This document shows positions 1 to 64,000 of a DNA stretch of 64,000 bases, in pieces. The stretch's first letter is position 1. Every line of letters starts with the position of its first letter. A program made the position numbers and the translations under genes. The notes below the pieces were generated by a model. It made no database searches. It had not been told where the DNA came from and worked only from the letters and a program-made list of their open reading frames with translations. This DNA comes from Calditrichota bacterium (lineage in GTDB: Bacteria > CLD3): the NCBI GenBank assembly GCA_008501735.1, contig QQUF01000045.1:124001-188000 (forward strand), read 5' to 3'.

Positions 1-2
1 TA

Positions 3-599
3 AGTAATGATGATTTTGCAACTACTGTTCACAGTGAACAATTAACAAACGACTTGATGGGAATTTGGAACAAAAGATTTATCCAACTTGACCCAACTTG
101 GGGAACTGTTAAAGTTAGATTCAAATTTGACACAGTTGACGGAGCTTCAAATAATTTTGCAGGTTGGTTCATTGACGATTTAGGCATTTATTCTGTAACT
201 TGTCCAGACCCACAACAACCTGTAGTAATTACTGAAATCAAGCAAAGTGGCGATAACATTCGACTTTCTTGGACTGAATCTCCACAAGCTGACAATTACA
301 GAGTTTACTTTGACACAGTTTTGAACGGACAAATTAACTTCGTAGATGTTGGAACTAATTTAACTTGGACTCACATTGACGCTTTAGCTAACAACACAAA
401 TTACTACTACTCTGTTGTTGCATCTTGTGGAACTAACTTGAGTTCACCAATCACTTCGACAACAACTAAAGGAAGTTCTAAAACTTTCAAAGCTAAGACT
501 AAAGAATCTGTAAAAATCTTTGACTCGTCATTACAAGAAACGACTCAAAGTAGAACTAAGCAAAGCAAAAGTGCTCAGAGAAACAGAGTCAATAAATAA
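3..599 (+). CDS. C-terminal fragment of a secreted protein with jelly-roll/FN3-like domains (5' end outside window)
   Basis: The frame is open from the first bases of the window, so this is the 3' part of a longer gene; the first in-frame starts (TTG 54, ATG 57) lie inside a domain and are not the true start. The visible protein holds a segment with a GWFIDDLGIYS motif, typical of the jelly-roll region that follows secreted peptidase domains, then a fibronectin type III-like domain of about 90 residues (IRLSW...ADNYRVYFD...YYYSVVA). It ends with about 40 residues rich in Lys, Ser and Thr rather than in a T9SS sorting domain. Function of the whole protein cannot be told from this piece; a secreted peptidase or adhesin is an inference. 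A strong terminator follows at 627-660. Confidence 0.75.
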   Translation, partial: SNDDFATTVHSEQLTNDLMGIWNKRFIQLDPTWGTVKVRFKFDTVDGASNNFAGWFIDDLGIYSVTCPDPQQPVVITEIKQSGDNIRLSWTESPQADNYRVYFDTVLNGQINFVDVGTNLTWTHIDALANNTNYYYSVVASCGTNLSSPITSTTTKGSSKTFKAKTKESVKIFDSSLQETTQSRTKQSKSAQRNRVNK

Positions 600-626
600 A
601 ACTTAAATTTTTACAACCTCATTTTA

Positions 627-660
627 AAAGCCTCGATTTTGTCGGGGCTTTTTTTGTTTT
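627..660 (+). terminator. Rho-independent terminator
   Basis: A 7-bp stem GCCTCGA/TCGGGGC (one G-T pair) with a 5-base loop is followed by a run of seven T. It sits 30 bases after the stop of the partial secreted-protein gene. Confidence 0.85.
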
Positions 661-941
661 AAAGAGAATAATTTTTTCGTTACTTTATTTTTTTAAAGCG
701 TAGTTCATTTACATTGGCTCATTTTGTTCCATTTTAGATACACTTTCCCCCACAAATCACTGTATTCCAAAGAGTTAAAGACTAAAAAAATTTTAAAAAA
801 ATCTTCTCAAAGAACAAAATTAAATTTTTATTTGAGCCATAACAATTTCACAAATCACTGTTTTAATTCAGCTTATCAAAACTCAATTAATTGGCATAAT
901 TTTTTATTCACTAAAAACAAAACAATCTAACAAGAAGGAAA
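661..941. other. AT-rich intergenic region, no gene seen
   Basis: About 280 bases between the terminator and the DUF3078 gene. A 68-codon open frame here has AT-driven composition (Lys, Asn, Phe), no ribosome-binding site and no family resemblance, so I do not call it. The region should hold the promoter of the next gene; an AAGAAGGAAA ribosome-binding site lies just before its ATG. Confidence 0.5.
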
Positions 942-1835
942 ATGAAAATGAAAAAACTGATTCTAACAGGAGTTTTTTCTTCCATTGTGCTTGTCGGTTC
1001 TTTAGCCGCTCAAGAACAAAAACCAAATTGGAAAACAGGCGGAAGCTACGGTGCAAACTTTAGCCAAGTTGGACTAAAAGATTGGTCTGGCGGAGGCGAA
1101 AGTTCAATGTCACTTTCTTTATTCACTGACTACTTTGCAAATTACAGAAAAGGCAAATACAGTTGGGATAATGAACTGGAACTTGCTTATGGTTTGACAA
1201 AACAAGGAGATGAAAAAAACTCCGTTCGTAAATCTGATGACAAAATTGCTTTTACAACAAAAGCAGGACGTGATTTTGTTGAGTTTTGGCAATACACTGC
1301 TCTTGCAGAATTCAAGACTCAATTCGCAAAAGGTTACAAATATGACGTTGACTCTGATGGAGATGGAGTAGCAGATATTGACAAAGTTCAGTCGTCAGAA
1401 TTTTTAGCACCTGCTTATTTAACAGTTGCACTTGGTATTGAGTACAAACCAAACGATAACTTTTTTGTATTTATCTCACCACTTTCAAGTAAGTCAACTT
1501 TTGTTCTTGACGATAAACTTTCTGATGCTGGAGCTTACGGAGTTAATCCTGGCGACAGTAGAAGAAGCGAAGTTGGTGCGTATTTAAATGCAATGTACAA
1601 AAGAGCTTTAATGGAAAATGTAAAATTTCAGACAAAGCTAAACTTGTTCAACAATTACAAAGATCCATTTCTTGACATTAGTTGGCAAACACAACTTTTG
1701 ATGAAAGTGAATGAGTACATTTCTGCAAGTTTTTCAACTCATCTAATTTATGACGATGATATTAAGGACAAAGATGGAGATACGGCTTTACAATTCAAAG
1801 AAGTTTTAGCAGTCGGAATCCTCTACAATTTTTAG
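942..1835 (+). CDS. DUF3078 family outer-membrane beta-barrel protein
   Basis: A 297-residue exported protein with a signal peptide ending at about LAAQ (residue 24). The mature start has the DUF3078 pattern WKTGGSYGANFSQVGLKDWSGGGESS followed by the DNELELAYGL and KSDDK segments conserved in this family. The sequence alternates aromatic and polar residues and ends in a terminal Phe (LYNF), as expected for an outer-membrane barrel. A short Asp-rich stretch near residue 135 (DSDGDGVADID) looks like a calcium-binding loop. DUF3078 proteins are common in Bacteroidota and have no settled function. The gene stands alone between two terminators. Confidence 0.9.
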   Translation: MKMKKLILTGVFSSIVLVGSLAAQEQKPNWKTGGSYGANFSQVGLKDWSGGGESSMSLSLFTDYFANYRKGKYSWDNELELAYGLTKQGDEKNSVRKSDDKIAFTTKAGRDFVEFWQYTALAEFKTQFAKGYKYDVDSDGDGVADIDKVQSSEFLAPAYLTVALGIEYKPNDNFFVFISPLSSKSTFVLDDKLSDAGAYGVNPGDSRRSEVGAYLNAMYKRALMENVKFQTKLNLFNNYKDPFLDISWQTQLLMKVNEYISASFSTHLIYDDDIKDKDGDTALQFKEVLAVGILYNF

Positions 1836-1880
1836 AAAAAGAATACTTTAATTGATCTTTAGTAGGAGTTTATTAAAGTT

Positions 1881-1918
1881 GCCTGTGTGGTTAATTTTGC
1901 GACACAGGCTCTCTTTTT
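1881..1918 (+). terminator. Rho-independent terminator
   Basis: Perfect 8-bp stem GCCTGTGT/ACACAGGC with a 13-base loop and a T-rich tail, 45 bases after the DUF3078 gene and directly before the first mscS gene. Confidence 0.85.
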
Positions 1919-1943
1919 AACAAATTAATTTTTTAGGAAAAAA

Positions 1944-2765
1944 ATGGATAATATTAACTCAATAATGGAAACCGTAACAAATTTAGCAATCGAGTACGGT
2001 ACAAATGTGCTTTTAGCAATTATTACCTTAATTATTGGTCTTTGGATCATTAAAAAAATTGTCAAAGTTTTAGAGAAAGTAATGCAGAAAAATAGCATTG
2101 AAATTACTCTTCAAAAATTTGCAATTAGCTTACTCGGAATAAGTTTAAAGGTTCTCTTACTTATTAGTATTGCCTCAACACTTGGAGTTGAAACAACTTC
2201 ATTTATGGCAATTATTGGAGCAGCAGGTTTGGCTGTTGGTTTAGCTTTGCAAGGAAGTCTATCAAACTTTGCAGGTGGAGCTTTAATCTTAATTTTCAAA
2301 CCGTTCAAAGTCGGAGATTTTATTAAAGCTCAAGGTTATGCAGGGGTTGTAAAGGAAATACAAATTTTCAATACAATTTTAACAACACCTGATAACCAGA
2401 GAGTAATTATTCCAAATGGTCCTATTTCAAATGGTGCAATTACAAATGTAAGTGCTGAAGATAAAAGAAGAGTTGATATGGTTTTTGGAATCGGTTATGG
2501 AGACGACATAAAAGCCGCAAAAGAAATTTTGAAAAATATGCTCGAAAAAGACGACAGAGTTTTAAAAGAACCAAATTACCAAATTGTGGTTTCAACCTTA
2601 AACGAAAGTTCAGTTGACATAACTGTAAGAGCTTGGTGTGAAAAAGCAAACTATTGGGGAATTTTCTTCGATATGCACGAAAATGTAAAATACGAATTCG
2701 ATGCTAACAACATCTCAATTCCTTTCCCACAAAGAGATATTCACGTTTTTAATCACAATGAATAA
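1944..2765 (+). CDS. MscS-type small-conductance mechanosensitive channel (copy 1)
   Basis: A 273-residue inner-membrane channel that opens on membrane tension and releases solutes during hypo-osmotic shock. Three membrane helices are visible at about 20-38, 58-80 and 86-118. The third has the Gly/Ala-rich pore pattern IGAAGLAVGLALQGSLSNFAG typical of MscS TM3, followed by KPFKVGD at the start of the cytoplasmic beta domain and a C-terminal alpha/beta domain. Length matches the minimal E. coli MscS type. AGGAAAA precedes the ATG. A close paralogue follows at 2913; each copy has its own terminator, so they are likely expressed separately. Confidence 0.95.
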   Translation: MDNINSIMETVTNLAIEYGTNVLLAIITLIIGLWIIKKIVKVLEKVMQKNSIEITLQKFAISLLGISLKVLLLISIASTLGVETTSFMAIIGAAGLAVGLALQGSLSNFAGGALILIFKPFKVGDFIKAQGYAGVVKEIQIFNTILTTPDNQRVIIPNGPISNGAITNVSAEDKRRVDMVFGIGYGDDIKAAKEILKNMLEKDDRVLKEPNYQIVVSTLNESSVDITVRAWCEKANYWGIFFDMHENVKYEFDANNISIPFPQRDIHVFNHNE

Positions 2766-2789
2766 GTTTTAGCATTTAGCTAATAGATT

Positions 2790-2853
2790 TGCACGACTTT
2801 AATTTTATTGGTTTAAGATTGTTTCTCCAATAAATTAGTCGTGCATTTTTTTT
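2790..2853 (+). terminator. Long-stem Rho-independent terminator between the mscS copies
   Basis: TGCACGAC pairs with GTCGTGCA and an inner arm AATTTTATTGG pairs imperfectly with CCAATAAATT, followed by eight T. It separates the two channel genes. Confidence 0.9.
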
Positions 2854-2912
2854 ATCAATTAGTTTAGTTCTAAAGTATTTTTTAATCATTAATTTAATTT
2901 TAAGGTGAAGAA

Positions 2913-3728
2913 ATGAATGACTTTTCAGAAATCATTTCGACTGTACAAGGCTATGTAATTCAGTATGGTTCAAAAGTCTTACTTGCAGTTCTTACATTAA
3001 TTATAGGTCTTTGGGTTATTAGTAAATTAACTAAAGGTGTGGAAACCGTCTTTAATAAGAACAAGTTCGATGAAACACTGCAAAAGTTTCTTGTAAATTT
3101 GGTCAATATTGCTCTGAAAGCTATGCTTTTAGTGAGTATCGCTTCGATGATTGGTATTGAAACAACTTCATTTGTAGCAATTATTGGTGCTGCTGGATTG
3201 GCTATCGGTTTAGCTTTGCAAGGAAGTTTATCAAATTTCGCAGGTGGAGTTTTAGTTTTGATTTTCAAACCTTACAAAGTCGGAGATTTAATTGATGCTC
3301 AAGGATTTCTTGGAAAAGTTAAAGAAATTCAAATATTTAACACAATTATCAACACACCTCAGAATAGGTTAGTCATCATTCCAAACGGATTAATTTCAAA
3401 TGGTTGTATCACAAATATGTCTGCAGAAGAACACATCAGAATTGATTTGACTTTCGGAGTTGGTTATGGTGATGATATTACAAAAGTAAAAAGTGTTCTC
3501 GAAGAAGTAGTAAAAAGTGATTCAAGAATCCAAAAAGACCCTGCTCCAGTAATTGCAGTTAAAGAGCATGGTGCAAGTTCAGTAAATTTTGCATGTAATG
3601 TTTGGGCTAAACCAGCAGACTATTGGGGAGTTTATTTTTATATGCACGAAAAGGTCAAAATCGAATTCGATAAAGAAGGAATCTCAATTCCATTCCCACA
3701 ACGCGATGTTCATATGATTAATTCATAA
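2913..3728 (+). CDS. MscS-type mechanosensitive channel (copy 2)
   Basis: A 271-residue paralogue of the gene just upstream with the same layout: three membrane helices, the pore motif IGAAGLAIGLALQGSLSNFAG, KPYKVGD, and the C-terminal alpha/beta domain ending in IPFPQRDVH. Similarity to copy 1 runs along the full length and is highest in TM3 and the beta domain; the N-terminal helices and the C-terminal domain differ most. This points to an old tandem duplication with divergence in gating or osmolyte properties (inference). AAGGTGAAG precedes the ATG. Confidence 0.95.
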   Translation: MNDFSEIISTVQGYVIQYGSKVLLAVLTLIIGLWVISKLTKGVETVFNKNKFDETLQKFLVNLVNIALKAMLLVSIASMIGIETTSFVAIIGAAGLAIGLALQGSLSNFAGGVLVLIFKPYKVGDLIDAQGFLGKVKEIQIFNTIINTPQNRLVIIPNGLISNGCITNMSAEEHIRIDLTFGVGYGDDITKVKSVLEEVVKSDSRIQKDPAPVIAVKEHGASSVNFACNVWAKPADYWGVYFYMHEKVKIEFDKEGISIPFPQRDVHMINS

Positions 3729-3740
3729 AATTAGAATTTT

Positions 3741-3787
3741 GTAGGGAACAAAAAATTCATAGGGAACAATAATTATTGTTCCCTACT
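3741..3787. terminator. Bidirectional terminator built from AGGGAACAA repeats
   Basis: Lies between convergent mscS copy 2 and parE. Positions 3761-3784 are a perfect 24-base palindrome (half-site AGGGAACAATAA). An extra direct copy, GTAGGGAACAA at 3741, can pair alternatively with TTGTTCCCTAC at 3777-3787. A related palindrome lies between the convergent genes near 37.78 kb. Confidence 0.75.
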
Positions 3788-3788
3788 T

Positions 3789-5600
3789 TTAAACCAAATT
3801 TTCCATAATGTATTGCTTACGAGCTGGGGTATTTTTCCCCATATAAAATTCTAAGATTTTGCTGATCTCTTTAATATGTTCAATTCCAACCTGTGTTAAT
3901 CTAATTTCATCTCCAATAAATTGCCCAAATTCCTTTGGAGAAATTTCACCCAACCCTTTGAATCTAGTTACTTCTGGATTCTTGATTTTCTTAAAAGCCT
4001 CTACTCTTTCGCTTTCGGAAAAACAATAAATTGTCTCTTTTTTGTCTCGAACTCTAAAAAGCGGAGTCTCCAAGACATAAACGTGTCCACGAACTACAAG
4101 TGTCTCAAAGTAATGTAAAAAGAAAGTCAAAAGTAAATTTCTAATGTGCAAACCATCAACATCTGCATCAGTTGAAATAACAATTTTATTGTAACGCAAA
4201 TCATCAATCGAATCTTCAATGTCAAGTGCTTTCATAATATTGTAAAGTTCTTGATTCTTATAGATTTGGTCACGTTTCATTCCAAAACAATTGAACGGCT
4301 TTCCCCGAAGTGAAAAAACTGCTTGTGTGTAAACATCGCGACAACTCACAATGCTTCCACTTGCAGATTGACCTTCAGTTAAGAAAATCATTGTTTTGTC
4401 AGAATCTTCGTGTTTATCTCCAAAATGATGTTTGCAATCTCTCAAATTTGGAATTTTTATCGAAATCTTTTTAGCTTTTTCACGAGCTTCTTTTTTGACA
4501 TTTTGAAGCTCTTTTCTAATTCTTTCATTGTGAGAAACTTTGTCCAAAATTATTTTTGCAAGTTCCTCATCTTTGTAAAGTTCAACCGAAACTGCTTCTT
4601 TAACTTCATTAACAATCCAACCACGAATGTCAGCATTTCCGAGTTTATTTTTAGTTTGAGATTCAAAAATCGGGTCTTTCAACTTAATCGAAATTGCTCC
4701 GATAATTCCATCTCTAACGTCAACACCTTGAAAAGATTTTTTGGAAAATTCATTAACACCTTTTAAAATTCCTTCACGAAAAGCACTCAAGTGAGTTCCA
4801 CCTTCATTTGTAAATTGACCGTTTACAAATGAAAAATGATTTTCGCCGTAATTCACCGAATGTGTAAACGCAAATTCAATCTTTTCACCTTTATGATGAA
4901 TTATAGGGTAAAGTTTATCGTCCTGAACTTCATCTTCAAGTAAGTCCTTTAAACCTTCATTACTTTGAAATTTTTCACCATTTAAATAAAGTTTTAAACC
5001 ACTATTTAAATAAGTGTAGTAACGAATTCTTCGTCTTAGAAAATCATCTACGTAATTGAACTTTGAAAATATTTCTCTGTCAGGAGTAAATTCAAAGTAA
5101 GTTCCGTCTTTTTCATTTTTCGCTCCATCACTTTCTGTTAGCAATTTCCCTTTTGAAAAGTTCGCAGATTTGAATTTACCTTCTCGATAAGAAGTAACAG
5201 TAAAATCTTCTGAAAGTGCGTTAACAGCTTTTGTTCCAACTCCATTTAACCCAACACTAAATTGAAAAACATCATCGTTGTATTTTGCACCAGTGTTAAT
5301 TTTGCTAACACAATCAACAACTTTGCCAAGTGGAATTCCTCTTCCAAAGTCTCGCACAGACACAATTTTCGTCTCGTAGTCAATATTTACGTCTATTCTT
5401 TTTCCGAATCCCATTATGTATTCATCAATCGAATTGTCAATCACTTCTTTAACCAAAACGTAAATTCCGTCGTCTGGATTCGAGCCATCACCAAGTCTTC
5501 CAATGTACATTCCAGAACGAAGGCGAATATGTTCTAATGATGAAAGGGTTTTAACTTTGCTTTCATCGTAAATTGCTGGTTTATTTTCTTCTTTTGACAT
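3789..5600 (-). CDS. parE: DNA topoisomerase IV subunit B (ParE/GyrB family)
   Basis: A 603-residue ATPase subunit of a type IIA topoisomerase. It has a GHKL ATPase domain with catalytic Glu52 and Asn56 in KEVIDNSIDE, a glycine lid GLNGVGTKAVNALS (118-131), the transducer QTKNKLG loop (315-321), and a TOPRIM domain with Glu409 in TEGQSASGS and the acidic triad TDADVDG (478-482), then RFKGLGE. The length fits ParE or short GyrB and lacks the long insert of gamma-proteobacterial GyrB. With its ParC partner it would decatenate chromosomes; no parC is in the window. I favour ParE by length and style, but GyrB cannot be fully excluded. Divergent from acpS. Confidence 0.88.
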   Translation of the reverse strand: MSKEENKPAIYDESKVKTLSSLEHIRLRSGMYIGRLGDGSNPDDGIYVLVKEVIDNSIDEYIMGFGKRIDVNIDYETKIVSVRDFGRGIPLGKVVDCVSKINTGAKYNDDVFQFSVGLNGVGTKAVNALSEDFTVTSYREGKFKSANFSKGKLLTESDGAKNEKDGTYFEFTPDREIFSKFNYVDDFLRRRIRYYTYLNSGLKLYLNGEKFQSNEGLKDLLEDEVQDDKLYPIIHHKGEKIEFAFTHSVNYGENHFSFVNGQFTNEGGTHLSAFREGILKGVNEFSKKSFQGVDVRDGIIGAISIKLKDPIFESQTKNKLGNADIRGWIVNEVKEAVSVELYKDEELAKIILDKVSHNERIRKELQNVKKEAREKAKKISIKIPNLRDCKHHFGDKHEDSDKTMIFLTEGQSASGSIVSCRDVYTQAVFSLRGKPFNCFGMKRDQIYKNQELYNIMKALDIEDSIDDLRYNKIVISTDADVDGLHIRNLLLTFFLHYFETLVVRGHVYVLETPLFRVRDKKETIYCFSESERVEAFKKIKNPEVTRFKGLGEISPKEFGQFIGDEIRLTQVGIEHIKEISKILEFYMGKNTPARKQYIMENLV

Positions 5601-5670
5601 TTTATCTCAAAATTTTTGTTATTTTGCAAAAAAATAATTCTTTTCAATCATTCAAAGAAAAATCTTTTTT

Positions 5671-6030
5671 ATGTATAATTTTTATGGAATTGGATCCGAT
5701 TTAATTGAAATCGAAAGAATAAGCCAAACTTACGAAAAATTCGGAATAAAATTTTTAAAAAAAATATTTTCTGAACAAGAAGTTGAACTTTGTAAAAGTA
5801 GAAATTTTATTGAATCACTTGCTGGTAAATTTGCAGCCAAAGAAGCTGTTTTCAAAGCACTCAATGCTGAACGTGAAGATTTAAATTGGAATCAAATCGA
5901 AATTCTTAACAGAGAAAACGGATCACCTTTTGTAAAATTATCTTCAAAATTTAAAGAATTTCAAATCGAAATTACAATTTCTCATACAAAAAACTTAGCT
6001 CAAGCATTTTGTATAATTTTTAGAAATTAA
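5671..6030 (+). CDS. acpS: Holo-[acyl-carrier-protein] synthase
   Basis: A 119-residue enzyme that moves 4'-phosphopantetheine from CoA to a Ser of acyl carrier protein and so activates fatty-acid synthesis. The family motifs are all present: GIGSDLIEIER with Mg ligand Asp10, FAAKEAVFKA with Glu58, and ISHTKNLAQAF near the C-terminus. Length is standard for AcpS. Only 70 bases separate it from the divergent parE start, so the two share a short promoter region. Its last four bases overlap the end of the convergent T9SS propeller gene. Confidence 0.95.
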   Translation: MYNFYGIGSDLIEIERISQTYEKFGIKFLKKIFSEQEVELCKSRNFIESLAGKFAAKEAVFKALNAEREDLNWNQIEILNRENGSPFVKLSSKFKEFQIEITISHTKNLAQAFCIIFRN

Positions 6031-7802
6031 TTCGCAATTACAATTTTACCCCAAAAGTCTTTTTTACCTTCTCTTTCAAGTCGGTAAAAATAAACTCCAT
6101 TTGCAACTAACCTTCCGAACTTATCTTTTCCATTCCAAATCTCATCTGTTTCTCCTGCACTTCGAGTAGAATTAGAAACTAAAGAAATGACGTGTTCCAT
6201 TGCAAAACTGAAAAGTTTAAGCGAAACCTTCGATTCATTCTCCAAAAAGTAATGAATTCTCAAATGACCATCTCCGTCAAGATTGTTGTCTCTTGTCGAA
6301 GAAAATGGATTTGGGTAAGCATAAACATTTGGAACGTCAGAATCATAATTTTCTGCTTGTGGATTTGAAGGTGGAAAAACTCTTAGAATTTTCCAGTTTA
6401 AAGTTTTATCACTAGTAATCGCTAAACCATCACCACTTCCAATCCAAATTCCAGTGTATTCGTCAAAACCTGCTGAGTAAAATTCTTGAGTTAAAATTTG
6501 GTCGCCACCACTTGTAATCCTTGGTAATTCTGCCCAAGTGTTTCCACCGTTTTTAGTAACGAACACTGCAAATTCACTAACGGCATAAACGTAATCGCCA
6601 TCAAAAGCAAAATTGAAAACTCTGCCTGTGTTTGTGAGCATTGTTTCCCAAGTTTTTCCGCCGTCAACACTTCTTGCAATTCCAGATTTCTCACCACTGA
6701 TGTCGGTCGGCATAACTCCAGCCCAAACTGTTTCACTTCCAGATAGATTTTGAATTCCAATTGAGATTATCCAATTACCAGGTAAATTGCTGTTTAAAAA
6801 TGAGTAACGAGCCCATTCTTTTCCGATTTTTCCGTCAAGAGATTTGTTAATTCCACCAGCTGAACCGTACCAAATTGCATCTTTTCCAACAGCAACTGAG
6901 AACCCGCGATAATTTAGGCTTCCAATCAAAAGCTGTTGTCCGCTACTAATCAAATCAACAGGAGAAATGTAAAAATCAATGTCGTCTGTTTCTCCGTTGT
7001 AAACAAGTGAATCCATTTTATCACTCGGTACAATTATTCTTTCAAAAGATTGCCCCAAATCTGTTGATTTCCTGAGTCCTCCTGCAAAACTTGCAATCCA
7101 AACTGCTGAGTCATCAATTGCAATATCAAAAGTTAAATTTTGAATGTCTGTCGTAACAGGATTTGCTATTAAGGTATCGCCGTCAATAATTTCGTAAGTA
7201 AGTCGGAATTCATCTAAATTAATTCCTTGAAGACTTTCAGGTTGATCATCTTTCCTCAAAGAATCAAGGGGTTGTGGAAAATGAAACCACGTTTTTCCGT
7301 CATCTTCTGTAAAGCTCAAACCTTCTCCGCGAGACAAATCATCCCCAGCACTCGATGCAGTTGAAACCCAAACAAATTTGTCATTCGCAGCAAGAGCAGC
7401 AACTGAACCACCTCCAATTCCCAAAGAATCAATTGCACTTTGTCTGTCAGCATCTCGCAAAGAATCAAGAACAACTAAAGGAATTTCATTTTTGTAAGAG
7501 CTTGTAAAAGTCGTCCATTCAAATTCTTGGTTAGCTTCAAAAGGTGAAATTTCAGCACTTGAAACTCCAATTCCATTTCCGACCCAAACTTTGTTATTAC
7601 CTTCGACAGTTTTGGATTTTGAAAAAGCTAAGTCAATTATAAAATTGGACACAAGGCGTTTTTCAGGCTCAGAAAATTCTAAAGAGTCTTCTGAAACTTG
7701 TAAAATTGAAGTGTCAAAAGATATTTTTTTAGGAATTATTTTTGAAAAAGAATTTGCCCAAACAACTCCGAGTAAAATTAGACTTAATGAAAATTTATTC
7801 AA
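6027..7802 (-). CDS. Secreted BNR/sortilin-like beta-propeller with T9SS sorting domain
   Basis: A 591-residue exported protein. The start is TTG 7802, supported by GGAGAAATC just upstream; a hydrophobic signal peptide follows. The body carries repeated Asp-box (BNR) motifs such as DDGKTW, DGGKTW and NGGNTW, each near an hVWVG/IWIG-type strand, as in sortilin/photosystem-assembly-like propellers. The last 90 residues form a T9SS type A sorting domain of a divergent kind: YPNPFSS, then GHLRIHYFL, VSLKLFSF, WNGKDKFGRLVANGVYFYRLE. It would be exported to the cell surface or medium. It overlaps the upstream lipoprotein gene by 8 bases, so the two are translationally coupled and probably act together. 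Ligand unknown. Confidence 0.85.
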   Translation of the reverse strand: MNKFSLSLILLGVVWANSFSKIIPKKISFDTSILQVSEDSLEFSEPEKRLVSNFIIDLAFSKSKTVEGNNKVWVGNGIGVSSAEISPFEANQEFEWTTFTSSYKNEIPLVVLDSLRDADRQSAIDSLGIGGGSVAALAANDKFVWVSTASSAGDDLSRGEGLSFTEDDGKTWFHFPQPLDSLRKDDQPESLQGINLDEFRLTYEIIDGDTLIANPVTTDIQNLTFDIAIDDSAVWIASFAGGLRKSTDLGQSFERIIVPSDKMDSLVYNGETDDIDFYISPVDLISSGQQLLIGSLNYRGFSVAVGKDAIWYGSAGGINKSLDGKIGKEWARYSFLNSNLPGNWIISIGIQNLSGSETVWAGVMPTDISGEKSGIARSVDGGKTWETMLTNTGRVFNFAFDGDYVYAVSEFAVFVTKNGGNTWAELPRITSGGDQILTQEFYSAGFDEYTGIWIGSGDGLAITSDKTLNWKILRVFPPSNPQAENYDSDVPNVYAYPNPFSSTRDNNLDGDGHLRIHYFLENESKVSLKLFSFAMEHVISLVSNSTRSAGETDEIWNGKDKFGRLVANGVYFYRLEREGKKDFWGKIVIAN

Positions 7803-8730
7803 AGATTTCTCCGCTGTATTTTTTCTGTGGTTTAAAATTGAAAGGATTAATCAAGTAAAGAGTGTCTAAAACTGGTTCAGCTGACAAACCATCTTTATCA
7901 ATTCCATAGTAAACTATTGGAAAATTGTAAGTTGGATTGCCTTTATTAATCGAAAGTGTAACTGTAAAAGTTCCATCGTTTGCTACTTCATCACCTTTAA
8001 ATTGGTCACCAGTATCGTCCATTGCAATTGTAGAAATATTTCCTGACGAGCTTTCTACAGTAATCCAAACTGCTTTCAAATTGTCTAAGCCTTGTTGGTC
8101 TTGAAGGTTGGCTGTAAATTGTAAAGAAAGCGTGTCAACGTCGAAAAATTTCGTAGAATCTTGATTCCAAATAATTTCAGCTGTGTGTTCGTTAAATTGC
8201 AAAAATCTAACTGTATCAGGAGAAAAAATTGACAAAATTTCAGGTGGATTTCCAGCAGTATAAAAGATTGAATCTTGAAGTTGAAAACTTTTATTCGATT
8301 TGTCAGATGCTAAAACTTCAAAAGCGTATTTTCCTTCCCAATACCTTGTAATGTAAAGTCCGTCAATTGGGTCTAAAACAATGTCTCGAAAAGCAAAACC
8401 TGGAGGAATTGCAACACTCCAAAGATTGTCATTTGGTAAAATATCTGCTCCTAATCCATCATTTTGCAACAAAAGTGAATCATAAGCAAGCGAACTGTCA
8501 GGACGAAAAAATTTGCATTGCACAGATGTAATGTCTTCCAAACTATCAGAGTCTTCGACTTTAACCTGAATGAAAAACTCACCTGTTTGCTTATCAATTT
8601 GACCTTGTAATTCACTAACAGTTGGTGAAACATTTACTTCTTTTTCATCGGTTTCAATGTTTTCTGAACAAGCAAAAATGAGAACTGAGATACCACAAAG
8701 AATTTTGAATTTAGATTTATTGGAAATCAA
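7795..8730 (-). CDS. Exported lipoprotein with Ig-like domains, coupled to the T9SS propeller gene
   Basis: A 311-residue lipoprotein. The start is TTG 8730, well supported by AGGAG seven bases upstream. A short basic N-terminus and hydrophobic stretch lead to a lipobox IFAC|S with lipidated Cys near residue 21. The mature part has at least two beta-sandwich-like units, marked by repeated phrases GLGADILPNDNLWSV and GDEVANDGTFTVTL, a pattern common in cell-surface Ig/choice-of-anchor proteins. No enzymatic motif is visible. It is the first gene of a two-gene unit whose second member is secreted by T9SS, so it may anchor or assist that protein (inference). Confidence 0.8.
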   Translation of the reverse strand: MISNKSKFKILCGISVLIFACSENIETDEKEVNVSPTVSELQGQIDKQTGEFFIQVKVEDSDSLEDITSVQCKFFRPDSSLAYDSLLLQNDGLGADILPNDNLWSVAIPPGFAFRDIVLDPIDGLYITRYWEGKYAFEVLASDKSNKSFQLQDSIFYTAGNPPEILSIFSPDTVRFLQFNEHTAEIIWNQDSTKFFDVDTLSLQFTANLQDQQGLDNLKAVWITVESSSGNISTIAMDDTGDQFKGDEVANDGTFTVTLSINKGNPTYNFPIVYYGIDKDGLSAEPVLDTLYLINPFNFKPQKKYSGEIFE

Positions 8731-8962
8731 AGACTTCTCCTATTTTTTTAGATTCTTGACCGTGAAACTAAAATTACGAAAGTTTTAAAACAAGAGAAAA
8801 ATAAAGTGTAAATCTGCAAAATTATTCCATTTGAGCTAAAAACAAAACTTGACACGCTAAGTTTATTTATTTATGTTTAATCCGATTCCAAAATAATACC
8901 TCTTAAGTATTAAATTTTAAATCTCATCTCAAAAAAACTTAATTAAAAATAATTTCTGTCAA

Positions 8963-10261
8963 ATGAGACAACCTCACAAAGAGGATTTCGCCGAAACTAT
9001 TAATTTTTTGTATAGCCTTTTTAAATTTGGCATTAAACTCGGCTTAAAAAATATCCAAACAATTTTAGAAGAGTTAGAAAATCCTGAAACAAATTTTAAA
9101 ACTATTCACATTGCTGGAACAAACGGCAAAGGTTCGACTGGAGCAATGCTACAAAGCATTTTTAGAGTTTCAGGTTACAAAACAGGTTTTTTTACCTCAC
9201 CGCATTTAATTGACTTTCGCGAAAGAATCAGAATTAATGGGAAACCAATTCCTCAAAAAGATGTCATTGAATTTGTAAATCGAATGCAAAACTCTATTTT
9301 AAAAAACAAGTGTACTTTCTTTGAAACTACAACAGCTATGGCTTTTGATTACTTTGCAAAAGAGAACGTTGACGTTGCTATTATTGAAACAGGACTTGGC
9401 GGAACTTACGATTCAACAAATGTAATCTATCCCGAATTATCATTAATTACGGACATTGGCTTCGACCACAAAGAGATTTTGGGTGAAACTTTGGTACAAA
9501 TTGCTAAAGAGAAAGCAGGAATTATTAAAAATAATATTCCGTTAATTACTTCAAATACGAACAAAGAAATTTTAGATGTTTTACAGGAAGTTGCTATCGA
9601 AAAGAATGCGGAATTGATTAGCTCCGAACAAAATTCTACTTTAGAACTCATAAATGACAATTCAAATAATTTGGAACTCAATTACAGTTTGGGCGAAGAA
9701 AAAATTAACGGAATCAAAATGCCATTTTTGGGAAATCATCAGCAAAAAAATGCAAAACTTGCAATTACTTCAGCTATGTTTCTTTCAAAAAGATTTGATA
9801 AAATTTCCAAAGAAGCTATTAGAAATGGAATTCAAAATACAATTTGGTTAGGACGTTTCACAATCATTGAAGAGAATCCAAAGATGATTTTGGACGTAAC
9901 TCATAACCCTGACGGAATGAAAGTATTTGTCGAAACTTTGCAAAAATATTTCCCTACTTCAAAAGCATTTTGTGTAATCGGAATGGCGAGTAACAAAGAC
10001 ATAAAAACTTGTTTTGGCATTTTAGAGGGCAATTTTGAAAAATTTGTCTGCGTAACACCAAACGTCGAGAAAGTTCTTGAAGCTAAAGAGTTAGTAAAAT
10101 TTGCACCAAAAAATTCAATCGCTTCTACAACAGTTGAAAAAGGAATTGAGTTAGCTAAAAGTTTAACAACAAACGAAGACATAATTTGTGTAATTGGTTC
10201 ACATTTTACAGTGGGTGAAGCCTTACATAAAATTTATAACAAAAAAGAATTATTAATTTAA
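8963..10261 (+). CDS. folC: Bifunctional dihydrofolate synthase/folylpolyglutamate synthase
   Basis: A 432-residue Mur-ligase-like enzyme that adds glutamate to dihydropteroate or folates using ATP. It shows the P-loop GTNGKGS (52-58), the FTSPHL motif where folate binds, ETGLGGTYDSTN, ITDIGFDH, and a C-terminal ligase domain with LDVTHNPDGM and CVIGS near the end. Length is standard for FolC. The gene lies 27 bases upstream of the rho ATG and is likely co-transcribed with it. Folate metabolism is also represented in the window by folA at 23.5 kb. The 232-base gap upstream is the divergent promoter region. Confidence 0.95.
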   Translation: MRQPHKEDFAETINFLYSLFKFGIKLGLKNIQTILEELENPETNFKTIHIAGTNGKGSTGAMLQSIFRVSGYKTGFFTSPHLIDFRERIRINGKPIPQKDVIEFVNRMQNSILKNKCTFFETTTAMAFDYFAKENVDVAIIETGLGGTYDSTNVIYPELSLITDIGFDHKEILGETLVQIAKEKAGIIKNNIPLITSNTNKEILDVLQEVAIEKNAELISSEQNSTLELINDNSNNLELNYSLGEEKINGIKMPFLGNHQQKNAKLAITSAMFLSKRFDKISKEAIRNGIQNTIWLGRFTIIEENPKMILDVTHNPDGMKVFVETLQKYFPTSKAFCVIGMASNKDIKTCFGILEGNFEKFVCVTPNVEKVLEAKELVKFAPKNSIASTTVEKGIELAKSLTTNEDIICVIGSHFTVGEALHKIYNKKELLI

Positions 10262-10288
10262 ACTATCATAAAATAATTGGAAAAACCA

Positions 10289-11668
10289 ATGCCAGCACCA
10301 ATCAGAAGAAGAAGAATCCCAAGACCTAAACCACAAGTTGAAGAGAAAGCTGAAATTGTTGAAGTATTTGAAACAGAAGCTAAAACTGAAAGTAAGCCAA
10401 AAGAAAAAGAAGTCGAAAAATTAGACATCTCACAATTACAGAATCTTAAAGTTACCGAGCTAACAGAAATGGCTATTTCTTTTGGAATCAAAAATCACTC
10501 TACTCTTAAAAAACAAGATTTAATTTTTAAAATACTCGGAGCAAAAGCCAAAAAAGATGGTTTCATTTTTGCTAAAGGTGTAATCGAAGTCCTTCCTGAT
10601 GGTTACGGATTCCTTCGTTCACCAGATTATAATTACCTTCCAGGTCCAGACGATATTTACGTTTCACCTTCTCAAATTAAAAGATTTCATCTTAGAACAG
10701 GAGACACAGTTCAAGGTCAAATTCGTCCTCCAAAAGATTCAGAGCGATTTTTTGCACTCCTCAAAGTAGAAGCAATTAACTTCGAGAAACCTGAAAAACA
10801 AAAATACAAAACTTACTTCGACAACTTGACTCCGCTCTACCCTGAAGAAAGAATTAAATTAGAAGCTGCCCCAAAAGACTACGATATGAGAATTATGGAT
10901 TTGTTTACTCCAATTGGTAAAGGGCAAAGAGCTTTAATTGTAGCACAACCAAAAACAGGTAAAACAACCTTACTCCAACACATTGCAAACAGCATTTCTA
11001 AAAACCACCCTGAAATTTATATGATTGTTCTTTTAATCGACGAAAGACCTGAGGAAGTAACCGATATGAAACGTTCAGTTTTTGCCGAAGTTATTAGCTC
11101 AACTTTTGACGAACCACCTGAAAGACACGTTCAAGTTGCCGATATGGTTATTGAAAAAGCAAAACGATTGGTTGAAGTTAAAAAAGATGTTGTTATTTTA
11201 TTAGATTCACTAACAAGACTTGCAAGAGCTCACAACGTTGTAATTCCTCACAGTGGAAAAATCCTTTCTGGTGGTGTTGATTCAAATGCTTTACACAAGC
11301 CCAAAAGATTCTTTGGAGCGGCAAGAAATATCGAAGAAGGTGGAAGTTTGACAATCATTTCAACCGCTCTTGTTGAAACAGGAAGTAGAATGGACGATGT
11401 GATTTTTGAGGAATTCAAAGGAACTGGAAATATGGAACTTCAACTTGACAGAAGACTTAGCGACAGAAGAACTTATCCTGCAATTGACATCATTAAATCC
11501 TCAACTCGTAAAGAAGAATTGCTTCTTAACCAACTTGAACTTGGTAGAGGTTGGATTCTTAGAAAATTCTTTAGCGATATGACTCCGATGGAAGCAATGG
11601 AAGAATTGCTCGGAAAAATGAAAGGTACAAAATCAAACCAAGAATTTTTCAAAGTAATGAGTTCGTAA
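10289..11668 (+). CDS. rho: Transcription termination factor Rho
   Basis: A hexameric RNA-dependent ATPase that ends transcription. I place the start at ATG 10289 (459 residues); an in-frame TTG four codons earlier is the alternative. After a basic, Pro/Glu-rich leader of about 45 residues comes the Rho N-terminal helical domain and the RNA-binding cold-shock fold ([20 protein letters not shown]). The RecA-like core has Walker A AQPKTGKT near residue 220, the Walker B segment [36 protein letters not shown] (Q/R loop region) and [12 protein letters not shown]. Normal length. Second gene of the folC-rho unit. Confidence 0.97.
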
Positions 11669-11742
11669 TAATTATTAATGTTTAATGACTAATAAATTTG
11701 CACTGAGCGACTTTAACATTCATCTTTATTAGGTTCTCTGAC

Positions 11743-11890
11743 GTTACGCAAAAAATATCCTTCACGATAAAAAACAAAAATTGAAATTTAATTTTTGTTT
11801 CGGATACGCCGCACACTGCCGTGCGTCTCTACGCAGTTTAGTTTTTCGTGTGTTTTGTGGGCAGTTTCTTAATTTCATTTTTTGCGTAAC
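11743..11890. mobile_element. MITE-like element C with perfect terminal inverted repeats
   Basis: A 148-base non-coding unit fills most of the gap after rho. Its ends are perfect inverted repeats, GTTACGCAAAAAAT at the left and its complement at the right. Inside, AAACAAAAATT/AATTTTTGTTT forms an 11-bp hairpin at 11772-11800, followed by a locally GC-richer part. The same GTTACGCA end is found on two longer elements at 41.4 and 52.7 kb, but the core here is unrelated to theirs by eye. No clear target-site duplication was seen. It could double as a terminator for the convergent genes. Confidence 0.6.
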
Positions 11891-11896
11891 ATCAAA

Positions 11897-12469
11897 TTAA
11901 TTTAATTTTAGAAATGGGATAAATCTTGGAGTATTTCTTTTGTACTCCAAATATTTTTCTCCAATCTCTTGAATCATTCTTTTTTCTTCAAAATAACTTC
12001 CGACAAAAAAGTAAGTTGCACAGCCAACACTAAAAACCAATTTGTTTTCTGTTGGCGAAGAGTCAAAAATTAGTAAAATTGTTGAAAAAAAGTAAAGTGG
12101 ATGGCGACAAAATTTGAACATTCCTTTGGTAGTAAAGGAAGTTGTTTTCTGTTCTTTTAAGCCAAGAAATTCTGTTCCTGAAAAATCCCTAAGTGTCAAA
12201 AGAAAGCCTAAAATGCCTAACACTCTTAAAGCATTGAAAATGCTCTTCCAAGTCCCTTCTAAAGTGTAAATTGAGTTTTGGTTGGTTTTCAAAATGAAAA
12301 AATAATACCAAAAGCCAAAAGTCAAAACACTGAATAAATTGTAAATAAGTCGGTAATTCTTGTCTGAAATTTTCTGTTTTTGGAAAGTCTGTTTTATTGA
12401 ATAAGTAGCAGTTAGCGAATGAAGAATACAGCAAAAGATAAAAGTCGAAATTGTTAGAAACAAATCCAT
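11897..12469 (-). CDS. Isoprenylcysteine carboxyl methyltransferase/NnrU-like membrane methyltransferase
   Basis: A 190-residue integral membrane protein with about five hydrophobic helices. The C-terminal half has the signature of the ICMT/phospholipid methyltransferase superfamily: CRHPLYFFSTIL, then EEKRMIQEIGEKYLEYKRNTPRFIP. In this superfamily the RHPxY and EE...Y..Y residues bind S-adenosylmethionine at the membrane face. The substrate here is unknown; bacterial members act on lipids or isoprenoid-like molecules. It starts two bases after the SirB1-like gene and is the last gene of a minus-strand run of dppC-like, HemK-like, sirB1-like and this gene. Confidence 0.8.
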   Translation of the reverse strand: MDLFLTISTFIFCCILHSLTATYSIKQTFQKQKISDKNYRLIYNLFSVLTFGFWYYFFILKTNQNSIYTLEGTWKSIFNALRVLGILGFLLTLRDFSGTEFLGLKEQKTTSFTTKGMFKFCRHPLYFFSTILLIFDSSPTENKLVFSVGCATYFFVGSYFEEKRMIQEIGEKYLEYKRNTPRFIPFLKLN

Positions 12470-12471
12470 TT

Positions 12472-13320
12472 TTACCCAACAGGACTTTTCTGGAGAATCA
12501 TTGAAAATCTTAAAAAGGCTTCCATTTTTTCTTTTTGGTCAAGATTTTGGTAAACACCGACTAAGTTCCGCAACATTCTTTGCAAAATGTATTTATCAGA
12601 AACAGGATAAAGAAATTCATCTTTGAAAGGAATGTTTAGAAGTTTCACAAACTTCTTGCAATCTTCGGCAGTTAAAAAATTTCCGTTATTAAAAGGGTCA
12701 ATAAAAATATCTCTTTTGCCTCTAAACTTGAGCAAAAAATGTCCCGGAACCCCTACTCCGCTAATTGGAAAATTCAACCTTCTTGCAACCAAAATAAAAA
12801 TCACAGAAAGGCTAATCGGAATACCTTTTTTCCCGTCAATTACGCAATTTATGAAACTATTTTCAGGCTCATAATAATTTGTTTGATTGCCTCTGAAATT
12901 CATTTTCTCAAAGAAAAACCTGTTCATTGCTCCCAAAACTTCAAAGTGGTCATCGAAATGCACAATATCTTCAAGAATTTCGTTTGCAAAATCATCTAAC
13001 TTTTCGAGGTAATTTATTGAATTCAAAGTTGGAAATTCTAAATTTGAAATTAAAAAAACTCCACTTTCCAAACAATCAAAAGTATTGTTGTGCAAAATGA
13101 ATTTAAATTTTTCTTCCAAAATTGGTTGGTTAATTACTTTCAGCAAATCATTAATTTTTGACTTGTAATCTGAGTTTGTAGAGTCAAAATAATTTTCTTT
13201 GAGATTCGGAATTGCCTTTTCACCGAGCAAGACTAATTCATTAAAAGCAACAGTTGAAATTTTTTCGTCAGTGTCTTCAAGAAGTGAAATCAAAGCCGTA
13301 GTTTTATCATATTTAGACAT
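12472..13320 (-). CDS. SirB1-like protein with transglutaminase-like fold
   Basis: A 282-residue cytoplasmic protein. The N-terminal 75 residues are helical (HEAT-like). The middle contains the SirB1 family core: NCVIDGKKGIPISLSVIFILVARRLNFPISGVGVPGHFLLKF, whose elements correspond to the transglutaminase-like Cys and His positions. A TPR-like helical tail follows. Function of SirB1 proteins is not established. In E. coli sirB1 lies beside prmC; here too it overlaps by 8 bases a HemK/PrmC-type methyltransferase gene, which supports a conserved functional link. Confidence 0.85.
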   Translation of the reverse strand: MSKYDKTTALISLLEDTDEKISTVAFNELVLLGEKAIPNLKENYFDSTNSDYKSKINDLLKVINQPILEEKFKFILHNNTFDCLESGVFLISNLEFPTLNSINYLEKLDDFANEILEDIVHFDDHFEVLGAMNRFFFEKMNFRGNQTNYYEPENSFINCVIDGKKGIPISLSVIFILVARRLNFPISGVGVPGHFLLKFRGKRDIFIDPFNNGNFLTAEDCKKFVKLLNIPFKDEFLYPVSDKYILQRMLRNLVGVYQNLDQKEKMEAFLRFSMILQKSPVG

Positions 13321-13987
13321 TTTTTAGTTCTTCCAATTCGTAAACAAGTAGTTTTTCAGTAACCAAATTCTTTTGAGAAATTAGTGTAATCGAAATTTTT
13401 TCTTTAAAGTCATTTAGAATTTCAGGCAATTTTGAATTTGTAGAAATTACAATAAATGCCTTACCATTTTCATTTAAATAAAACTTAAACTCATCGAGAA
13501 AATTCACAAAAGTTTCAAAGTTCTCCCCTGCCCTCCAAGAAAAATCGTGTAAATCTTCCGGTTTTCCTTTGTAGTAAGGCGGATTAAATAAAATGAAATC
13601 AAATTTTTCACTCTTTAAATTTTCAAAAAGATTGCTGACTTTAAAATTTATGTTTTTTTCTGTTTTGTTCAGAAGTGAATTTATTTTAGCAGAACGAATT
13701 GCCTCTTCGTTAATGTCGGCACAAACAACTTTTGCATTCTTTTTCGCACAAGAAATTCCAATTACTCCTGTTCCAGTTCCTAAATCTAAAACTTTGGAAT
13801 CTTTTTTTATAAAATTTATGATTGAGTCAATAAAAAATTCGGTTGCAAAGTAAAGTGTTGGATTAAAAGTTTCTTCTAAAACCAAAATATTTAAGTCTTT
13901 AAATTTCTCCAAAACCAAATTTTTGTAACGCTTGGAATCAAATATTTTGAACTTTAAATACCTTAAATTTCTTAAAACTTTAATCAC
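13313..13987 (-). CDS. HemK/PrmC-type class I methyltransferase (short form)
   Basis: A 224-residue SAM-dependent methyltransferase with a GTG start. Motif I is LDLGTGTGVIGI (67-78), and the catalytic NPPY (135-138) defines the N6/N5-methylating HemK clade, which methylates the Gln of the GGQ motif in release factors. It lacks the usual N-terminal helical domain of PrmC (about 275-290 residues in the family), so it resembles HemK2/MTQ2-like short enzymes. It could methylate release factors or another protein or a nucleic acid; the substrate is open. Its 3' end overlaps the SirB1-like gene by 8 bases. Confidence 0.8.
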   Translation of the reverse strand: MIKVLRNLRYLKFKIFDSKRYKNLVLEKFKDLNILVLEETFNPTLYFATEFFIDSIINFIKKDSKVLDLGTGTGVIGISCAKKNAKVVCADINEEAIRSAKINSLLNKTEKNINFKVSNLFENLKSEKFDFILFNPPYYKGKPEDLHDFSWRAGENFETFVNFLDEFKFYLNENGKAFIVISTNSKLPEILNDFKEKISITLISQKNLVTEKLLVYELEELKNV

Positions 13988-13990
13988 AAT

Positions 13991-14821
13991 TTAATCTTTA
14001 ATTTTTGGATCTAAAATATCTCTCAAGCCATCACCAAAGAGATTAAAGCCTAAAACTGTAATCAAAATTGCAATTCCCGGAAATGTAATTGCCCACCAAG
14101 CACGAAGAATTAAAGGTCTTGCTTGAGCCAACATTGCTCCCCATTCTGGTTGTGGCGGTTGAGCTCCAAGTCCAAGAAATCCCAAACCAGCAGCTTCCAA
14201 AATTGCTCCTGCAAAACCAAGCGTTGCTTGAACAATTATCGGAGCAAGGCAATTTGGTAAAATCTCAATGAACATTGTGTGAAAATCACCGAATCCTGCA
14301 GCATTTGCGGCTTCGGGATATTCGTTACTTTTTTCAACTAAAACAGTTGCACGGACTAATCTGATGTATTGGGGAATTCCAACAATTCCGATAGCAATCA
14401 TTGCATTTGTCAATCCAGGTCGAAGAACAGAAACAATCATAATTGCCAAAAGAATACTCGGAAACGCAAGCATTATGTCTGTGAATCTCAAAATTATCGA
14501 ATCTACTTTGCCACCGTAGTAACCAGCCAAAACTCCAAGTGGAATTCCAATTGTGAGTGAAATCCCAATCGAAATAAACCCAACAAAAAGGGAGATTCTT
14601 GAGCCGTAAATTATTCTGCTCAAAATGTCTCTGCCAAACTCGTCTGTCCCAAGAAGATTTGAAGTAACAAAAGGTTCAGTCAACCTTCGAGAAAGTTCCT
14701 GTGAATTTGGGTCAAAAGGAGCAAGAATCGGAGCAAAAATAGCTGTAAAAATAACCAACGAAATTAGTGCAAGTCCAAAAACTGCGATTGGGTGTTTTTT
14801 TAAATCTTTTAAAAAAGTCAA
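13991..14821 (-). CDS. ABC transporter permease of the DppC/OppC family (orphan)
   Basis: A 276-residue inner-membrane permease of peptide or nickel ABC importers. It has the N-terminal TM helix and APFDPN leader typical of DppC, LLGTDEFGRDILSRIIYGSRISL, six membrane segments in all, the EAA-type loop EYPEAANAAGF that contacts the ATPase, and the C-terminal LGFNLFGDGLRDILDP ending. Full length for the family. DppC normally works with DppB, ATPases and a binding protein; none lie next to it here, so the partners must be elsewhere. It starts (TTG) 3 bases before the end-to-start junction with the HemK-like gene, suggesting co-transcription. Confidence 0.9.
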   Translation of the reverse strand: MTFLKDLKKHPIAVFGLALISLVIFTAIFAPILAPFDPNSQELSRRLTEPFVTSNLLGTDEFGRDILSRIIYGSRISLFVGFISIGISLTIGIPLGVLAGYYGGKVDSIILRFTDIMLAFPSILLAIMIVSVLRPGLTNAMIAIGIVGIPQYIRLVRATVLVEKSNEYPEAANAAGFGDFHTMFIEILPNCLAPIIVQATLGFAGAILEAAGLGFLGLGAQPPQPEWGAMLAQARPLILRAWWAITFPGIAILITVLGFNLFGDGLRDILDPKIKD

Positions 14822-14850
14822 ATTTGTTTTGGTTTATTTTAGAGGTAAAA

Positions 14851-15585
14851 TTAATTTTTCTTACAAAAGAAAACTTCTCTTTCAGGAGCTATTGACATTT
14901 GTTTCAAAGCATTTTTGCTAACAATTTCATCTGCTTTGAAAACTCTTACTTCAAACCCTGCTTTTTCGAGTCTGTCTTTGTAATCTCTTCCGTAGTTTCT
15001 GACGTGGTCGATTTGCCCGTAAAGTCTTAGTCTTTCTTCGTCCGAATCAACTGTAAAATCTTCTTCTGTAACTTCAACATTTATCGGAACTTGCAAAACT
15101 GCCCAACAACCCGTTTTCAAAACTCGGTAAAATTCGCCCATTGCCTTCCAATCTTCAATTACGTGTTCTAAAACGTGGCTACAATAAATTACGTCAAAAG
15201 TTTCGTCAGGAAATTGAATTTCTGTAATATCCATTTTTACCATTGCATCAGGGTCATTCAAGTCCGCCGTAACATATTCTAAATTTTTCTCTCTTTCAAG
15301 AATTGGTTTTATCGAAAGTTCAGGTGCAACGTGAAGCATTTTTTTGGAGTTTGAATCAAAAAGGTTTGTGTTTTTACGGAAGAAAAGTAAATCTAATCTG
15401 TGCCTTTGTTCAGACTCGCAAATTGGACACCAAGAATTTGGTTTCCCTGTTTCCAAATGATTCAAGAATTTTTGGATTTTTGTATCGCAAACAGGACAAT
15501 AAAATTCATCTCCTTTAAAAACATTTCTTTTTGTCTCAAAAGGAAGTCTTGCCAAAAATTTACGAGCCAGCCAAACATTTTCCAT
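14851..15585 (-). CDS. SAM-dependent methyltransferase with N-terminal zinc ribbon
   Basis: I choose ATG 15585 (244 residues); an in-frame TTG at 15600 would add five. Near residues 27-60 two CPxC-type pairs (CPVCDTK and CPICESE) form a likely zinc ribbon, followed by QRHRL. The catalytic part is a type 11 methyltransferase: MLHVAPE, VTADLND, DVIYCSHVLEHVIEDWKAMGEFYRVLK, then WAVLQVPI. This architecture is widespread among methyltransferases of polysaccharide loci, but no sugar genes are near, so the substrate is unknown. It lies 29 bases upstream of the dppC-like gene on the same strand. Confidence 0.8.
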   Translation of the reverse strand: MENVWLARKFLARLPFETKRNVFKGDEFYCPVCDTKIQKFLNHLETGKPNSWCPICESEQRHRLDLLFFRKNTNLFDSNSKKMLHVAPELSIKPILEREKNLEYVTADLNDPDAMVKMDITEIQFPDETFDVIYCSHVLEHVIEDWKAMGEFYRVLKTGCWAVLQVPINVEVTEEDFTVDSDEERLRLYGQIDHVRNYGRDYKDRLEKAGFEVRVFKADEIVSKNALKQMSIAPEREVFFCKKN

Positions 15586-15669
15586 TAATGAATAGAACAA
15601 AACAAAAAGCCTTAGTTTGTTAAAAGATTAGGTTGAATTTAAACATTTTATGAATTTTAACAAATTTAT

Positions 15670-16980
15670 TTAAACTTTCACCCAAAGATGAAATCTACTC
15701 TTGGCAAAAATGCTCAAAGTAACTCCTCTTGCAAACATAAACAAGGTCATTGCCAACCAAAGACTGTTGTTTCCCAAAACTTCTTTTGTCAGGTAAAAAA
15801 TAGGTATAAAAACTATAAAAGTGCAAATGAGCATTGAGTTTCTTAAGGTTTTTGAATCTGTTGCTCCGAGATAAATTCCGTCCCAAATGAAACAAAATCC
15901 ATTAATCAAAGGTGCAAGAATTGTCCAAATCATAAATTCTTTTGCTAATTCAATGACTTGATTTTTGTCTGTAAAAATGGAAAGAATGTGTTCAAAGAAA
16001 AAGTAGTAAACCAACGCAATCAAAACTCCAAGCCCGATTCCCCAATAAAATATTTGAATAATTATTTGTTTCAGATTTTCAATATTTTTGGCACCGATGA
16101 ATTTTCCGACTAAACTTTCAGCAGCGTAAGCAAAACCATCAATTCCGTAAGCAAGAATCATCCAAAGTTGGAAAAGGATTGTGTTGACAGCAAGAACTTC
16201 TTCGCCAAATTCTGCTGACTTTGCTGTAAAAAATGACAGTGCAAAAACTAAACTCAAAGTCCTAATTGTGATGTCTAAGTTTAAACGAAAAAACTTCTTC
16301 AAAGCCACAGAGTCTAAGATTTTTTCAAAGTTGAGTTTAAAGGAAAAATTGTAATGTTTAATTAAAATGTAAAATGAAAGGAAGAAACCTAAATACTGTG
16401 CGAAAACAGTTCCTAAGGCAACACCATCGGATTTGAAATCAAAAACTTTAATAAAAATTAAATTGAAAATTACGTTTGAAAGGTTTACTACAATTGTTAG
16501 GAAAAGTGGGATTTTCGAGTTTTGCATTCCCAAAAACCAACCTAAAACGACGTAGGAAAAAAGAGTCGCAGGAGCAGCCCAGATTCTAATTTCAAAATAA
16601 CTCCTTGCAAAAACTTCAACTTCTTCTGTTCCATCGACAAGAAAAAAACTTAGTTCAGCAATTGGAAATTGTAAAAGAATCAAAGCCAAACCGCCAAGAA
16701 TTGCAACCAAAAGTCCACGCATCAAAATCAAGTTCTGTTCTTCGGAATTGTTTTCACCGAATGCCTGAGCAGTCAAACCTGTTGTTCCCATTCGGAGAAA
16801 TCCAAAACCCCAATAAATGAAGTTGAAAATCATTCCGCCAATCGCAATTGCACCCAAGTAATGCAATCCTTCCAAATGTCCGACTAAAGCTGTATCAACC
16901 GAACTTAAAAATGGAATTGAAAGGCTTGTGAGAATGTTTGGAATTGCTAAATTCAGAATTTGCTTGTTAAGAGATTTCAA
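15670..16980 (-). CDS. MATE family efflux transporter
   Basis: A 436-residue inner-membrane protein with about twelve hydrophobic helices, the standard MATE length. The first helices read LNLAIPNILTSLSIPFLSSVDTALVGHLEG, the classic MATE start in which a conserved Asp follows a Pro-rich helix 1. The two halves are pseudo-repeats (second starts near residue 230). MATE proteins export drugs or metabolites in exchange for Na+ or H+. The N-terminus resembles the DinF-type branch. Start is TTG 16980 with GAGAAA upstream. A promoter gap of 121 bases separates it from the next upstream gene. Confidence 0.92.
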   Translation of the reverse strand: MKSLNKQILNLAIPNILTSLSIPFLSSVDTALVGHLEGLHYLGAIAIGGMIFNFIYWGFGFLRMGTTGLTAQAFGENNSEEQNLILMRGLLVAILGGLALILLQFPIAELSFFLVDGTEEVEVFARSYFEIRIWAAPATLFSYVVLGWFLGMQNSKIPLFLTIVVNLSNVIFNLIFIKVFDFKSDGVALGTVFAQYLGFFLSFYILIKHYNFSFKLNFEKILDSVALKKFFRLNLDITIRTLSLVFALSFFTAKSAEFGEEVLAVNTILFQLWMILAYGIDGFAYAAESLVGKFIGAKNIENLKQIIIQIFYWGIGLGVLIALVYYFFFEHILSIFTDKNQVIELAKEFMIWTILAPLINGFCFIWDGIYLGATDSKTLRNSMLICTFIVFIPIFYLTKEVLGNNSLWLAMTLFMFARGVTLSIFAKSRFHLWVKV

Positions 16981-17101
16981 GATTTCTCGAAGTTGAGGTT
17001 CAAATACTTTACTTTTGGCTGAATTTTAACTAAGTTTTCTGAAATCTTAAGATATTTTTTAATTCCTTATGATTTAATGCTTGGGAAAAAACTAATTGCC
17101 G

Positions 17102-17941
17102 TTAGTTTTTTCCTATTTTTTTGCCAAAAATCTTTTGTTGCAAATCGTCTCTGTGATTAATTTCGTTTACCAAGCTTTCAAAACAAAATTTAGAATTTTC
17201 ATTTCTAACTTTTGACTCAAAAAAAACTTTACCTTTTTCAAAAACTTGAATTGTAAAAAATGGTTGATTGTTGAAGTCTAACTCTTTGTTGTAACGAAAT
17301 TCAAAATCAGCTTCGTTTGAAGAATTGACCAAAATTAAACCTGTTTCATCAAAAAATGGCTTCTCTTTTCCTTTGAGTAAATCAACTTTAAAGTTTGAGC
17401 TAAAAATCACTTTTGTAGCCTCCAAGTCATTTTTGATTTTTAGGTTAAAGTAAAGATTTTCAAGAACAGACTTTATTTTTTTACCTGTGAGCAATGCAAG
17501 TTCAACTTCGTCTAAATCTTTAATTTTCAAGTTTTCAGCAAAAACAATTTCGCCCCTCAAAATGTCAATCAATTGGTAAGAGAAATATTTTTGAGAAATG
17601 AAAAATGTGATTAAAATATTTGCACTTATCCAACTTTGAATTTCACGTTTTTGAGAAGAATCACTTCCCAATAAATATTCACCAATTTCACTTTCTCCAA
17701 AACTAAACTCTGCCAGAAGTTTTTCAATCTGATGTCGTGGAACTAAGTTAAAAGCATTGTAGTTTGAAGTTGACTTTAGTTCCGACTGTAAAATGAAATT
17801 GAAACTACTAACTGAAAATTCCTCAATTCCTTGCTCAACTTGTGGAATTGTTACAGCCACAACAAACGGCTTTACACTTTTTTCTTGTGCAAAAATTTGA
17901 AAAGTAAAGATTACCAGAAATAAAATTATTAATTTTTTCAT
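17102..17941 (-). CDS. Exported protein of unknown function (CsgG/TolB-like N-terminal pattern)
   Basis: A 279-residue protein with a clear signal peptide ending at IFAQ (residue 19); GAGG precedes the ATG. The mature start FVVAVTIPQVEQG, the NFILQSEL segment and LVPRHQIEKLLAEFSFGESE...LLGSD resemble proteins with a CsgG/FlgO/TolB-N-like fold, which assemble at the outer membrane. No lipobox is present. The C-terminal half is beta-rich without a recognised motif. Function is unknown, and the CsgG-like reading is an inference from local patterns only. It lies downstream of a terminator that separates it from the 18.0 kb outer-membrane gene. Confidence 0.7.
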   Translation of the reverse strand: MKKLIILFLVIFTFQIFAQEKSVKPFVVAVTIPQVEQGIEEFSVSSFNFILQSELKSTSNYNAFNLVPRHQIEKLLAEFSFGESEIGEYLLGSDSSQKREIQSWISANILITFFISQKYFSYQLIDILRGEIVFAENLKIKDLDEVELALLTGKKIKSVLENLYFNLKIKNDLEATKVIFSSNFKVDLLKGKEKPFFDETGLILVNSSNEADFEFRYNKELDFNNQPFFTIQVFEKGKVFFESKVRNENSKFCFESLVNEINHRDDLQQKIFGKKIGKN

Positions 17942-17961
17942 TTTTTACCTCACTTAAGAAA

Positions 17962-17995
17962 TAGCCTTCAAGCAACTAAAATCACTTGAAGGCTA
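17962..17995 (-). terminator. Hairpin terminator after the 18.0 kb outer-membrane protein
   Basis: Perfect 11-bp stem TAGCCTTCAAG/CTTGAAGGCTA with a 12-base loop. Read on the minus strand it is followed by TTTCTT. It closes the 18003-18557 transcript ahead of the next gene. Confidence 0.75.
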
Positions 17996-18002
17996 GGTTT
18001 TC

Positions 18003-18557
18003 TCATAAATTAAAACCTGTGGTAAAATTGTAGTGTAAACCGTCTCTCGAACGAGAAACTGCGAAGTTAAACGGAAAATACATTCCGTCCATTTTCAAAC
18101 TGTAACCTGTTGCAAAGACAAAAGCAGGTTTAATGTCTTTTACACTTTTGTCTTTCATCGTAAGGTTTGGACCAAAAGCAAACTCAAAACCTGATGCAGT
18201 TCTAATTCCAAGAAGCCAAGAAACGCTTGGAATGAGAAGTGATTGGTCAAGCCCACCAACTAACGGAATGAATTCTGTCAAAGCGGTTACTCCATTATTT
18301 GTTGAAAAAAATCTTTTTTCAAATTGATAACCAAATTGAACAATCAAAGGATTCGCATCGAATTTATTTTTAAGTCGATTTTTATCCTCTCCAGTTACTA
18401 ACGTTAATCCAACTCTTGGACCTGATAGATTTAAAACTTTAACTCCTTTTTTATCTCCCCAATTTCTATTGGGAAGTTCACTTTGGGCGAACCCAACTTT
18501 GCTTCCAAACAAACAGAATGATAGAATTGCCGTTGCTATCAAATTTTTTGTTTTCAT
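18003..18557 (-). CDS. Exported outer-membrane beta-barrel-like protein
   Basis: A 184-residue protein with a signal peptide (MKTKNLIATAILSF...GFAQ, about 25 residues) and AAGGAAA before the ATG. The mature part has short alternating strands (VLNLSGPRVGLTLVTG, LIVQFGYQFEKRFF, FEFAFGPNLTM, FNFAVSRSRDGLHYNFTTGFNL) and ends in an aromatic-rich strand, as small outer-membrane barrels do. No family name can be given. It is transcribed away from a TetR regulator across a 133-base gap that carries two identical palindromes, so it is the probable target of that regulator. Confidence 0.75.
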   Translation of the reverse strand: MKTKNLIATAILSFCLFGSKVGFAQSELPNRNWGDKKGVKVLNLSGPRVGLTLVTGEDKNRLKNKFDANPLIVQFGYQFEKRFFSTNNGVTALTEFIPLVGGLDQSLLIPSVSWLLGIRTASGFEFAFGPNLTMKDKSVKDIKPAFVFATGYSLKMDGMYFPFNFAVSRSRDGLHYNFTTGFNL

Positions 18558-18593
18558 TTTAAATTTTCCTTTTGATTTAATGCTTAAATTAAA

Positions 18594-18633
18594 TTGACGT
18601 TGTCAACTTAAAAACAAAACTTGACCTTGTCAA
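18594..18633. promoter_or_regulatory. Twin operator TTGAC-N3-GTCAA, probable TetR binding sites
   Basis: Two 13-base palindromes, TTGACGTTGTCAA at 18594-18606 and TTGACCTTGTCAA at 18621-18633, share the same arms and differ only at the first base of the 3-base spacer. Their centres are 27 bases apart. They lie between the divergent TetR gene and outer-membrane gene. Perfect dyads in such a position are the usual operators of TetR proteins. Confidence 0.75.
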
Positions 18634-18690
18634 TATTTTTTTTACCTTTATCAAAAATTTTCTTAAAATGTTTAACAAAAAGTTAGAAAA

Positions 18691-19293
18691 ATGCCCAAAA
18701 AACAAAACTACCATCACGGAAATTTACGGCAGCAATTATTAACTAAAGCAGATGAGATGATTTCATCTGGTGGACTTGACAGCCTTACAATGCGAGAAAT
18801 TGGAAAACAAATAGGTGTTTCAAGAACTGCACCTTACAATCATTTTAAGGACAAGTCTGCTCTACTCTCGGCAGTTGCGACGGAATATTTTTTGGATTTG
18901 AAAAATAGGCTTAGTGCAATTGACGCAACTGATTACGAAGATGCAATGGATTATTTTAAAGCAATGAGCAACACCTATTTAGAATTTGCACTTGAAAATC
19001 CTGAACGTTATCAATTAATGTTTGGAAAAAATTCTTTGAGAAGAAGTGATTACCCTGAACTTAAAATTGCTGCTGACGAAGCATTTTATCAATTGATTTT
19101 GATAATTGAATTTTTACAAAGATATAATATTCTGAAGGAAGGAAATTCTCGTTCTTACGCTTACATTGCTTGGGCAAGTTTTCACGGACTTTCATCGTTA
19201 ATTATTGACAAGCAAATTGAGCATCAAGTTGATTCTAAAATTTTAACAGATTTTACAATCCAAACTTTGATTGAAGGAATGAAAAAAGATTAG
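18691..19293 (+). CDS. TetR/AcrR family transcriptional regulator
   Basis: A 200-residue DNA-binding repressor-type protein. The N-terminal helix-turn-helix is clear (residues 10-57: ADEMISSGGLDSLTMREIGKQIGVSRTAPYNHFKDKSALL). The C-terminal ligand domain looks like the WHG/TetR_C_33 type, with ENPERYQLMFG and YIAWASFHGLSSLI. Such regulators sense a small molecule and release operators. The divergent outer-membrane gene and the twin palindromes at 18594-18633 suggest it controls that gene and itself. It overlaps the convergent TMEM175-like gene by four bases. Confidence 0.92.
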   Translation: MPKKQNYHHGNLRQQLLTKADEMISSGGLDSLTMREIGKQIGVSRTAPYNHFKDKSALLSAVATEYFLDLKNRLSAIDATDYEDAMDYFKAMSNTYLEFALENPERYQLMFGKNSLRRSDYPELKIAADEAFYQLILIIEFLQRYNILKEGNSRSYAYIAWASFHGLSSLIIDKQIEHQVDSKILTDFTIQTLIEGMKKD

Positions 19294-20021
19294 GCATTTT
19301 TATTTTTAAATTTCCGCGAAAAATAAATCGAATTTGCTGCTTCTAAAGGTCCGATTAACCAATAAATCATTCCTGCCCATTTCGAATCTTCGATTTCTCC
19401 AAAGAAGGCGATGCAAACGGACAAAAAAGAAATAACTACACAAATCAAAAAGGCATTAATTCCTAATTTGGTTTGTGAAATTTCGTATTGATTTAATTCT
19501 AACTTCTCTTTTAAAGTCAGAACGTGAAAATACATTAAGGTAAGAACTGTCGCTATTGCAAAAAAACCACTCGAATAAATTATCATTAATGTTGGAACTT
19601 GCTCGCCGACGATTGAAATATTTACACTAATGTTAAATCCCAGAATTTCCTTGAGCAAAAGCGAATCAATCAAAAGTGTAGTCAAAAATTTTAACGGATA
19701 AATGTAGAACAGAACGAAAAAGAGAAGAAAGCCATTTAAAATTATCATTTTGGTATCCGAAACACCATAATGCCGAAAGAACTTGTAATGCCTAAACCAA
19801 ATCGCAAAAATTACTAAGAATGTTACACCAAAAGAGACAAAGCCTTCCATAATCAATTGTAATTCATTGAATGTTTTCGGCACTTCAAGCGAAACAATCA
19901 ACAATGCAATTGCGATTGCAAAGACAGCATCACTTAATCCTTCAACTCTGGAAACTTCATTCCCTCTCCAACGAAAATCATTTTTGCCAAATTCATTTTT
20001 GATTGCTTGTTGACGAATCAT
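19290..20021 (-). CDS. TMEM175-like (DUF1211) potassium channel family protein
   Basis: A 243-residue membrane protein with about six hydrophobic helices. The first helix carries the family signature RVEGLSDAVFAIAIALLI (the SD in TM1 forms the ion path in bacterial TMEM175), followed by IWFRHYKFFRHYG after TM3. Bacterial TMEM175 proteins form tetrameric K+-permeable channels. Its start overlaps the CotH gene stop as ATGA, so it is translationally coupled as the last gene of the groES-like/folA/CotH operon. The reason for that grouping is not evident. Confidence 0.85.
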   Translation of the reverse strand: MIRQQAIKNEFGKNDFRWRGNEVSRVEGLSDAVFAIAIALLIVSLEVPKTFNELQLIMEGFVSFGVTFLVIFAIWFRHYKFFRHYGVSDTKMIILNGFLLFFVLFYIYPLKFLTTLLIDSLLLKEILGFNISVNISIVGEQVPTLMIIYSSGFFAIATVLTLMYFHVLTLKEKLELNQYEISQTKLGINAFLICVVISFLSVCIAFFGEIEDSKWAGMIYWLIGPLEAANSIYFSRKFKNKNA

Positions 20022-23000
20022 TTTAACAAGACCATTTTTTTCACAATTTTAAAATCCTGACTTTCAAGTCTGTAAAAATAAATTCCGCTTGAAACAGGTT
20101 TTTCTAAAGAATTTGTGCCATTCCAAACAACTGTTCCTTTTTGTTTTTTTATCTCAAACTCTTTTACTGTTTCACCTAAAATATTAAAAATTGTCAACTT
20201 ACTTTTTTCGTAATTCCTAACTCGTAACTCGTAATTAATCGTAGTTGTTGGATTAAATGGATTTGGAAAATTTTGACTTAAACTGAATTTCTTTGGTGTT
20301 AAGTCTTTTTCTTCAATACTCGTAGGGAAATCATTAATTTCACCCGGAGTTCCGAAGGGGCTCAAACTTATCGACCAATTTTCAGGTAAAGAATTATCGC
20401 TCAAAGGGTCTTTTAAAGACAATGTTTTTCCAGTTCCGTTAGCTTCAGAAGACCAAAGTGAATCAGGCTCAAATTTCACCGAATCCACTAAAGTTCCAAA
20501 CAAATCGTAAAGTTTAATTTCATCGCCGTTGCTACTTAAACCAAAATTAAACTCGCCTACAAAATTTTGAACACTTGGATTAAAATTCACAAAATCAGTA
20601 GTATCTCTACAAATGACAAGAAATTCTTGTGGAGGTAAAAATGTAGAATCAGGAAAAACAAAAACATTCCCTGTGTCAGAATCAGTGATTTTCCAAGAAC
20701 TCAAATTTACTGTTTCAGAGCTAGAGTTGAAAACTTCAAACCAATCTTCTGTATCGAAATTCGGTTCAGAGTTATAATTTATTTCGTTGATTACAATTGA
20801 ATCACTTACCGTTGTAGAATCAATTGCAAAAATTGCATATTTCAAGATATTGTCAGTAATTGTAAAATTGATTTCTAAAGAATCATTAAAAGTTGGTCCA
20901 GTCCAACCAACAAAAGTATAACCTTCTTTTGGTATTAATTTCAATTTCATTTTTGCACCGTTGAAGAAAAGTCCACTCAATGCTCCATTTTCCATTGCTC
21001 TGTCATTAAAAATCAAGTCCGCTGCCTCTGACGGTGCAACTTGAAAATAAATATTTGAAGTAGTGCCAGAAAGTCCAAATTTATTAATCACATGATTCCG
21101 AACGTATGGATTTCTATTGTTTGCAAAAACAATCATATTTTGTATATCTGAATTCCATTGTGAAAGACTTCCTCCATTCCAACGGCTTAAGTGGTTTTGA
21201 ATCTCATAAAATATCTTGTCTTTTTTTGAGTTAATATTTGCAACCATCGAGTCTGCGACAAAAACTTTATTCAAGAGATAAGCGAATTCATTAATGAAGT
21301 AATTTTGATAATCAGAATTTTCTAAAAGCTTCCTTAAATAAAGAGTTGACCAAGGAGGATTTGGCCAACTTGGTCCATTTGGTTCAGTAGCAAAATCTAA
21401 AGTATTATTTGTATAGGAACTAAATCCAAAATCTGTATCAAATAACATCCAACGCCATTTCCCATCTGAAGAACGTTTTCTCCACATACTTGAATTATTT
21501 CCAGGCCAATCTGTGTTATCAAAATAAATTTGAGAGATTTGGTATTGTGTAAAATTCAACAAATCAATCATTTTACTTGCTGAATCATAAACAGCACTGT
21601 CCGTGAAATTATTTGTTTCAAAATAATTTTCTAATTGATTGAAAGAATTAATACTTCCTGCTTTAACTTCACTTCCATTTTTTATTAAATCAATACTGTC
21701 TTGGCTAACTCCGTGATGGTGAAAAATATAATCTGCATTTAGTTTTTCTCGCAAATTCAACATTCCCCAATACTGCCCATTTAAGTACAAAACTGCTGGA
21801 CGAAATTTTTGTAAATCAATGTTCAAATCGTCAACAAGTGAAGTCATAACTCCATCTCGAAACATTGTATTATTCCAATCATTTCCAGAATTTCGCATCA
21901 TAAAAGAGTTAAAATTTTTAATCTCAGAATCTGGAAAAATTTCATATTCAATTTCTTTTATTCCATATTCGCTTCTTGCAAAAATCGACATAGATTTTTG
22001 AGAATGCCCTCTACTCCAACCACCTGAAATTTTAATTCCACAATCTAACTCAAACCCTAAATTCCCACTTTCATCAAAAAATTCTGTGTGAGCTGGGCGT
22101 TCCCAATCTTGCCAAAAATTTGCATTAAAATAAGGATAATTCGGGTCTGCATTAGGACCTAAAGCATAAATTCCAAAATTCTCGTCCCAAAGATTTTCAG
22201 GTGTAGTTGAAATCGAAACAACAGGCAAAGTTTTACTAACATTCATAAAGTAAGTCTTTGTAACTACTTCACTTGGTAAAAAACCTACTTCAAAACTTCT
22301 TGCTCTTAAAACTGTCGTTTGTAAAACTGAAATTGGATTTGTATAAACTTGTGAAGTATCAGTCGGTTCTGTTCCATCTAACGAGAAACGAATTACAGAA
22401 TTTGGTGAATTTGAGTTTAAATTAACTGTAATCGAATTTTGGTAAAAACCATTTGGTTGCGAGAAATTAGGAACTTCTGCAAAATTTAAATAACCAGGAT
22501 TTACATTCGCAGTTTCAGGAGTCGGTTGGTCAAAAATTACAAAAGTTGAATCTGCATTCGGGAACCTACCAAATGAGAAATTGCTTGGAACTTGTCCGAA
22601 AGTTAAAGAATCAATTATTTGTCCATTTGAATCAGAAATTACTAAAAATTCACCGCCTGAACTCAAATTAAAATTCGTGTGTAAATTTGGAATTGCAAAG
22701 CTAAGAAGTGGATTTAAACCTTGTGGAACTAAAGGAGAATTCTCCATTCCAAGTACTAAAAATGGAATCGCTGTCAAATCGGAAGAAGTTGTTGAGGCGT
22801 TATGAACTTGAATTGACAAAACATTTTGTCCTTGAACTAGAAGATTTTGAAAATTATTCAATTTATAAACTAATGGCAAACCTCCGTTGTAAATTTCTGC
22901 TTCTCTTCCTCCATTAGATAAAGTATTAAAAGGAGGTGACAAACCGCTAATATTTTCTCTGGCAATTTCAACTCCGTTCAAGTAGGCGATGAAAGAATCG

Positions 23001-23551
23001 TCAAAATCCATAAAAAATAAAGCGAAAGTTATATTTTGTAAATCTGTAACAGTGAATTCTTGCCTTAAGTAAACAGAAGTAACTTGCGGAATTACCGTGT
23101 TGTCATCTCCGTCTCCATAACCAACACCAGTTTGACCATTTAACCAAGAATTATCATTAAAATTAATTTCTTTCCAAGTTACGGGAGGCTCTGAGTTTCC
23201 CACAAAATATTTACAATTATCGCCTTCATTGATTACTGTTTCCCAATGATTCGCTCCTTTAATGTCTTTTCCAGAAGCCCAAAGTAAAAAATATTCTTGC
23301 GGATTTAGAGTTTTGGAAGGGAATGTCCATTTTCCCAAATCAGTTGAGTCATCTGAAATCGAATAGTTTTGCAAATTTATTGGTATACTTCCATAATTAA
23401 ATAATTCAATCCAATCAGAGGAATCTCCGTCTTCGTCAAAAATCGTTGTTGTGTTCGATGACATAAATTCATTAATCAAAATGTCTTGAGAAATTGCAAG
23501 GCTTGATAAAATGAAAATCAGAGCTTGAACTAAAGTTATTTTTTTTAGCAT
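20018..23551 (-). CDS. Secreted CotH-kinase family protein with lamin-tail domains and T9SS sorting domain
   Basis: A 1177-residue exported protein. In order: signal peptide (about 1-20), lamin-tail domain (ILINEFMSSNTTTIFDEDGDSSDWIELFN), a galactose-binding-like region (FDDSFIAYLNGVEIAREN), a chitobiase C-terminal-like domain (FSLDGTEPTDTSQVYTNPI), the CotH domain (MRNSGNDWNNTMFRDG...YWGMLNLREKL...WRWMLFDTDFGF), a second lamin-tail domain (VINEINYNSE...DWFEVFN), and a T9SS type A sorting domain (QNFPNPFNPTT...GIYFYRLE). CotH proteins of spores are atypical protein kinases; secreted bacterial forms with lamin tails are common on surfaces and not well understood. It overlaps folA by 7 bases. 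Confidence 0.92.
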   Translation of the reverse strand: MLKKITLVQALIFILSSLAISQDILINEFMSSNTTTIFDEDGDSSDWIELFNYGSIPINLQNYSISDDSTDLGKWTFPSKTLNPQEYFLLWASGKDIKGANHWETVINEGDNCKYFVGNSEPPVTWKEINFNDNSWLNGQTGVGYGDGDDNTVIPQVTSVYLRQEFTVTDLQNITFALFFMDFDDSFIAYLNGVEIARENISGLSPPFNTLSNGGREAEIYNGGLPLVYKLNNFQNLLVQGQNVLSIQVHNASTTSSDLTAIPFLVLGMENSPLVPQGLNPLLSFAIPNLHTNFNLSSGGEFLVISDSNGQIIDSLTFGQVPSNFSFGRFPNADSTFVIFDQPTPETANVNPGYLNFAEVPNFSQPNGFYQNSITVNLNSNSPNSVIRFSLDGTEPTDTSQVYTNPISVLQTTVLRARSFEVGFLPSEVVTKTYFMNVSKTLPVVSISTTPENLWDENFGIYALGPNADPNYPYFNANFWQDWERPAHTEFFDESGNLGFELDCGIKISGGWSRGHSQKSMSIFARSEYGIKEIEYEIFPDSEIKNFNSFMMRNSGNDWNNTMFRDGVMTSLVDDLNIDLQKFRPAVLYLNGQYWGMLNLREKLNADYIFHHHGVSQDSIDLIKNGSEVKAGSINSFNQLENYFETNNFTDSAVYDSASKMIDLLNFTQYQISQIYFDNTDWPGNNSSMWRKRSSDGKWRWMLFDTDFGFSSYTNNTLDFATEPNGPSWPNPPWSTLYLRKLLENSDYQNYFINEFAYLLNKVFVADSMVANINSKKDKIFYEIQNHLSRWNGGSLSQWNSDIQNMIVFANNRNPYVRNHVINKFGLSGTTSNIYFQVAPSEAADLIFNDRAMENGALSGLFFNGAKMKLKLIPKEGYTFVGWTGPTFNDSLEINFTITDNILKYAIFAIDSTTVSDSIVINEINYNSEPNFDTEDWFEVFNSSSETVNLSSWKITDSDTGNVFVFPDSTFLPPQEFLVICRDTTDFVNFNPSVQNFVGEFNFGLSSNGDEIKLYDLFGTLVDSVKFEPDSLWSSEANGTGKTLSLKDPLSDNSLPENWSISLSPFGTPGEINDFPTSIEEKDLTPKKFSLSQNFPNPFNPTTTINYELRVRNYEKSKLTIFNILGETVKEFEIKKQKGTVVWNGTNSLEKPVSSGIYFYRLESQDFKIVKKMVLLK

Positions 23552-24012
23552 TTTTCAAATTCCACAAAAGTAAAATTAGTGTATTCAATTTTTTCGACTT
23601 CTTTCCACTTGGTAAAATCAATTTTGGGAAAGTAAGTATCACCAACAAAACTACCTTTTATAAAAGATAGGTACATTTTTTCGACCAAATCTTGCTCAAG
23701 AGTTTGTTTATAAATTGTTGCTCCACCACAAATGAAAATGTCATTCTCAAACTGTTTTGCTTCAGTAATCGCGTCTTTTAAACTACTACAAACAGTGGCA
23801 TTTTCAAAATCAATACCCAAATGACTAACAACGAAATTTCTCGTCGTTTTTGTGTCTCCACTAAAAATTTGAAAAGATTTTCGCCCAAAGATTACTGATT
23901 GGTTTTCTACAATCTTCAGAAAGTGTTCGTATTCTTCTGGGAAATCCCAAGGCAATCCATTCCCTGAGCCAATTAAAAAATTTTCATCAAAGGCTGAAAT
24001 TAATTTTATCAT
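23545..24012 (-). CDS. folA: Dihydrofolate reductase
   Basis: A 155-residue NADPH-dependent enzyme that makes tetrahydrofolate. Visible features are LIGSGNGLPWDFPEEYEHF (substrate loop), VIFGRKSFQIF (cofactor binding) and ICGGATIYKQTL with the later YLSFIKGSFVGDTYFP. Aligned on LPW, the proton-donor position (Asp27 in E. coli) is Glu, a substitution known from vertebrate enzymes and still catalytic. Length is normal. It lies one base after the groES-like stop and overlaps the CotH start, placing it inside a tight operon with a secreted protein. Confidence 0.9.
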   Translation of the reverse strand: MIKLISAFDENFLIGSGNGLPWDFPEEYEHFLKIVENQSVIFGRKSFQIFSGDTKTTRNFVVSHLGIDFENATVCSSLKDAITEAKQFENDIFICGGATIYKQTLEQDLVEKMYLSFIKGSFVGDTYFPKIDFTKWKEVEKIEYTNFTFVEFEKC

Positions 24013-24013
24013 T

Positions 24014-24391
24014 TTAGTCTAATTCATCAATTTCGTTTGATAAAAGATTATCTCGAATAATTGCCAAAATTCCAATTTGTGGAACGATTAGGTATTTTTT
24101 GCCTTCAAATTCTATCTCAATTGCCTCTCTTTTAAGGAAAATTGCATAATCTCCAATTCTGACTTGAAGCGGAATGTAACGAGGTTCATTTCCAGAATTT
24201 GCCCAAGGTTCTGATGAATCATTATTAGGAATTACGTAACCAGGACCAACATTTACAATCGTTCCACTTTGCACATTTTCTTTTTCAGAAATTCCCGGAG
24301 GAAGGTAAAGCCCTGCATTTGTCTTATTTTTTTCGGAGTCAGGTTCAACTAAAACTCTATCGCCAATAATTATTATTTCTTTATTCTTCAT
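24014..24391 (-). CDS. GroES-like co-chaperonin family protein
   Basis: A 125-residue cpn10-fold protein: IIGDRVLVEPDSEKNKTNAGLYLPPG, NVQSGTIVNVGPGYVIP, a DYAIF loop, then YLIVPQIGILAII. It is longer than classical GroES (about 95) because of an insert after VGPG (NDSSEPWANSGNEPRYIPLQVRIG) and an acidic tail. No groEL is adjacent, so it is likely the accessory GroES-like protein found beside the main groESL in this group (inference). It is the first gene of the operon leading to folA, CotH and TMEM175-like genes. Confidence 0.85.
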   Translation of the reverse strand: MKNKEIIIIGDRVLVEPDSEKNKTNAGLYLPPGISEKENVQSGTIVNVGPGYVIPNNDSSEPWANSGNEPRYIPLQVRIGDYAIFLKREAIEIEFEGKKYLIVPQIGILAIIRDNLLSNEIDELD

Positions 24392-24552
24392 TTTAAACCT
24401 ATTTTTTGAAGTTAGTTTTTCAAATTTAACAATTTTTTGAACCTCAAAATTGAAAGATTTAAAATTTATTTAACAAAACTGACATACAGTCGTCAAAAGT
24501 ATTTTGCATCTTAGCCAAAACAATAGAAAATCTAAACTTAGGAGAATTTCAA

Positions 24553-25635
24553 ATGTCTAAAACTTTAGTAATGATTGGAACTCAAAAAGGTGCTTTTCAC
24601 CTTTGGTCAGATGAGAAACGTGAAAAGTGGGAAGTCGAAGGACCAATTTTAAAAGGTTGGAAAGTCCAAGATATTGTTCTTGATCAAAGAACAGAACCAA
24701 CAATGTACGCTTCCGTTGGACATTACGTTTACGGACCAACAGTTCACATCTCTAAGAATTTGGGCAAAAATTGGGAAGTCGTCGAAAGTTCTCCTCGTTA
24801 CGAAAAAGATTCTAAGAAAAAGCTAAATGGAATTTGGTGCATTGTTCCTGGTCGTGAAAGTGAACCCGAGACTATTTTTGCAGGAGTTGACGAAGCAGGA
24901 CTTTTTGTTTCAAAAGACAAAGGTTACACTTGGGAAGAATTCAAAGGACTTTCAAATCACAAAACAAGTAACGAATGGTATCCAGGTTTAGGAGGACTTT
25001 GTTGTCATTCAATTGCTCTTGACCCAAAAAATGAAAAAAGAATGTGGGTTGGAATTTCAGCAGTTGGAACTTTTTATACAGAAGACGGAGGCAAAACTTG
25101 GCAAACTCAAAACGAAGGTGTTACAAAAGTCATTGAGTGTAAAGAACATAAAGACATTGGATTTTGCGTTCACCACCTTTTAGTTGACTCCAAAAATACA
25201 AATCGCCTTTTCCAACAAAATCACAGAGGAGTTTACCGAAGTGATAATGGTGGGAAATCTTGGACGAAAATCGAAAACGGACTACCAACAAGTTTTGGCT
25301 TTCCAATGGCAATTTCACCGCAAAATTCAGACACACTTTTTGTAATTCCTCTCGAAAGTGATGAGTACAGAATGACCAAAGACGGAAAATTATCTGTTTA
25401 TAGAACTACAAACGCAGGCAAAACTTGGGAAGAGAAAACTCAAGGTTTACCAAAGAACTCTTTTGTTACAGTTTTGCGTCAATCTTTAAATACTGACAAC
25501 CACAAGGAAACAGGAGTTTATTTTGGAACTGCAAACGGGCAAATGTTCTGTAGTAAAGACAATGGCGAAAGTTGGTCACAAATGCCAGGGATTTACCCAA
25601 GAATTCTAAGTGTAAACACAGCGATTATCGAATGA
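24553..25635 (+). CDS. Cytoplasmic BNR/sortilin-like beta-propeller protein
   Basis: A 360-residue protein without signal peptide; AGGAG precedes the ATG. It has six evenly spaced Asp-box repeats (NLGKNW, DKGYTW, DGGKTW, NGGKSW, NAGKTW, DNGESW), so it is a propeller of the exo-sialidase/sortilin fold, but the catalytic residues of a sialidase cannot be made out. The family is widespread and has no proven reaction. Its stop overlaps the start of a MoaD/ThiS-like gene as ATGA, an arrangement that suggests a functional pair. Confidence 0.85.
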   Translation: MSKTLVMIGTQKGAFHLWSDEKREKWEVEGPILKGWKVQDIVLDQRTEPTMYASVGHYVYGPTVHISKNLGKNWEVVESSPRYEKDSKKKLNGIWCIVPGRESEPETIFAGVDEAGLFVSKDKGYTWEEFKGLSNHKTSNEWYPGLGGLCCHSIALDPKNEKRMWVGISAVGTFYTEDGGKTWQTQNEGVTKVIECKEHKDIGFCVHHLLVDSKNTNRLFQQNHRGVYRSDNGGKSWTKIENGLPTSFGFPMAISPQNSDTLFVIPLESDEYRMTKDGKLSVYRTTNAGKTWEEKTQGLPKNSFVTVLRQSLNTDNHKETGVYFGTANGQMFCSKDNGESWSQMPGIYPRILSVNTAIIE

Positions 25636-25928
25636 AAACTTTAGACAAAAAAATCAAAATTCCAGTAAAGATTCCTGGGATTCTAACAAACTGTACAAAT
25701 GGAGCAAAAACTATTTTTGTTTCTGCAAACAAATTGAACGAATGTTTCTCAGAACTTTATAATAAATTCCCCCTTTTGAAAATGCACATTTTAGATGAAA
25801 ATGAAAACTTGAGACCTCACATTCTTTTTTTCTACAACCAAGAGAATGTGAGTTGGCTTGATTCGCTTGAAATTGATTTGAAAGAAGGAGACAAAATTCA
25901 AATCATTCAAGCTGTTTCAGGGGGATAA
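25632..25928 (+). CDS. MoaD/ThiS-like ubiquitin-fold protein with C-terminal Gly-Gly
   Basis: A 98-residue beta-grasp protein. The start ATG 25632 overlaps the propeller stop (ATGA); a longer in-frame reading upstream lies inside the propeller gene and is unlikely. Features are a strand-rich start (IKIPVKIPGILTNCTNGAKTIFV), a helix (LNECFSELYNKFPLLK), a GD-type turn (LKEGDKIQIIQAVSGG) and the exposed C-terminal diglycine used by sulfur carriers for adenylation and thiocarboxylation. It could deliver sulfur for a cofactor or be a protein modifier; no E1-like MoeB/ThiF gene is near. A molybdopterin-type enzyme occurs at 54.7 kb, but no link is shown. Confidence 0.85.
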   Translation: MKTLDKKIKIPVKIPGILTNCTNGAKTIFVSANKLNECFSELYNKFPLLKMHILDENENLRPHILFFYNQENVSWLDSLEIDLKEGDKIQIIQAVSGG

Positions 25929-25934
25929 ATTTTC

Positions 25935-26612
25935 TTAGCTCTTAATTCTTTTAAGAGCTTCTCTTTTGCTTAAACCCGAAAGAATTTCCTCGTGAGTTTT
26001 TACGAATTCGATAACCCAATTTGAATCTGAGTAAGAGTATTCACGTAATACCCAACCGATTGCTTTACGGATAAAAAATTCTTTTTCGTGAGCTAATTTG
26101 AGAATAATTTTTGAAAGAAATTCTGTGTTAGTTTCTTCTCTGTGCTTAAGGTGAGCAAGAATTGAAGCTCTTCTTACCCAAAAATTTTTGGATTCTGACC
26201 AAACTTCTAAAGTTTTTTCAAGATTTCTGTTCTTGAGAATTAATGGACTAATTAATTTGCTACAAATCCAATCTAGAGTGTCCCAATTCGTAGCTGTAAA
26301 AACTAACTTTTCAAAAAATGGAAATGCTTCGAGGGTAATGAATTTCTTATTCGATTCAGCAACATCAAGTGCAAAGTACATTTCTTCCCTACTCTTTCCT
26401 TCCCAAAGTTCTAAAATGATTTTTTGGTATTCTTCTTGGGTTTGAATTTTGAAGTTCTTTTTAACTTCTTTGAAGATTTGTCTTCTTTTCGGCGAATTAA
26501 CTCCGTAAAAGAACTGCTCAGTTTTCATATAGGCTTGCATTCTTTTTGCATTTTCGATGTCTTGAGCATCTTTAAGCCGAGTTAGCAATTCTTTTACGAA
26601 ATTATATTTCAT
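25935..26612 (-). CDS. alkD: DNA alkylation repair protein, AlkD-like DNA glycosylase
   Basis: A 225-residue all-helical HEAT-repeat glycosylase that removes N3- and N7-alkylpurines without flipping the base. The key residues line up almost exactly with Bacillus cereus AlkD: Trp110 and Asp114 in NWDTLDWICSKLI, Arg148 in FWVRRASIL, and Trp187 in EFFIRKAIGWVLREYS. Full length. It is convergent with the MoaD-like gene, with six bases between the stops, and separate from the exported proteins upstream. Confidence 0.93.
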   Translation of the reverse strand: MKYNFVKELLTRLKDAQDIENAKRMQAYMKTEQFFYGVNSPKRRQIFKEVKKNFKIQTQEEYQKIILELWEGKSREEMYFALDVAESNKKFITLEAFPFFEKLVFTATNWDTLDWICSKLISPLILKNRNLEKTLEVWSESKNFWVRRASILAHLKHREETNTEFLSKIILKLAHEKEFFIRKAIGWVLREYSYSDSNWVIEFVKTHEEILSGLSKREALKRIKS

Positions 26613-26619
26613 TGGAAAT

Positions 26620-27432
26620 TCATTTTAAAATCACATTACGAATTTCAGTAGTAATTGCTAAAATTGATTTAATTTCTTTCTGTGAGAAATTATAATTCAC
26701 AGGTTTGTTAATCAATTTATCAATTTTAGGCAAAGCTTCGTAAATCACTCGAACTTCTTTTTTATTTTTAATATCTTTATCTAAAGTGTCCAAATGATAA
26801 GTCAAATAACGTGAAAAATCTCTATCAGCAATAATATCTTTTGCATTGTCTGAAAAGTTTTTGTCTAACGATTTTGCCACAATATGCAGCCCTTCAATCC
26901 AACCTGATGTCATTGCTAAAACTGCGTCATTTTTCATATCCTCTTCATAAAGTCGTTCTGAAATTGCATCTTTTAGTTCATAGATTTGATTTTCAACATT
27001 TTCCCACTTACCTTCACGAACAGCACTTGTCATTTCAGAATATTTGCTCAAGATTGTATTTTCAACTCCCAACCTATCGGCATAATCGTGAATATTTGTA
27101 GCATATTCTGTGAAAATATTTGTGTTTTTATTTACCACACTTGTCAAAGAACCAGCAACAGCAAGTCCAAGATTTAATGAAGTTTTATAATCAGAAGTTG
27201 AAGTATTTAAAATCGGTTTTGGCATTTCAACAGGAATTCCTAATGAACTAAGTTTAAAGAGAATTTCAATTTCAACTGATTCAAATATTTTTGCATTTTT
27301 AGTAGGGTTTAAACCTAATTCTTCAACTTTTGCTGCATCAGCTGAAATACTTTTTTTCTTGTCAGAATTACCAGCAACTAAAACTGTGCATAATCCTGCG
27401 ATTAATAAAATTGATGTATTTTTTAAAAACAT
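26620..27432 (-). CDS. Exported helical protein of unknown function
   Basis: I choose ATG 27432 (270 residues) because TTGGAGAAAAAA places a GGAG site at the right distance; the in-frame TTG at 27444 is part of that site. An N-terminal hydrophobic signal (LLIAGLCTVLVAG) is followed by a mostly helical mature protein with no Cys and few aromatic residues: long helices with regular heptad-like spacing (IFTEYATNIHDYADRLGVENTILSKYSEMTS). The fold suggests a periplasmic helical bundle. I recognise no family. It sits three bases after a second small exported gene and the two probably form an operon. Confidence 0.7.
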   Translation of the reverse strand: MFLKNTSILLIAGLCTVLVAGNSDKKKSISADAAKVEELGLNPTKNAKIFESVEIEILFKLSSLGIPVEMPKPILNTSTSDYKTSLNLGLAVAGSLTSVVNKNTNIFTEYATNIHDYADRLGVENTILSKYSEMTSAVREGKWENVENQIYELKDAISERLYEEDMKNDAVLAMTSGWIEGLHIVAKSLDKNFSDNAKDIIADRDFSRYLTYHLDTLDKDIKNKKEVRVIYEALPKIDKLINKPVNYNFSQKEIKSILAITTEIRNVILK

Positions 27433-27447
27433 TTTTTTCTCCAAGGT

Positions 27448-27885
27448 TTACTCTTCGCCTGTAATATTTACTCTTAAAAATCCACGTCCATTAAAATTAA
27501 TGAAAATTGTAGAACCATCTAAACAACCATCAATTGTTCCTAAGACAGGATATTCAGCATACTTCCCAACTTTTCCAGAAGAATAAATTTTCAAATTTAA
27601 TCTTTGTAAGCCAGGAGGGCTTTTATGTGTTACAACATATTGAGGTCCAATAGTATAATTTTCATAACCATTCCAATTTTTCCCACTTGGCTCACACCAA
27701 CCAGCAGAGTAAAAAAGCCTTTCATCTGTTGCATTTTCAACACAAACATAGTAAATGTTTCTATCTTTTTCTTCCTCCTCAACATCTGTTGAATCTCTGT
27801 CAGAAGCAATGTTTTGAAAACTCATCATTAACATTGCACTGAAAATTAAAAATAGAAAGCGATAAGTTTTTTTAAAGACAAACAT
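27448..27885 (-). CDS. Small exported protein of unknown function
   Basis: A 145-residue protein with a signal peptide (FLFLIFSAMLMMSF, about 26 residues) followed by an acidic linker (STDVEEEEKD) and a beta-rich domain with three Cys (YYVCVENAT, AGWCEPSGKNW, IDGCLDGSTIF). The domain may be a small secreted beta-sandwich with a disulfide. No family recognised. It lies between the ABC fusion gene upstream (22 bases) and the helical exported protein downstream, so all three may be one transcript. Confidence 0.65.
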   Translation of the reverse strand: MFVFKKTYRFLFLIFSAMLMMSFQNIASDRDSTDVEEEEKDRNIYYVCVENATDERLFYSAGWCEPSGKNWNGYENYTIGPQYVVTHKSPPGLQRLNLKIYSSGKVGKYAEYPVLGTIDGCLDGSTIFINFNGRGFLRVNITGEE

Positions 27886-27907
27886 ACTTAAAACCTTAAT
27901 TTAGTTT

Positions 27908-30900
27908 TCATTTTTGGAGTAATTTAAAGAAATTGATTTGTAAAAATTTAGTAAAAAAGATTTTATGGTTAAGTATTTTTTTTATTTTCAAAATAAGCAT
28001 TGTATAAAAAAGGCAGGATAAAATCATAAATATTAGAACTAAAAAATTAAAATAAATTGTTTCAATTTCGAAATAAGTCTTACCTATAAGAATTCCTTTG
28101 TGTTTAGAATAATAAGGTGCATTAAAAATAACATTTTTAACAACTTTTTCACCACTTTTAATCTCAAAAATTTTATATGGTATAAATTTCTTCTGCTCCT
28201 TTAAAAGGAAAAAATTATTTAAAAAACTTGCATAATTTCCTGTTCCACTCATCACAGTTTGTTCAATTACTTCATTTTTATAAAGTGAATTTGGGTACTC
28301 TACATCTATTTGTGCTTTATTCTTTTTTAGGCTTTTACGTTTTTCCCGAAGCTGTTCTATTGCACTTACGTCATTACCAACTTCTCTAATTTCTTGAGTT
28401 ACTTTTTTAATTTCTTCTTTGCTCTTTTGAATTGCAGCATCTCTTGAATTTAAAGTTGCTTGAGCAACAATTAACGATTCGTGAGCCCATCTTGAAGGAA
28501 TAAATTGACAAAATTCAGGAATCATTTGGTCAGCATTCAAAAATAGTTGTTTACTCATATCTTCAAATTTAATTAATGCACCACCAAGAATGATTTGTGG
28601 AATCAAAATTAATGGAATCCAATTAACTGCAGTTTCTGAGGACTTGACAAACGAAGAGAGTAAAAGCCCAAAAGCTATACCAACAAGTGATGACAAAAAC
28701 AAATAAACAAAGATTAGTAAAAAATTTCCGTGAATCTCTAATATTAGACTTCCAATTGCCATAAAAATAAAAACTTGTACAAAAGAAATCACTGATAAAA
28801 CTATAAACTTTGCTAAAACATAATCAGGAATTTTTAGCTTAATTTTACTTTCCATATTAAAAATCGCAATTTCGCTAACAATATCTCTAACACTGTTTGT
28901 TAGTCCAAGAAAAATTGAAAAAACAACACCAATAAAAAAGTAAAGTGAAATCAATTTGTTTTCATAAAATGAATACTCTTCAACGTCATCAGGTGTGAAA
29001 TACAAAATGAAAGCAAGTAAAGTTGCAATTAGAATTGGAGCAGAAACAGAAACTCCTAAATTGCTTTTATTTTGCAATTTGACAAGAAAATTCCTCTTTA
29101 TAAGCATTTGAAGTTGACTCAAATGTCCTTTTAAAGTTAATCTTGGAACACTTAAAGTGCCTTCTTTGGAAGAAATATTTTTCGGCTCGGATTTTTCACT
29201 TAAACCTGTTGTTTCAATAAATCTTTTTTGCCAAAACTCATTTGAAAATATTCTTTCACCATTTTCTTTTTTTGCTTCCAGAATTTCAAAAATTTGTTCA
29301 GGTTGAGTTGTTCCGCATTCAGGACAAACAGAAGGGTCAGAATCTTTAATTACATCTTTCATATAATCTAAGCACTCGAAAATTCCACCTGTAAAAACTA
29401 ATTTTCCACCTTTATCCATAAAAACAATCTTATCAAACATCTGAAAAATCTTTGAACCTGGTTGGTGAAGCGAAGCAATTACAATTTTACCCATATCAGA
29501 AAGATTTCGTAAAAATGAAACGATTTCTTCTGAATCTTTCGATGAAAGCCCGGAAGTTGGCTCATCTAAGAAAATTATGTGTGGATCAAAAATTAATTCT
29601 TTAGCAATGTTCACGCGTTTCCTTTCTCCACCACTTAAACCTTTTTGTTCAAGACTACCAATAATCTCATTTTTTTTATCATAAAGTTTAAGACGCTCCA
29701 GAACAATGTCTATCTTCTTTTCTAAAATCTCATCACCTACAAAAGGCTCTCTAAGTTTAGCAGTAAAATAAAGATTTTGATAAACAGTCAATTCTGACAT
29801 TAACATATCGTCTTGTGGAACATAGCCGAAAATCGAACGGTAAAATTCAATGTTTTTTGTAAGCGGTTCATCGTCGTAAAAGATGTAGCCTGAATTTTGA
29901 ATTTTCGAACCATAAATAAGCTCCAAAATTGTACTCTTCCCAGCTCCACTTGGACCCAAAATGCAAACCATCTCATTAGATTCAGCAGCAAAAGAGACGT
30001 TGTCAATTATTTTTAAATTCTTAATTGAGTAAAATAAATTGTCAACATACATTGTGTGAAAATCAATCTTTTGAAAACGTATTGAGTCTTTCAAAAAATC
30101 AATTATGATTTTATAATCACCTACTGTTAACTCGTCGTGTATCTCTAAAACAGTTTCAGAATTGATGAGTTGTTTGTTCACAAATGTTTTGTACTGAGCC
30201 GCTGTTGCAATTGGCTGAACGGTGTAACGAATGCTTCCGTCTTTTTTCTTGAACTTTACAATTTTTGCGTGTTGTGGTGCAATGTTATCAGAATTGATTT
30301 TTAATAGGCATTTTGAACTGCTTCCAATCAAAACATTTTCAATATCTAAAGTGTAAGACATTGACCTGTCTTTTAACAGGCTTTTGATGTAATTACCCTT
30401 TTGTGTCTCTAAAAATAATTGGAAATTTTCTTTTGTCAATGAAACCAAAGTGCAATCAGTAACACAAGTTACATTTGCGGTTCTTACAGAATCTTCAAGC
30501 AAAGCTAATTCGCCAAAGAAATCTCCTGCATACAAATTTCCATAGTGAACATATTGTCCGTCTTCATCTTTTGATGAAACTTTAACTTCACCAGAGACTA
30601 TGATGTAAAATTTATCAGCGACTTCATTTTGTAAGACAATTTTGGTATCACTTTTATAAAATTCTATTTCCATTGAAGAAATCACATCTTCATTTTCAAT
30701 ACTAAATCCAGGAATGTTCAGAACCTTAAAAAAATTGTAAGCTCCGAAAGGAATTCGATACAAAAAAAGATTGTCTTTAATGTGTTGACTTGATTTAAAT
30801 AGTTTTTGTAATTCAGATTTATGTATCTTAAAAAAGATTGCCATTTCAGACATTACAATTACTGTATAAGGATATTTTTCTTCAAATTCATTCCAACCAC

Positions 30901-31138
30901 AATGACCGTTTAACTCAATTAATTCACTTACAACTTTACCTTCACTTGAAAGTAATAAAGCACTGCCGTGATAAAGAAAAAATAAAAAATCAGATTCTTG
31001 TTCAGGTTCACAAACCATTTCGCCAAGAGGAATTTCTACAAATTCGCCTTTTTGCATTATTGAATTTAGGTGAAGAGGGGAAATTTTGGCAAAAGCATTA
31101 TGAGGTTTTAAATTTTTGTAGGAGTTTGAATTAAGCAT
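27908..31138 (-). CDS. Fusion protein: two cNMP-binding domains, FHA domain and ABCG-type ABC transporter
   Basis: I favour ATG 31138 (1076 residues); a TTG at 31159 would add seven. Numbering from the TTG: a degenerate CNB domain (about 25-135), a canonical CNB domain (150-260) with FGELALLEDSVRTANV holding the phosphate-binding Arg226, an FHA domain (270-360), an ABCG-like ATPase with Walker A GPSGAGKST (402-410), signature LSGGER (508-513) and Walker B IIFLDEP (528-534), a CPEC motif near 625, and an ABC2-type membrane region from about 680 with six helices plus a long charged helical loop near 890-930. The FHA Gly-Arg motif reads IGSS, so phosphothreonine binding is doubtful. Substrate unknown. 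Confidence 0.88.
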   Translation of the reverse strand: MLNSNSYKNLKPHNAFAKISPLHLNSIMQKGEFVEIPLGEMVCEPEQESDFLFFLYHGSALLLSSEGKVVSELIELNGHCGWNEFEEKYPYTVIVMSEMAIFFKIHKSELQKLFKSSQHIKDNLFLYRIPFGAYNFFKVLNIPGFSIENEDVISSMEIEFYKSDTKIVLQNEVADKFYIIVSGEVKVSSKDEDGQYVHYGNLYAGDFFGELALLEDSVRTANVTCVTDCTLVSLTKENFQLFLETQKGNYIKSLLKDRSMSYTLDIENVLIGSSSKCLLKINSDNIAPQHAKIVKFKKKDGSIRYTVQPIATAAQYKTFVNKQLINSETVLEIHDELTVGDYKIIIDFLKDSIRFQKIDFHTMYVDNLFYSIKNLKIIDNVSFAAESNEMVCILGPSGAGKSTILELIYGSKIQNSGYIFYDDEPLTKNIEFYRSIFGYVPQDDMLMSELTVYQNLYFTAKLREPFVGDEILEKKIDIVLERLKLYDKKNEIIGSLEQKGLSGGERKRVNIAKELIFDPHIIFLDEPTSGLSSKDSEEIVSFLRNLSDMGKIVIASLHQPGSKIFQMFDKIVFMDKGGKLVFTGGIFECLDYMKDVIKDSDPSVCPECGTTQPEQIFEILEAKKENGERIFSNEFWQKRFIETTGLSEKSEPKNISSKEGTLSVPRLTLKGHLSQLQMLIKRNFLVKLQNKSNLGVSVSAPILIATLLAFILYFTPDDVEEYSFYENKLISLYFFIGVVFSIFLGLTNSVRDIVSEIAIFNMESKIKLKIPDYVLAKFIVLSVISFVQVFIFMAIGSLILEIHGNFLLIFVYLFLSSLVGIAFGLLLSSFVKSSETAVNWIPLILIPQIILGGALIKFEDMSKQLFLNADQMIPEFCQFIPSRWAHESLIVAQATLNSRDAAIQKSKEEIKKVTQEIREVGNDVSAIEQLREKRKSLKKNKAQIDVEYPNSLYKNEVIEQTVMSGTGNYASFLNNFFLLKEQKKFIPYKIFEIKSGEKVVKNVIFNAPYYSKHKGILIGKTYFEIETIYFNFLVLIFMILSCLFYTMLILKIKKILNHKIFFTKFLQINFFKLLQK

Positions 31139-31307
31139 TGAGCAACTATTTTGATGCAATTTTTATGGAAAAGTGTTTCTAAAAAATCACACAAAATATA
31201 ATTGTGTTAATTGTTTTTTCAATTTTTTAAATTTTTTATTTTATTTTGAAGCACTTGAATCGGCTAAATACATTTTTAAATACCACAAAATTGTTAGATT
31301 TTTTTGA

Positions 31308-32579
31308 ATGAATAACGAAACTAATCGTATCAAAATTTTGATGATTGATGATGAACAATCGATTTATTTTCTAATTAAAGCATTACTCACCGAAATATCA
31401 GAAAAAGACTATGTAATTGATTGGTCTTCTTCTTTTGATGAAGGCTTTGAACTTATGACCAATAATTCTTACGACGTTTATTTGGTTGATTTCATTTTGA
31501 TTGATGGTAGAACAGGTTTGGAACTAATTAGAGAAGCAAATGAAAATGGTTGCACAAAACCAAGTATTCTACTAACTGGAATTGGTGATAGAGACATTGA
31601 CATTCAGGCAATGGAAGCAGGAGCAACAGATTATATTTCTAAAAATGATTTTGATTCAAAGTACCTTGAGCGTTCAATTCGTTACTCAATAATGCAAAAA
31701 GAGAACGAAAATAAAATGATAAGATACCAAGCTGAATTGGAAAGCCTTGTTAATGAACGTACCAAAAAACTCGAAGCAATAAATACACAGTTAAAAAAAG
31801 AGATTGAGCAAAGGAACATAATTGAAACAGATTTGAAATTGACGAACAGACAATTACAAAAAGACTTGGATTTAGCAAGTGAACTACAACAAGCGGTTTT
31901 GCCCGAAATCAGAAACTTACCTTTTCTAAACATAGCCGCAAAATACCTTCCTTGTAGTAGTGTTTCAGGTGATGTTTACGATATTAATTTTAATCGTGAA
32001 GGAGCAATTAATATTTTTGTCGGTGATGCAACAGGACACGGAGTTGCAGCTGCGTTTATGACAATGATGGTTCAAATCGGTTTAGACAGCATTCGACAAG
32101 ATACTTCTCCAAATGAAGTTCTTGATTCTTTAAACTCTTTGCTCGTTTCAAGGGAAACTGAAAAATTTATTACAGGAGTTTACATTAGAATTACTCCTAA
32201 AGGTTTAATGTCAGCAACAAATGCAGCTCATCCTCCTTTAGTAATTCTTCCTGCAAATGGAGAAGAAGTTGTAATTCTTCAAGAAGGTGGCTGTCCACTT
32301 GGTGCATTTCCCGAAAGCCCGATTCCTTATCCTGTCGAAACTTACCAACTCAAACACGGTGATAAAGTTATTCTTTATACCGACGGAGTTTCTGAAACCG
32401 AAATTACAGCAACTGAACTTTTTGGAATTGAAAATACAATTGAATTTTTATCTCAAAACCGCAAATTGCCGCTCGAAGAAATTATTGATAAACTCTTGAG
32501 TCAGTTGGAAACCTATAAAAATGGCAAAAATATTACAGATGATTTAACAATTCTATGTGTTGAATTTTTGGAAACCTAA
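31308..32579 (+). CDS. Response regulator with PP2C/SpoIIE (RsbU-like) phosphatase output
   Basis: A 423-residue cytoplasmic signalling protein. The receiver domain (8-128) has Asp14/Asp15, phospho-acceptor Asp61 in LVDFILIDG, Thr90 and Lys112. A coiled-coil linker (about 130-195) leads to a SpoIIE-type Ser/Thr phosphatase (230-423) with VSGDVYDI, VGDATGHGVAAAFMTMM, LYTDGVSETE and ITDDLTIL, which include the metal-binding Asp residues. Such proteins dephosphorylate anti-sigma-factor antagonists when their receiver is phosphorylated. It faces the CNB-FHA-ABC gene across 169 bases and is followed 9 bases later by yihY. Confidence 0.93.
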   Translation: MNNETNRIKILMIDDEQSIYFLIKALLTEISEKDYVIDWSSSFDEGFELMTNNSYDVYLVDFILIDGRTGLELIREANENGCTKPSILLTGIGDRDIDIQAMEAGATDYISKNDFDSKYLERSIRYSIMQKENENKMIRYQAELESLVNERTKKLEAINTQLKKEIEQRNIIETDLKLTNRQLQKDLDLASELQQAVLPEIRNLPFLNIAAKYLPCSSVSGDVYDINFNREGAINIFVGDATGHGVAAAFMTMMVQIGLDSIRQDTSPNEVLDSLNSLLVSRETEKFITGVYIRITPKGLMSATNAAHPPLVILPANGEEVVILQEGGCPLGAFPESPIPYPVETYQLKHGDKVILYTDGVSETEITATELFGIENTIEFLSQNRKLPLEEIIDKLLSQLETYKNGKNITDDLTILCVEFLET

Positions 32580-32588
32580 AACCAATAA

Positions 32589-33452
32589 ATGCTAAAAATT
32601 CTAAAATCATTCTTCGATATTCTAAAAGAAGCATTTTTTGAATGGGTTGATGACAATGCTTCACAATTAGCTGCTGGAATTTCTTACTACACAATTTTTT
32701 CATTAGCTCCACTTTTAGTAATTACAACTTCAATAGCAGGAATTTTCTTTGGTGAAGATGCAATTCAAGGAAAACTTGTTTCTGAAATTGAAGGTTTTGT
32801 CGGTCTTCAAACTGCCAAAATTATCGAAACAATGTTAATTGGAATCGGAGAAGATTACTCAAATATTTTTGTCGGAATTTTCGGTTTTGCACTCTTATTT
32901 TTTGGTGCCTCCAAAGCAGTAATTGAACTTGAAAATGCTTTTAACAAAATTTGGAGAGTTAAACCAAAGGAACATTCAAATATCTTTTTAGATTTGTTGA
33001 TGGAAAGGCTGAATTCATTTTTAACGATTTTTCTTTCAGGTTTTTTATTACTAAGCATTTTAATTATTAGTGCAACATTAAATTTTTTTTCCGGACTTCT
33101 CCAAGAATTACTTCCCCAAGTTAGGATTTTTTGGAAAGTATTAGAGTTTTTCGCTTCTCTCGGAATTTCAAGTTTAGTTTTTGCTACTTTGTTCAAATCA
33201 ATTCCAAACGAAAAAATTGCTTGGAGCGATGTTTGGCTTGGTTCAATTTGCACTTCACTTTTATTTTTACTAAGCAAATTCTTACTTAATCTTTACATTT
33301 CAAGTGGTTCTTTTGCAACAGTTTATGGAGCTGCAAGTTCACTAATCATTCTTTTAGTTTGGATTTACTACTCAATCCAAATCCTCTTTCTCGGTGCAGA
33401 AATTTCCTTTGTTTACTCTAAGAAATTTGGCTCGAAGAAAATGTCAGCTTAA
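32589..33452 (+). CDS. YihY/virulence factor BrkB family membrane protein
   Basis: A 287-residue inner-membrane protein with about six helices. Family hallmarks are DDNASQLAAGISYYTIFSLAPLL at the N-terminus, the FGASKAVIELENAFNKIWRVKP segment, and YGAASSLIILLVWIYYSIQILFLGAEI near the end. The family was once named ribonuclease BN by mistake; its transport or structural role is unresolved. Co-transcribed with the receiver-phosphatase gene (9-base gap). Its stop is a single base from the stop of the convergent SBBP gene. Confidence 0.92.
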   Translation: MLKILKSFFDILKEAFFEWVDDNASQLAAGISYYTIFSLAPLLVITTSIAGIFFGEDAIQGKLVSEIEGFVGLQTAKIIETMLIGIGEDYSNIFVGIFGFALLFFGASKAVIELENAFNKIWRVKPKEHSNIFLDLLMERLNSFLTIFLSGFLLLSILIISATLNFFSGLLQELLPQVRIFWKVLEFFASLGISSLVFATLFKSIPNEKIAWSDVWLGSICTSLLFLLSKFLLNLYISSGSFATVYGAASSLIILLVWIYYSIQILFLGAEISFVYSKKFGSKKMSA

Positions 33453-33453
33453 A

Positions 33454-35088
33454 TCACTTTGTGTAAGTAACAAAATAGTAGAATTTATTAGAGTTTTGCA
33501 AAACATTTGGGTCTGTATAACTAATAGTGCTTCCATTTTGAGTAATAGTTGAAATCAAATTAGAGTTTTCGTAATTAGGTAATGTGTTTTTATAAATTTT
33601 GTAATTTATTGCATTTGGAATTGAATTCCACGTTAATGAAATATCATTACCAACTAATGACACATTAACATCTTCAATCATAGAGAATCTTTCAAAAATA
33701 GTAACAAAGGCATCTTCAGCTCCATTAAAAGATTCATCATAAGAGTTTGAAGTAGTACTGTAAGAAGAATTATTTGTATTTCCAGTTAAAAACATTTTAC
33801 CATTTTTTAAACAAGTTTTTTGTCCAATTAAATCAAAATTTCCTTGTGTCAAGAGTGAACTTAATTTTACATTATTTAGTGTTGAATCAAGAATTATAAA
33901 AGCTATTCCATATGGAAAAAATTTTTTCTTTCCAATTAAAATCACATCATTATTTTCCAATATTTCCATTACATAAGATTTAACAGTTTGAGTAATTCCT
34001 GTTGGTGTAATGTACCCAATCTTTTTAGAATTTATCAAATTTGAACCATCATTTGTGAATTTTATTGCAAATCCTTGACTATTATTTGAAACAGGTGATA
34101 TTATAGGAAAATTATTTGACAGAGACGAGCCAGTAACATAGATATTCTCTGAAAAGTCTAAAGCAATTGAATGCCCAATATCATTATCACTTCCTCCAAA
34201 ATAAGTAGAAAATAATAGGTTCATGCAATTTGAAGATATTTTACTTATAAAAATATCTCTTCCACCATTTACACCATTGTAAGAGGAGTCATAAGCATTT
34301 AAAGTTGGAAAATTACTTGAATTAGAAAACCCTGTTAAATAATAGTTTGAATTATTATCTATAGCCAAATCATAAGCATAATCTTCACCATTTCCACCTA
34401 GAAATGAAGAATTTAAAATGTTAGTTCCATCATTAGAAATTCTAAGAAAGTAAGCATCTCTAAATCCTCCAAAAGAATTATAAATAGAATTTACAATTGG
34501 AAAATCATTTGACATAGTTTGACCAACAATAATATAATCACCATTTTGATTTTCCAATATCCTACTTGGTGTATCGGATAAAGAGCCACCTAAATAAGTG
34601 GAAAAGGTTAGATTATTTCCACTTATAGAAAATTTGGAAATAAAAATATCGTTTACTCCTCCATAAGTAGAATCTATAGGATTAAAGGTTGTAAAATTAG
34701 TAGAACGGGTAAATCCAGCAATAACAATATTAGAATTATTAACGATTATACCTGTTCCTGCATCCTCATCATTTCCTCCCCAATACGTAGAATATTCTAA
34801 GGTTGATAAATCATTTGAAAATTTACTTATAAATGAATCACTGTCATCTCCTGCATAAGAACTACTCATAGCTCCACTAGTTATTGGAAAAGTTGTTCCA
34901 CTTGTCGAACCAGTAACAAAAACTCCTCCATTATCACCTACAGCTAACGTACTTGCAATATCAACTTGGTTCGAACCTAAGAAAGTCGAATATTTTAATT
35001 CAAATGCAAAAATATTCCCAACAAAAATAAAATTTAAAAAAATTGCAAATAGTATAATATAGTTTTGCAAAAAGTAAAATCTTTTCAT
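33454..35088 (-). CDS. Secreted SBBP-repeat beta-propeller with fibronectin type III-like C-terminus
   Basis: A 544-residue exported protein with an N-terminal signal (FLNFIFVGNIFAF). Repeats of about 55-60 residues carry the SBBP pattern: YSTFLGG..D, then hAhDNxGNhYVTGxTxSxxFP, then DxFIxKhSxxG; about six to seven blades are visible. The last 85 residues look like an FN3 domain (VSLVGNDISLTWNSIPNAINYKIYK) and the protein stops at FVTYTK without a T9SS sorting domain, so its export route past the periplasm is unclear. Function unknown. The coding sequence is more AT-rich and Asn/Ser-rich than its neighbours, which may mark transfer or fast evolution. Confidence 0.82.
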   Translation of the reverse strand: MKRFYFLQNYIILFAIFLNFIFVGNIFAFELKYSTFLGSNQVDIASTLAVGDNGGVFVTGSTSGTTFPITSGAMSSSYAGDDSDSFISKFSNDLSTLEYSTYWGGNDEDAGTGIIVNNSNIVIAGFTRSTNFTTFNPIDSTYGGVNDIFISKFSISGNNLTFSTYLGGSLSDTPSRILENQNGDYIIVGQTMSNDFPIVNSIYNSFGGFRDAYFLRISNDGTNILNSSFLGGNGEDYAYDLAIDNNSNYYLTGFSNSSNFPTLNAYDSSYNGVNGGRDIFISKISSNCMNLLFSTYFGGSDNDIGHSIALDFSENIYVTGSSLSNNFPIISPVSNNSQGFAIKFTNDGSNLINSKKIGYITPTGITQTVKSYVMEILENNDVILIGKKKFFPYGIAFIILDSTLNNVKLSSLLTQGNFDLIGQKTCLKNGKMFLTGNTNNSSYSTTSNSYDESFNGAEDAFVTIFERFSMIEDVNVSLVGNDISLTWNSIPNAINYKIYKNTLPNYENSNLISTITQNGSTISYTDPNVLQNSNKFYYFVTYTK

Positions 35089-35202
35089 TTATAAACCTCA
35101 TTTGAATAAAACATAATTTTATATTCTTTCAATTTTTTCTTAGAAAAAAAAAAGATATTTCAATACTTTTAAAATGTCCATAGATAAATTAAGAGTAGAA
35201 CC

Positions 35203-36579
35203 TTGGAAATTCATTTCGACAAAGGCACATTGATTTTCAAAAATCTTTCTCAGGAAATTGCGACTTCGCTTGAAGGCGTAAAATGGGACGAAAGAACAAA
35301 TGTTTTCAGAAGTCCTGCAATTTTCTATCGCAAAATTGTGCTTGAACTTCGCAAACGAAAAATTCCTTACCAAGACCTTGCCCGAAAATTTAATCCGACA
35401 GAATTCCCACTCAAAAATGAAATCATTCCAAGAGACTTCCAACAAGAAGGAATTGAGGCTTGGTTAAAAAACGGCTCACAAGGAGTTGTTTCCCTTCCAA
35501 CAGGAGCTGGTAAAACGATTCTTGCAGTTCTTTTAATCGAAAAAGTAAAACGCCCGACTTTAGTTCACGTTCCGACAATTGACTTAATGCAACAATGGCA
35601 CTCAGTTTTACAGAACTTTTTCTATGAAGAAATCGGACTTCTCGGAGGCGGTTACAAAGAAATTACAAATTTGACAGTTGCAACTTACGACTCTGCTCTA
35701 CTTCACGTAACGAGCAAAGGCGACAAATTCGGATTTCTCATTTTTGACGAATGCCATCACTTACCAAGCACACAAAATCAGTACACAGCTTTAAGTTCAA
35801 TCGCTCCTTTTCGACTTGGTTTGACAGCAACTCCAGAACGAACAGACGGAAAAGAAGACTTACTTTACAAACTCGTCGGAAATCTCTGTTATACAACTCA
35901 CATTCACGAACTCGAAGGTTCAACTTTAGCTCCTTACAACGTCAAAACTTTAGAAATTAATCTTTTACCCGAAGAACAAGAACAGTACGATTTGCACCGC
36001 GAGAAATACATTAATTTCTTGCGTTCAGAGCAAATAAATATGTCTCAACTTAGTGGGTGGAGAAATTTTCTTTGGAAATCGAGTCGAACTCCCGAAGGAA
36101 GAGATGTTTTCAAGTCTTACTTAATTCAGAAAAAACTTAGCCAAGTCGCTTCTCAAAAAGTCCAAAAAATTTGGGAGCTTTTACAGAAACACAAAGGCGA
36201 CAGAATTATAATTTTTACGCAAGACAACGAAATGGCTTACAAAATCGGAAAAACATTTTTACTTCCCGTTCTGACTCATTTGACAAAACTCAAAGAACGT
36301 GAAAACTTTTTGACCAAATTCAGAAACGGCGAATATTCGGTTTTAGTAACTTCAAAAGTTCTAAACGAAGGAGTTGACGTTCCGGAAGCAAATGTTGGAA
36401 TTATCGTTTCAGGAAGTGGAAGCGTCAGAGAACACGTGCAAAGACTTGGCAGAATTTTACGTGGAAAACCCGGAAAACAGGCTTTCCTTTACGAACTCGT
36501 TTCGCAAGGAACAGGTGAACATTTTGTAAATCAAAGAAGAAGGCAACACAGTGCTTACGAAGGACCTCGTTTGTTATAA
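35203..36579 (+). CDS. XPB/Rad25-like DNA helicase
   Basis: A 458-residue superfamily 2 helicase. The start is TTG 35203: it begins directly with MEIHFDKGTL, the usual XPB N-terminus, while the nearest upstream ATG is out of frame. Motifs are Walker A PTGAGKT (99-105), Walker B DECHH (182-186), LTATPER (207-213), a thumb-like insert (about 260-310), and motif VI QRLGRILRGKP near the C-terminus. XPB unwinds DNA at repair bubbles in eukaryotes and archaea. Its last 29 bases overlap the DUF790 (Bax1) nuclease gene, the known XPB partner, so the two form a repair module. Confidence 0.92.
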   Translation: MEIHFDKGTLIFKNLSQEIATSLEGVKWDERTNVFRSPAIFYRKIVLELRKRKIPYQDLARKFNPTEFPLKNEIIPRDFQQEGIEAWLKNGSQGVVSLPTGAGKTILAVLLIEKVKRPTLVHVPTIDLMQQWHSVLQNFFYEEIGLLGGGYKEITNLTVATYDSALLHVTSKGDKFGFLIFDECHHLPSTQNQYTALSSIAPFRLGLTATPERTDGKEDLLYKLVGNLCYTTHIHELEGSTLAPYNVKTLEINLLPEEQEQYDLHREKYINFLRSEQINMSQLSGWRNFLWKSSRTPEGRDVFKSYLIQKKLSQVASQKVQKIWELLQKHKGDRIIIFTQDNEMAYKIGKTFLLPVLTHLTKLKERENFLTKFRNGEYSVLVTSKVLNEGVDVPEANVGIIVSGSGSVREHVQRLGRILRGKPGKQAFLYELVSQGTGEHFVNQRRRQHSAYEGPRLL

Positions 36580-37762
36580 AAATTACAAAAACAACGTTAA
36601 TCCGAAATTTATAAATCCGTTTGATTCGGAACTTTTGAACGTTGCAGAGGAATTAATTGAAATTTTCAAAGACTCTGTCGGAGATACGCGAGCAGAACTT
36701 TTGGAAAACTCAAAAATGATTCTTGACGGAAGCGAAAAACCAATTTTAGTTTTGCGTGGATTTCAGAAACTACTTTTGGATAGAACAAAGTTTGACACTT
36801 CGGCAGACGAAAAGTTCACAAATTTTCGTGAGAAAGTTTTTACTAAAACAAGTGAGTTTTTGACAACACAAGACTTTGAAAACTTTGCAGAATTTAGAGC
36901 AAAAATTGAAACTAATTTTTCACAAAAATACAAAGAAATTTCAACTAAACTCTACTCTGACTTACCTGAATTTCAAGAAGTTTTGAAATTTAAATCAATA
37001 ACTTCCGAACAACTTTTGAACCGCTACAACTGTGCTCAAATTCAAGGTTTGCTAATTCATTGCAATCAACTTGAAATCACAGTTTCAGATTCTGAGCCTA
37101 AGAAATTACGCCAACTTTTTAAATTTTTGAGATTCTTTCAACTCCTCGCAAAAGTTGAGAAATTAAATGAAAACACTTTTAAAATCTTCGTTGATGGTCC
37201 GCTCAATTTGTTTTACAGAACTCAAAAATATGGTTTAAATTTGGCGAACTTCTTTCCGTCTTTGCTTCACCAAGAGAAATGGCACTTAGTTGCAAAAGTA
37301 CAACTCAAGAACCGCAAAATTTACGAATTAAATTTAGACCAATCTTGTGGAATCAAGCCGATTTCGCAAAGATTTTTAGCTTACGTTCCAAAAGAAGTTC
37401 AGATGTTTCAAAAGCTGTTCAGTGAGAAAAATTCGGATTGGCAAATTTCGACAACATCGAATTTTGTTCCGCTTGAAGGTGAGGCTTACTGTTTCCCTGA
37501 TTTTTCATTGAAGCACAAAAATGGAACTGAAGTTTTTCTTGAAATTTTCCACGCTTGGCACTCAAGTCACTTTTCAGAAAGGTTACAAACTTTGAATCCA
37601 AACTCTCCCAAGTTAATTTTGGGAATTGCTCAAAATTTGCTCAAAGACCCTTTTCTTTCTCATTCAATTGAAAGTTCTGAATATTTCCAAGAGTTCGGGT
37701 TTACCTTTCGAGAAATGCCAACAGTTACAAAAGTGAGTAAAATTTTAAAGAAGTTTGAATAG
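36551..37762 (+). CDS. DUF790 family nuclease, Bax1-like XPB partner
   Basis: A 403-residue protein with a GTG start that overlaps the helicase by 29 bases. The N-terminus LTKDLVCYKNYKNNVNPKFI and the NCAQIQGLLIHCNQLEITV and GPLNLFYRTQKYGLNLANFFP segments match the DUF790 family. The C-terminal part with FCFPDF-like (YCFPDFSLKH) and VFLEIFHAWH resembles a PD-(D/E)xK nuclease core (D...ExF). In archaea Bax1 binds XPB and cuts bubble and Y-shaped DNA; the overlap here implies a stable complex. It ends 51 bases before a convergent RND gene, with a hairpin between. Confidence 0.9.
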   Translation: MLTKDLVCYKNYKNNVNPKFINPFDSELLNVAEELIEIFKDSVGDTRAELLENSKMILDGSEKPILVLRGFQKLLLDRTKFDTSADEKFTNFREKVFTKTSEFLTTQDFENFAEFRAKIETNFSQKYKEISTKLYSDLPEFQEVLKFKSITSEQLLNRYNCAQIQGLLIHCNQLEITVSDSEPKKLRQLFKFLRFFQLLAKVEKLNENTFKIFVDGPLNLFYRTQKYGLNLANFFPSLLHQEKWHLVAKVQLKNRKIYELNLDQSCGIKPISQRFLAYVPKEVQMFQKLFSEKNSDWQISTTSNFVPLEGEAYCFPDFSLKHKNGTEVFLEIFHAWHSSHFSERLQTLNPNSPKLILGIAQNLLKDPFLSHSIESSEYFQEFGFTFREMPTVTKVSKILKKFE

Positions 37763-37768
37763 TGAGAA

Positions 37769-37799
37769 ACGTAGGAAACAAAAATTTTTGTTCCCTAAA
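37769..37799. terminator. Bidirectional hairpin terminator, related to the 3.76 kb palindrome
   Basis: Between convergent bax1 and RND genes. AGGAAACAAAAA pairs with TTTTTGTTCCCT (one mismatch). The arms resemble the AGGGAACAATAA palindrome at 3761-3784, also in a convergent gap. Confidence 0.65.
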
Positions 37800-37812
37800 A
37801 TCAAACATCATT

Positions 37813-40134
37813 CTACTTTGCCATTGACTTTCTTTTTTCTTCAAAGAAAAACATTGCTGCTGGAGTGATTATCAAGTCCGCAATTAATGCAGAAAAAATT
37901 GTCAGTGAGCAAAGAATACCCATATAAACTGTTGGAATCCAAACTGACACGACTAAACTTGAAAAGACTAAAATCAAAATTACCGATGTAAAAAATATCG
38001 CTCTTCCTGAAATTTGCATTGAGTGTAAAGTTGCATCGTAATTATTTTTCCCCATTTCTTTGGCTTTCTTGAGCTTTTCCAAAAAATGAATCGTGTCGTC
38101 AACAATAATCCCAAGAGTGATACAAGCAATTAACGAAGTTCCGACGTCGATTTTAATTCCCAAAAATCCCATCAGACCAAAAGTAATTAAAATTGGAACT
38201 AAGTTTGGAATCAAGCTAAAAAGTGCAAATTTCACAGAACGAAACGCCAAGCCAATCAGCAAAATTATAAATCCTAAAGCCCAAAGAAACCCGTCAACCA
38301 TACTCCAAAGCAAGTGATATTCCATATTTTTAAACATCACCATCAGACCTGTCGGCATAATTTTGAACTGCGAAACATACATAGAAATGTATTCATTAAC
38401 TCTTTCCATAAAAACATTGTATTGAGCAGAATCCATAAAAATCGTTCTTGCTGTAACTCTCGCTAAATCGGATTCAGAATTTACAAGGCTCTCTAAAATT
38501 CCACCAAAACCTTCAACAAGGTAAAACAGTTCGTCTAAAACACTTTGCTCCTCTGGAATTTTTGCAAATCCTTCTTGACGATTGTTAAGTTCAAAATTCG
38601 TTCGTTCTATGAATTTACCAACTGAGACAACTTCCTTGACTCCAGCTAAATTTGCAAGAAAATCTTCAAATTTCACAAGTTCTTCCAATACTTCTTTTTC
38701 TTGAATTTTACCATTTTTAGGTTGTGCCAAAAAGTCAATTTGGACTGTTGAACCAAGTTCATTTTGGATTGTTTCTGTCCACTTTCTCGCAGGATGGTCT
38801 TCTGAAATGTAATCCAAGAAGCTCGACTCAACTTTTAATTTTGAAATTCCAAAAACGGAAGCAATAACAATTAGTAAAGAAGCGTAAACAATGATTTTTC
38901 TATTTTTGTAAGAAAACTCAACCAATTTTTCATAAATGGTCAGAGTGTCTTTTTTGATGAAAAAGTTTCTACACTTTTTGAACTTCGGTTTAAAAATTAA
39001 CATCAAAGCAGGCATAAAAGTTAGAGTCAAAATCAACGCAAGGAAAACACCAAATGCGACTTCATAACCAAATTCTTTCAGAGGTCTCAAATGACTTTGG
39101 CTTAGAGTTATAAAACCAATTGCAGTTGTCAAAGTTGTGAGCAAACAAGGCAAAAACACTTTCTTCACTGATTCTGAAACTGCTTTAGCATAAATTTCTG
39201 TTTGGCTAACTCCTTCTTCTTCCAAACGAGCTAAAGCCTGAATGTAGGCACTTAGAAAATGAATTGAATCCGCAATTCCAATAGCCATCAAAATCGTTGA
39301 GACAGAAATATTGAGCGAAGTGTAAGCCCAATCGAAAATCCCAACAAAACCAAGAGTTCCCATAAGCGACAAATAAACAACTGACATCGTAAGTGCCAAG
39401 CCAGCAAAACTTCTAAAGAGAAAAAGAACGACAGCAAACAAAATCAAAGTGCTAAACGGGAAAACAACTTTCAAGTCGTCCAAAAGGGTTTTCATTAATT
39501 CCCATTGAACAACAGGTCCACCAGTTGCAAGAATTTCACAGCCAGTTTTTTGCTCCTCTTTTTCAACTTCCACATAAATTTTCTTGACCAAATTAATTTT
39601 GTAATCGGCATTTTCATTTGGTTTGTATTCAACTTTAACAAAAATTAAAGCACCTTTTCCGTCAGGTTTCAAAAGGCTTTTAGTTAAGACTTCATCTTTT
39701 AAGGCTTTTTCTTTTGCAAAATTTATTTCTTCAATTGTTGGAAGTTCGCCGTCATCAAATTGCGGGAAAAGAAATTTTGATTCTAAAACGTCATTTTCAG
39801 ATTCAAGAAACCTATAATTTGTAATACTAAAAATCTCGGTTACGTATTCAAATGAAGCTACTTTTTGAGTTAAAGAATCTATCGAGGAAAGGATTTCTTG
39901 CGTAAAAATTGTTTTGTCGGTTTTGTAGTAAAGCACCAAAAATTCGTCGTTGTCAAAATTCTCTTTTAACAAATTAAAAGACTGAATAGCAGGGTCATTG
40001 TCTAGAAACCAAATTTCAGGTGAGGAATCAATCTCTTTAATTTGAATGAAAAATGAAAGGAAAATTATAAAAGCTAAATTTAAGACAATTAAAAGGTATT
40101 TCTGTTTGATGAGAAAGTCAGTGAATTTGTTCAA
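37813..40134 (-). CDS. RND superfamily (MMPL/HAE3-type) exporter
   Basis: A 773-residue inner-membrane transporter with two repeats, each one helix, a large periplasmic loop and five helices. The TM4 and TM10 charge-relay motifs are visible as ILMAIGIADSIHFL and LGIIVDDTIHFLEK. The size and single-gene nature fit the HAE3/MMPL group that exports hydrophobic or lipid-like substrates (hopanoid or lipid export is one possibility). The start is TTG 40134, which touches the stop of the nurA-like gene; AAGG lies 12 bases before it. This implies coupled expression with the nuclease gene, for which no functional reason is known. Confidence 0.9.
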   Translation of the reverse strand: MNKFTDFLIKQKYLLIVLNLAFIIFLSFFIQIKEIDSSPEIWFLDNDPAIQSFNLLKENFDNDEFLVLYYKTDKTIFTQEILSSIDSLTQKVASFEYVTEIFSITNYRFLESENDVLESKFLFPQFDDGELPTIEEINFAKEKALKDEVLTKSLLKPDGKGALIFVKVEYKPNENADYKINLVKKIYVEVEKEEQKTGCEILATGGPVVQWELMKTLLDDLKVVFPFSTLILFAVVLFLFRSFAGLALTMSVVYLSLMGTLGFVGIFDWAYTSLNISVSTILMAIGIADSIHFLSAYIQALARLEEEGVSQTEIYAKAVSESVKKVFLPCLLTTLTTAIGFITLSQSHLRPLKEFGYEVAFGVFLALILTLTFMPALMLIFKPKFKKCRNFFIKKDTLTIYEKLVEFSYKNRKIIVYASLLIVIASVFGISKLKVESSFLDYISEDHPARKWTETIQNELGSTVQIDFLAQPKNGKIQEKEVLEELVKFEDFLANLAGVKEVVSVGKFIERTNFELNNRQEGFAKIPEEQSVLDELFYLVEGFGGILESLVNSESDLARVTARTIFMDSAQYNVFMERVNEYISMYVSQFKIMPTGLMVMFKNMEYHLLWSMVDGFLWALGFIILLIGLAFRSVKFALFSLIPNLVPILITFGLMGFLGIKIDVGTSLIACITLGIIVDDTIHFLEKLKKAKEMGKNNYDATLHSMQISGRAIFFTSVILILVFSSLVVSVWIPTVYMGILCSLTIFSALIADLIITPAAMFFFEEKRKSMAK

Positions 40135-41379
40135 TTAGGTAACCTTTATGCGTTTATTAAGCTGCTTGTTGGAAAGTTTTACAGAAAATTTTTCTTTGGT
40201 GAATGAGTTCTCGAAAAGTCTGTAAAATGTTTCTCTTTCACGATTTGAGACAACCGCAAAGTTATGAGCTTCTGCAATTGAAATTGGAAATCCCAAGCCC
40301 TTTTGAGATTGTAAATAAATTTGCGAGTGGATAAAATCCAACTTTTCGGGAAAGTCTGTTAGCCAAATTGGAATCTCAATTCTTGCGACTTCATTTTGCA
40401 CTTTGAGGTAAAAAAATCCAATCTTTAAATGAAAAGGAAAAAGCTCTTCTCCTTCAATTTTGGCGTTAAGAGCTTCCGAAGTGCTTAAAAAAACTTGGGT
40501 TCTTTCGCCTTCTTCTAAAATTTCGCCTAAAAGTTCAGAGTCTGAAATTCCATTAATTTTTTCGCAAGTGATTTCCTTTTTTTCAAGTCTTGGCTTACAA
40601 TTTTTGCAATCAATTTGATTTTGGTCGCAAAGGTTGAGTCTTAAAAAATTCGTAACCTCGTTTGACCTTGAAGAAGAAATGTAACTCGCAAATGGTATTT
40701 TTGCCTCGTAGAGTTCTGCGTAAACTTTTGAGTAACGTTCTAAAATATCTCGTTTTAAGTTGTCTTCTTTTAAGTCGTCTGGTGTAAATCTTCCGGGAAT
40801 TTCTGTCCCCAAAACCCAAGGAATTAAAGTTCCGTCAATCAAGCCAAAAAGGTTTGTGTTTTCTAATTTTGAAAGGCAAATTTCTGACAGTTTTTCTCTT
40901 TCAAGAATGTCGCGATTAAAGTCAACGAGTGCCGAATTTACTTGGACTTTTCTTCCATTAATTCTTGGAAAAATCTCATCTTCTTTAGCAAAAAGTAAAG
41001 CCTCAGAATTCATTTCAGCATTGGAATTTTCGCCGTAAGTAAGGCAAATTATTCCAAGATTAATCAAGTAACAAGGAGTAACTTCGTGACTGTCAGGATA
41101 AATTTGAGAACCGTCAACGGCAACGACTGTGTAATTTTCAATCGAATTTGGAAGTGGAAATTTTTCGGAGATTTTGAGTTTGGAAATCGGAATGTGCCAA
41201 AAAGAATTTCTTTCGTTTAGGTCTTCTTTTAACCTTCTTTGAAATTCTTCCCAATTTGAATCTAATTCGCTAAAATTTTCCAGAGCAATTTTAAATCTGT
41301 CTTTCATTACAGAATACAATTTTTTGTTTTCAAAAATCGTTTTGTCTAATTCTTTAACAACTTGAGTAAAATCTAACAT
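40135..41379 (-). CDS. NurA domain nuclease
   Basis: A 414-residue protein with the NurA fold. The first acidic motif is VVAVDGSQIYPDSH (Asp89), the second GLIDGTLIPWVLG (about residue 187), followed by ASYISSSRSNEV, and near the C-terminus FPISIAEAHNFAVVSNRER. NurA is a Mn-dependent 5'-3' exo/endonuclease which in archaea, and in some bacteria, works with the hexameric ATPase HerA in end resection; no HerA gene is in this window. A cluster of Cys (CDQ...CKNCKP...C near residues 250-275) could bind metal. Next to the XPB/Bax1 module but in a separate transcript with the RND gene. Confidence 0.85.
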   Translation of the reverse strand: MLDFTQVVKELDKTIFENKKLYSVMKDRFKIALENFSELDSNWEEFQRRLKEDLNERNSFWHIPISKLKISEKFPLPNSIENYTVVAVDGSQIYPDSHEVTPCYLINLGIICLTYGENSNAEMNSEALLFAKEDEIFPRINGRKVQVNSALVDFNRDILEREKLSEICLSKLENTNLFGLIDGTLIPWVLGTEIPGRFTPDDLKEDNLKRDILERYSKVYAELYEAKIPFASYISSSRSNEVTNFLRLNLCDQNQIDCKNCKPRLEKKEITCEKINGISDSELLGEILEEGERTQVFLSTSEALNAKIEGEELFPFHLKIGFFYLKVQNEVARIEIPIWLTDFPEKLDFIHSQIYLQSQKGLGFPISIAEAHNFAVVSNRERETFYRLFENSFTKEKFSVKLSNKQLNKRIKVT

Positions 41380-41436
41380 TGAATGTGATTTCTTAAAATT
41401 GGGTTTTCCAAACTCGCATTTGAGCCTTTAACTAAT

Positions 41437-41728
41437 GTTACGCAAAAAAAAGGAACTCGGCAGAAATGAAAATTTATCACAAAATTTGACTTTGCTTTAA
41501 CCACCCCATTTTTTCGTTTTCAGAAACTAAAGTTTCAAACGAAAAAAATCCCCTCCTTTAAAAAGATGGGAAAAAATTGTCGTGCTTCACACAACTAAAA
41601 TCTCTCCGCCTTTTCAAGGAGGAGACAGAAAATAAATTCAAGCAAAGCGTTAGAATTTTTTTCAGAGGTGGTTTAAAAGAACGTCAAAATCAGCAAGAAA
41701 TCAAACTTTTCCAAATTTGCGTAGCAAC
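41437..41728 (+). mobile_element. MITE-like structured element A (about 290 bp)
   Basis: A non-coding element starting GTTACGCAAAAAAAA and ending TTTGCGTAGCAAC, so its ends are imperfect inverted repeats. It is similar over its whole length, with scattered changes, to the reverse complement of 52655-52944. Inside are nested inverted repeats: AACCACC...GGTGGTT (about 41498 and 41667), a long hairpin with GAAACT/AGTTTC tip and TTTTTTCGTTT/AAACGAAAAAA flanks, and CTCC-CCTTTTCAAGG-GGAG. It lies between nurA and the first T9SS propeller gene. No transposase is present. Confidence 0.7.
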
Positions 41729-41917
41729 AGCCTTTAATTTCAAAAAATATAAACAATTTTGAATTAATAAAAACCTGTTAAAGTAAACACTTTTAAATTT
41801 TGAGGTAACACTAAAATCGCCTAATGAGCTATTTCAAAGCTGATTAACTTTGGCATAGAAATTGGTTTTACTAATTAGTTTAAACTAAAGTAAACAAAAC
41901 AAAAAGGCGTAACCTAT

Positions 41918-43111
41918 ATGAAACAATTTTTAACACCTTTGCTTTTGCTTTTTGCAAGTTCTTGCTTTGCTCAAACCGTTTCAACTTTAACTGCAAGTTT
42001 TAATGCAAGTGGTGGAGTTGCTTACCGTGACGGATTTGTTTACGTCGCAGATTTTGGAACAGCTTTGAACCAAGCAGACGGAACAAATGTTTACAAAGTT
42101 GACCCAACCGACGGAAGTTTTAGTGTTTTTGCTACAGGGCTTTCAGGAGCTTCGGGAAATTCTTTTGACTCTCAAGGAAATCTTTTTCAATCTAACATCG
42201 CTGCAAGTTCGATTTCAAAAATTGACACAAACGGGATTGTAACAAATTTTTCTTCAATCGGAGTTCAAGGACCAGTTGGAATTGCAATTGACAGTTTGGA
42301 CAATGTTTTTGTAGCAAATTGTGGAAACAGTACAATTCGTAAAATTTCAGCAGCAGGAGTTTCAACTCCATTTGCAAGCAACTCAACAGGTTTGTTAAGT
42401 TGTCCAAACGGACTGACAATTGACGAAAACGGAAATCTTTACACTTGCAACTTTGGAAACGGAAACATTGTTAAAATTGACCCGAACGGAGTTGTTACTT
42501 TGCTAACAGTAATGCCTGGAGGAAACAATGGTCATTTAACTTACGCTAACGGATTTCTTTTCGTTGTTGACAGAGGTGGAAATTCTGTTTGGATGGTAAG
42601 TTTGGAAGGTGAACAAGTTTTAGTTGCAGGAAGTGGTTTTTGTGGAAAATTAGATGGAGTTGGAAACCAAGCTACATTTTCATTTCCAAATGGAATTAGA
42701 GCGACACCGTCAGGAGACACACTTTTTGTAAACGATGCAGTTCCACTTTGCAATTCAAACCTAAACCCAATTGTAGTAAGAATGATTACGGGCATTAATT
42801 CAGCTGTTGGAATCAAAGAAGAAAGCTACAAACCAATTTCATTTTCACTTAGCCAAAACTACCCTAACCCTTTTAATCCTTCAACTTCGATTAATTACGA
42901 ATTGGGAATTACGAATTACGAATTAGGGAGATTGAGCATTTTCAACACTCTTGGTGAAACGGTAAAAGAGTTCGAAATTGCAAATTCAAAAGGCTCAGTA
43001 ATTTGGGACGGAACTAATGAAATTGGGAAAAATGTTAGTTCAGGTGTCTATTTTTATGAGCTAAAAATTGGCAACCAATCTCAAAAACGAAAAATGGTTT
43101 TGATGAAATAA
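41918..43111 (+). CDS. Secreted NHL/SMP-30-like beta-propeller with T9SS sorting domain (copy 1)
   Basis: A 397-residue exported protein with a signal peptide ending at SCFAQ. The body has NHL-type blades marked by repeated phrases such as FDSQGNLFQSN, IDSLDNVFVAN, IDENGNLYTCN and ISKID/IVKIDPNGVVT. A T9SS type A domain follows: FSLSQNYPNPFNPSTSINYELGITNYELGRLSIFNTLGE...SSGVYFYELKI, with a tandem NYEL repeat. No catalytic motif is evident; a binding role at the surface is likely. A paralogue follows 28 bases downstream and the two are surely co-transcribed. Confidence 0.88.
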   Translation: MKQFLTPLLLLFASSCFAQTVSTLTASFNASGGVAYRDGFVYVADFGTALNQADGTNVYKVDPTDGSFSVFATGLSGASGNSFDSQGNLFQSNIAASSISKIDTNGIVTNFSSIGVQGPVGIAIDSLDNVFVANCGNSTIRKISAAGVSTPFASNSTGLLSCPNGLTIDENGNLYTCNFGNGNIVKIDPNGVVTLLTVMPGGNNGHLTYANGFLFVVDRGGNSVWMVSLEGEQVLVAGSGFCGKLDGVGNQATFSFPNGIRATPSGDTLFVNDAVPLCNSNLNPIVVRMITGINSAVGIKEESYKPISFSLSQNYPNPFNPSTSINYELGITNYELGRLSIFNTLGETVKEFEIANSKGSVIWDGTNEIGKNVSSGVYFYELKIGNQSQKRKMVLMK

Positions 43112-43139
43112 TTTTCACTTTTAAATTTTTACGGGTAAA

Positions 43140-44309
43140 ATGAAAAAATCTTTAAAAACAGTTTTAGTAGGAATCGCAGTTTTACAGACTTCGATTTTGT
43201 TCGGACAAGACGTTACAACTTTGATTAGCCAAAACGGCGGAATAATTAGAGACGGTCTTTCAGTTGACAGTTTGGGAAATATTTATTCCTCTAACTTTGC
43301 AAACACAGTTGCAAAAATCAAACCTGACGGAAGTTTCACCTACATTTCAACGACAATGGGAACTTCGGCAGGAAACATTACAGACGCAGACGGAAATCTT
43401 TTTGTATCAAATTACAATCTTGGAGTGATTAGCAAAATCTTACCTAACGGAACAAAGTCAACTTTTGCTGATGGAATTCCTGGTCCTGTAGGATTGACTT
43501 TTGACTTAACAGGCGACACTTTGTTTGTTGCAAGTTACATTGGCGATTCGGTTCATAAAATTTCACCAGACGGCACAGTTTCAACTTTTGTTGACGGAAT
43601 GGGAATAAATGGACCAGCGGGAATTTGCACTGATTCAAGTGGAAATTTGTACGTTGGAAATTTCGACGACGCAAACATTCATAAAATTACACCAAGTGGT
43701 TTGATTTCACCTTTTGCAGTAATTCCTGGTCCTGGAACTGGGCAAATCGGTTACGTAACTTACAGCAAATCTCAAAATAAAATTTATGCAACAGCGAGAA
43801 GTGCTAACAAAATTTATGAAGTTGATTTAAATGGAAATGTTACTCACTTTGCAGGAACTGGAGCGAATAACAGTGTTGATGGAATCGGAACTTCTGCTTC
43901 CTTTGCATTACCGAACGGAATCACTTCTTCACCAAACGGCGACACACTTTATGTTTCAGAAGGTCCATCAGGGACTTTGAGAAGAATTGTTGGAGGAATT
44001 GCAACTGCAATTTCCGAACCAATTCAAACTCCTTTGAATTTTAAACTTGAGCAAAATTACCCAAATCCTTTTAACCCAACAACTTCTATTAATTACGAAT
44101 TGGGAATTACGAATTACGAATTGGGAAAATTAAGCATTTACAACACTCTTGGTGAGACAGTTAGGGAATTTGAAATTGATAAACCAAAAGGTTCAATCAA
44201 TTGGGACGGAACTAATAAACTTGGGAAAAATGTAAGTTCAGGAATTTATTTTTATGAGCTAAAAATTGGAAACCAATCTCAAAGAAAGAAAATGGTTTTG
44301 ATGAAATAA
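43140..44309 (+). CDS. Secreted NHL/SMP-30-like beta-propeller with T9SS sorting domain (copy 2)
   Basis: A 389-residue paralogue of the gene before it, with the same order: signal peptide (ending LFGQ), NHL-like blades (VDSLGNIYSSN, DADGNLFVSN, TDSSGNLYVGN, each followed by an I-x-KI-x-P-x-G strand), and a T9SS domain FKLEQNYPNPFNPTTSINYELGITNYELGKLSIYNTLGE...SSGIYFYELKIGNQSQ. The sorting domains of the two copies are nearly identical while the propellers differ more, which suggests gene conversion or strong constraint in the tail. Followed by two hairpins shared with the convergent gene. Confidence 0.88.
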   Translation: MKKSLKTVLVGIAVLQTSILFGQDVTTLISQNGGIIRDGLSVDSLGNIYSSNFANTVAKIKPDGSFTYISTTMGTSAGNITDADGNLFVSNYNLGVISKILPNGTKSTFADGIPGPVGLTFDLTGDTLFVASYIGDSVHKISPDGTVSTFVDGMGINGPAGICTDSSGNLYVGNFDDANIHKITPSGLISPFAVIPGPGTGQIGYVTYSKSQNKIYATARSANKIYEVDLNGNVTHFAGTGANNSVDGIGTSASFALPNGITSSPNGDTLYVSEGPSGTLRRIVGGIATAISEPIQTPLNFKLEQNYPNPFNPTTSINYELGITNYELGKLSIYNTLGETVREFEIDKPKGSINWDGTNKLGKNVSSGIYFYELKIGNQSQRKKMVLMK

Positions 44310-44315
44310 ATTTAA

Positions 44316-44380
44316 CCAACACAAAAAATCGGCTATTTTGTGTTGGGAGTAAATAAGGTAAATAAATTTAACCTTATTTA
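44316..44380. terminator. Double hairpin terminator between convergent genes
   Basis: First hairpin: perfect 11-bp stem CCAACACAAAA/TTTTGTGTTGG (44316-44346). Second: perfect 10-bp stem TAAATAAGGT/ACCTTATTTA (44350-44380), reaching the stop codon of the minus-strand CvfB-like gene. Confidence 0.7.
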
Positions 44381-44842
44381 CCTTATGGTTTTTACAAGCT
44401 CTATTCCCTGATTTGTAATCTTTATTTTATGATGTTTATATAATTTTCCGATTGCTTGTTTAAACACAATTTTACTTACTTGAAATTCTTTTTTGATATT
44501 TTCAGGAGAACTTTTATCATTAAATTCAGATTTTCCACCATTTTCCATAAGATGATCTAGAATTTTTTCAGTAGTCAAAAGAACATTCATCTCTTGCTTG
44601 GGCTGCATAGAAACGTCTATTTTCCCATCGTCTCTAATTAATTTTATATACGCTTTAAGTTTTTGTCCTAAACGATAATCTTCATAAACCTGATTTCCAT
44701 AAACCAATCCTGTGTATTCATCGTTTATCGCTACTTTTATACCTAAATCGGTAAAAGCATAAATCTCTACATCTACTTCCTGCCATTGAGTAAATATTTC
44801 TTCATCAACTGTTTCTTTTAAATAGTTAAAATTGTTTTCCAT
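44378..44842 (-). CDS. Short CvfB/YitL-like S1 RNA-binding protein
   Basis: A 154-residue protein matching the C-terminal half of CvfB: one S1-type domain (residues 20-82: VDVEIYAFTDLGIKVAINDEYTGLVYGNQVYEDYRLGQKLKAYIKLIRDDGKIDVSMQP) and a winged-helix domain (ILDHLMENGG, DKSSPENIKKEFQVSKIVFKQAIGKLYKHHKI). CvfB proteins of about 280 residues carry two more S1-like domains upstream; they are missing here, and the 376-base region before the ATG shows no remnant, so this is a natural short form or an old truncation. It likely binds RNA and affects expression post-transcriptionally. Confidence 0.82.
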   Translation of the reverse strand: MENNFNYLKETVDEEIFTQWQEVDVEIYAFTDLGIKVAINDEYTGLVYGNQVYEDYRLGQKLKAYIKLIRDDGKIDVSMQPKQEMNVLLTTEKILDHLMENGGKSEFNDKSSPENIKKEFQVSKIVFKQAIGKLYKHHKIKITNQGIELVKTIR

Positions 44843-45218
44843 TATTTATCCATTTCATCAATTGTTTTGAATAGCACCGCAATCAAAAGAAGCATTAATT
44901 TTTATCCACAATTAGTATATTTATTTTTCTAACTAACCAAAAAATTCCAACCTTACTTTAAAATAAGTTTTAGAATGTTTCAAAGTTAAATTCAAATTTC
45001 TTCATTAACAACAAGCAATATAAAATTACCAAGGAAATGGAAACTCAACTTTCGGTCTGAATTTCATAAATTTCATTAGTTTTGCTTTTTGGTGAAAACC
45101 TTTCTATTGCAAGAAAATTCAGGAACAGAGAAATTTTTCGAACATTTAATTTGTTGGGTATGAATAAGTATTCACTATTTTTGAAATAAAATTAATACAT
45201 TAAATATATTAGAATTTA
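44843..45218. other. 376-base intergenic region, no gene seen
   Basis: AT-rich divergent gap between the CvfB-like gene and the histidine kinase gene. I see no coding frame, hairpin array or RNA gene. A single TTATCCACA (44902-44910) matches the DnaA-box consensus but stands alone. Promoters for both genes should lie here. Confidence 0.5.
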
Positions 45219-46976
45219 ATGAATAAATCATACTCTAGTTCTGTATCAAGTTCTCCAATTCGGAAAAAAAAGATTCAACAATATTTAGGTCTTTTTATAA
45301 TTCTCCTAATAATTTATTTTTTTCTGAAAGATTCAACTTGGACGGGTGGAACTGTAGAATTACACACAATTATGGAGGCATTTGCGACATCACTTACAAT
45401 GAGTATTGGAGTTATCTCGATTGTTAGATTTTATTCTAAAAAAAATAATACATTTCTATTTATTGGTGCTGGTTTCTTAGGAACATCTTTTTTAGAAGGT
45501 TACCATATGGTTGTAACCTCTACTTTTTTTTATGAACATTTCCCTTCAGAACTATCTTCCCTTTCTCCTTGGAGTTGGGTTGCCGCAAGACTGTTTTTAT
45601 CTATTTTAATGCTTTTAAGTTGGTGGGCTTGGAAAAGAGAAGAGAAAATGGGAGATAAAGGTATTATTAAGGAAAATACAATTTATATAGTTATCGGAAT
45701 ACTAACATTAGTTAGCTTTTTATTTTTTGTCTTTGTGCCTCTTCCAAGAGCTTATTACCCTGAATACTTTTTTCACAGACCTCAAGAAATCATACCTGGA
45801 ATATTTTTTCTTTTAGCACTAATTGGCTATTTTAAAAAAGGGCATTGGGAAAAAAATGATTTTGAGCATTGGATGATTCTTTTTCTAATAATAAGTTTCT
45901 CTAGTCAATTAATCTTTATGACACTTTCAGGTAAAAATTTTGATATGATGTTCGATGTTGCCCACTTACTCAAAAAACTCAGTTATATTTTTGTTCTAAA
46001 TGGACTGCTTATAAGTATGTTTTATTTGTTCAAAGATGGAGAAGAAAAAACAGAAAGAATAAAAAAAATAAACTCAAACTTAAATGACGAAATTAATGAA
46101 CGAATAAAAGCTGAAAAAGAGTTACAAGAACTTTCCTCAAAATTAGAAAAAAATGTTGAGGATTTAATAATTGAGCAAAAAAAGTCCCTTAAAAGATTAA
46201 ATGAAACAACCAATGCAAAATTACTTGCTGAAAAGTCCCGAAACAAATTAAAACTCGTAGCAGAACAATTAGCAAATTCGAATAAAGAACTAACACAATT
46301 TGCCTTTATAGCTTCCCATGATTTGCAAGAACCTCTAAGAAAAGTAGAAATCTTTGGAAGTATGTTAGAGACAAGATTAAAAGGAAACTCAGACGAAAAA
46401 ATAGATAACTACATTTCTGTAATGGTAAACTCAGCTAAAAGAATGAGAGATTTAATAAATGGATTATTATCATATTCAAAAATTACATCAAGTACTATCC
46501 CCTTTCAATCAGTTAATCTAGATAAAATAGTCGCTGGAGTAGTTTCTGATTTACAAACGACGCTTGAAAACTCAAACGGAAAAGTTGAGTGGCAAAATAT
46601 GTTAACTATTGAAGCTGATCATTTACAACTAAGACAATTATTCCAAAACCTTATAAGTAACAGTATCAAATATTCCCTAAAAGGTGAAAAACCTTTAATT
46701 AAAATACATTGCGAAGAATTTTTAAATCCATCAAATGAAAATTTTTGTAAAATTTTTGTAAAGGATAATGGGATTGGATTCGATGAGAAATATTCTGAGA
46801 AGATTTTTGAAGTTTTTCAACGCCTTCATCCTAAAACTGAGTATAAAGGCTCAGGAATTGGGCTCTCAATTTGTAAAAGAATTATGGAACGCCATAATGG
46901 AACAATTTCAGTAATTAGCAAACCTGATAAAGGCTCAACCTTTATTCTAACTTTACCGATAAAACAAAATTTATAA
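45219..46976 (+). CDS. Membrane-bound sensor histidine kinase (MASE3-like sensor)
   Basis: A 585-residue kinase. About seven to eight membrane helices (residues 15-265) form a sensor with VELHTIMEAFATSLTMSIGVISI and FLGTSFLEGYHMV, similar to MASE3-type integral sensors. A coiled coil (270-355) leads to the HisKA domain with phospho-acceptor His in FIASHDLQEPLRK (about residue 368) and a HATPase domain with NLISNSIKYS (N box), DNGIGFDEKY (G1), FQRLHP and GSGIGLSICKRIMERHNG (G2). It is an orphan kinase: no response regulator is adjacent, the nearest being the receiver-phosphatase at 31.3 kb. Signal unknown. Confidence 0.9.
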   Translation: MNKSYSSSVSSSPIRKKKIQQYLGLFIILLIIYFFLKDSTWTGGTVELHTIMEAFATSLTMSIGVISIVRFYSKKNNTFLFIGAGFLGTSFLEGYHMVVTSTFFYEHFPSELSSLSPWSWVAARLFLSILMLLSWWAWKREEKMGDKGIIKENTIYIVIGILTLVSFLFFVFVPLPRAYYPEYFFHRPQEIIPGIFFLLALIGYFKKGHWEKNDFEHWMILFLIISFSSQLIFMTLSGKNFDMMFDVAHLLKKLSYIFVLNGLLISMFYLFKDGEEKTERIKKINSNLNDEINERIKAEKELQELSSKLEKNVEDLIIEQKKSLKRLNETTNAKLLAEKSRNKLKLVAEQLANSNKELTQFAFIASHDLQEPLRKVEIFGSMLETRLKGNSDEKIDNYISVMVNSAKRMRDLINGLLSYSKITSSTIPFQSVNLDKIVAGVVSDLQTTLENSNGKVEWQNMLTIEADHLQLRQLFQNLISNSIKYSLKGEKPLIKIHCEEFLNPSNENFCKIFVKDNGIGFDEKYSEKIFEVFQRLHPKTEYKGSGIGLSICKRIMERHNGTISVISKPDKGSTFILTLPIKQNL

Positions 46977-47000
46977 ACTCTTAATCCCTTTTATCTAAAA

Positions 47001-47033
47001 ATGCCATTAACAACCTAAGTCTATTAATGGCAT
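47001..47033. terminator. Bidirectional hairpin terminator
   Basis: Perfect 10-bp stem ATGCCATTAA/TTAATGGCAT with a 13-base loop, in the 83-base gap between the convergent histidine kinase and subtilase genes. Confidence 0.65.
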
Positions 47034-47059
47034 TTAAAATTGAGAAATAGAAATAAATC

Positions 47060-50011
47060 CTATTTCAAGAAAACTGCTTTTTTAGTAGAAGAAAATTCAG
47101 GAGTTGTAAGTTTGTAGAAATAAATTCCTGTTGAAACTAAATTCCCGATTTCATCAGTTGCATTCCAAGAAATGCTTTGTTTTCCTGATTCAAAACTTCC
47201 ATTTGCAAGTGTTTTAACAAGTTGCCCTTTTACGTTAAAAACTTCAAGTTTAACGTTTGTTGTTTTTGGCAAATTGAAAGAAATTTTTGTTGAAGGATTA
47301 AAAGGATTTGGGAAATTTTGCTCCAAACTAAAACTATTAGGAACTGATTTTCCTTTTTCTTCAATTCCAACAACAAACAAATCATCAACGATTGCTTGAA
47401 GTGCTTCATCAGAAGAAGTTAAAGCAGGTGATGATTTTATAATTGATGCTAAATCAAACCCGAAAACGGCTGCTTTCCAATTGTTGCCTTGAACTGTTAC
47501 CACTGCATTTCCTTCAGTTGCACTTGCTCCATAACCTGCAACAACAATTCCATTTCCAGTAACATTGATTACATCTTTAGAATCTTGAATATTTTCAGGG
47601 TTTGCTCCAGAAGCTCGCATTAAAAAACCAAGAGTAGCTCCAGGTGCAGACAGTGCACTTCCAGAAATTCCTCTCACAAAGTCAGAAGAACCTTGATAAT
47701 TTCCACCATTTCCAAGACCAAGCATTGTCATTAAAGCTCCATTTGACTGTGTTTGAATAATGTTTTGACCACTTAAGACCAAATGTCCACCAGCATTCAA
47801 GTAATCAACTAAAAGTTGCTCTTGAGATACACTCATTACATTAAAAGTTTTGCTTCCTGTATACCAAACAACAATTGATGGTTGTGTCAGCATTCCTAAT
47901 TCGGCTAATGTTGGTTCGTTAGGATTTTCATCCAAATCCCACAAAAATGAGTCATAACTTAAGTCATTACCAATTTTTTTATAAATCGTGTCAACTGAAG
48001 AAGATTGGTCAGCACCAACAATTAAAAGTGAAGCTGGTCCATTTGAATAATCGAAAGTCATATTTTGTCCAGCATTGATAGAAAATTGTGGAATTTCCAT
48101 TTCCGAATAAGGAAAGCCAGGAATAAAAGTCATTCTGTAATCAGATTCTGGTAAATCAACAGAGTAATCTCCATTTGCATCAGTTTGAAAAGAAGTAAAT
48201 TCAAATTCTTCATTTCCAGTAATTCCATAAACTACAATTTCACCGACGATTGCATTTCCATTTCCATCATCAAAAGTTCCGCTGACTGTTGCACCAGGGT
48301 TTTGTACTAAAGTAATTGGAAAATCAACAGGATTATTTGGAGTCAAAGTCGGAATTCCTGAAAAAGTAGCAGTTTGGTAACCAAAAGCTGAAACTTCCAA
48401 TGAAATATTAGTCAACAAAGGTTTTGCTGTGTAATTACCGTTAGCAGCAGTAATAAATTCTTGTTCTGTCTCAATTACTTTAACTGTCGCAAAAGAAATT
48501 GGATTCCCATTAGAACTGTTTGTTAAACTTCCTGATACAACCAAAGGAGAGATTTCTCCTGCCGCTGCAAGAACATCAATAATTCCCATTCCATAATCAT
48601 TATCATCTCCTGGAGCTCCTAAGTCTTTTGCAGTTGTAAGTAACGCAAGTTTAGCTTCTTCAGCAGTTACGTTTGGATTGACATTTTTAAGAAGTGCAAT
48701 TGCACCTGCAACAACTGGACCTGAGAAAGAAGTTCCAAAAGAATTAGAAGTTCCTCCTCCTCCAGCAGAACCATTTGCAACTTTTATTAATGACCCTTGT
48801 GCCATAACTTCAGGTTTAATTTTGAAATCTGCATTATGTGGTGGCGGAACAATTGGACTGTTCGCACAACCTGAAGGTCCACGAGAACTAAATCCTGAAA
48901 CAGAAACTTGATTTGAGTTTACAGAGCCAACTGAAAAAGTATTAACTGATGAAATAGCTCCAGAAGCAACATCGCCTTGAGTTTGAGCTCCAGGTCCTTC
49001 ATTTCCAGCAGACCAAACAGTTGCAACTCCAAGAGCTTCAAATGTATTATAGGTTTGGAACTCACTTAGATTCGCACAACCTCCAGTATTTCCGCCATAA
49101 GAATTATTAACAACAGCTAATTTGTCAAGAACGTCAGCAGGAAGCTGTGAAGCCCAAGAAAATCCTGCACCAGGGTTTCCAATTGTGATTCCAACTCCAG
49201 CATTGTGTTTTGAACCAATCCACCAAGCTCCAGGAGCAGTTCCTAAAGTATCAGTTAAAGTGTGTCCGACCATCATACTCATTGTTCCAGTCCCGTGAGT
49301 ATTTGAAGGTAAGTCTTCGGGAAATTGTGAATTTTGCCCAGCAGCATCATTCCAAGCGTGATTCCATTGAACATTCGGTTGAAGCCCGTACCAACTTGAA
49401 GATAAATAAGGTTGGTTTCCATCAACTCCTGAATCAATATTCATTACAATTACTCCACTTCCGTCGTAACCTAATGCCCAAAGTTTATCAGCGTTGATTG
49501 CTGAAAGAGCAGCATTTTTTTGGCTAATTTGAGCAGAACTTCCTTTTTCTTGGAATTCTGGTGAAACAGGAGTTGGGATTGTTCTTTCATAAAATCTAAA
49601 AAGAGTTTGAACTTCTTCAAAAGATGCGATTTCTTCCAAAAGCTCAGGAGTTGCATTAGTTATAAAAATCATATTTGAAAGAAAATTCGATTCAAAAGAC
49701 TCTACTTTTTCAGGGCTTGCTTTCAAATAATCTAAAATATTCTTCTGTGTGCGGTTAGCAACTTCTTTTAAAATAGGAAGAAGAATGTCTCTTCTTTCTG
49801 AGTTTTTAAGTCTTTCTTGATTGAATCGACTTTTAAAAGGTTTAATATCTACTTGTTCTTTTAAGTGAACGTAGGCAGAAACTCTTTCTCCTTCACGTAG
49901 TTCGCTAATTTGTTGCTGTAAATCCTCCGAAATATTTCCAGCATTAGCAAGAAGCGGAATTGAACTTAAGAGCAAGCTTAGTCCAATAGTTTGAAATTTT
50001 GCAAATTTCAT
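47060..50011 (-). CDS. Secreted S8 (subtilisin-like) serine protease with T9SS sorting domain
   Basis: A 983-residue exported protease; GGAG precedes the ATG. In order: signal peptide (1-24), an inhibitor-I9-like propeptide (about 40-145), the S8 domain with Asp193 (VIVMNIDSGVDG), His239 (NTHGTGTMS), oxyanion Asn303 or neighbour (VVNNSYGG) and Ser428 (GTSFSGPVVAG), two carboxypeptidase-regulatory-like/Ig domains (about 495-680), a region with a DUF-type alpha/beta look (SLLIVGADQSS...VVWYTGSKTFN, 690-880), and a T9SS type A tail (SLEQNFPNPFNPSTKISFNLP...TGIYFYKL). All catalytic residues are present. Likely a surface or released protease. Confidence 0.93.
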   Translation of the reverse strand: MKFAKFQTIGLSLLLSSIPLLANAGNISEDLQQQISELREGERVSAYVHLKEQVDIKPFKSRFNQERLKNSERRDILLPILKEVANRTQKNILDYLKASPEKVESFESNFLSNMIFITNATPELLEEIASFEEVQTLFRFYERTIPTPVSPEFQEKGSSAQISQKNAALSAINADKLWALGYDGSGVIVMNIDSGVDGNQPYLSSSWYGLQPNVQWNHAWNDAAGQNSQFPEDLPSNTHGTGTMSMMVGHTLTDTLGTAPGAWWIGSKHNAGVGITIGNPGAGFSWASQLPADVLDKLAVVNNSYGGNTGGCANLSEFQTYNTFEALGVATVWSAGNEGPGAQTQGDVASGAISSVNTFSVGSVNSNQVSVSGFSSRGPSGCANSPIVPPPHNADFKIKPEVMAQGSLIKVANGSAGGGGTSNSFGTSFSGPVVAGAIALLKNVNPNVTAEEAKLALLTTAKDLGAPGDDNDYGMGIIDVLAAAGEISPLVVSGSLTNSSNGNPISFATVKVIETEQEFITAANGNYTAKPLLTNISLEVSAFGYQTATFSGIPTLTPNNPVDFPITLVQNPGATVSGTFDDGNGNAIVGEIVVYGITGNEEFEFTSFQTDANGDYSVDLPESDYRMTFIPGFPYSEMEIPQFSINAGQNMTFDYSNGPASLLIVGADQSSSVDTIYKKIGNDLSYDSFLWDLDENPNEPTLAELGMLTQPSIVVWYTGSKTFNVMSVSQEQLLVDYLNAGGHLVLSGQNIIQTQSNGALMTMLGLGNGGNYQGSSDFVRGISGSALSAPGATLGFLMRASGANPENIQDSKDVINVTGNGIVVAGYGASATEGNAVVTVQGNNWKAAVFGFDLASIIKSSPALTSSDEALQAIVDDLFVVGIEEKGKSVPNSFSLEQNFPNPFNPSTKISFNLPKTTNVKLEVFNVKGQLVKTLANGSFESGKQSISWNATDEIGNLVSTGIYFYKLTTPEFSSTKKAVFLK

Positions 50012-50114
50012 TAATTCTCCGTTAAAGTTAAGGTTATGATTAGTTTAATTTTTTTAAGTCTAATGATTTAAGGGCTTTAAATGTAAAACTTTATAAGATT
50101 ATTCCAATTGAAAA

Positions 50115-51116
50115 TTATTGAGCAATTGAAACGCTTGGGTGAGCAGTCATTTTTAAATCAGATTTCATTCCTTTTTGTATCAATTTCCAACCACAGAAAG
50201 CAATCATTGCCGCATTGTCTGTACAAAAAACAGGCTTTGGAAACATTGCTTCAATTCCATTTTTTGAGGCTCTTTCAAACATCAAACTTCTCAACCTTGA
50301 ATTTGCCGCAACTCCTCCGGTAACAACGATTTTGTTTAATTTTAATTCTTTGGCAGCTTTGATAGATTTTATTACTAAAATATCTGCAACTGCTTCTTGG
50401 AAACTTGCCGCAATGTCTTCAAGATTTTCTTCGATTTCAATTTTACTTAGGCTTTGAAGAAAAACTCTAACAGCTGTTTTCATTCCTGAAAAACTAAAGT
50501 TAAAATTTCCACTGTCAATCATTGGTCTTGGAAATCTGTAGGCTTTCGGATTTCCATTTTTGGCTTTTTTATCAACGTTAGGACCTCCAGGAAATTCAAT
50601 TCCAAGCATTTTAGCAACTTTATCAAAAGCCTCACCAGCTGCATCATCAACAGTTTGTCCAACTAACTCGTATTCTCCAAAATCTTTAAAATGCACAAGT
50701 TGTGTGTGTCCACCAGAAACAACTAAAGTCAGGAATGGCGGTTTTAGTTCAGGATTTTCGATAAAATATGCGTGCATATGACCTTCAATATGATGAACTC
50801 CAACTATCGGAATCTCCAAACCTAATGAAAGTGCCTTTGCGAAATTTACGCCAACTAACAAGGCTCCAACAAGTCCAGGTCGATTTGTAACGGCAATTGC
50901 GTCAATCTCTTCTTTAGTGATTTTTGCTTCATCAAGTGCTTGTTTAACAACTTGAGAGACAAGTTTTTGATGAGCTCTTGAGGCAAGTTCAGGTACAACA
51001 CCACCAAAAGTCTTGTGTATTAGTTGTGAAGAAATAATATTTGAAATAATTTTTCCGTCTTCGAGAATTGCAGCAGCAGTTTCGTCGCAAGAAGATTCGA
51101 TTCCAAGGATTTTCAT
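50115..51116 (-). CDS. tsaD: tRNA N6-threonylcarbamoyladenosine transferase TsaD
   Basis: A 333-residue ASKHA-fold enzyme that moves the threonylcarbamoyl group to A37 of ANN-decoding tRNAs. Motifs are GIESSCDETAAAI at the start, VPELASRAHQK, metal-binding His109 and His113 in VHHIEGHMHAY, the nucleotide loop VVSGGHTQLV, DDAAGEAFDKVAK, FNFSFSGMKTAV and VTGGVAANSRLR near the C-terminus. Standard length. Monocistronic by spacing; it lies 103 bases downstream of nothing on its strand and is followed by the subtilase promoter region. Confidence 0.97.
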   Translation of the reverse strand: MKILGIESSCDETAAAILEDGKIISNIISSQLIHKTFGGVVPELASRAHQKLVSQVVKQALDEAKITKEEIDAIAVTNRPGLVGALLVGVNFAKALSLGLEIPIVGVHHIEGHMHAYFIENPELKPPFLTLVVSGGHTQLVHFKDFGEYELVGQTVDDAAGEAFDKVAKMLGIEFPGGPNVDKKAKNGNPKAYRFPRPMIDSGNFNFSFSGMKTAVRVFLQSLSKIEIEENLEDIAASFQEAVADILVIKSIKAAKELKLNKIVVTGGVAANSRLRSLMFERASKNGIEAMFPKPVFCTDNAAMIAFCGWKLIQKGMKSDLKMTAHPSVSIAQ

Positions 51117-51302
51117 AAAAAATCTTAAAATAAGTGGATTTTGGTTAAAATGACTACTCTAAAAGTAACTATTTTTTAGCAAATTTTCAAAATTCTTAAT
51201 TACAAATTAGAGTTTGTTTTGAAATTAGTTGTTTTTTATCTTTTGCTTTCTTTTTGAGGAAAATCAAAACTAACTAAAACATAACTTTAAGGAAAGACTT
51301 GA

Positions 51303-51851
51303 ATGAATTTTAATGTTAATTTCAAAGAGTTTTTACAGTTTGTAATCATCAATACTGCTGCAATGTTTATTCTAATGGTAACATTAGAAGCTATTTTCGT
51401 AATTCACGTTCCTCATCAAGATGATGGTTGGTGTGTCAAATTTAATAAAATTGAAAAAGAATTTGGAAACCCATTAAGCGATACAGAATACACTTACGAG
51501 TGTTTGGAGTTCAAGAATGATTTTGAGAAAAGAATCGAACAAACAAACATTGCAATGGGTGACAGAAAAGTCTTCATTAGAATCGTAGTTTTCTTAATTG
51601 GATTTTTAACTGCTTTTGGATTTTTCCACCTTTACCCACTCTGGAAAGGCAAATCAAATGTTTTTAGGCATTTAAAACTTTTACATTTTTTAACTGATAT
51701 GCCTGTAATTGCTGTCGCAGCTTTGATTTCTGCAATTTTCCTTCCACTTTTGATACTTGGAAGTTTACCTCACGCAGAAGTTTGGTATTTCCAAATTTTC
51801 TACGACTACAACTATTCTGTTGCAATGGAAATTCTTGAAACATTGAAGTAA
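51303..51851 (+). CDS. Membrane protein of unknown function
   Basis: A 182-residue protein with AAGGAAAG before the ATG. Three or four hydrophobic segments are visible: residues 12-33 (FVIINTAAMFILMVTLEAIFVI), 91-110 (IRIVVFLIGFLTAFGFFHL) and 133-153 (VIAVAALISAIFLPLLIL). Between the first two is a charged, soluble loop with two Cys (DDGWCVKFNK and YECLEFK) that may form a disulfide outside the inner membrane. No family recognised. It is divergent from tsaD and convergent with yaaA, with only four bases between the stops. Confidence 0.7.
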   Translation: MNFNVNFKEFLQFVIINTAAMFILMVTLEAIFVIHVPHQDDGWCVKFNKIEKEFGNPLSDTEYTYECLEFKNDFEKRIEQTNIAMGDRKVFIRIVVFLIGFLTAFGFFHLYPLWKGKSNVFRHLKLLHFLTDMPVIAVAALISAIFLPLLILGSLPHAEVWYFQIFYDYNYSVAMEILETLK

Positions 51852-51855
51852 AGTT

Positions 51856-52623
51856 TTAACTTTTTCTTACAAAAACAAACTCACTTTCAGTTGAAAGTTT
51901 AGCTTGGAATTTGTAACCACTTGCCTCAAACTCTTTTAATTTTTCGACTTGGTCAATTTTATTTTTTACGATGAAATTGACCATTTGTCCTCTCGCCATT
52001 TTTGCAAAAACAGCAACAACTTTCAATTTCCCTTCTTTTTCTTCTTTAAAAGCCAAATTCAAAATTTTGTGCTGAAACTTTTTCGTATCAATTGTCTTGA
52101 AATACTCTCCCGAAGCAAGATTTAGCAATACTCTGTTTGTGTGCTTTGCTAATTCATCATTCAGGTTTTGGGTAAATTTTACCCTCCAAAATTCGTACAA
52201 AGACTTTCGTTTTACTTTCAAACTTGTTTGCATTTCAAGTCTGTAAGGTTGAATCAAATCTAAAGGTTTTAAAATACCGTAAAAAGCGTCTAAGATTCTT
52301 AAGTTATCTTGAGCAAACTTTAAGTCTTTTTCTGAAAAGCTATCGGATTGCAGATTTTCAAAAACGTAACCGTTGTAAGCCAGAATTGCTTGTTTTGAAT
52401 TTTCGAGCTTGAAGTCTTCACTCCAATTTTGGAAACGTTCATAGTTTTCTTGAGCAATTTTGTCGCTCACTTTAAAAAGTGTTTTTAACTTTTTCTCGGA
52501 TTTCTTTTTTAGAATTTGAGAAATTATTTTCGCTTCTTCTAAATGTTGAGGAGTCGAAAATTGAGTTAATTTATTTTCAGAATTAAAATCTAAAGTTTTT
52601 GCAGGTGAGAGAATTGAAAGCAT
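51856..52623 (-). CDS. yaaA: YaaA family peroxide stress protein (DUF328)
   Basis: A 255-residue cytoplasmic protein. The start MLSILSPAKTLDF, the QAILAYNGYVFENLQ segment, RILDAFYGILKPLDLIQPYRLEM and NLASGEYFKT, then VVAVFAKMARGQMVNFIVKN are all hallmarks of YaaA. In E. coli YaaA limits intracellular free iron and protects DNA during peroxide stress; it has a DNA-binding fold. Standard length. It starts just inside of element B and is transcribed away from it. Confidence 0.95.
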   Translation of the reverse strand: MLSILSPAKTLDFNSENKLTQFSTPQHLEEAKIISQILKKKSEKKLKTLFKVSDKIAQENYERFQNWSEDFKLENSKQAILAYNGYVFENLQSDSFSEKDLKFAQDNLRILDAFYGILKPLDLIQPYRLEMQTSLKVKRKSLYEFWRVKFTQNLNDELAKHTNRVLLNLASGEYFKTIDTKKFQHKILNLAFKEEKEGKLKVVAVFAKMARGQMVNFIVKNKIDQVEKLKEFEASGYKFQAKLSTESEFVFVRKS

Positions 52624-52654
52624 TTTAAACCTTTAATTTATTTTTCAAGAACTG

Positions 52655-52944
52655 ATATTACGCAGAATTGGGAAAATTAATTTCTTTGTTTATTTTGATG
52701 TTTTTTAAACCACCTCTGAAAAAAATTCTAACACTTTGCTTGAATTTGCTTTCTGCCTCCTCCTTGAAAAGGTGGAGAGTTTTTTGTCGTGTAAAGCACG
52801 ACTGTTTTACCCCTCATTTTCAAGGAGAGGAATTTTTTCATTTGAAACTTTAGTTTCTGAAAACGAAAAATGGGGTGGTTAAAGTAACGTCAAATTTTGT
52901 GGTAAATTTTGACTTTCACCGAGTTCTTATTTTTTTTGCGTAAC
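52655..52944 (-). mobile_element. MITE-like structured element B (about 290 bp, inverse of element A)
   Basis: Reverse-complement homologue of element A (41437-41728). On the minus strand it begins GTTACGCAAAAAAAATAAG and ends CAATTCTGCGTAATATC. It keeps all internal hairpins of element A, including the AACCACC...GGTGGTT pair, the GAAACT/AGTTTC hairpin and the CTCC-CCTTTTCAAGG-GGAG hairpin, and adds a perfect GTCGTG...CACGAC stem. It fills most of the gap between yaaA and the CoA ligase gene. The rest of that gap (52945-53054) is AT-rich and should hold the ligase promoter. Confidence 0.7.
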
Positions 52945-53054
52945 GTAAGTCAAGAAGTTAAAAAAATTTTAGAAGTGATTTTTGAGTTTTCTTTTTTATT
53001 TTTAACGATTCAATTCTAAAAATTCAACATTTTAACAAATCGGGAGAATGCTTT

Positions 53055-54665
53055 ATGCCTTCTGAAAAATTTCTCAAGAACTTAACAGAACCGTCAAAAT
53101 GGGGAGAAAGAGTTTACACAACTGATGACTTTAATTATCCAAATGAATTCAATTCAGCTGTAGAATTGCTTAAAGTTGGACTTGGAATTGACAATGGCGA
53201 AAAAATTGCAATTCATTTTGGCGACCAGACTTACAGTTACAACCAAGTTGAAGCAGAGTCAAATCGTTGGGGAAATTTTTTCAAGAAACTCGGTGTCAAA
53301 CCCGAAGACAGAGTGATTCTGAGAATGTTGAACAATCCCGATTACGTTTTTATGTGGCTTGGACTTTTGAAAATTGGTGGAGTTGCAGTCGCCACAATGC
53401 CTTTGCTTAGAGCAAAAGAATTGAGTTACATCGCCGAAGACTCAGAAGCTCGATTTGTAATAACTTCCGAAAACTTGTTAGCCGAAGTTGAAAACTGTAA
53501 AGGCAAAATGCCAACTGTCGAAAGAATTTGCTCAATTGGGAACACTGGCGAATTTGCTTTTGAAGACGAATTAAATACTTGTTCAACTGAATTAGATTTT
53601 CACTTAACCAAAAGAGACGACGTTGCTTTAATCGGTTACACATCAGGAAGCACAGGAAATTCAAAAGGTACTGTTCACTTTCACGAAGACGTTTTGGTAA
53701 TCGCTGACGGTTATGCAAAAAACATACTTAAACCAACTCCTGAAGATGTTTTTGGTGGACATCCAACTTTAGCTTTTACTTTTGGTCTTGGTGCATTACT
53801 TGTTTTCCCTTTCAGGTTCGGTGCCTCTACAGTTTTGTTAGAAAAATTTACACCAGAAGTAATGTTGGATTTGCTACAAAATTATGGAGTTACAATTTCT
53901 TTTTGTGCTCCTACAGCTTACAATGCAATGATGAAACTTAATGCAGAAAGCCCTCACAATTTATCCAAACTTAGAATCGGAGTAAGTGCAGGAGAAACTC
54001 TACCAGCAGTAACTTTTGATAGCTTTAAAAGAGTTTTTGGAGTTGAGCTTTTGGACGGAATCGGAGCAACTGAAATGCTTCACATTTTTATTACAAACTA
54101 TCCTGGCGAAGCTAAACCTGGAAGTACAGGAAAAGTTGTACCTGGCTACCAAGCAAAAGTTGTTAACGAAAATTTTGAACAGCAACCTGCAGGAGAACCT
54201 GGAGTTTTGTTAGTAAAGGGTCCAACAGGTTGTCGTTACTGGAAAAAACCTGAACGTCAAGCAGGTTACGTTTACGACGGTTGGAACACTCCTGGAGATA
54301 TTTTCAGCCAAGATGAAGAAGGTTACTTTTACTACCATTGTAGAAATGATGATTTAATAATTTCTTCTGGTTACAACATTGCAGGACCTGAAGTTGAAAA
54401 TTCTCTTTTAGCTCACGATGCAGTCAAAGAGTCAGGAGTGATTGGTAAACCAGATAAAAATAGAGGCCAAATTGTAAAAGCTTACGTTGTTTTAAATGAA
54501 GGTTTTTCGCCTTCTGAGGAAATGGTCTTAGAACTGCAAGAACAAGTAAAAAACTATTTAGCTCCTTACAAATATCCGCGTGAAATCGAATTTGTTTCCG
54601 AACTTCCAAGAACGGAAACAGGAAAAGTGAAAAGATTTATTTTACGTAAAAAATCAACTGAATAA
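53055..54665 (+). CDS. Benzoate/2-aminobenzoate-CoA ligase family protein
   Basis: A 536-residue AMP-forming acyl-CoA synthetase; GGGAG precedes the ATG. The P-loop is IGYTSGSTGNSKGT (about 194-207), followed by HPTLAFTFGLGALLVFPFRFGAS, the acid-binding GIGATEMLHIFITN, and the hinge DDLIISSGYNIAGPEVE that marks the benzoate-CoA ligase group, with the catalytic Lys in ETGKVKRF near the end. By family it would activate an aromatic or short acyl acid to its CoA ester. No other aromatic degradation gene is near, so the substrate is open. A molybdopterin-fold gene follows 18 bases later. Confidence 0.88.
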   Translation: MPSEKFLKNLTEPSKWGERVYTTDDFNYPNEFNSAVELLKVGLGIDNGEKIAIHFGDQTYSYNQVEAESNRWGNFFKKLGVKPEDRVILRMLNNPDYVFMWLGLLKIGGVAVATMPLLRAKELSYIAEDSEARFVITSENLLAEVENCKGKMPTVERICSIGNTGEFAFEDELNTCSTELDFHLTKRDDVALIGYTSGSTGNSKGTVHFHEDVLVIADGYAKNILKPTPEDVFGGHPTLAFTFGLGALLVFPFRFGASTVLLEKFTPEVMLDLLQNYGVTISFCAPTAYNAMMKLNAESPHNLSKLRIGVSAGETLPAVTFDSFKRVFGVELLDGIGATEMLHIFITNYPGEAKPGSTGKVVPGYQAKVVNENFEQQPAGEPGVLLVKGPTGCRYWKKPERQAGYVYDGWNTPGDIFSQDEEGYFYYHCRNDDLIISSGYNIAGPEVENSLLAHDAVKESGVIGKPDKNRGQIVKAYVVLNEGFSPSEEMVLELQEQVKNYLAPYKYPREIEFVSELPRTETGKVKRFILRKKSTE

Positions 54666-54683
54666 ATATCTGAAAGCGATTAA

Positions 54684-55280
54684 ATGTTAGACTTTTTTGG
54701 TAAATCTCCTGAAAAAGAAGATTTAAAATCTCGAACTCCTGCTGGACAGTATTTAACAACTAAATTTCCTGTTCTGACTTATGGACCAACTCCAAGAATC
54801 GACACAGAGAATTGGCAACTTAGAGTTTTTGGTGAAGTTAAAGAAGAAGTAAAATTCAATTACCAAGAATTTATGTCTCTTCCACAAGTTAAGTTTGAAT
54901 CTGACTTTCATTGTGTAACAACTTGGAGTCAGCTCGACAACACTTGGGAAGGGATTTCGACAAAAGAATTTATGAAAAAAGTGAAATTGAAACCTGAAGC
55001 GAAATTTGTTTTGTTACACTGTTACGGTGGTTACACGACAAATCTTACTCTTGAAGCGTTCGATGATGAAGACACACTTTTCGCTCACACTCACGACGGA
55101 GAACCACTTTCAGCAGAACACGGTTGGCCACTTCGTTTTGTAATTCCCAAAAAATATGCTTGGAAAAGTGCAAAATGGATAAATGGAATTGAATTCTTGA
55201 CCGAAGACAAGTTGGGATTTTGGGAAAGAAATGGTTATAATAACAATGCTGACCCTTGGAAAGAAGAAAGATTTTGGTAA
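54684..55280 (+). CDS. Sulfite-oxidase-like molybdopterin-dependent oxidoreductase
   Basis: A 198-residue protein with the SUOX/MsrP fold: LTYGPTPRIDTENWQLRVFGEV, then Cys77 in SDFHCVTTWSQLDNTWEG, the Mo-ligating Cys of the family, then LHCYGGYTTNL, LSAEHGWPLRFVIPKKYAWKSAKWINGIEFL and a C-terminal GFWERNGYN. It lacks a signal peptide and the dimerisation domain of true sulfite oxidases, so it belongs to the short cytoplasmic class of unknown substrate. Co-transcribed with the CoA ligase; a terminator follows. Confidence 0.9.
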   Translation: MLDFFGKSPEKEDLKSRTPAGQYLTTKFPVLTYGPTPRIDTENWQLRVFGEVKEEVKFNYQEFMSLPQVKFESDFHCVTTWSQLDNTWEGISTKEFMKKVKLKPEAKFVLLHCYGGYTTNLTLEAFDDEDTLFAHTHDGEPLSAEHGWPLRFVIPKKYAWKSAKWINGIEFLTEDKLGFWERNGYNNNADPWKEERFW

Positions 55281-55291
55281 ATATTCAAAAT

Positions 55292-55325
55292 AAAAAAGCC
55301 CTTTAAATTAAAAGGGCCTTTTTAT
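55292..55325 (+). terminator. Rho-independent terminator
   Basis: Stem GCCCTTT/AAAGGGC with a short AT loop, preceded by A-run and followed by TTTTTATTT. Works for the ligase/oxidoreductase unit and, read backwards, for the minus-strand gene ending at 55351. Confidence 0.85.
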
Positions 55326-55350
55326 TTCTAATTTTTTTAAAATACTCACT

Positions 55351-55902
55351 CTATGGCGTATAAGTATAAACTGTTTTCAAATTTGTGATTCCATTAATAC
55401 TCAAAGGATAATTACCAATCTTTTTGAAAGTAATCATAAACTTATTGAATTCAATATTGTTATTCGAATCGAGGTCTAACATTTCAGTGATATTACAATA
55501 AACTTTTCCGTTGTGAGCAGTTGTTAAAGAATAATGAGCTTGAAACTCTCCAATTTCACCATTGTTTCCTTGAGAAAGAATTGGAGTAATTGTGATTTCT
55601 ACAATTTCATCTTGTGGAATTGTAGCATTTAGGTCAAATTCCAATCTCGCAAAATCAATTGTTTCAGCATTTTGAACAACATTTGGAATTGAAAAATTAG
55701 TAACCTTAAAAGCTTTTAATCCTTTTGTATGGTCAATCAAATTTTGCATAAAGGAAAGATTACCCTTTAATGGACTTGAGTTTGCATTATTTGGATTTTT
55801 AGTTTGAATTTTATTTTGTGGAGTTTGTTTAACGAATTCATCAGCAAACAAACTCGAAAAAAGACCTATAAAAATTGCTAAAGTTAAAATTCTAATTTTC
55901 AT
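55351..55902 (-). CDS. Small exported protein, downstream partner of the beta-helix gene
   Basis: A 183-residue protein with a signal peptide (MKIRILTLAIFIGLFSSLFA, about 20 residues). A Gln/Asn/Lys-rich linker (residues 24-45) is followed by a beta-sandwich-like domain (FARLEFDLNATIPQDEIVEITITPIL, GEFQAHYSLTTAHNGKVYCNI, FMITFKKIGNYPLSINGI). Neither lipobox nor sorting domain is present, so it is probably periplasmic. No family recognised. It follows the T9SS beta-helix gene by 20 bases on the same strand and is probably co-expressed with it. Confidence 0.65.
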   Translation of the reverse strand: MKIRILTLAIFIGLFSSLFADEFVKQTPQNKIQTKNPNNANSSPLKGNLSFMQNLIDHTKGLKAFKVTNFSIPNVVQNAETIDFARLEFDLNATIPQDEIVEITITPILSQGNNGEIGEFQAHYSLTTAHNGKVYCNITEMLDLDSNNNIEFNKFMITFKKIGNYPLSINGITNLKTVYTYTP

Positions 55903-55922
55903 TTTATTTTAAGACCTCTTAA

Positions 55923-58900
55923 TTACTTGATTAGTAACATTTTACGTGTTTGTTTGAAGTTCTCAGAAGAAATTCTGTAAAAGTAAACTCCAGTTCCAAC
56001 AAGGTTTGAATTGTTATCTGTTCCATTCCAAGTTACTGCGTGTGAACCTGCTTTTAATTTTGAATTAGTCAATGTTTTGACATTTTGTCCCAAGATATTA
56101 AAAACTTCAATTTTGACATTTGATTCACTTGGTACAAAAAACTCAATATTCGTAGTTGGATTAAAAGGATTTGGATAATTTTGAGCTAATTTGAAAGTTC
56201 CTTTAAAGTTGCCAACTGAAATCTTTGGAATTGAACCTTCATTTGGGTCAAGATTAAGAAAACAATTTAAATCAAAATTCTTAGATGCATCTTCTACATT
56301 TTGAATCAAAGTTCCTGATGAATCTCCCCAAAAATTACCTTCTGCATTTACATAAATATTTGAATTTTCATTCCAAATGAGATTCGTAGATTTTGAAAGA
56401 TAAAATGAATTATTACCCAAATCTTCTTCACAATCCTTACCAAGATCAAAAATAAGCGAAGAACTATTATTCTCTTTAATAAAAACAGCATTATTAGTAT
56501 AGCCAGTTGAAACTTTTCTTACTTTAACTGTTGAAGAAGAAGTATTAGTATTATTCGCAAAATACATTCCATAAACACATCTATTTTCTGTGTCTTCACC
56601 TTGAATGATTGAAGGAGAAGAGTCTTCTGAATCACCAATCTCTAATTCTAAGTCAGCATTTTTATAGAAATAATAACCACCTTGAGCATAATTTTTAATT
56701 GTATTCTCAGAAAATTTAAGTTGTGGATTTGTGCATTGAGAAACATAAATTCCAAATTGTGAAGACTCATCGTTTCCTGCTGAAAGTGCAAATTTTTCAA
56801 AAACAGAAGGGTCATTTGTGTGTGCATCAATCATAAAAAGTCCGTAAGAAGCATCTTCTATAAGATTAGTTGAAAATGTATCAACGTGAGAATTTTTATA
56901 GTAAATACCTTTTAAAGCACTCATAGAATTTGAATTTTTATAGAAATTTTTGGAAATTTTTCCACCAGTCTTAATTCCTGAGTTTTCAATAGATATCGCA
57001 TTAGTTTTTGCACCAAAGATTAAGTTCCCATAAACTTCCAACTCTTCTTCAATACCACTTAACTGTATTGGAGCTTCTACCTCGTGGAATAAGTTTAATT
57101 TTAAATCTGCTGCCCAATTTCTAACAACAATTCCTGAACCATTTAAATTTTTAAAGAAATTATCTTTTATCAAATAAGCTTCTTCAATATCTGCTTTTGT
57201 ATCACCTTCGAGATAAATTCCTGTTGATGAAGTTGATTGGTTTGGGTTTGAAAACAAATTGTTTGAAACACTTATTTCAAGGTCGTTCTCTTTAGAGTAA
57301 AGAGCGTAATCATCAAAACCGACAAATAAATTATCTTCAATTTTAAATTCAGTTGCAGAATTAGGGTCTTCGATTTCAACTCCGATTTTTGCATTTTCAA
57401 TAATTGCCCAATTTAAATTCTGGTCTGTTGAAGAACTTAAAAATCTAATCCCATACCATTTTGTTATTGAACTATTAGTTTTGAAAATAGTTGGCTGAGT
57501 AGAATTAGTATCAATATCTTGAACCATCACAATAGTTCCTTTACAAATAACCTCAACTAAATTTGCATCTGCTTCATCACTTGTTGAAGGGCTTGTTCCA
57601 TTTTGAGCAGTAATTAAAACTTGAGTTCCTTCTTTAATAAAAAGAGTATCGGAGGCACTAACAATAAAATCATTTTTAAGAATAATATTTCCGTTCCAAG
57701 TCTCATTTCCACTTGTACTTCTTCCATTGATTACTTCTGAAATATTTATTCCAGCTTCAAAAAGTCCGCCATTGTGACCCATATTTGGATATTTACCAAA
57801 AGGGAAACGCTCAGTGCTGGCAACACCAAATTCTGATAAATCTTTGTGAGAAATATTTGTTGAAGAAAAACCTGAGCCTTCACTTGCAGCTCCAGTTCCA
57901 AATTCACTCATTGGAACACGTGTTGTGATTACAGTTTGAAAAGTTCCTTGTTGGGCATTATAATTTCCAATTCCCTCTTCATCTAAATCATCAATTTGGA
58001 TAATTGTTTCTTCAAATGGCTCCAAATCTTGAACTTTAAAAGAGTTAATCGGATAAACAGGATTTACTTCAATAATTCCCCATTGTGCTTCAGGACGATT
58101 TGGAAAAGTAACTGGAGGTTTATCAACAAATTCTTCTAGAACTGAGCCAATTGAACGTTCTGCATAAACGAAATCAGAACCACCTAAATTATGATAAGGT
58201 GTAAAGAATGTAGAATTTGGAACGTTTGGAGGAAGAATACTAAATTCTGCCAAAGTCTCAAATTTAATTTCTTCACCATAAGCATTTGAACTTTCGTCAG
58301 AAATTATAATTCCTGATTCAGGTCTGTGAGGAACAGTTGGAATTAAATCTTTATCTCCAGTTCCTTTGTCAATACAAGGTGAAGAAGTAATTCCAACAAA
58401 TACATCATTGTTAGTTTCGTCAAAATTTGAAGTAAGTTTGTAATCTATTGTGTCAGCAAACATTGGGTCTTGATAAATACAAGCAAACATTTTAAAGAGA
58501 TTAGAATCTGCTTGACTAATTCCTGTTGTGTTATGAAAGCAACTGGAGATTACATAAAGAGAATCAAATTTTGTTGAAGTTGTATCTAATCCCCAACTGC
58601 CATTTGATACAATGTTATTTTGGAAAATAGCGGAACCGAATGCGTAAGTTGAATCAGAAATTTCGTTTGTTAAAACCTTATCTACATTCACAAAAGTATT
58701 GTTTTTAATTCTCGCTACTTTTAACGAATCCCCAACAATTCCATAATCTCCATTTATAAAAAGGTTATTTTGAATCATTGTAAATTTATTTGCAAGTATA
58801 GAAAATTCCGAGCAATTAAAACGTGATGCGATAACCCCATTAATTGAAGAAGTGTTATTAAACACAACTCCTCTTTCACAGTTATCAAACTCTAAGCCTC

Positions 58901-59285
58901 TGATAATTACAACTGAAGAAGTTGAATCTTGAAAAATTCCCGTTTTAGCATTTGAGATTTTAACATTTCCCATTTTATGCTTTGCAGTCTTTTCAAAAAA
59001 CAGCCCTTTCCAACTCCCACTTCCCAATAAAGTATTAAATTCAATTTGATTAGAAGATGTTCCCTCAGCAACTAACTTTGAGTCGTTTTCAATAAAAATA
59101 CCCTTGTTTAGCCCGATAGTTACTTTAACACCAGAATTTATTGTTAATGTAGCTCCATTTTTTATTGTCGCACCGAATAGCAATGTTTGATTTGATGTCC
59201 AAGTTGTGTCTGACGTAATTGTCATACTTAAAACAAAACTTGGTATCAAAAGCATAAATGCTATTTGAATAAAAAATTTTGACAT
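55923..59285 (-). CDS. Secreted right-handed beta-helix protein with T9SS sorting domain
   Basis: A 1120-residue exported protein with a signal peptide (1-20). Two beta-helix regions (about 25-270 and 530-1000) show regular short coils such as LVAEGTSSNQIEFN, IENAKIGVEIED, FKIEDNLFVGFDDYALYSKEN and VSNNLFSNPNQS, typical of parallel beta-helix repeats and pectate-lyase-like surface proteins. Between them is a large non-repetitive part. The tail is a T9SS type A domain (LAQNYPNPFNPTTNIEFFVPSESNVKIEVFNILGQ...GTGVYFYRIS). No catalytic residues of a polysaccharide lyase are evident; carbohydrate or matrix binding is the likely role. Confidence 0.88.
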   Translation of the reverse strand: MSKFFIQIAFMLLIPSFVLSMTITSDTTWTSNQTLLFGATIKNGATLTINSGVKVTIGLNKGIFIENDSKLVAEGTSSNQIEFNTLLGSGSWKGLFFEKTAKHKMGNVKISNAKTGIFQDSTSSVVIIRGLEFDNCERGVVFNNTSSINGVIASRFNCSEFSILANKFTMIQNNLFINGDYGIVGDSLKVARIKNNTFVNVDKVLTNEISDSTYAFGSAIFQNNIVSNGSWGLDTTSTKFDSLYVISSCFHNTTGISQADSNLFKMFACIYQDPMFADTIDYKLTSNFDETNNDVFVGITSSPCIDKGTGDKDLIPTVPHRPESGIIISDESSNAYGEEIKFETLAEFSILPPNVPNSTFFTPYHNLGGSDFVYAERSIGSVLEEFVDKPPVTFPNRPEAQWGIIEVNPVYPINSFKVQDLEPFEETIIQIDDLDEEGIGNYNAQQGTFQTVITTRVPMSEFGTGAASEGSGFSSTNISHKDLSEFGVASTERFPFGKYPNMGHNGGLFEAGINISEVINGRSTSGNETWNGNIILKNDFIVSASDTLFIKEGTQVLITAQNGTSPSTSDEADANLVEVICKGTIVMVQDIDTNSTQPTIFKTNSSITKWYGIRFLSSSTDQNLNWAIIENAKIGVEIEDPNSATEFKIEDNLFVGFDDYALYSKENDLEISVSNNLFSNPNQSTSSTGIYLEGDTKADIEEAYLIKDNFFKNLNGSGIVVRNWAADLKLNLFHEVEAPIQLSGIEEELEVYGNLIFGAKTNAISIENSGIKTGGKISKNFYKNSNSMSALKGIYYKNSHVDTFSTNLIEDASYGLFMIDAHTNDPSVFEKFALSAGNDESSQFGIYVSQCTNPQLKFSENTIKNYAQGGYYFYKNADLELEIGDSEDSSPSIIQGEDTENRCVYGMYFANNTNTSSSTVKVRKVSTGYTNNAVFIKENNSSSLIFDLGKDCEEDLGNNSFYLSKSTNLIWNENSNIYVNAEGNFWGDSSGTLIQNVEDASKNFDLNCFLNLDPNEGSIPKISVGNFKGTFKLAQNYPNPFNPTTNIEFFVPSESNVKIEVFNILGQNVKTLTNSKLKAGSHAVTWNGTDNNSNLVGTGVYFYRISSENFKQTRKMLLIK

Positions 59286-59332
59286 TTTTTGTTTACTCCC
59301 TACGATAAAACTAAAATTTTATTTCGTTCAAA

Positions 59333-59413
59333 TGATAAATCAAGCTAATTTAATTTGTTTACTCTCCAAATCAAACTAAAATAAATTTTGATAAATCAAG
59401 TTAATTTAATTTT
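59333..59413. repeat. Imperfect direct repeat in a divergent promoter region
   Basis: Two copies of TGATAAATCAAGYTAATTTA (59333 and 59389) with the same ATTT continuation occur about 57 bases apart in the 262-base gap between the divergent beta-helix and esterase T9SS genes. They differ at one base over more than 20. They may be binding sites or recombination leftovers. Confidence 0.5.
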
Positions 59414-59547
59414 AGTATTGATAAAAAAAAACAAATACAATTATATCTATAAAAAGAAAAATTCAAAAAGTTTAAATTTTATTAACCTTTTTGTAAATTG
59501 CCTAATCCATTTGTAAAAAACTATCAAAATTTAAAGGTCTGTATTTA

Positions 59548-61008
59548 ATGCAAAATTTATTTTCAATTTCTTTCTTCCTTTTAGTTTCTTCCTCAACATT
59601 TGCACAATTTAATAATTTCAATGACTTTCTTTCCCAAGTAAATTCGGCACAAAGTAGTCAGAAACAACAAATAATTGACTCATTCATTTCATTCGCTCAA
59701 AATAACGGTGGTATTCCATATATCGAAAATGATACAACCGCTTATTTTCTTCACGACGGAACTGCAAGTGGTGTTCAAGTTCCTGGAGATTTCAACAGTT
59801 GGAACCCAAATTTGGCTAATACTACATTAATCAGTGGAACAACTTTTCGGTTTAGAAAGGAAAATTTCCCTTCCGACTCTAGGCTTGATTACAAGTTTGT
59901 CGCAAATGGGAATTGGGTTTTAGACCCATTAAATTCAAAAACTGTAAGTGGAGGTTTTGGACCAAATTCTGAGCTTTCGATGCCAAATTACGTCCAACCT
60001 TCTGAAATTGAATTCGACCCAAATATTTCTCACGGCACATTAACTAATTTTCAATTTACAAGCTCAATTCTCAGTAACACTCGCCAAATTCACATTTATC
60101 TACCAGCGAATTACTCGCCTTCAAGTTCTTATCCAACTGTTTACTTTCAAGACGGAACAGAAACAAAAAATCTTGGCTCAATCAAAAATGTTCTCGACAA
60201 TTTAATTGCACAAAATGAGATTCAAGAAATTATCGCAGTTTTAGTAACCCCAATAGACCGAATGGCTGAGTACACAATGAATCCAAATTACGCTAATTTC
60301 TTTGCAAACGAGCTTGTTCCTCATATAGACTCAACTTATTCAACAATTCAAAATCCAAATTCAAGAGCTGTTGCAGGTGCTTCACTTGGAGGTTTAGTTT
60401 CATTTTACATTTCTTACTCTTACCCAAATGTTTTCGGAAAAGCTGCTGGGCAATCAAGTTCATTTTGGTGGAACAACGAAGCAATGATTTCACAAATCCA
60501 AAATGGAAACACTGGAAACATCGATTTTTATTTTGATGTAGGAACTTTTAATGACGGACTTCCTGAAAATCAATTAATGGAAACCGCACTACAAAATAAA
60601 GGTTACAACTATCAAATGAAAGTTTGGAATGAAGGACACAGTTGGGGAAATTGGAGAGCTCACTACGATGATTTCCTAAAGTTTTTTTTTGCCTCGACAG
60701 TAAGTGTAAATGAAAATCAAAATGAGATTCCAAATAAAATCACTCTTGAACAAAACTTCCCAAATCCTTTTAACCCAACAACTGTTATTAATTACGAATT
60801 ACAAATTACGAATTACGAAAATGCAAAACTTACAGTCTTTAACATTCTTGGTGAGAAAGTAAAAGAATTTGAACTTACCCAAAACAAAGGTTCGGTTACT
60901 TGGAATGGAACAGATTTTAGCGGAAAAGAAGTGTCAAGTGGAATTTATTTCTACCGTTTAGAATATGGAAGTTTTTTTCAAACACGAAAAATGCTCTTTT
61001 TAAAGTAA
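59548..61008 (+). CDS. Secreted Fes-like esterase with CBM48-like domain and T9SS sorting domain
   Basis: A 486-residue exported alpha/beta hydrolase; AAGG precedes the ATG and the signal peptide ends at TFAQ. Residues 65-135 resemble an N-terminal CBM48/isoamylase-like sandwich (GVQVPGDFNSWNP, RLDYKFVANGNWVLDP). The esterase part (about 160-390) has the nucleophile Ser279 in AGASLGG, an acid in DVGTFND and the catalytic His in NEGHSWGNWR, as in enterochelin-esterase and feruloyl-esterase-like enzymes. The tail is a T9SS type A domain (LEQNFPNPFNPTTVINYELQITNYENAKLTVFNILGE). It probably cleaves ester bonds in polysaccharides or siderophores outside the cell. Confidence 0.9.
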   Translation: MQNLFSISFFLLVSSSTFAQFNNFNDFLSQVNSAQSSQKQQIIDSFISFAQNNGGIPYIENDTTAYFLHDGTASGVQVPGDFNSWNPNLANTTLISGTTFRFRKENFPSDSRLDYKFVANGNWVLDPLNSKTVSGGFGPNSELSMPNYVQPSEIEFDPNISHGTLTNFQFTSSILSNTRQIHIYLPANYSPSSSYPTVYFQDGTETKNLGSIKNVLDNLIAQNEIQEIIAVLVTPIDRMAEYTMNPNYANFFANELVPHIDSTYSTIQNPNSRAVAGASLGGLVSFYISYSYPNVFGKAAGQSSSFWWNNEAMISQIQNGNTGNIDFYFDVGTFNDGLPENQLMETALQNKGYNYQMKVWNEGHSWGNWRAHYDDFLKFFFASTVSVNENQNEIPNKITLEQNFPNPFNPTTVINYELQITNYENAKLTVFNILGEKVKEFELTQNKGSVTWNGTDFSGKEVSSGIYFYRLEYGSFFQTRKMLFLK

Positions 61009-61034
61009 AAAATCAAAATTGATTGGCTAACAAA

Positions 61035-61550
61035 ATGCTAAAATTTACAATCTTAATTCTTATACTTGGATTATTTGCAACTATGATTTCAGCACAGGAA
61101 AATGAAAGTCCAAAATCTCCTTGTGATTTTACCGAAGCAAAACAATTTGATTTTTGGGTAGGTGAATGGAACTTAACTTGGGCTGACAGTGGCAAAGGTT
61201 TTAACAAAGTCGAAAAAATTTTAGGAAGTTGTGTAATTCAAGAAAATTTTGACGGACTTGAATCTACTCCACTCAAAGGAATTAGCGTTTCGACTTACAA
61301 TAAAAATTTGAAAAAATGGCAACAAACTTGGGTTGACAACAGTGGAGCTTACTTAGATTTCGTCGGAGAATTTGCAGATGGAAAAATGATTCTTGCAAGA
61401 GAATTTACTGGAAAAGAAGGTAAAAAAATTATGCAAAGAATGGTTTGGTTTAATATTACAAAAAATACTTTGAATTGGAATTGGGAACGTTCTTTAGATG
61501 AAGGAAAAACTTGGAAGCCACTTTGGCAAATACATTACACAAGAAAATAA
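61035..61550 (+). CDS. Exported DUF1579-like protein
   Basis: I choose ATG 61035 (171 residues), giving a clean signal peptide (MLKFTILILILGLFATMISAQ); TTG 61023 is a possible earlier start. The mature domain reads FDFWVGEWNLTWAD, ILGSCVIQENFDG, GISVSTYNKNLKKWQQTWVDNSG, and WNWERSLDEGKTWKPLWQIHY, a beta-barrel pattern shared with a broad family of about 170-residue proteins of unknown function (often labelled DUF1579). Likely a periplasmic ligand-binding protein. It follows the esterase gene closely and may be co-transcribed with it and pgi. Confidence 0.78.
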   Translation: MLKFTILILILGLFATMISAQENESPKSPCDFTEAKQFDFWVGEWNLTWADSGKGFNKVEKILGSCVIQENFDGLESTPLKGISVSTYNKNLKKWQQTWVDNSGAYLDFVGEFADGKMILAREFTGKEGKKIMQRMVWFNITKNTLNWNWERSLDEGKTWKPLWQIHYTRK

Positions 61551-61593
61551 AATTAGATTAAACTTTGAATTTATGTAAAAATTGGAGCTTTAA

Positions 61594-62877
61594 ATGTCTC
61601 AGATAAATGTAAACTTTAACAACTTGAATCAATTTATTTCTGATTCTGATTTCGCAAACTTGCAAGAAAAAATAAACCTTGCACACAACGATTTGCATTC
61701 TAAAACAGGAAGAGGAAATGATTATTTAGGTTGGTTAGACTTACCACAAAACTTTCCAGTTGATTTGATGCAAAGAATCACCGAAGCTACAGAACGTTAC
61801 CGAAAACTTTATGACACTTTTGTTGTAATTGGAATTGGTGGCTCTTACTTAGGAGCAAAAGCAATTATTGAATCACTTTCAACTCCATTTGGAGAACCAA
61901 AAAGTGAAGTCATTTTTGCTGGGCACACTTTGAGTTCTCATTACCATTCTTCACTTTTAGAATATTTGAAAACGAAAAACCCTGCTGTCGTTGTGATTTC
62001 AAAATCAGGAACTACAACTGAACCTGCAATTGCTTTTCGGCTTTTAAAAGATTTTTTGAGAACCAACTTTCCAAATGACTACAAACAAAGAATAATGGCA
62101 ATAACGGACTCATCGAAGGGTACTTTGAGAAACTTTGCCGATATGGAAGGTTACACAACTTTTTCGATTCCTGACGATGTTGGCGGAAGGTTCTCAGTTT
62201 TAACTCCAGTTGGTTTAGTGCCAATTGCTTTAGCTGGTTTTGAAATTGCCCAATTAGTAGAAGGAGCTGCTTCACTTTCAGTTGACACAGAAACAGATTT
62301 AGAAAAGAATCAAATTTACAAGTATGCAGCAGCTCGTTACCTTTTACACGAGCAAGGTAAAAGTATGGAAATTCTTTCTTATTTTGAGCCAAGACTTTCC
62401 TTTTTTGCAGAATGGTGGAAACAACTTTTTGGCGAAAGTGAAGGCAAAGAAAACAAAGGTCTTTTTCCAGCTTCAGCTTGTTTTACGACAGATTTGCACT
62501 CGCTTGGTCAATACATTCAAGAAGGTAAAAGGAATTTCTTTGAGACTTTTTTGACAGTTGCCGAACAACCTCACTCTTTGAAACTAAAAAAAGAACAATT
62601 CAACACTGACAAACTGAACTACTTGGAAGGAAAGTCCTTAGACTTTGTAAACCAAAAAGCCTTTGAAGGAACAGCCGAAGCTCATCTTGAAGGAAACGTC
62701 CCAAATTTAGAAATTCGGTTGTCTCACATTGATGAATTTACGCTCGGACAGTTAATTTATTTTTATGAAAAAGCAGTGGCAATCGGAGGTTACTTACTTG
62801 AAGTAAATCCTTTCGACCAACCTGGAGTTGAACTTTATAAAAAAAATATGTTCCGTCTCCTTGGTAAGCCTTCTTAA
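61594..62877 (+). CDS. pgi: Glucose-6-phosphate isomerase
   Basis: A 427-residue glycolytic enzyme that interconverts glucose 6-phosphate and fructose 6-phosphate; GGAG precedes the ATG. Two SIS domains are visible: VVIGIGGSYLGAKAIIESL, VISKSGTTTEPAIAFRLL, the PGI signature DDVGGRFSVLTPVGLVP, then TTDLHSLGQYIQEGKRNFFETF (base region) and a C-terminal NPFDQPGVELYKK, which contains the catalytic Lys region. The compact size matches the Bacillus-type PGI of about 440-450 residues. Preceded by an exported gene and followed by a clear terminator. Confidence 0.96.
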   Translation: MSQINVNFNNLNQFISDSDFANLQEKINLAHNDLHSKTGRGNDYLGWLDLPQNFPVDLMQRITEATERYRKLYDTFVVIGIGGSYLGAKAIIESLSTPFGEPKSEVIFAGHTLSSHYHSSLLEYLKTKNPAVVVISKSGTTTEPAIAFRLLKDFLRTNFPNDYKQRIMAITDSSKGTLRNFADMEGYTTFSIPDDVGGRFSVLTPVGLVPIALAGFEIAQLVEGAASLSVDTETDLEKNQIYKYAAARYLLHEQGKSMEILSYFEPRLSFFAEWWKQLFGESEGKENKGLFPASACFTTDLHSLGQYIQEGKRNFFETFLTVAEQPHSLKLKKEQFNTDKLNYLEGKSLDFVNQKAFEGTAEAHLEGNVPNLEIRLSHIDEFTLGQLIYFYEKAVAIGGYLLEVNPFDQPGVELYKKNMFRLLGKPS

Positions 62878-62950
62878 ATGATTGATGTTTAATGAATAAT
62901 TCTCAAATGAATTTGTTAAATACCCCATAAACTCAATTATCAAAATTTAA

Positions 62951-62986
62951 AATACTTAGTAAGTTCATTCTACTAAGTATTTTTTA
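62951..62986 (+). terminator. Rho-independent terminator after pgi
   Basis: Perfect 11-bp stem AATACTTAGTA/TACTAAGTATT with a 9-base loop and a run of six T, lying 74 bases after pgi and 16 bases before the lipoprotein gene. Confidence 0.85.
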
Positions 62987-63001
62987 AGAAAGAACGAAAC
63001 A

Positions 63002-63892
63002 ATGAAAATTCTAATTTTGTCTTTTAGTGCAATCCTAATTTTGGGTTGTAAACAAGCAAACAGCGGTGAAAATTCAAAGCCTTCTTCAAATGAATTTAAT
63101 AATTATTGGTATTCAGGAAAAGCTGAGTTGACGAGTTACGAATTAGAACAGGCTCGTTATGGAGAAATACACAAAGGTGAAGCCGTTTTGATTTTTGTAA
63201 CTGAGGATTTTTGGAAGGACAAACAAGTCAAATACGAATTTGGTGAAAAAACAGACAAAGTAACTCCAATTTTAAAATTGAATTTTGAAAGAAAATTTAA
63301 CACTGGAATTTATCCTTACTCAATGATGACTTCCATTTTTACTCCAACAAGTGGTGAAAAGACTTTAAAAATTACTTCAACTTCTCAAGAGTGGTGCGGA
63401 CACACTTTCCTGCAACTAAATTTGAGAAGTGAAAGTTACGAATCTCAACTCTTTTCATACTTTCAAGGAGAAGGAGACAAAAAGTCTAAAATTAAAACTA
63501 AAATGCTTGAAGATGAGATTTGGACAAAAATTAGATTGAATCCTGAAACTTTGCCGATTGGAGAAATTGAACTAATTCCAAGTACAACTTATTCAAGACT
63601 TAAACATCAACAATTAAAATCTGAAAAAGCCGTTGCAAAAATAACTGTTAATGGAACCACTAAAACTTACGAATTGAGTTACAAAGATTTCCAAAGAAAA
63701 TTAAAAATTAATTTCAATTCAAAATTCCCATTTGAAATACAAAGTTGGGAAGAAACTCACTTAAGTGGTTTCGGGAATCCTAAACTTTTAACAACAAAAG
63801 GTACCAAAAAGAAATCAATAAAATTGGATTACTGGAGCAAAAATTCCGTTGCTGATTCTACTTACCGAAAATCACTCGGATTGAACCCATAA
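63002..63892 (+). CDS. Exported lipoprotein of a conserved Bacteroidota family
   Basis: A 296-residue lipoprotein with lipobox ILGC|K (Cys16). The mature part starts NNYWYSGKAELTSYELEQARYGEIHKGEAVLIFVTEDF, a strongly conserved block I recall from Bacteroidota proteins that databases sometimes mislabel as septum formation inhibitor Maf; it has no Maf pyrophosphatase motif. Later segments (YSMMTSIFTP, TSTSQEWCGHTF, LNLRSESYESQLFSYF) are conserved-looking beta-strand repeats. Function unknown; its place just behind a terminator suggests its own promoter is inside the terminator region or that read-through drives it. The last 108 bases of the window show no gene. Confidence 0.8.
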   Translation: MKILILSFSAILILGCKQANSGENSKPSSNEFNNYWYSGKAELTSYELEQARYGEIHKGEAVLIFVTEDFWKDKQVKYEFGEKTDKVTPILKLNFERKFNTGIYPYSMMTSIFTPTSGEKTLKITSTSQEWCGHTFLQLNLRSESYESQLFSYFQGEGDKKSKIKTKMLEDEIWTKIRLNPETLPIGEIELIPSTTYSRLKHQQLKSEKAVAKITVNGTTKTYELSYKDFQRKLKINFNSKFPFEIQSWEETHLSGFGNPKLLTTKGTKKKSIKLDYWSKNSVADSTYRKSLGLNP

Positions 63893-64000
63893 TTTGTTTA
63901 AAACTTTAGGTTTTATCCTTAAAAGAATTATTCTTTTATTTTGGCTAATCTCATTTTAAATTAGTGAAACTTTAGGTAAAAATTTTTAGGCAACCAAGTG

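Follow-up and report, generated by a model that had tools for sequence, protein, structure and literature searches.

Two non-coding elements (copies A and B; Table 1) lie in opposite orientation about 11 kb apart within the window, i.e., the entire 64,000-nucleotide stretch of a Calditrichota genome that was analyzed, and each is situated between divergent genes. An earlier note had described the two segments as homologous over their full length and had suggested that they belong to a structured family of miniature inverted-repeat transposable elements (MITEs). Alignment of copy A with the reverse complement of copy B (MAFFT, BLAST) confirmed the homology, with 84–86% identity over the full length and a similarity that stops sharply at the element borders, and a separate repeat search of the window recovered the same inverted pair. 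The likeness might have been limited to poly-A/T sequence, as the earlier note had allowed; instead it includes two exact 30-bp runs, the longest exact identity between the copies, and many runs bearing G+C. The inverted ends that had been suspected are present, with the true borders a few bases outside the segments originally delimited (41437–41728 and 52655–52944). Also in agreement with the initial description as non-coding sequence with nested hairpins, neither copy holds a listed open reading frame (ORF) of at least 100 aa, and both fold far better than shuffled sequences (z of −5.6 and −7.5). The two propeller genes beside copy A (41918–43111 and 43140–44309) are adjacent, are of the NHL/Vgb type with type IX secretion C-terminal domains, and are 84% alike over their last 277 bases.

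Table 1. Elements with the family ends in the window and their component features (window positions).
Feature	Position	Strand	Remarks
MITE copy A, 299 bp	41432–41730	+	intergenic, nurA (40135–41379, −) to T9SS beta-propeller gene (41918–43111, +)
Copy A left target-site duplication CCTTTAA	41425–41431		identical to 41731–41737
Copy A right target-site duplication CCTTTAA	41731–41737		identical to 41425–41431
Copy A left terminal inverted repeat CTAATGTTACGCA	41432–41444	+	1 mismatch to family end
Copy A right terminal inverted repeat TGCGTAGCAACAG	41718–41730	−	2 mismatches to family end
Copy A hairpin unit	41499–41674	+	covariance model R1 match, 192.7 bits
MITE copy B, 298 bp	52652–52949	−	intergenic, yaaA (51856–52623, −) to AMP-binding enzyme gene (53055–54665, +)
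Copy B target-site duplication TCAAGAA (+ strand)	52645–52651		identical to 52950–52956
Copy B target-site duplication TCAAGAA (+ strand)	52950–52956		identical to 52645–52651
Copy B hairpin unit	52707–52880	−	covariance model R1 match, 184.6 bits
158-bp element, same kind of ends CTGACGTTACGCA ... TGCGTAACATCAA	11738–11895	+	interior different from copies A/B

The family end is a 13-bp inverted repeat, CTGATGTTACGCA, which is imperfect in both window copies (1–2 mismatches per end), with copy B terminating in CTGATATTACGCA and TGCGTAACGTAAG. The same genome contains a third full-length copy (contig C24, 21565–21864), which has perfect ends and carries ATTCTAA on both sides. The three full copies are 298–300 bp in length, under the limit of about 600 bp for MITEs, and all of them (3/3) have an exact 7-bp duplication at the border of the terminal inverted repeat (TIR). 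When positions 299 bp apart were paired at random in AT-rich parts of the window, 7-bp matches arose at a frequency of 5e-4, such that duplications at three of three copies would be expected by chance at ~1e-10. Based on the TIRs, the 7-bp duplications, the lack of an ORF, the third copy, and the occurrence of the ends in many other bacteria, the copies are MITEs, insertions of a transposable element without a gene of its own. Specifically, copies A and B stem from a non-autonomous transposon of the cut-and-paste type that was inserted here long ago. The MITE family proposed in the earlier note is therefore substantiated and extends beyond two copies, both within the genome and through the same ends elsewhere, the near relatives examined being without a copy.

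A fourth element with ends of this kind, 158 bp in length, has no detectable target duplication, and in its left part a 73-bp portion matches contig C45 near 15.5 kb at 86% identity. Pieces of this element recur on contigs C45, C1, and C44.

Matching ends and insertion sequences in other bacteria

A pattern scan of GTDB (one genome per species, about 85,000 species) with the 15-base end CTGATGTTACGCAAA returned at least 120 stretches. Among the matches listed, 66 of the 99 with sufficient flanking sequence had an inverted partner no more than about 430 bp away, and duplications matching at 6–7 of 7 bases bordered 46 of these 66 paired-end elements. The controls had an inverted partner in 3 of 129 cases for reversed sequence and in 1 of 49 for viral contigs. 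For the 32 elements with exact duplications among the matches listed, the end not used as the query is conserved at positions 1–13 and falls to background from position 14, the target is a 7-bp TTANTAA-like site, and the interiors, most of which fold better than shuffles, are unrelated between genomes except for close relatives. None of the listed GTDB loci was an ORF-bearing copy as judged by paired ends and duplications.

The listed records with exact duplications bear the names Thiotrichales, Thiomargarita, Thiotrichaceae, Bacteroidetes, Saprospiraceae, Chitinophagaceae, Ignavibacteriales, Hydrogenimonas, Sulfurovum, Chloroflexi, and Pyrinomonadaceae. At least six groups have these 13-bp ends (Pseudomonadota, Bacteroidota, Ignavibacteria, Campylobacterota, Chloroflexota, and Acidobacteriota). 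Most of the records are metagenome-assembled, and a single assignment could reflect contamination, but many records underlie the spread.

The lead to complete insertion sequences (IS) came from a search of plasmids with the palindrome of end and target, the weak scores of which (E of 0.6 to 8) were treated as leads only. Exactly the CTGATGTTACGCA ends bound an IS of 1112 bp in Acinetobacter schindleri (duplication TTATTTA), one of 1095 bp in Stanieria (duplication TTAATTAA), and one of 1108 bp in Cyanobacterium HL-69, where no duplication was seen. All three encode transposases that match NCBIfam NF049921 (IS701 family) at 339–344 bits, relative to a cut-off of 250 (E about 1e-102), and that also match PF13546 and PF01609, the latter at 42–54 bits; one annotation labels the NF049921-type transposase as ‘ISAba11 group’. 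Among the more distant relatives, that in Piscirickettsia has the related ends CTCACCTTACGCA and the 7-bp duplication CTTATAA, so that AT-rich duplications of 7–8 bp are seen at three NF049921-type IS, with none seen at two further IS, and that in Moraxella has the related ends CTGAAGTTACGCA. Additionally, 102-bp MITEs with the same ends occur on plasmids of A. pseudolwoffii and Bernardetia. At two loci that had been fetched only for their ends, protein comparison revealed a degraded transposase start; in Hyella it follows immediately on an end of this type, and on an Ignavibacteria contig it follows an end with one mismatch.

The IS of A. schindleri, Stanieria, and Cyanobacterium HL-69 resemble the window elements in their identical 13-bp ends and their AT-rich 7–8-bp duplications, and differ from them in being 1.1 kb long with a transposase gene, whereas the window elements code for nothing. 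As exactly these ends bound NF049921 (IS701 branch) insertion sequences elsewhere, this type is identified as the parent type of the window MITEs. An IS4-family helper of the ISPepr1 type, considered on account of the 7–8-bp duplications and CT ends, was dropped once the NF049921 insertion sequences were found.

The earlier note had called for a search of the genome for a transposase with matching ends, and such a transposase is present in other bacteria but was not found in the genome itself, where a PF01609 profile search (which a short fragment would escape) detected no NF049921-type gene. The window copies are therefore probably stranded at present, their helper transposase seemingly lost from the genome. 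The only DDE gene recovered with PF01609 (C52:57166–57669) has other ends. This gene is apparently split into two frames and has inverted ends near ACGTGAATTCGATA.

The hairpin unit and its probable mobilization

The interior shared by the full copies consists of four to five hairpin arms enclosed by a closing stem, AACCACC/GGTGGTT, and occurs at about 15 places in the genome (BLAST and covariance model). The 13 interior copies outside the window pair that were checked against ORFs lie between genes, with an 8-bp overlap between one short copy and a predicted start. Only three of the about 15 interior copies have CTGATGTTACGCA ends on both sides, while about 12 have other ends. Two of the units (C44:198838 and C1:6397), which share 96% identity, are bounded by AAGTAGTCGAGCA instead, and at C59:42950, C4:14906, and C55:109179 the unit is reduced to one or two arms. 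Due to its presence at about 12 loci with other ends, the hairpin is a unit of its own that is carried as cargo inside the MITE.

When nine full units are compared, standard pairs make up 93% of paired cells, and compensatory changes occur at 9 pairs compared to 3.3 in shuffles (0 of 500 shuffles reached 9), a comparison to be read with the caveat that sequences related by descent may outscore such shuffles even when no structure is present. This pattern supports a fold that is apparently conserved, whether as RNA or as DNA in single-stranded or cruciform form. The unit was not found in any GTDB species with the query GTYAGAATTTTNTTCAGRGGTGGTT, copy A had no match in the plasmids and phages searched, and searches of relatives (BLAST and covariance model) produced only chance-level hits or hairpins that merely look similar. 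Among the latter, same-class relatives have a cruciform repeat (AACCTCACCC..CCCTCTCC..AAGGAGAGGG..GGGATGAGGTT; three loci in two genomes) with weak model scores that is alike in architecture only. In the genome itself, a hairpin unit on contig C32 near 170.0–170.3 kb has one CTGATGTTATGCA end and lies between two imperfect copies, ~26 bp in length, of the 3' end of a gene; these flanking copies resemble a long target duplication.

It is highly likely that an NF049921-type DDE transposase mobilized the MITE pair in trans by way of the 13-bp ends, with the hairpin unit as free cargo. Such a transposase (IS701 family), supplied in trans, would recognize the CTGATGTTACGCA ends, excise the element, and re-insert it at an AT-rich TTANTAA-like site, and a staggered cut of 7 bp, sometimes 8 bp, would create the flanking duplications. 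The content between the ends would be free to vary, as three copies hold the multi-armed hairpin unit and the fourth (11738–11895) holds another interior. Nesting would have placed the hairpin unit inside the CTGATGTTACGCA ends, with nested insertion as the simplest path. Weighing against this mechanism, the helper is known only from other organisms and the window ends carry 1–2 mismatches each.

More tentatively, the ends and interiors may be separable modules, in which the CTGATGTTACGCA ends have spread across at least six phyla and each lineage has drawn its interiors anew from cruciform repeats present locally, the two modules being swapped by some process. Nested insertion followed by mobilization, or gene conversion through the hairpins, would be candidates for such a process, and a trade of the hairpin unit between the CTGATGTTACGCA and AAGTAGTCGAGCA end types in this genome would form part of the same possible, if less than probable, scenario. 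A slightly more doubtful suggestion, which refines mobilization by the NF049921 type rather than opposing it, is that the AACCACC unit is a true mobile element with a mechanism of its own that inserted once into a CTGATGTTACGCA MITE, after which the composite spread. The about 12 unit loci without CTGATGTTACGCA ends, including the two with AAGTAGTCGAGCA ends, are in keeping with this suggestion, but no consistent border or target duplication could be assigned to the free units. It is very improbable that the segments are instead maintained as a functional element, either a conserved structured RNA or a regulatory sequence, to which the MITE-like ends would be incidental. The compensatory changes and the position of both window copies between divergent genes would suit a functional element, but the hairpin segments have no Rfam match, class relatives hold no comparable copy, the target duplications are perfect, and the unit is found in diverse intergenic contexts.

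Orientation of the pair and relation to known systems

As a large inverted pair, the copies had been proposed in the earlier note to allow inversion of the 10.9-kb block between them. Their inverted orientation and 84–86% identity over 298 bp are what an invertible pair would have, and yet a recombination switch that flips the block is very improbable here. A crossover between inverted copies swaps the outer flanks and leaves each copy with two different half-duplications. Each copy retains its own matched pair of duplications, without exchange, and thus the assembled block is in the orientation of the time of insertion. Further, the longest exact identity between the copies is only 30 bp, and the third copy and many related elements occur singly, which makes the pairing incidental. 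The switch is not supported. The gene order of the tsaD region is not conserved in relatives.

The IS701 family was defined with a 4-bp direct repeat (PMC2266710) and ISAba11 proper is reported to create 5-bp duplications (PMC7885321), as was also the case at the ISAba11-type locus examined here. The 7-bp duplication of the window elements departs from the direct repeat of classical IS701 and fits only the NF049921 sub-branch, not ISAba11 or IS701; membership is claimed only for the ends of this branch. The IS701-like ISAba11 shares TTACGCA within its ends and has a related transposase, but differs in the outer half of the end (TAGGACTTACGCA) and in its 5-bp duplication, and its transposase is only 26% identical to that of A. 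schindleri.

That bacterial MITEs can resemble their parent IS at the ends only is already known from MITEAba12 (PMC6382973). Like the window elements, MITEAba12 is short, AT-rich, and non-coding, with TIRs, a target duplication, and an interior unrelated to any parent IS; it differs in its TIR (GGCTTTGTTGCACAAA), its 9-bp duplication, and its transposase family. A search of the open literature for the end sequences returned nothing relevant and no description of the family, which may be recorded in subscription journals or ISfinder. As far as can be told, what is new is the spread across phyla, the connection to NF049921, and the sharing of one hairpin unit by different end types. A set of anonymous intergenic hairpin repeats from many uncultured bacteria can thereby be linked to one recognizable end pair and a named transposase family, and the 13-bp end combined with a 7-bp TTANTAA-like duplication offers an annotation rule for such repeats. 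The elements also provide a clean case of MITE ends and interiors with separate histories.

The window elements share with REP/REPIN sequences, which are moved by RAYT transposases (PMC3733652), the character of intergenic hairpin repeats, but the latter rely on a single-strand transposase and have no DDE-type ends with target duplication. That a RAYT (Y1) transposase moved the window elements as REPIN-like single strands, a reading for which the hairpin-rich unit and the two Y1 transposase genes of the genome could be cited, is largely refuted and the least probable of the alternatives, as each Y1 gene is bordered by different hairpin repeats of its own and the window elements possess inverted ends of the DDE type together with 7-bp duplications. 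These two RAYT-like genes (C44:152497–152832 and C52:116651–116995) each lie between copies of their own REP-like hairpin (GTGCGTTTCGCCTGCATTCGCATTCGACCCGCT... and CTGAGAGCCTCACTGGGAGTGAGAATCTCAG, respectively).
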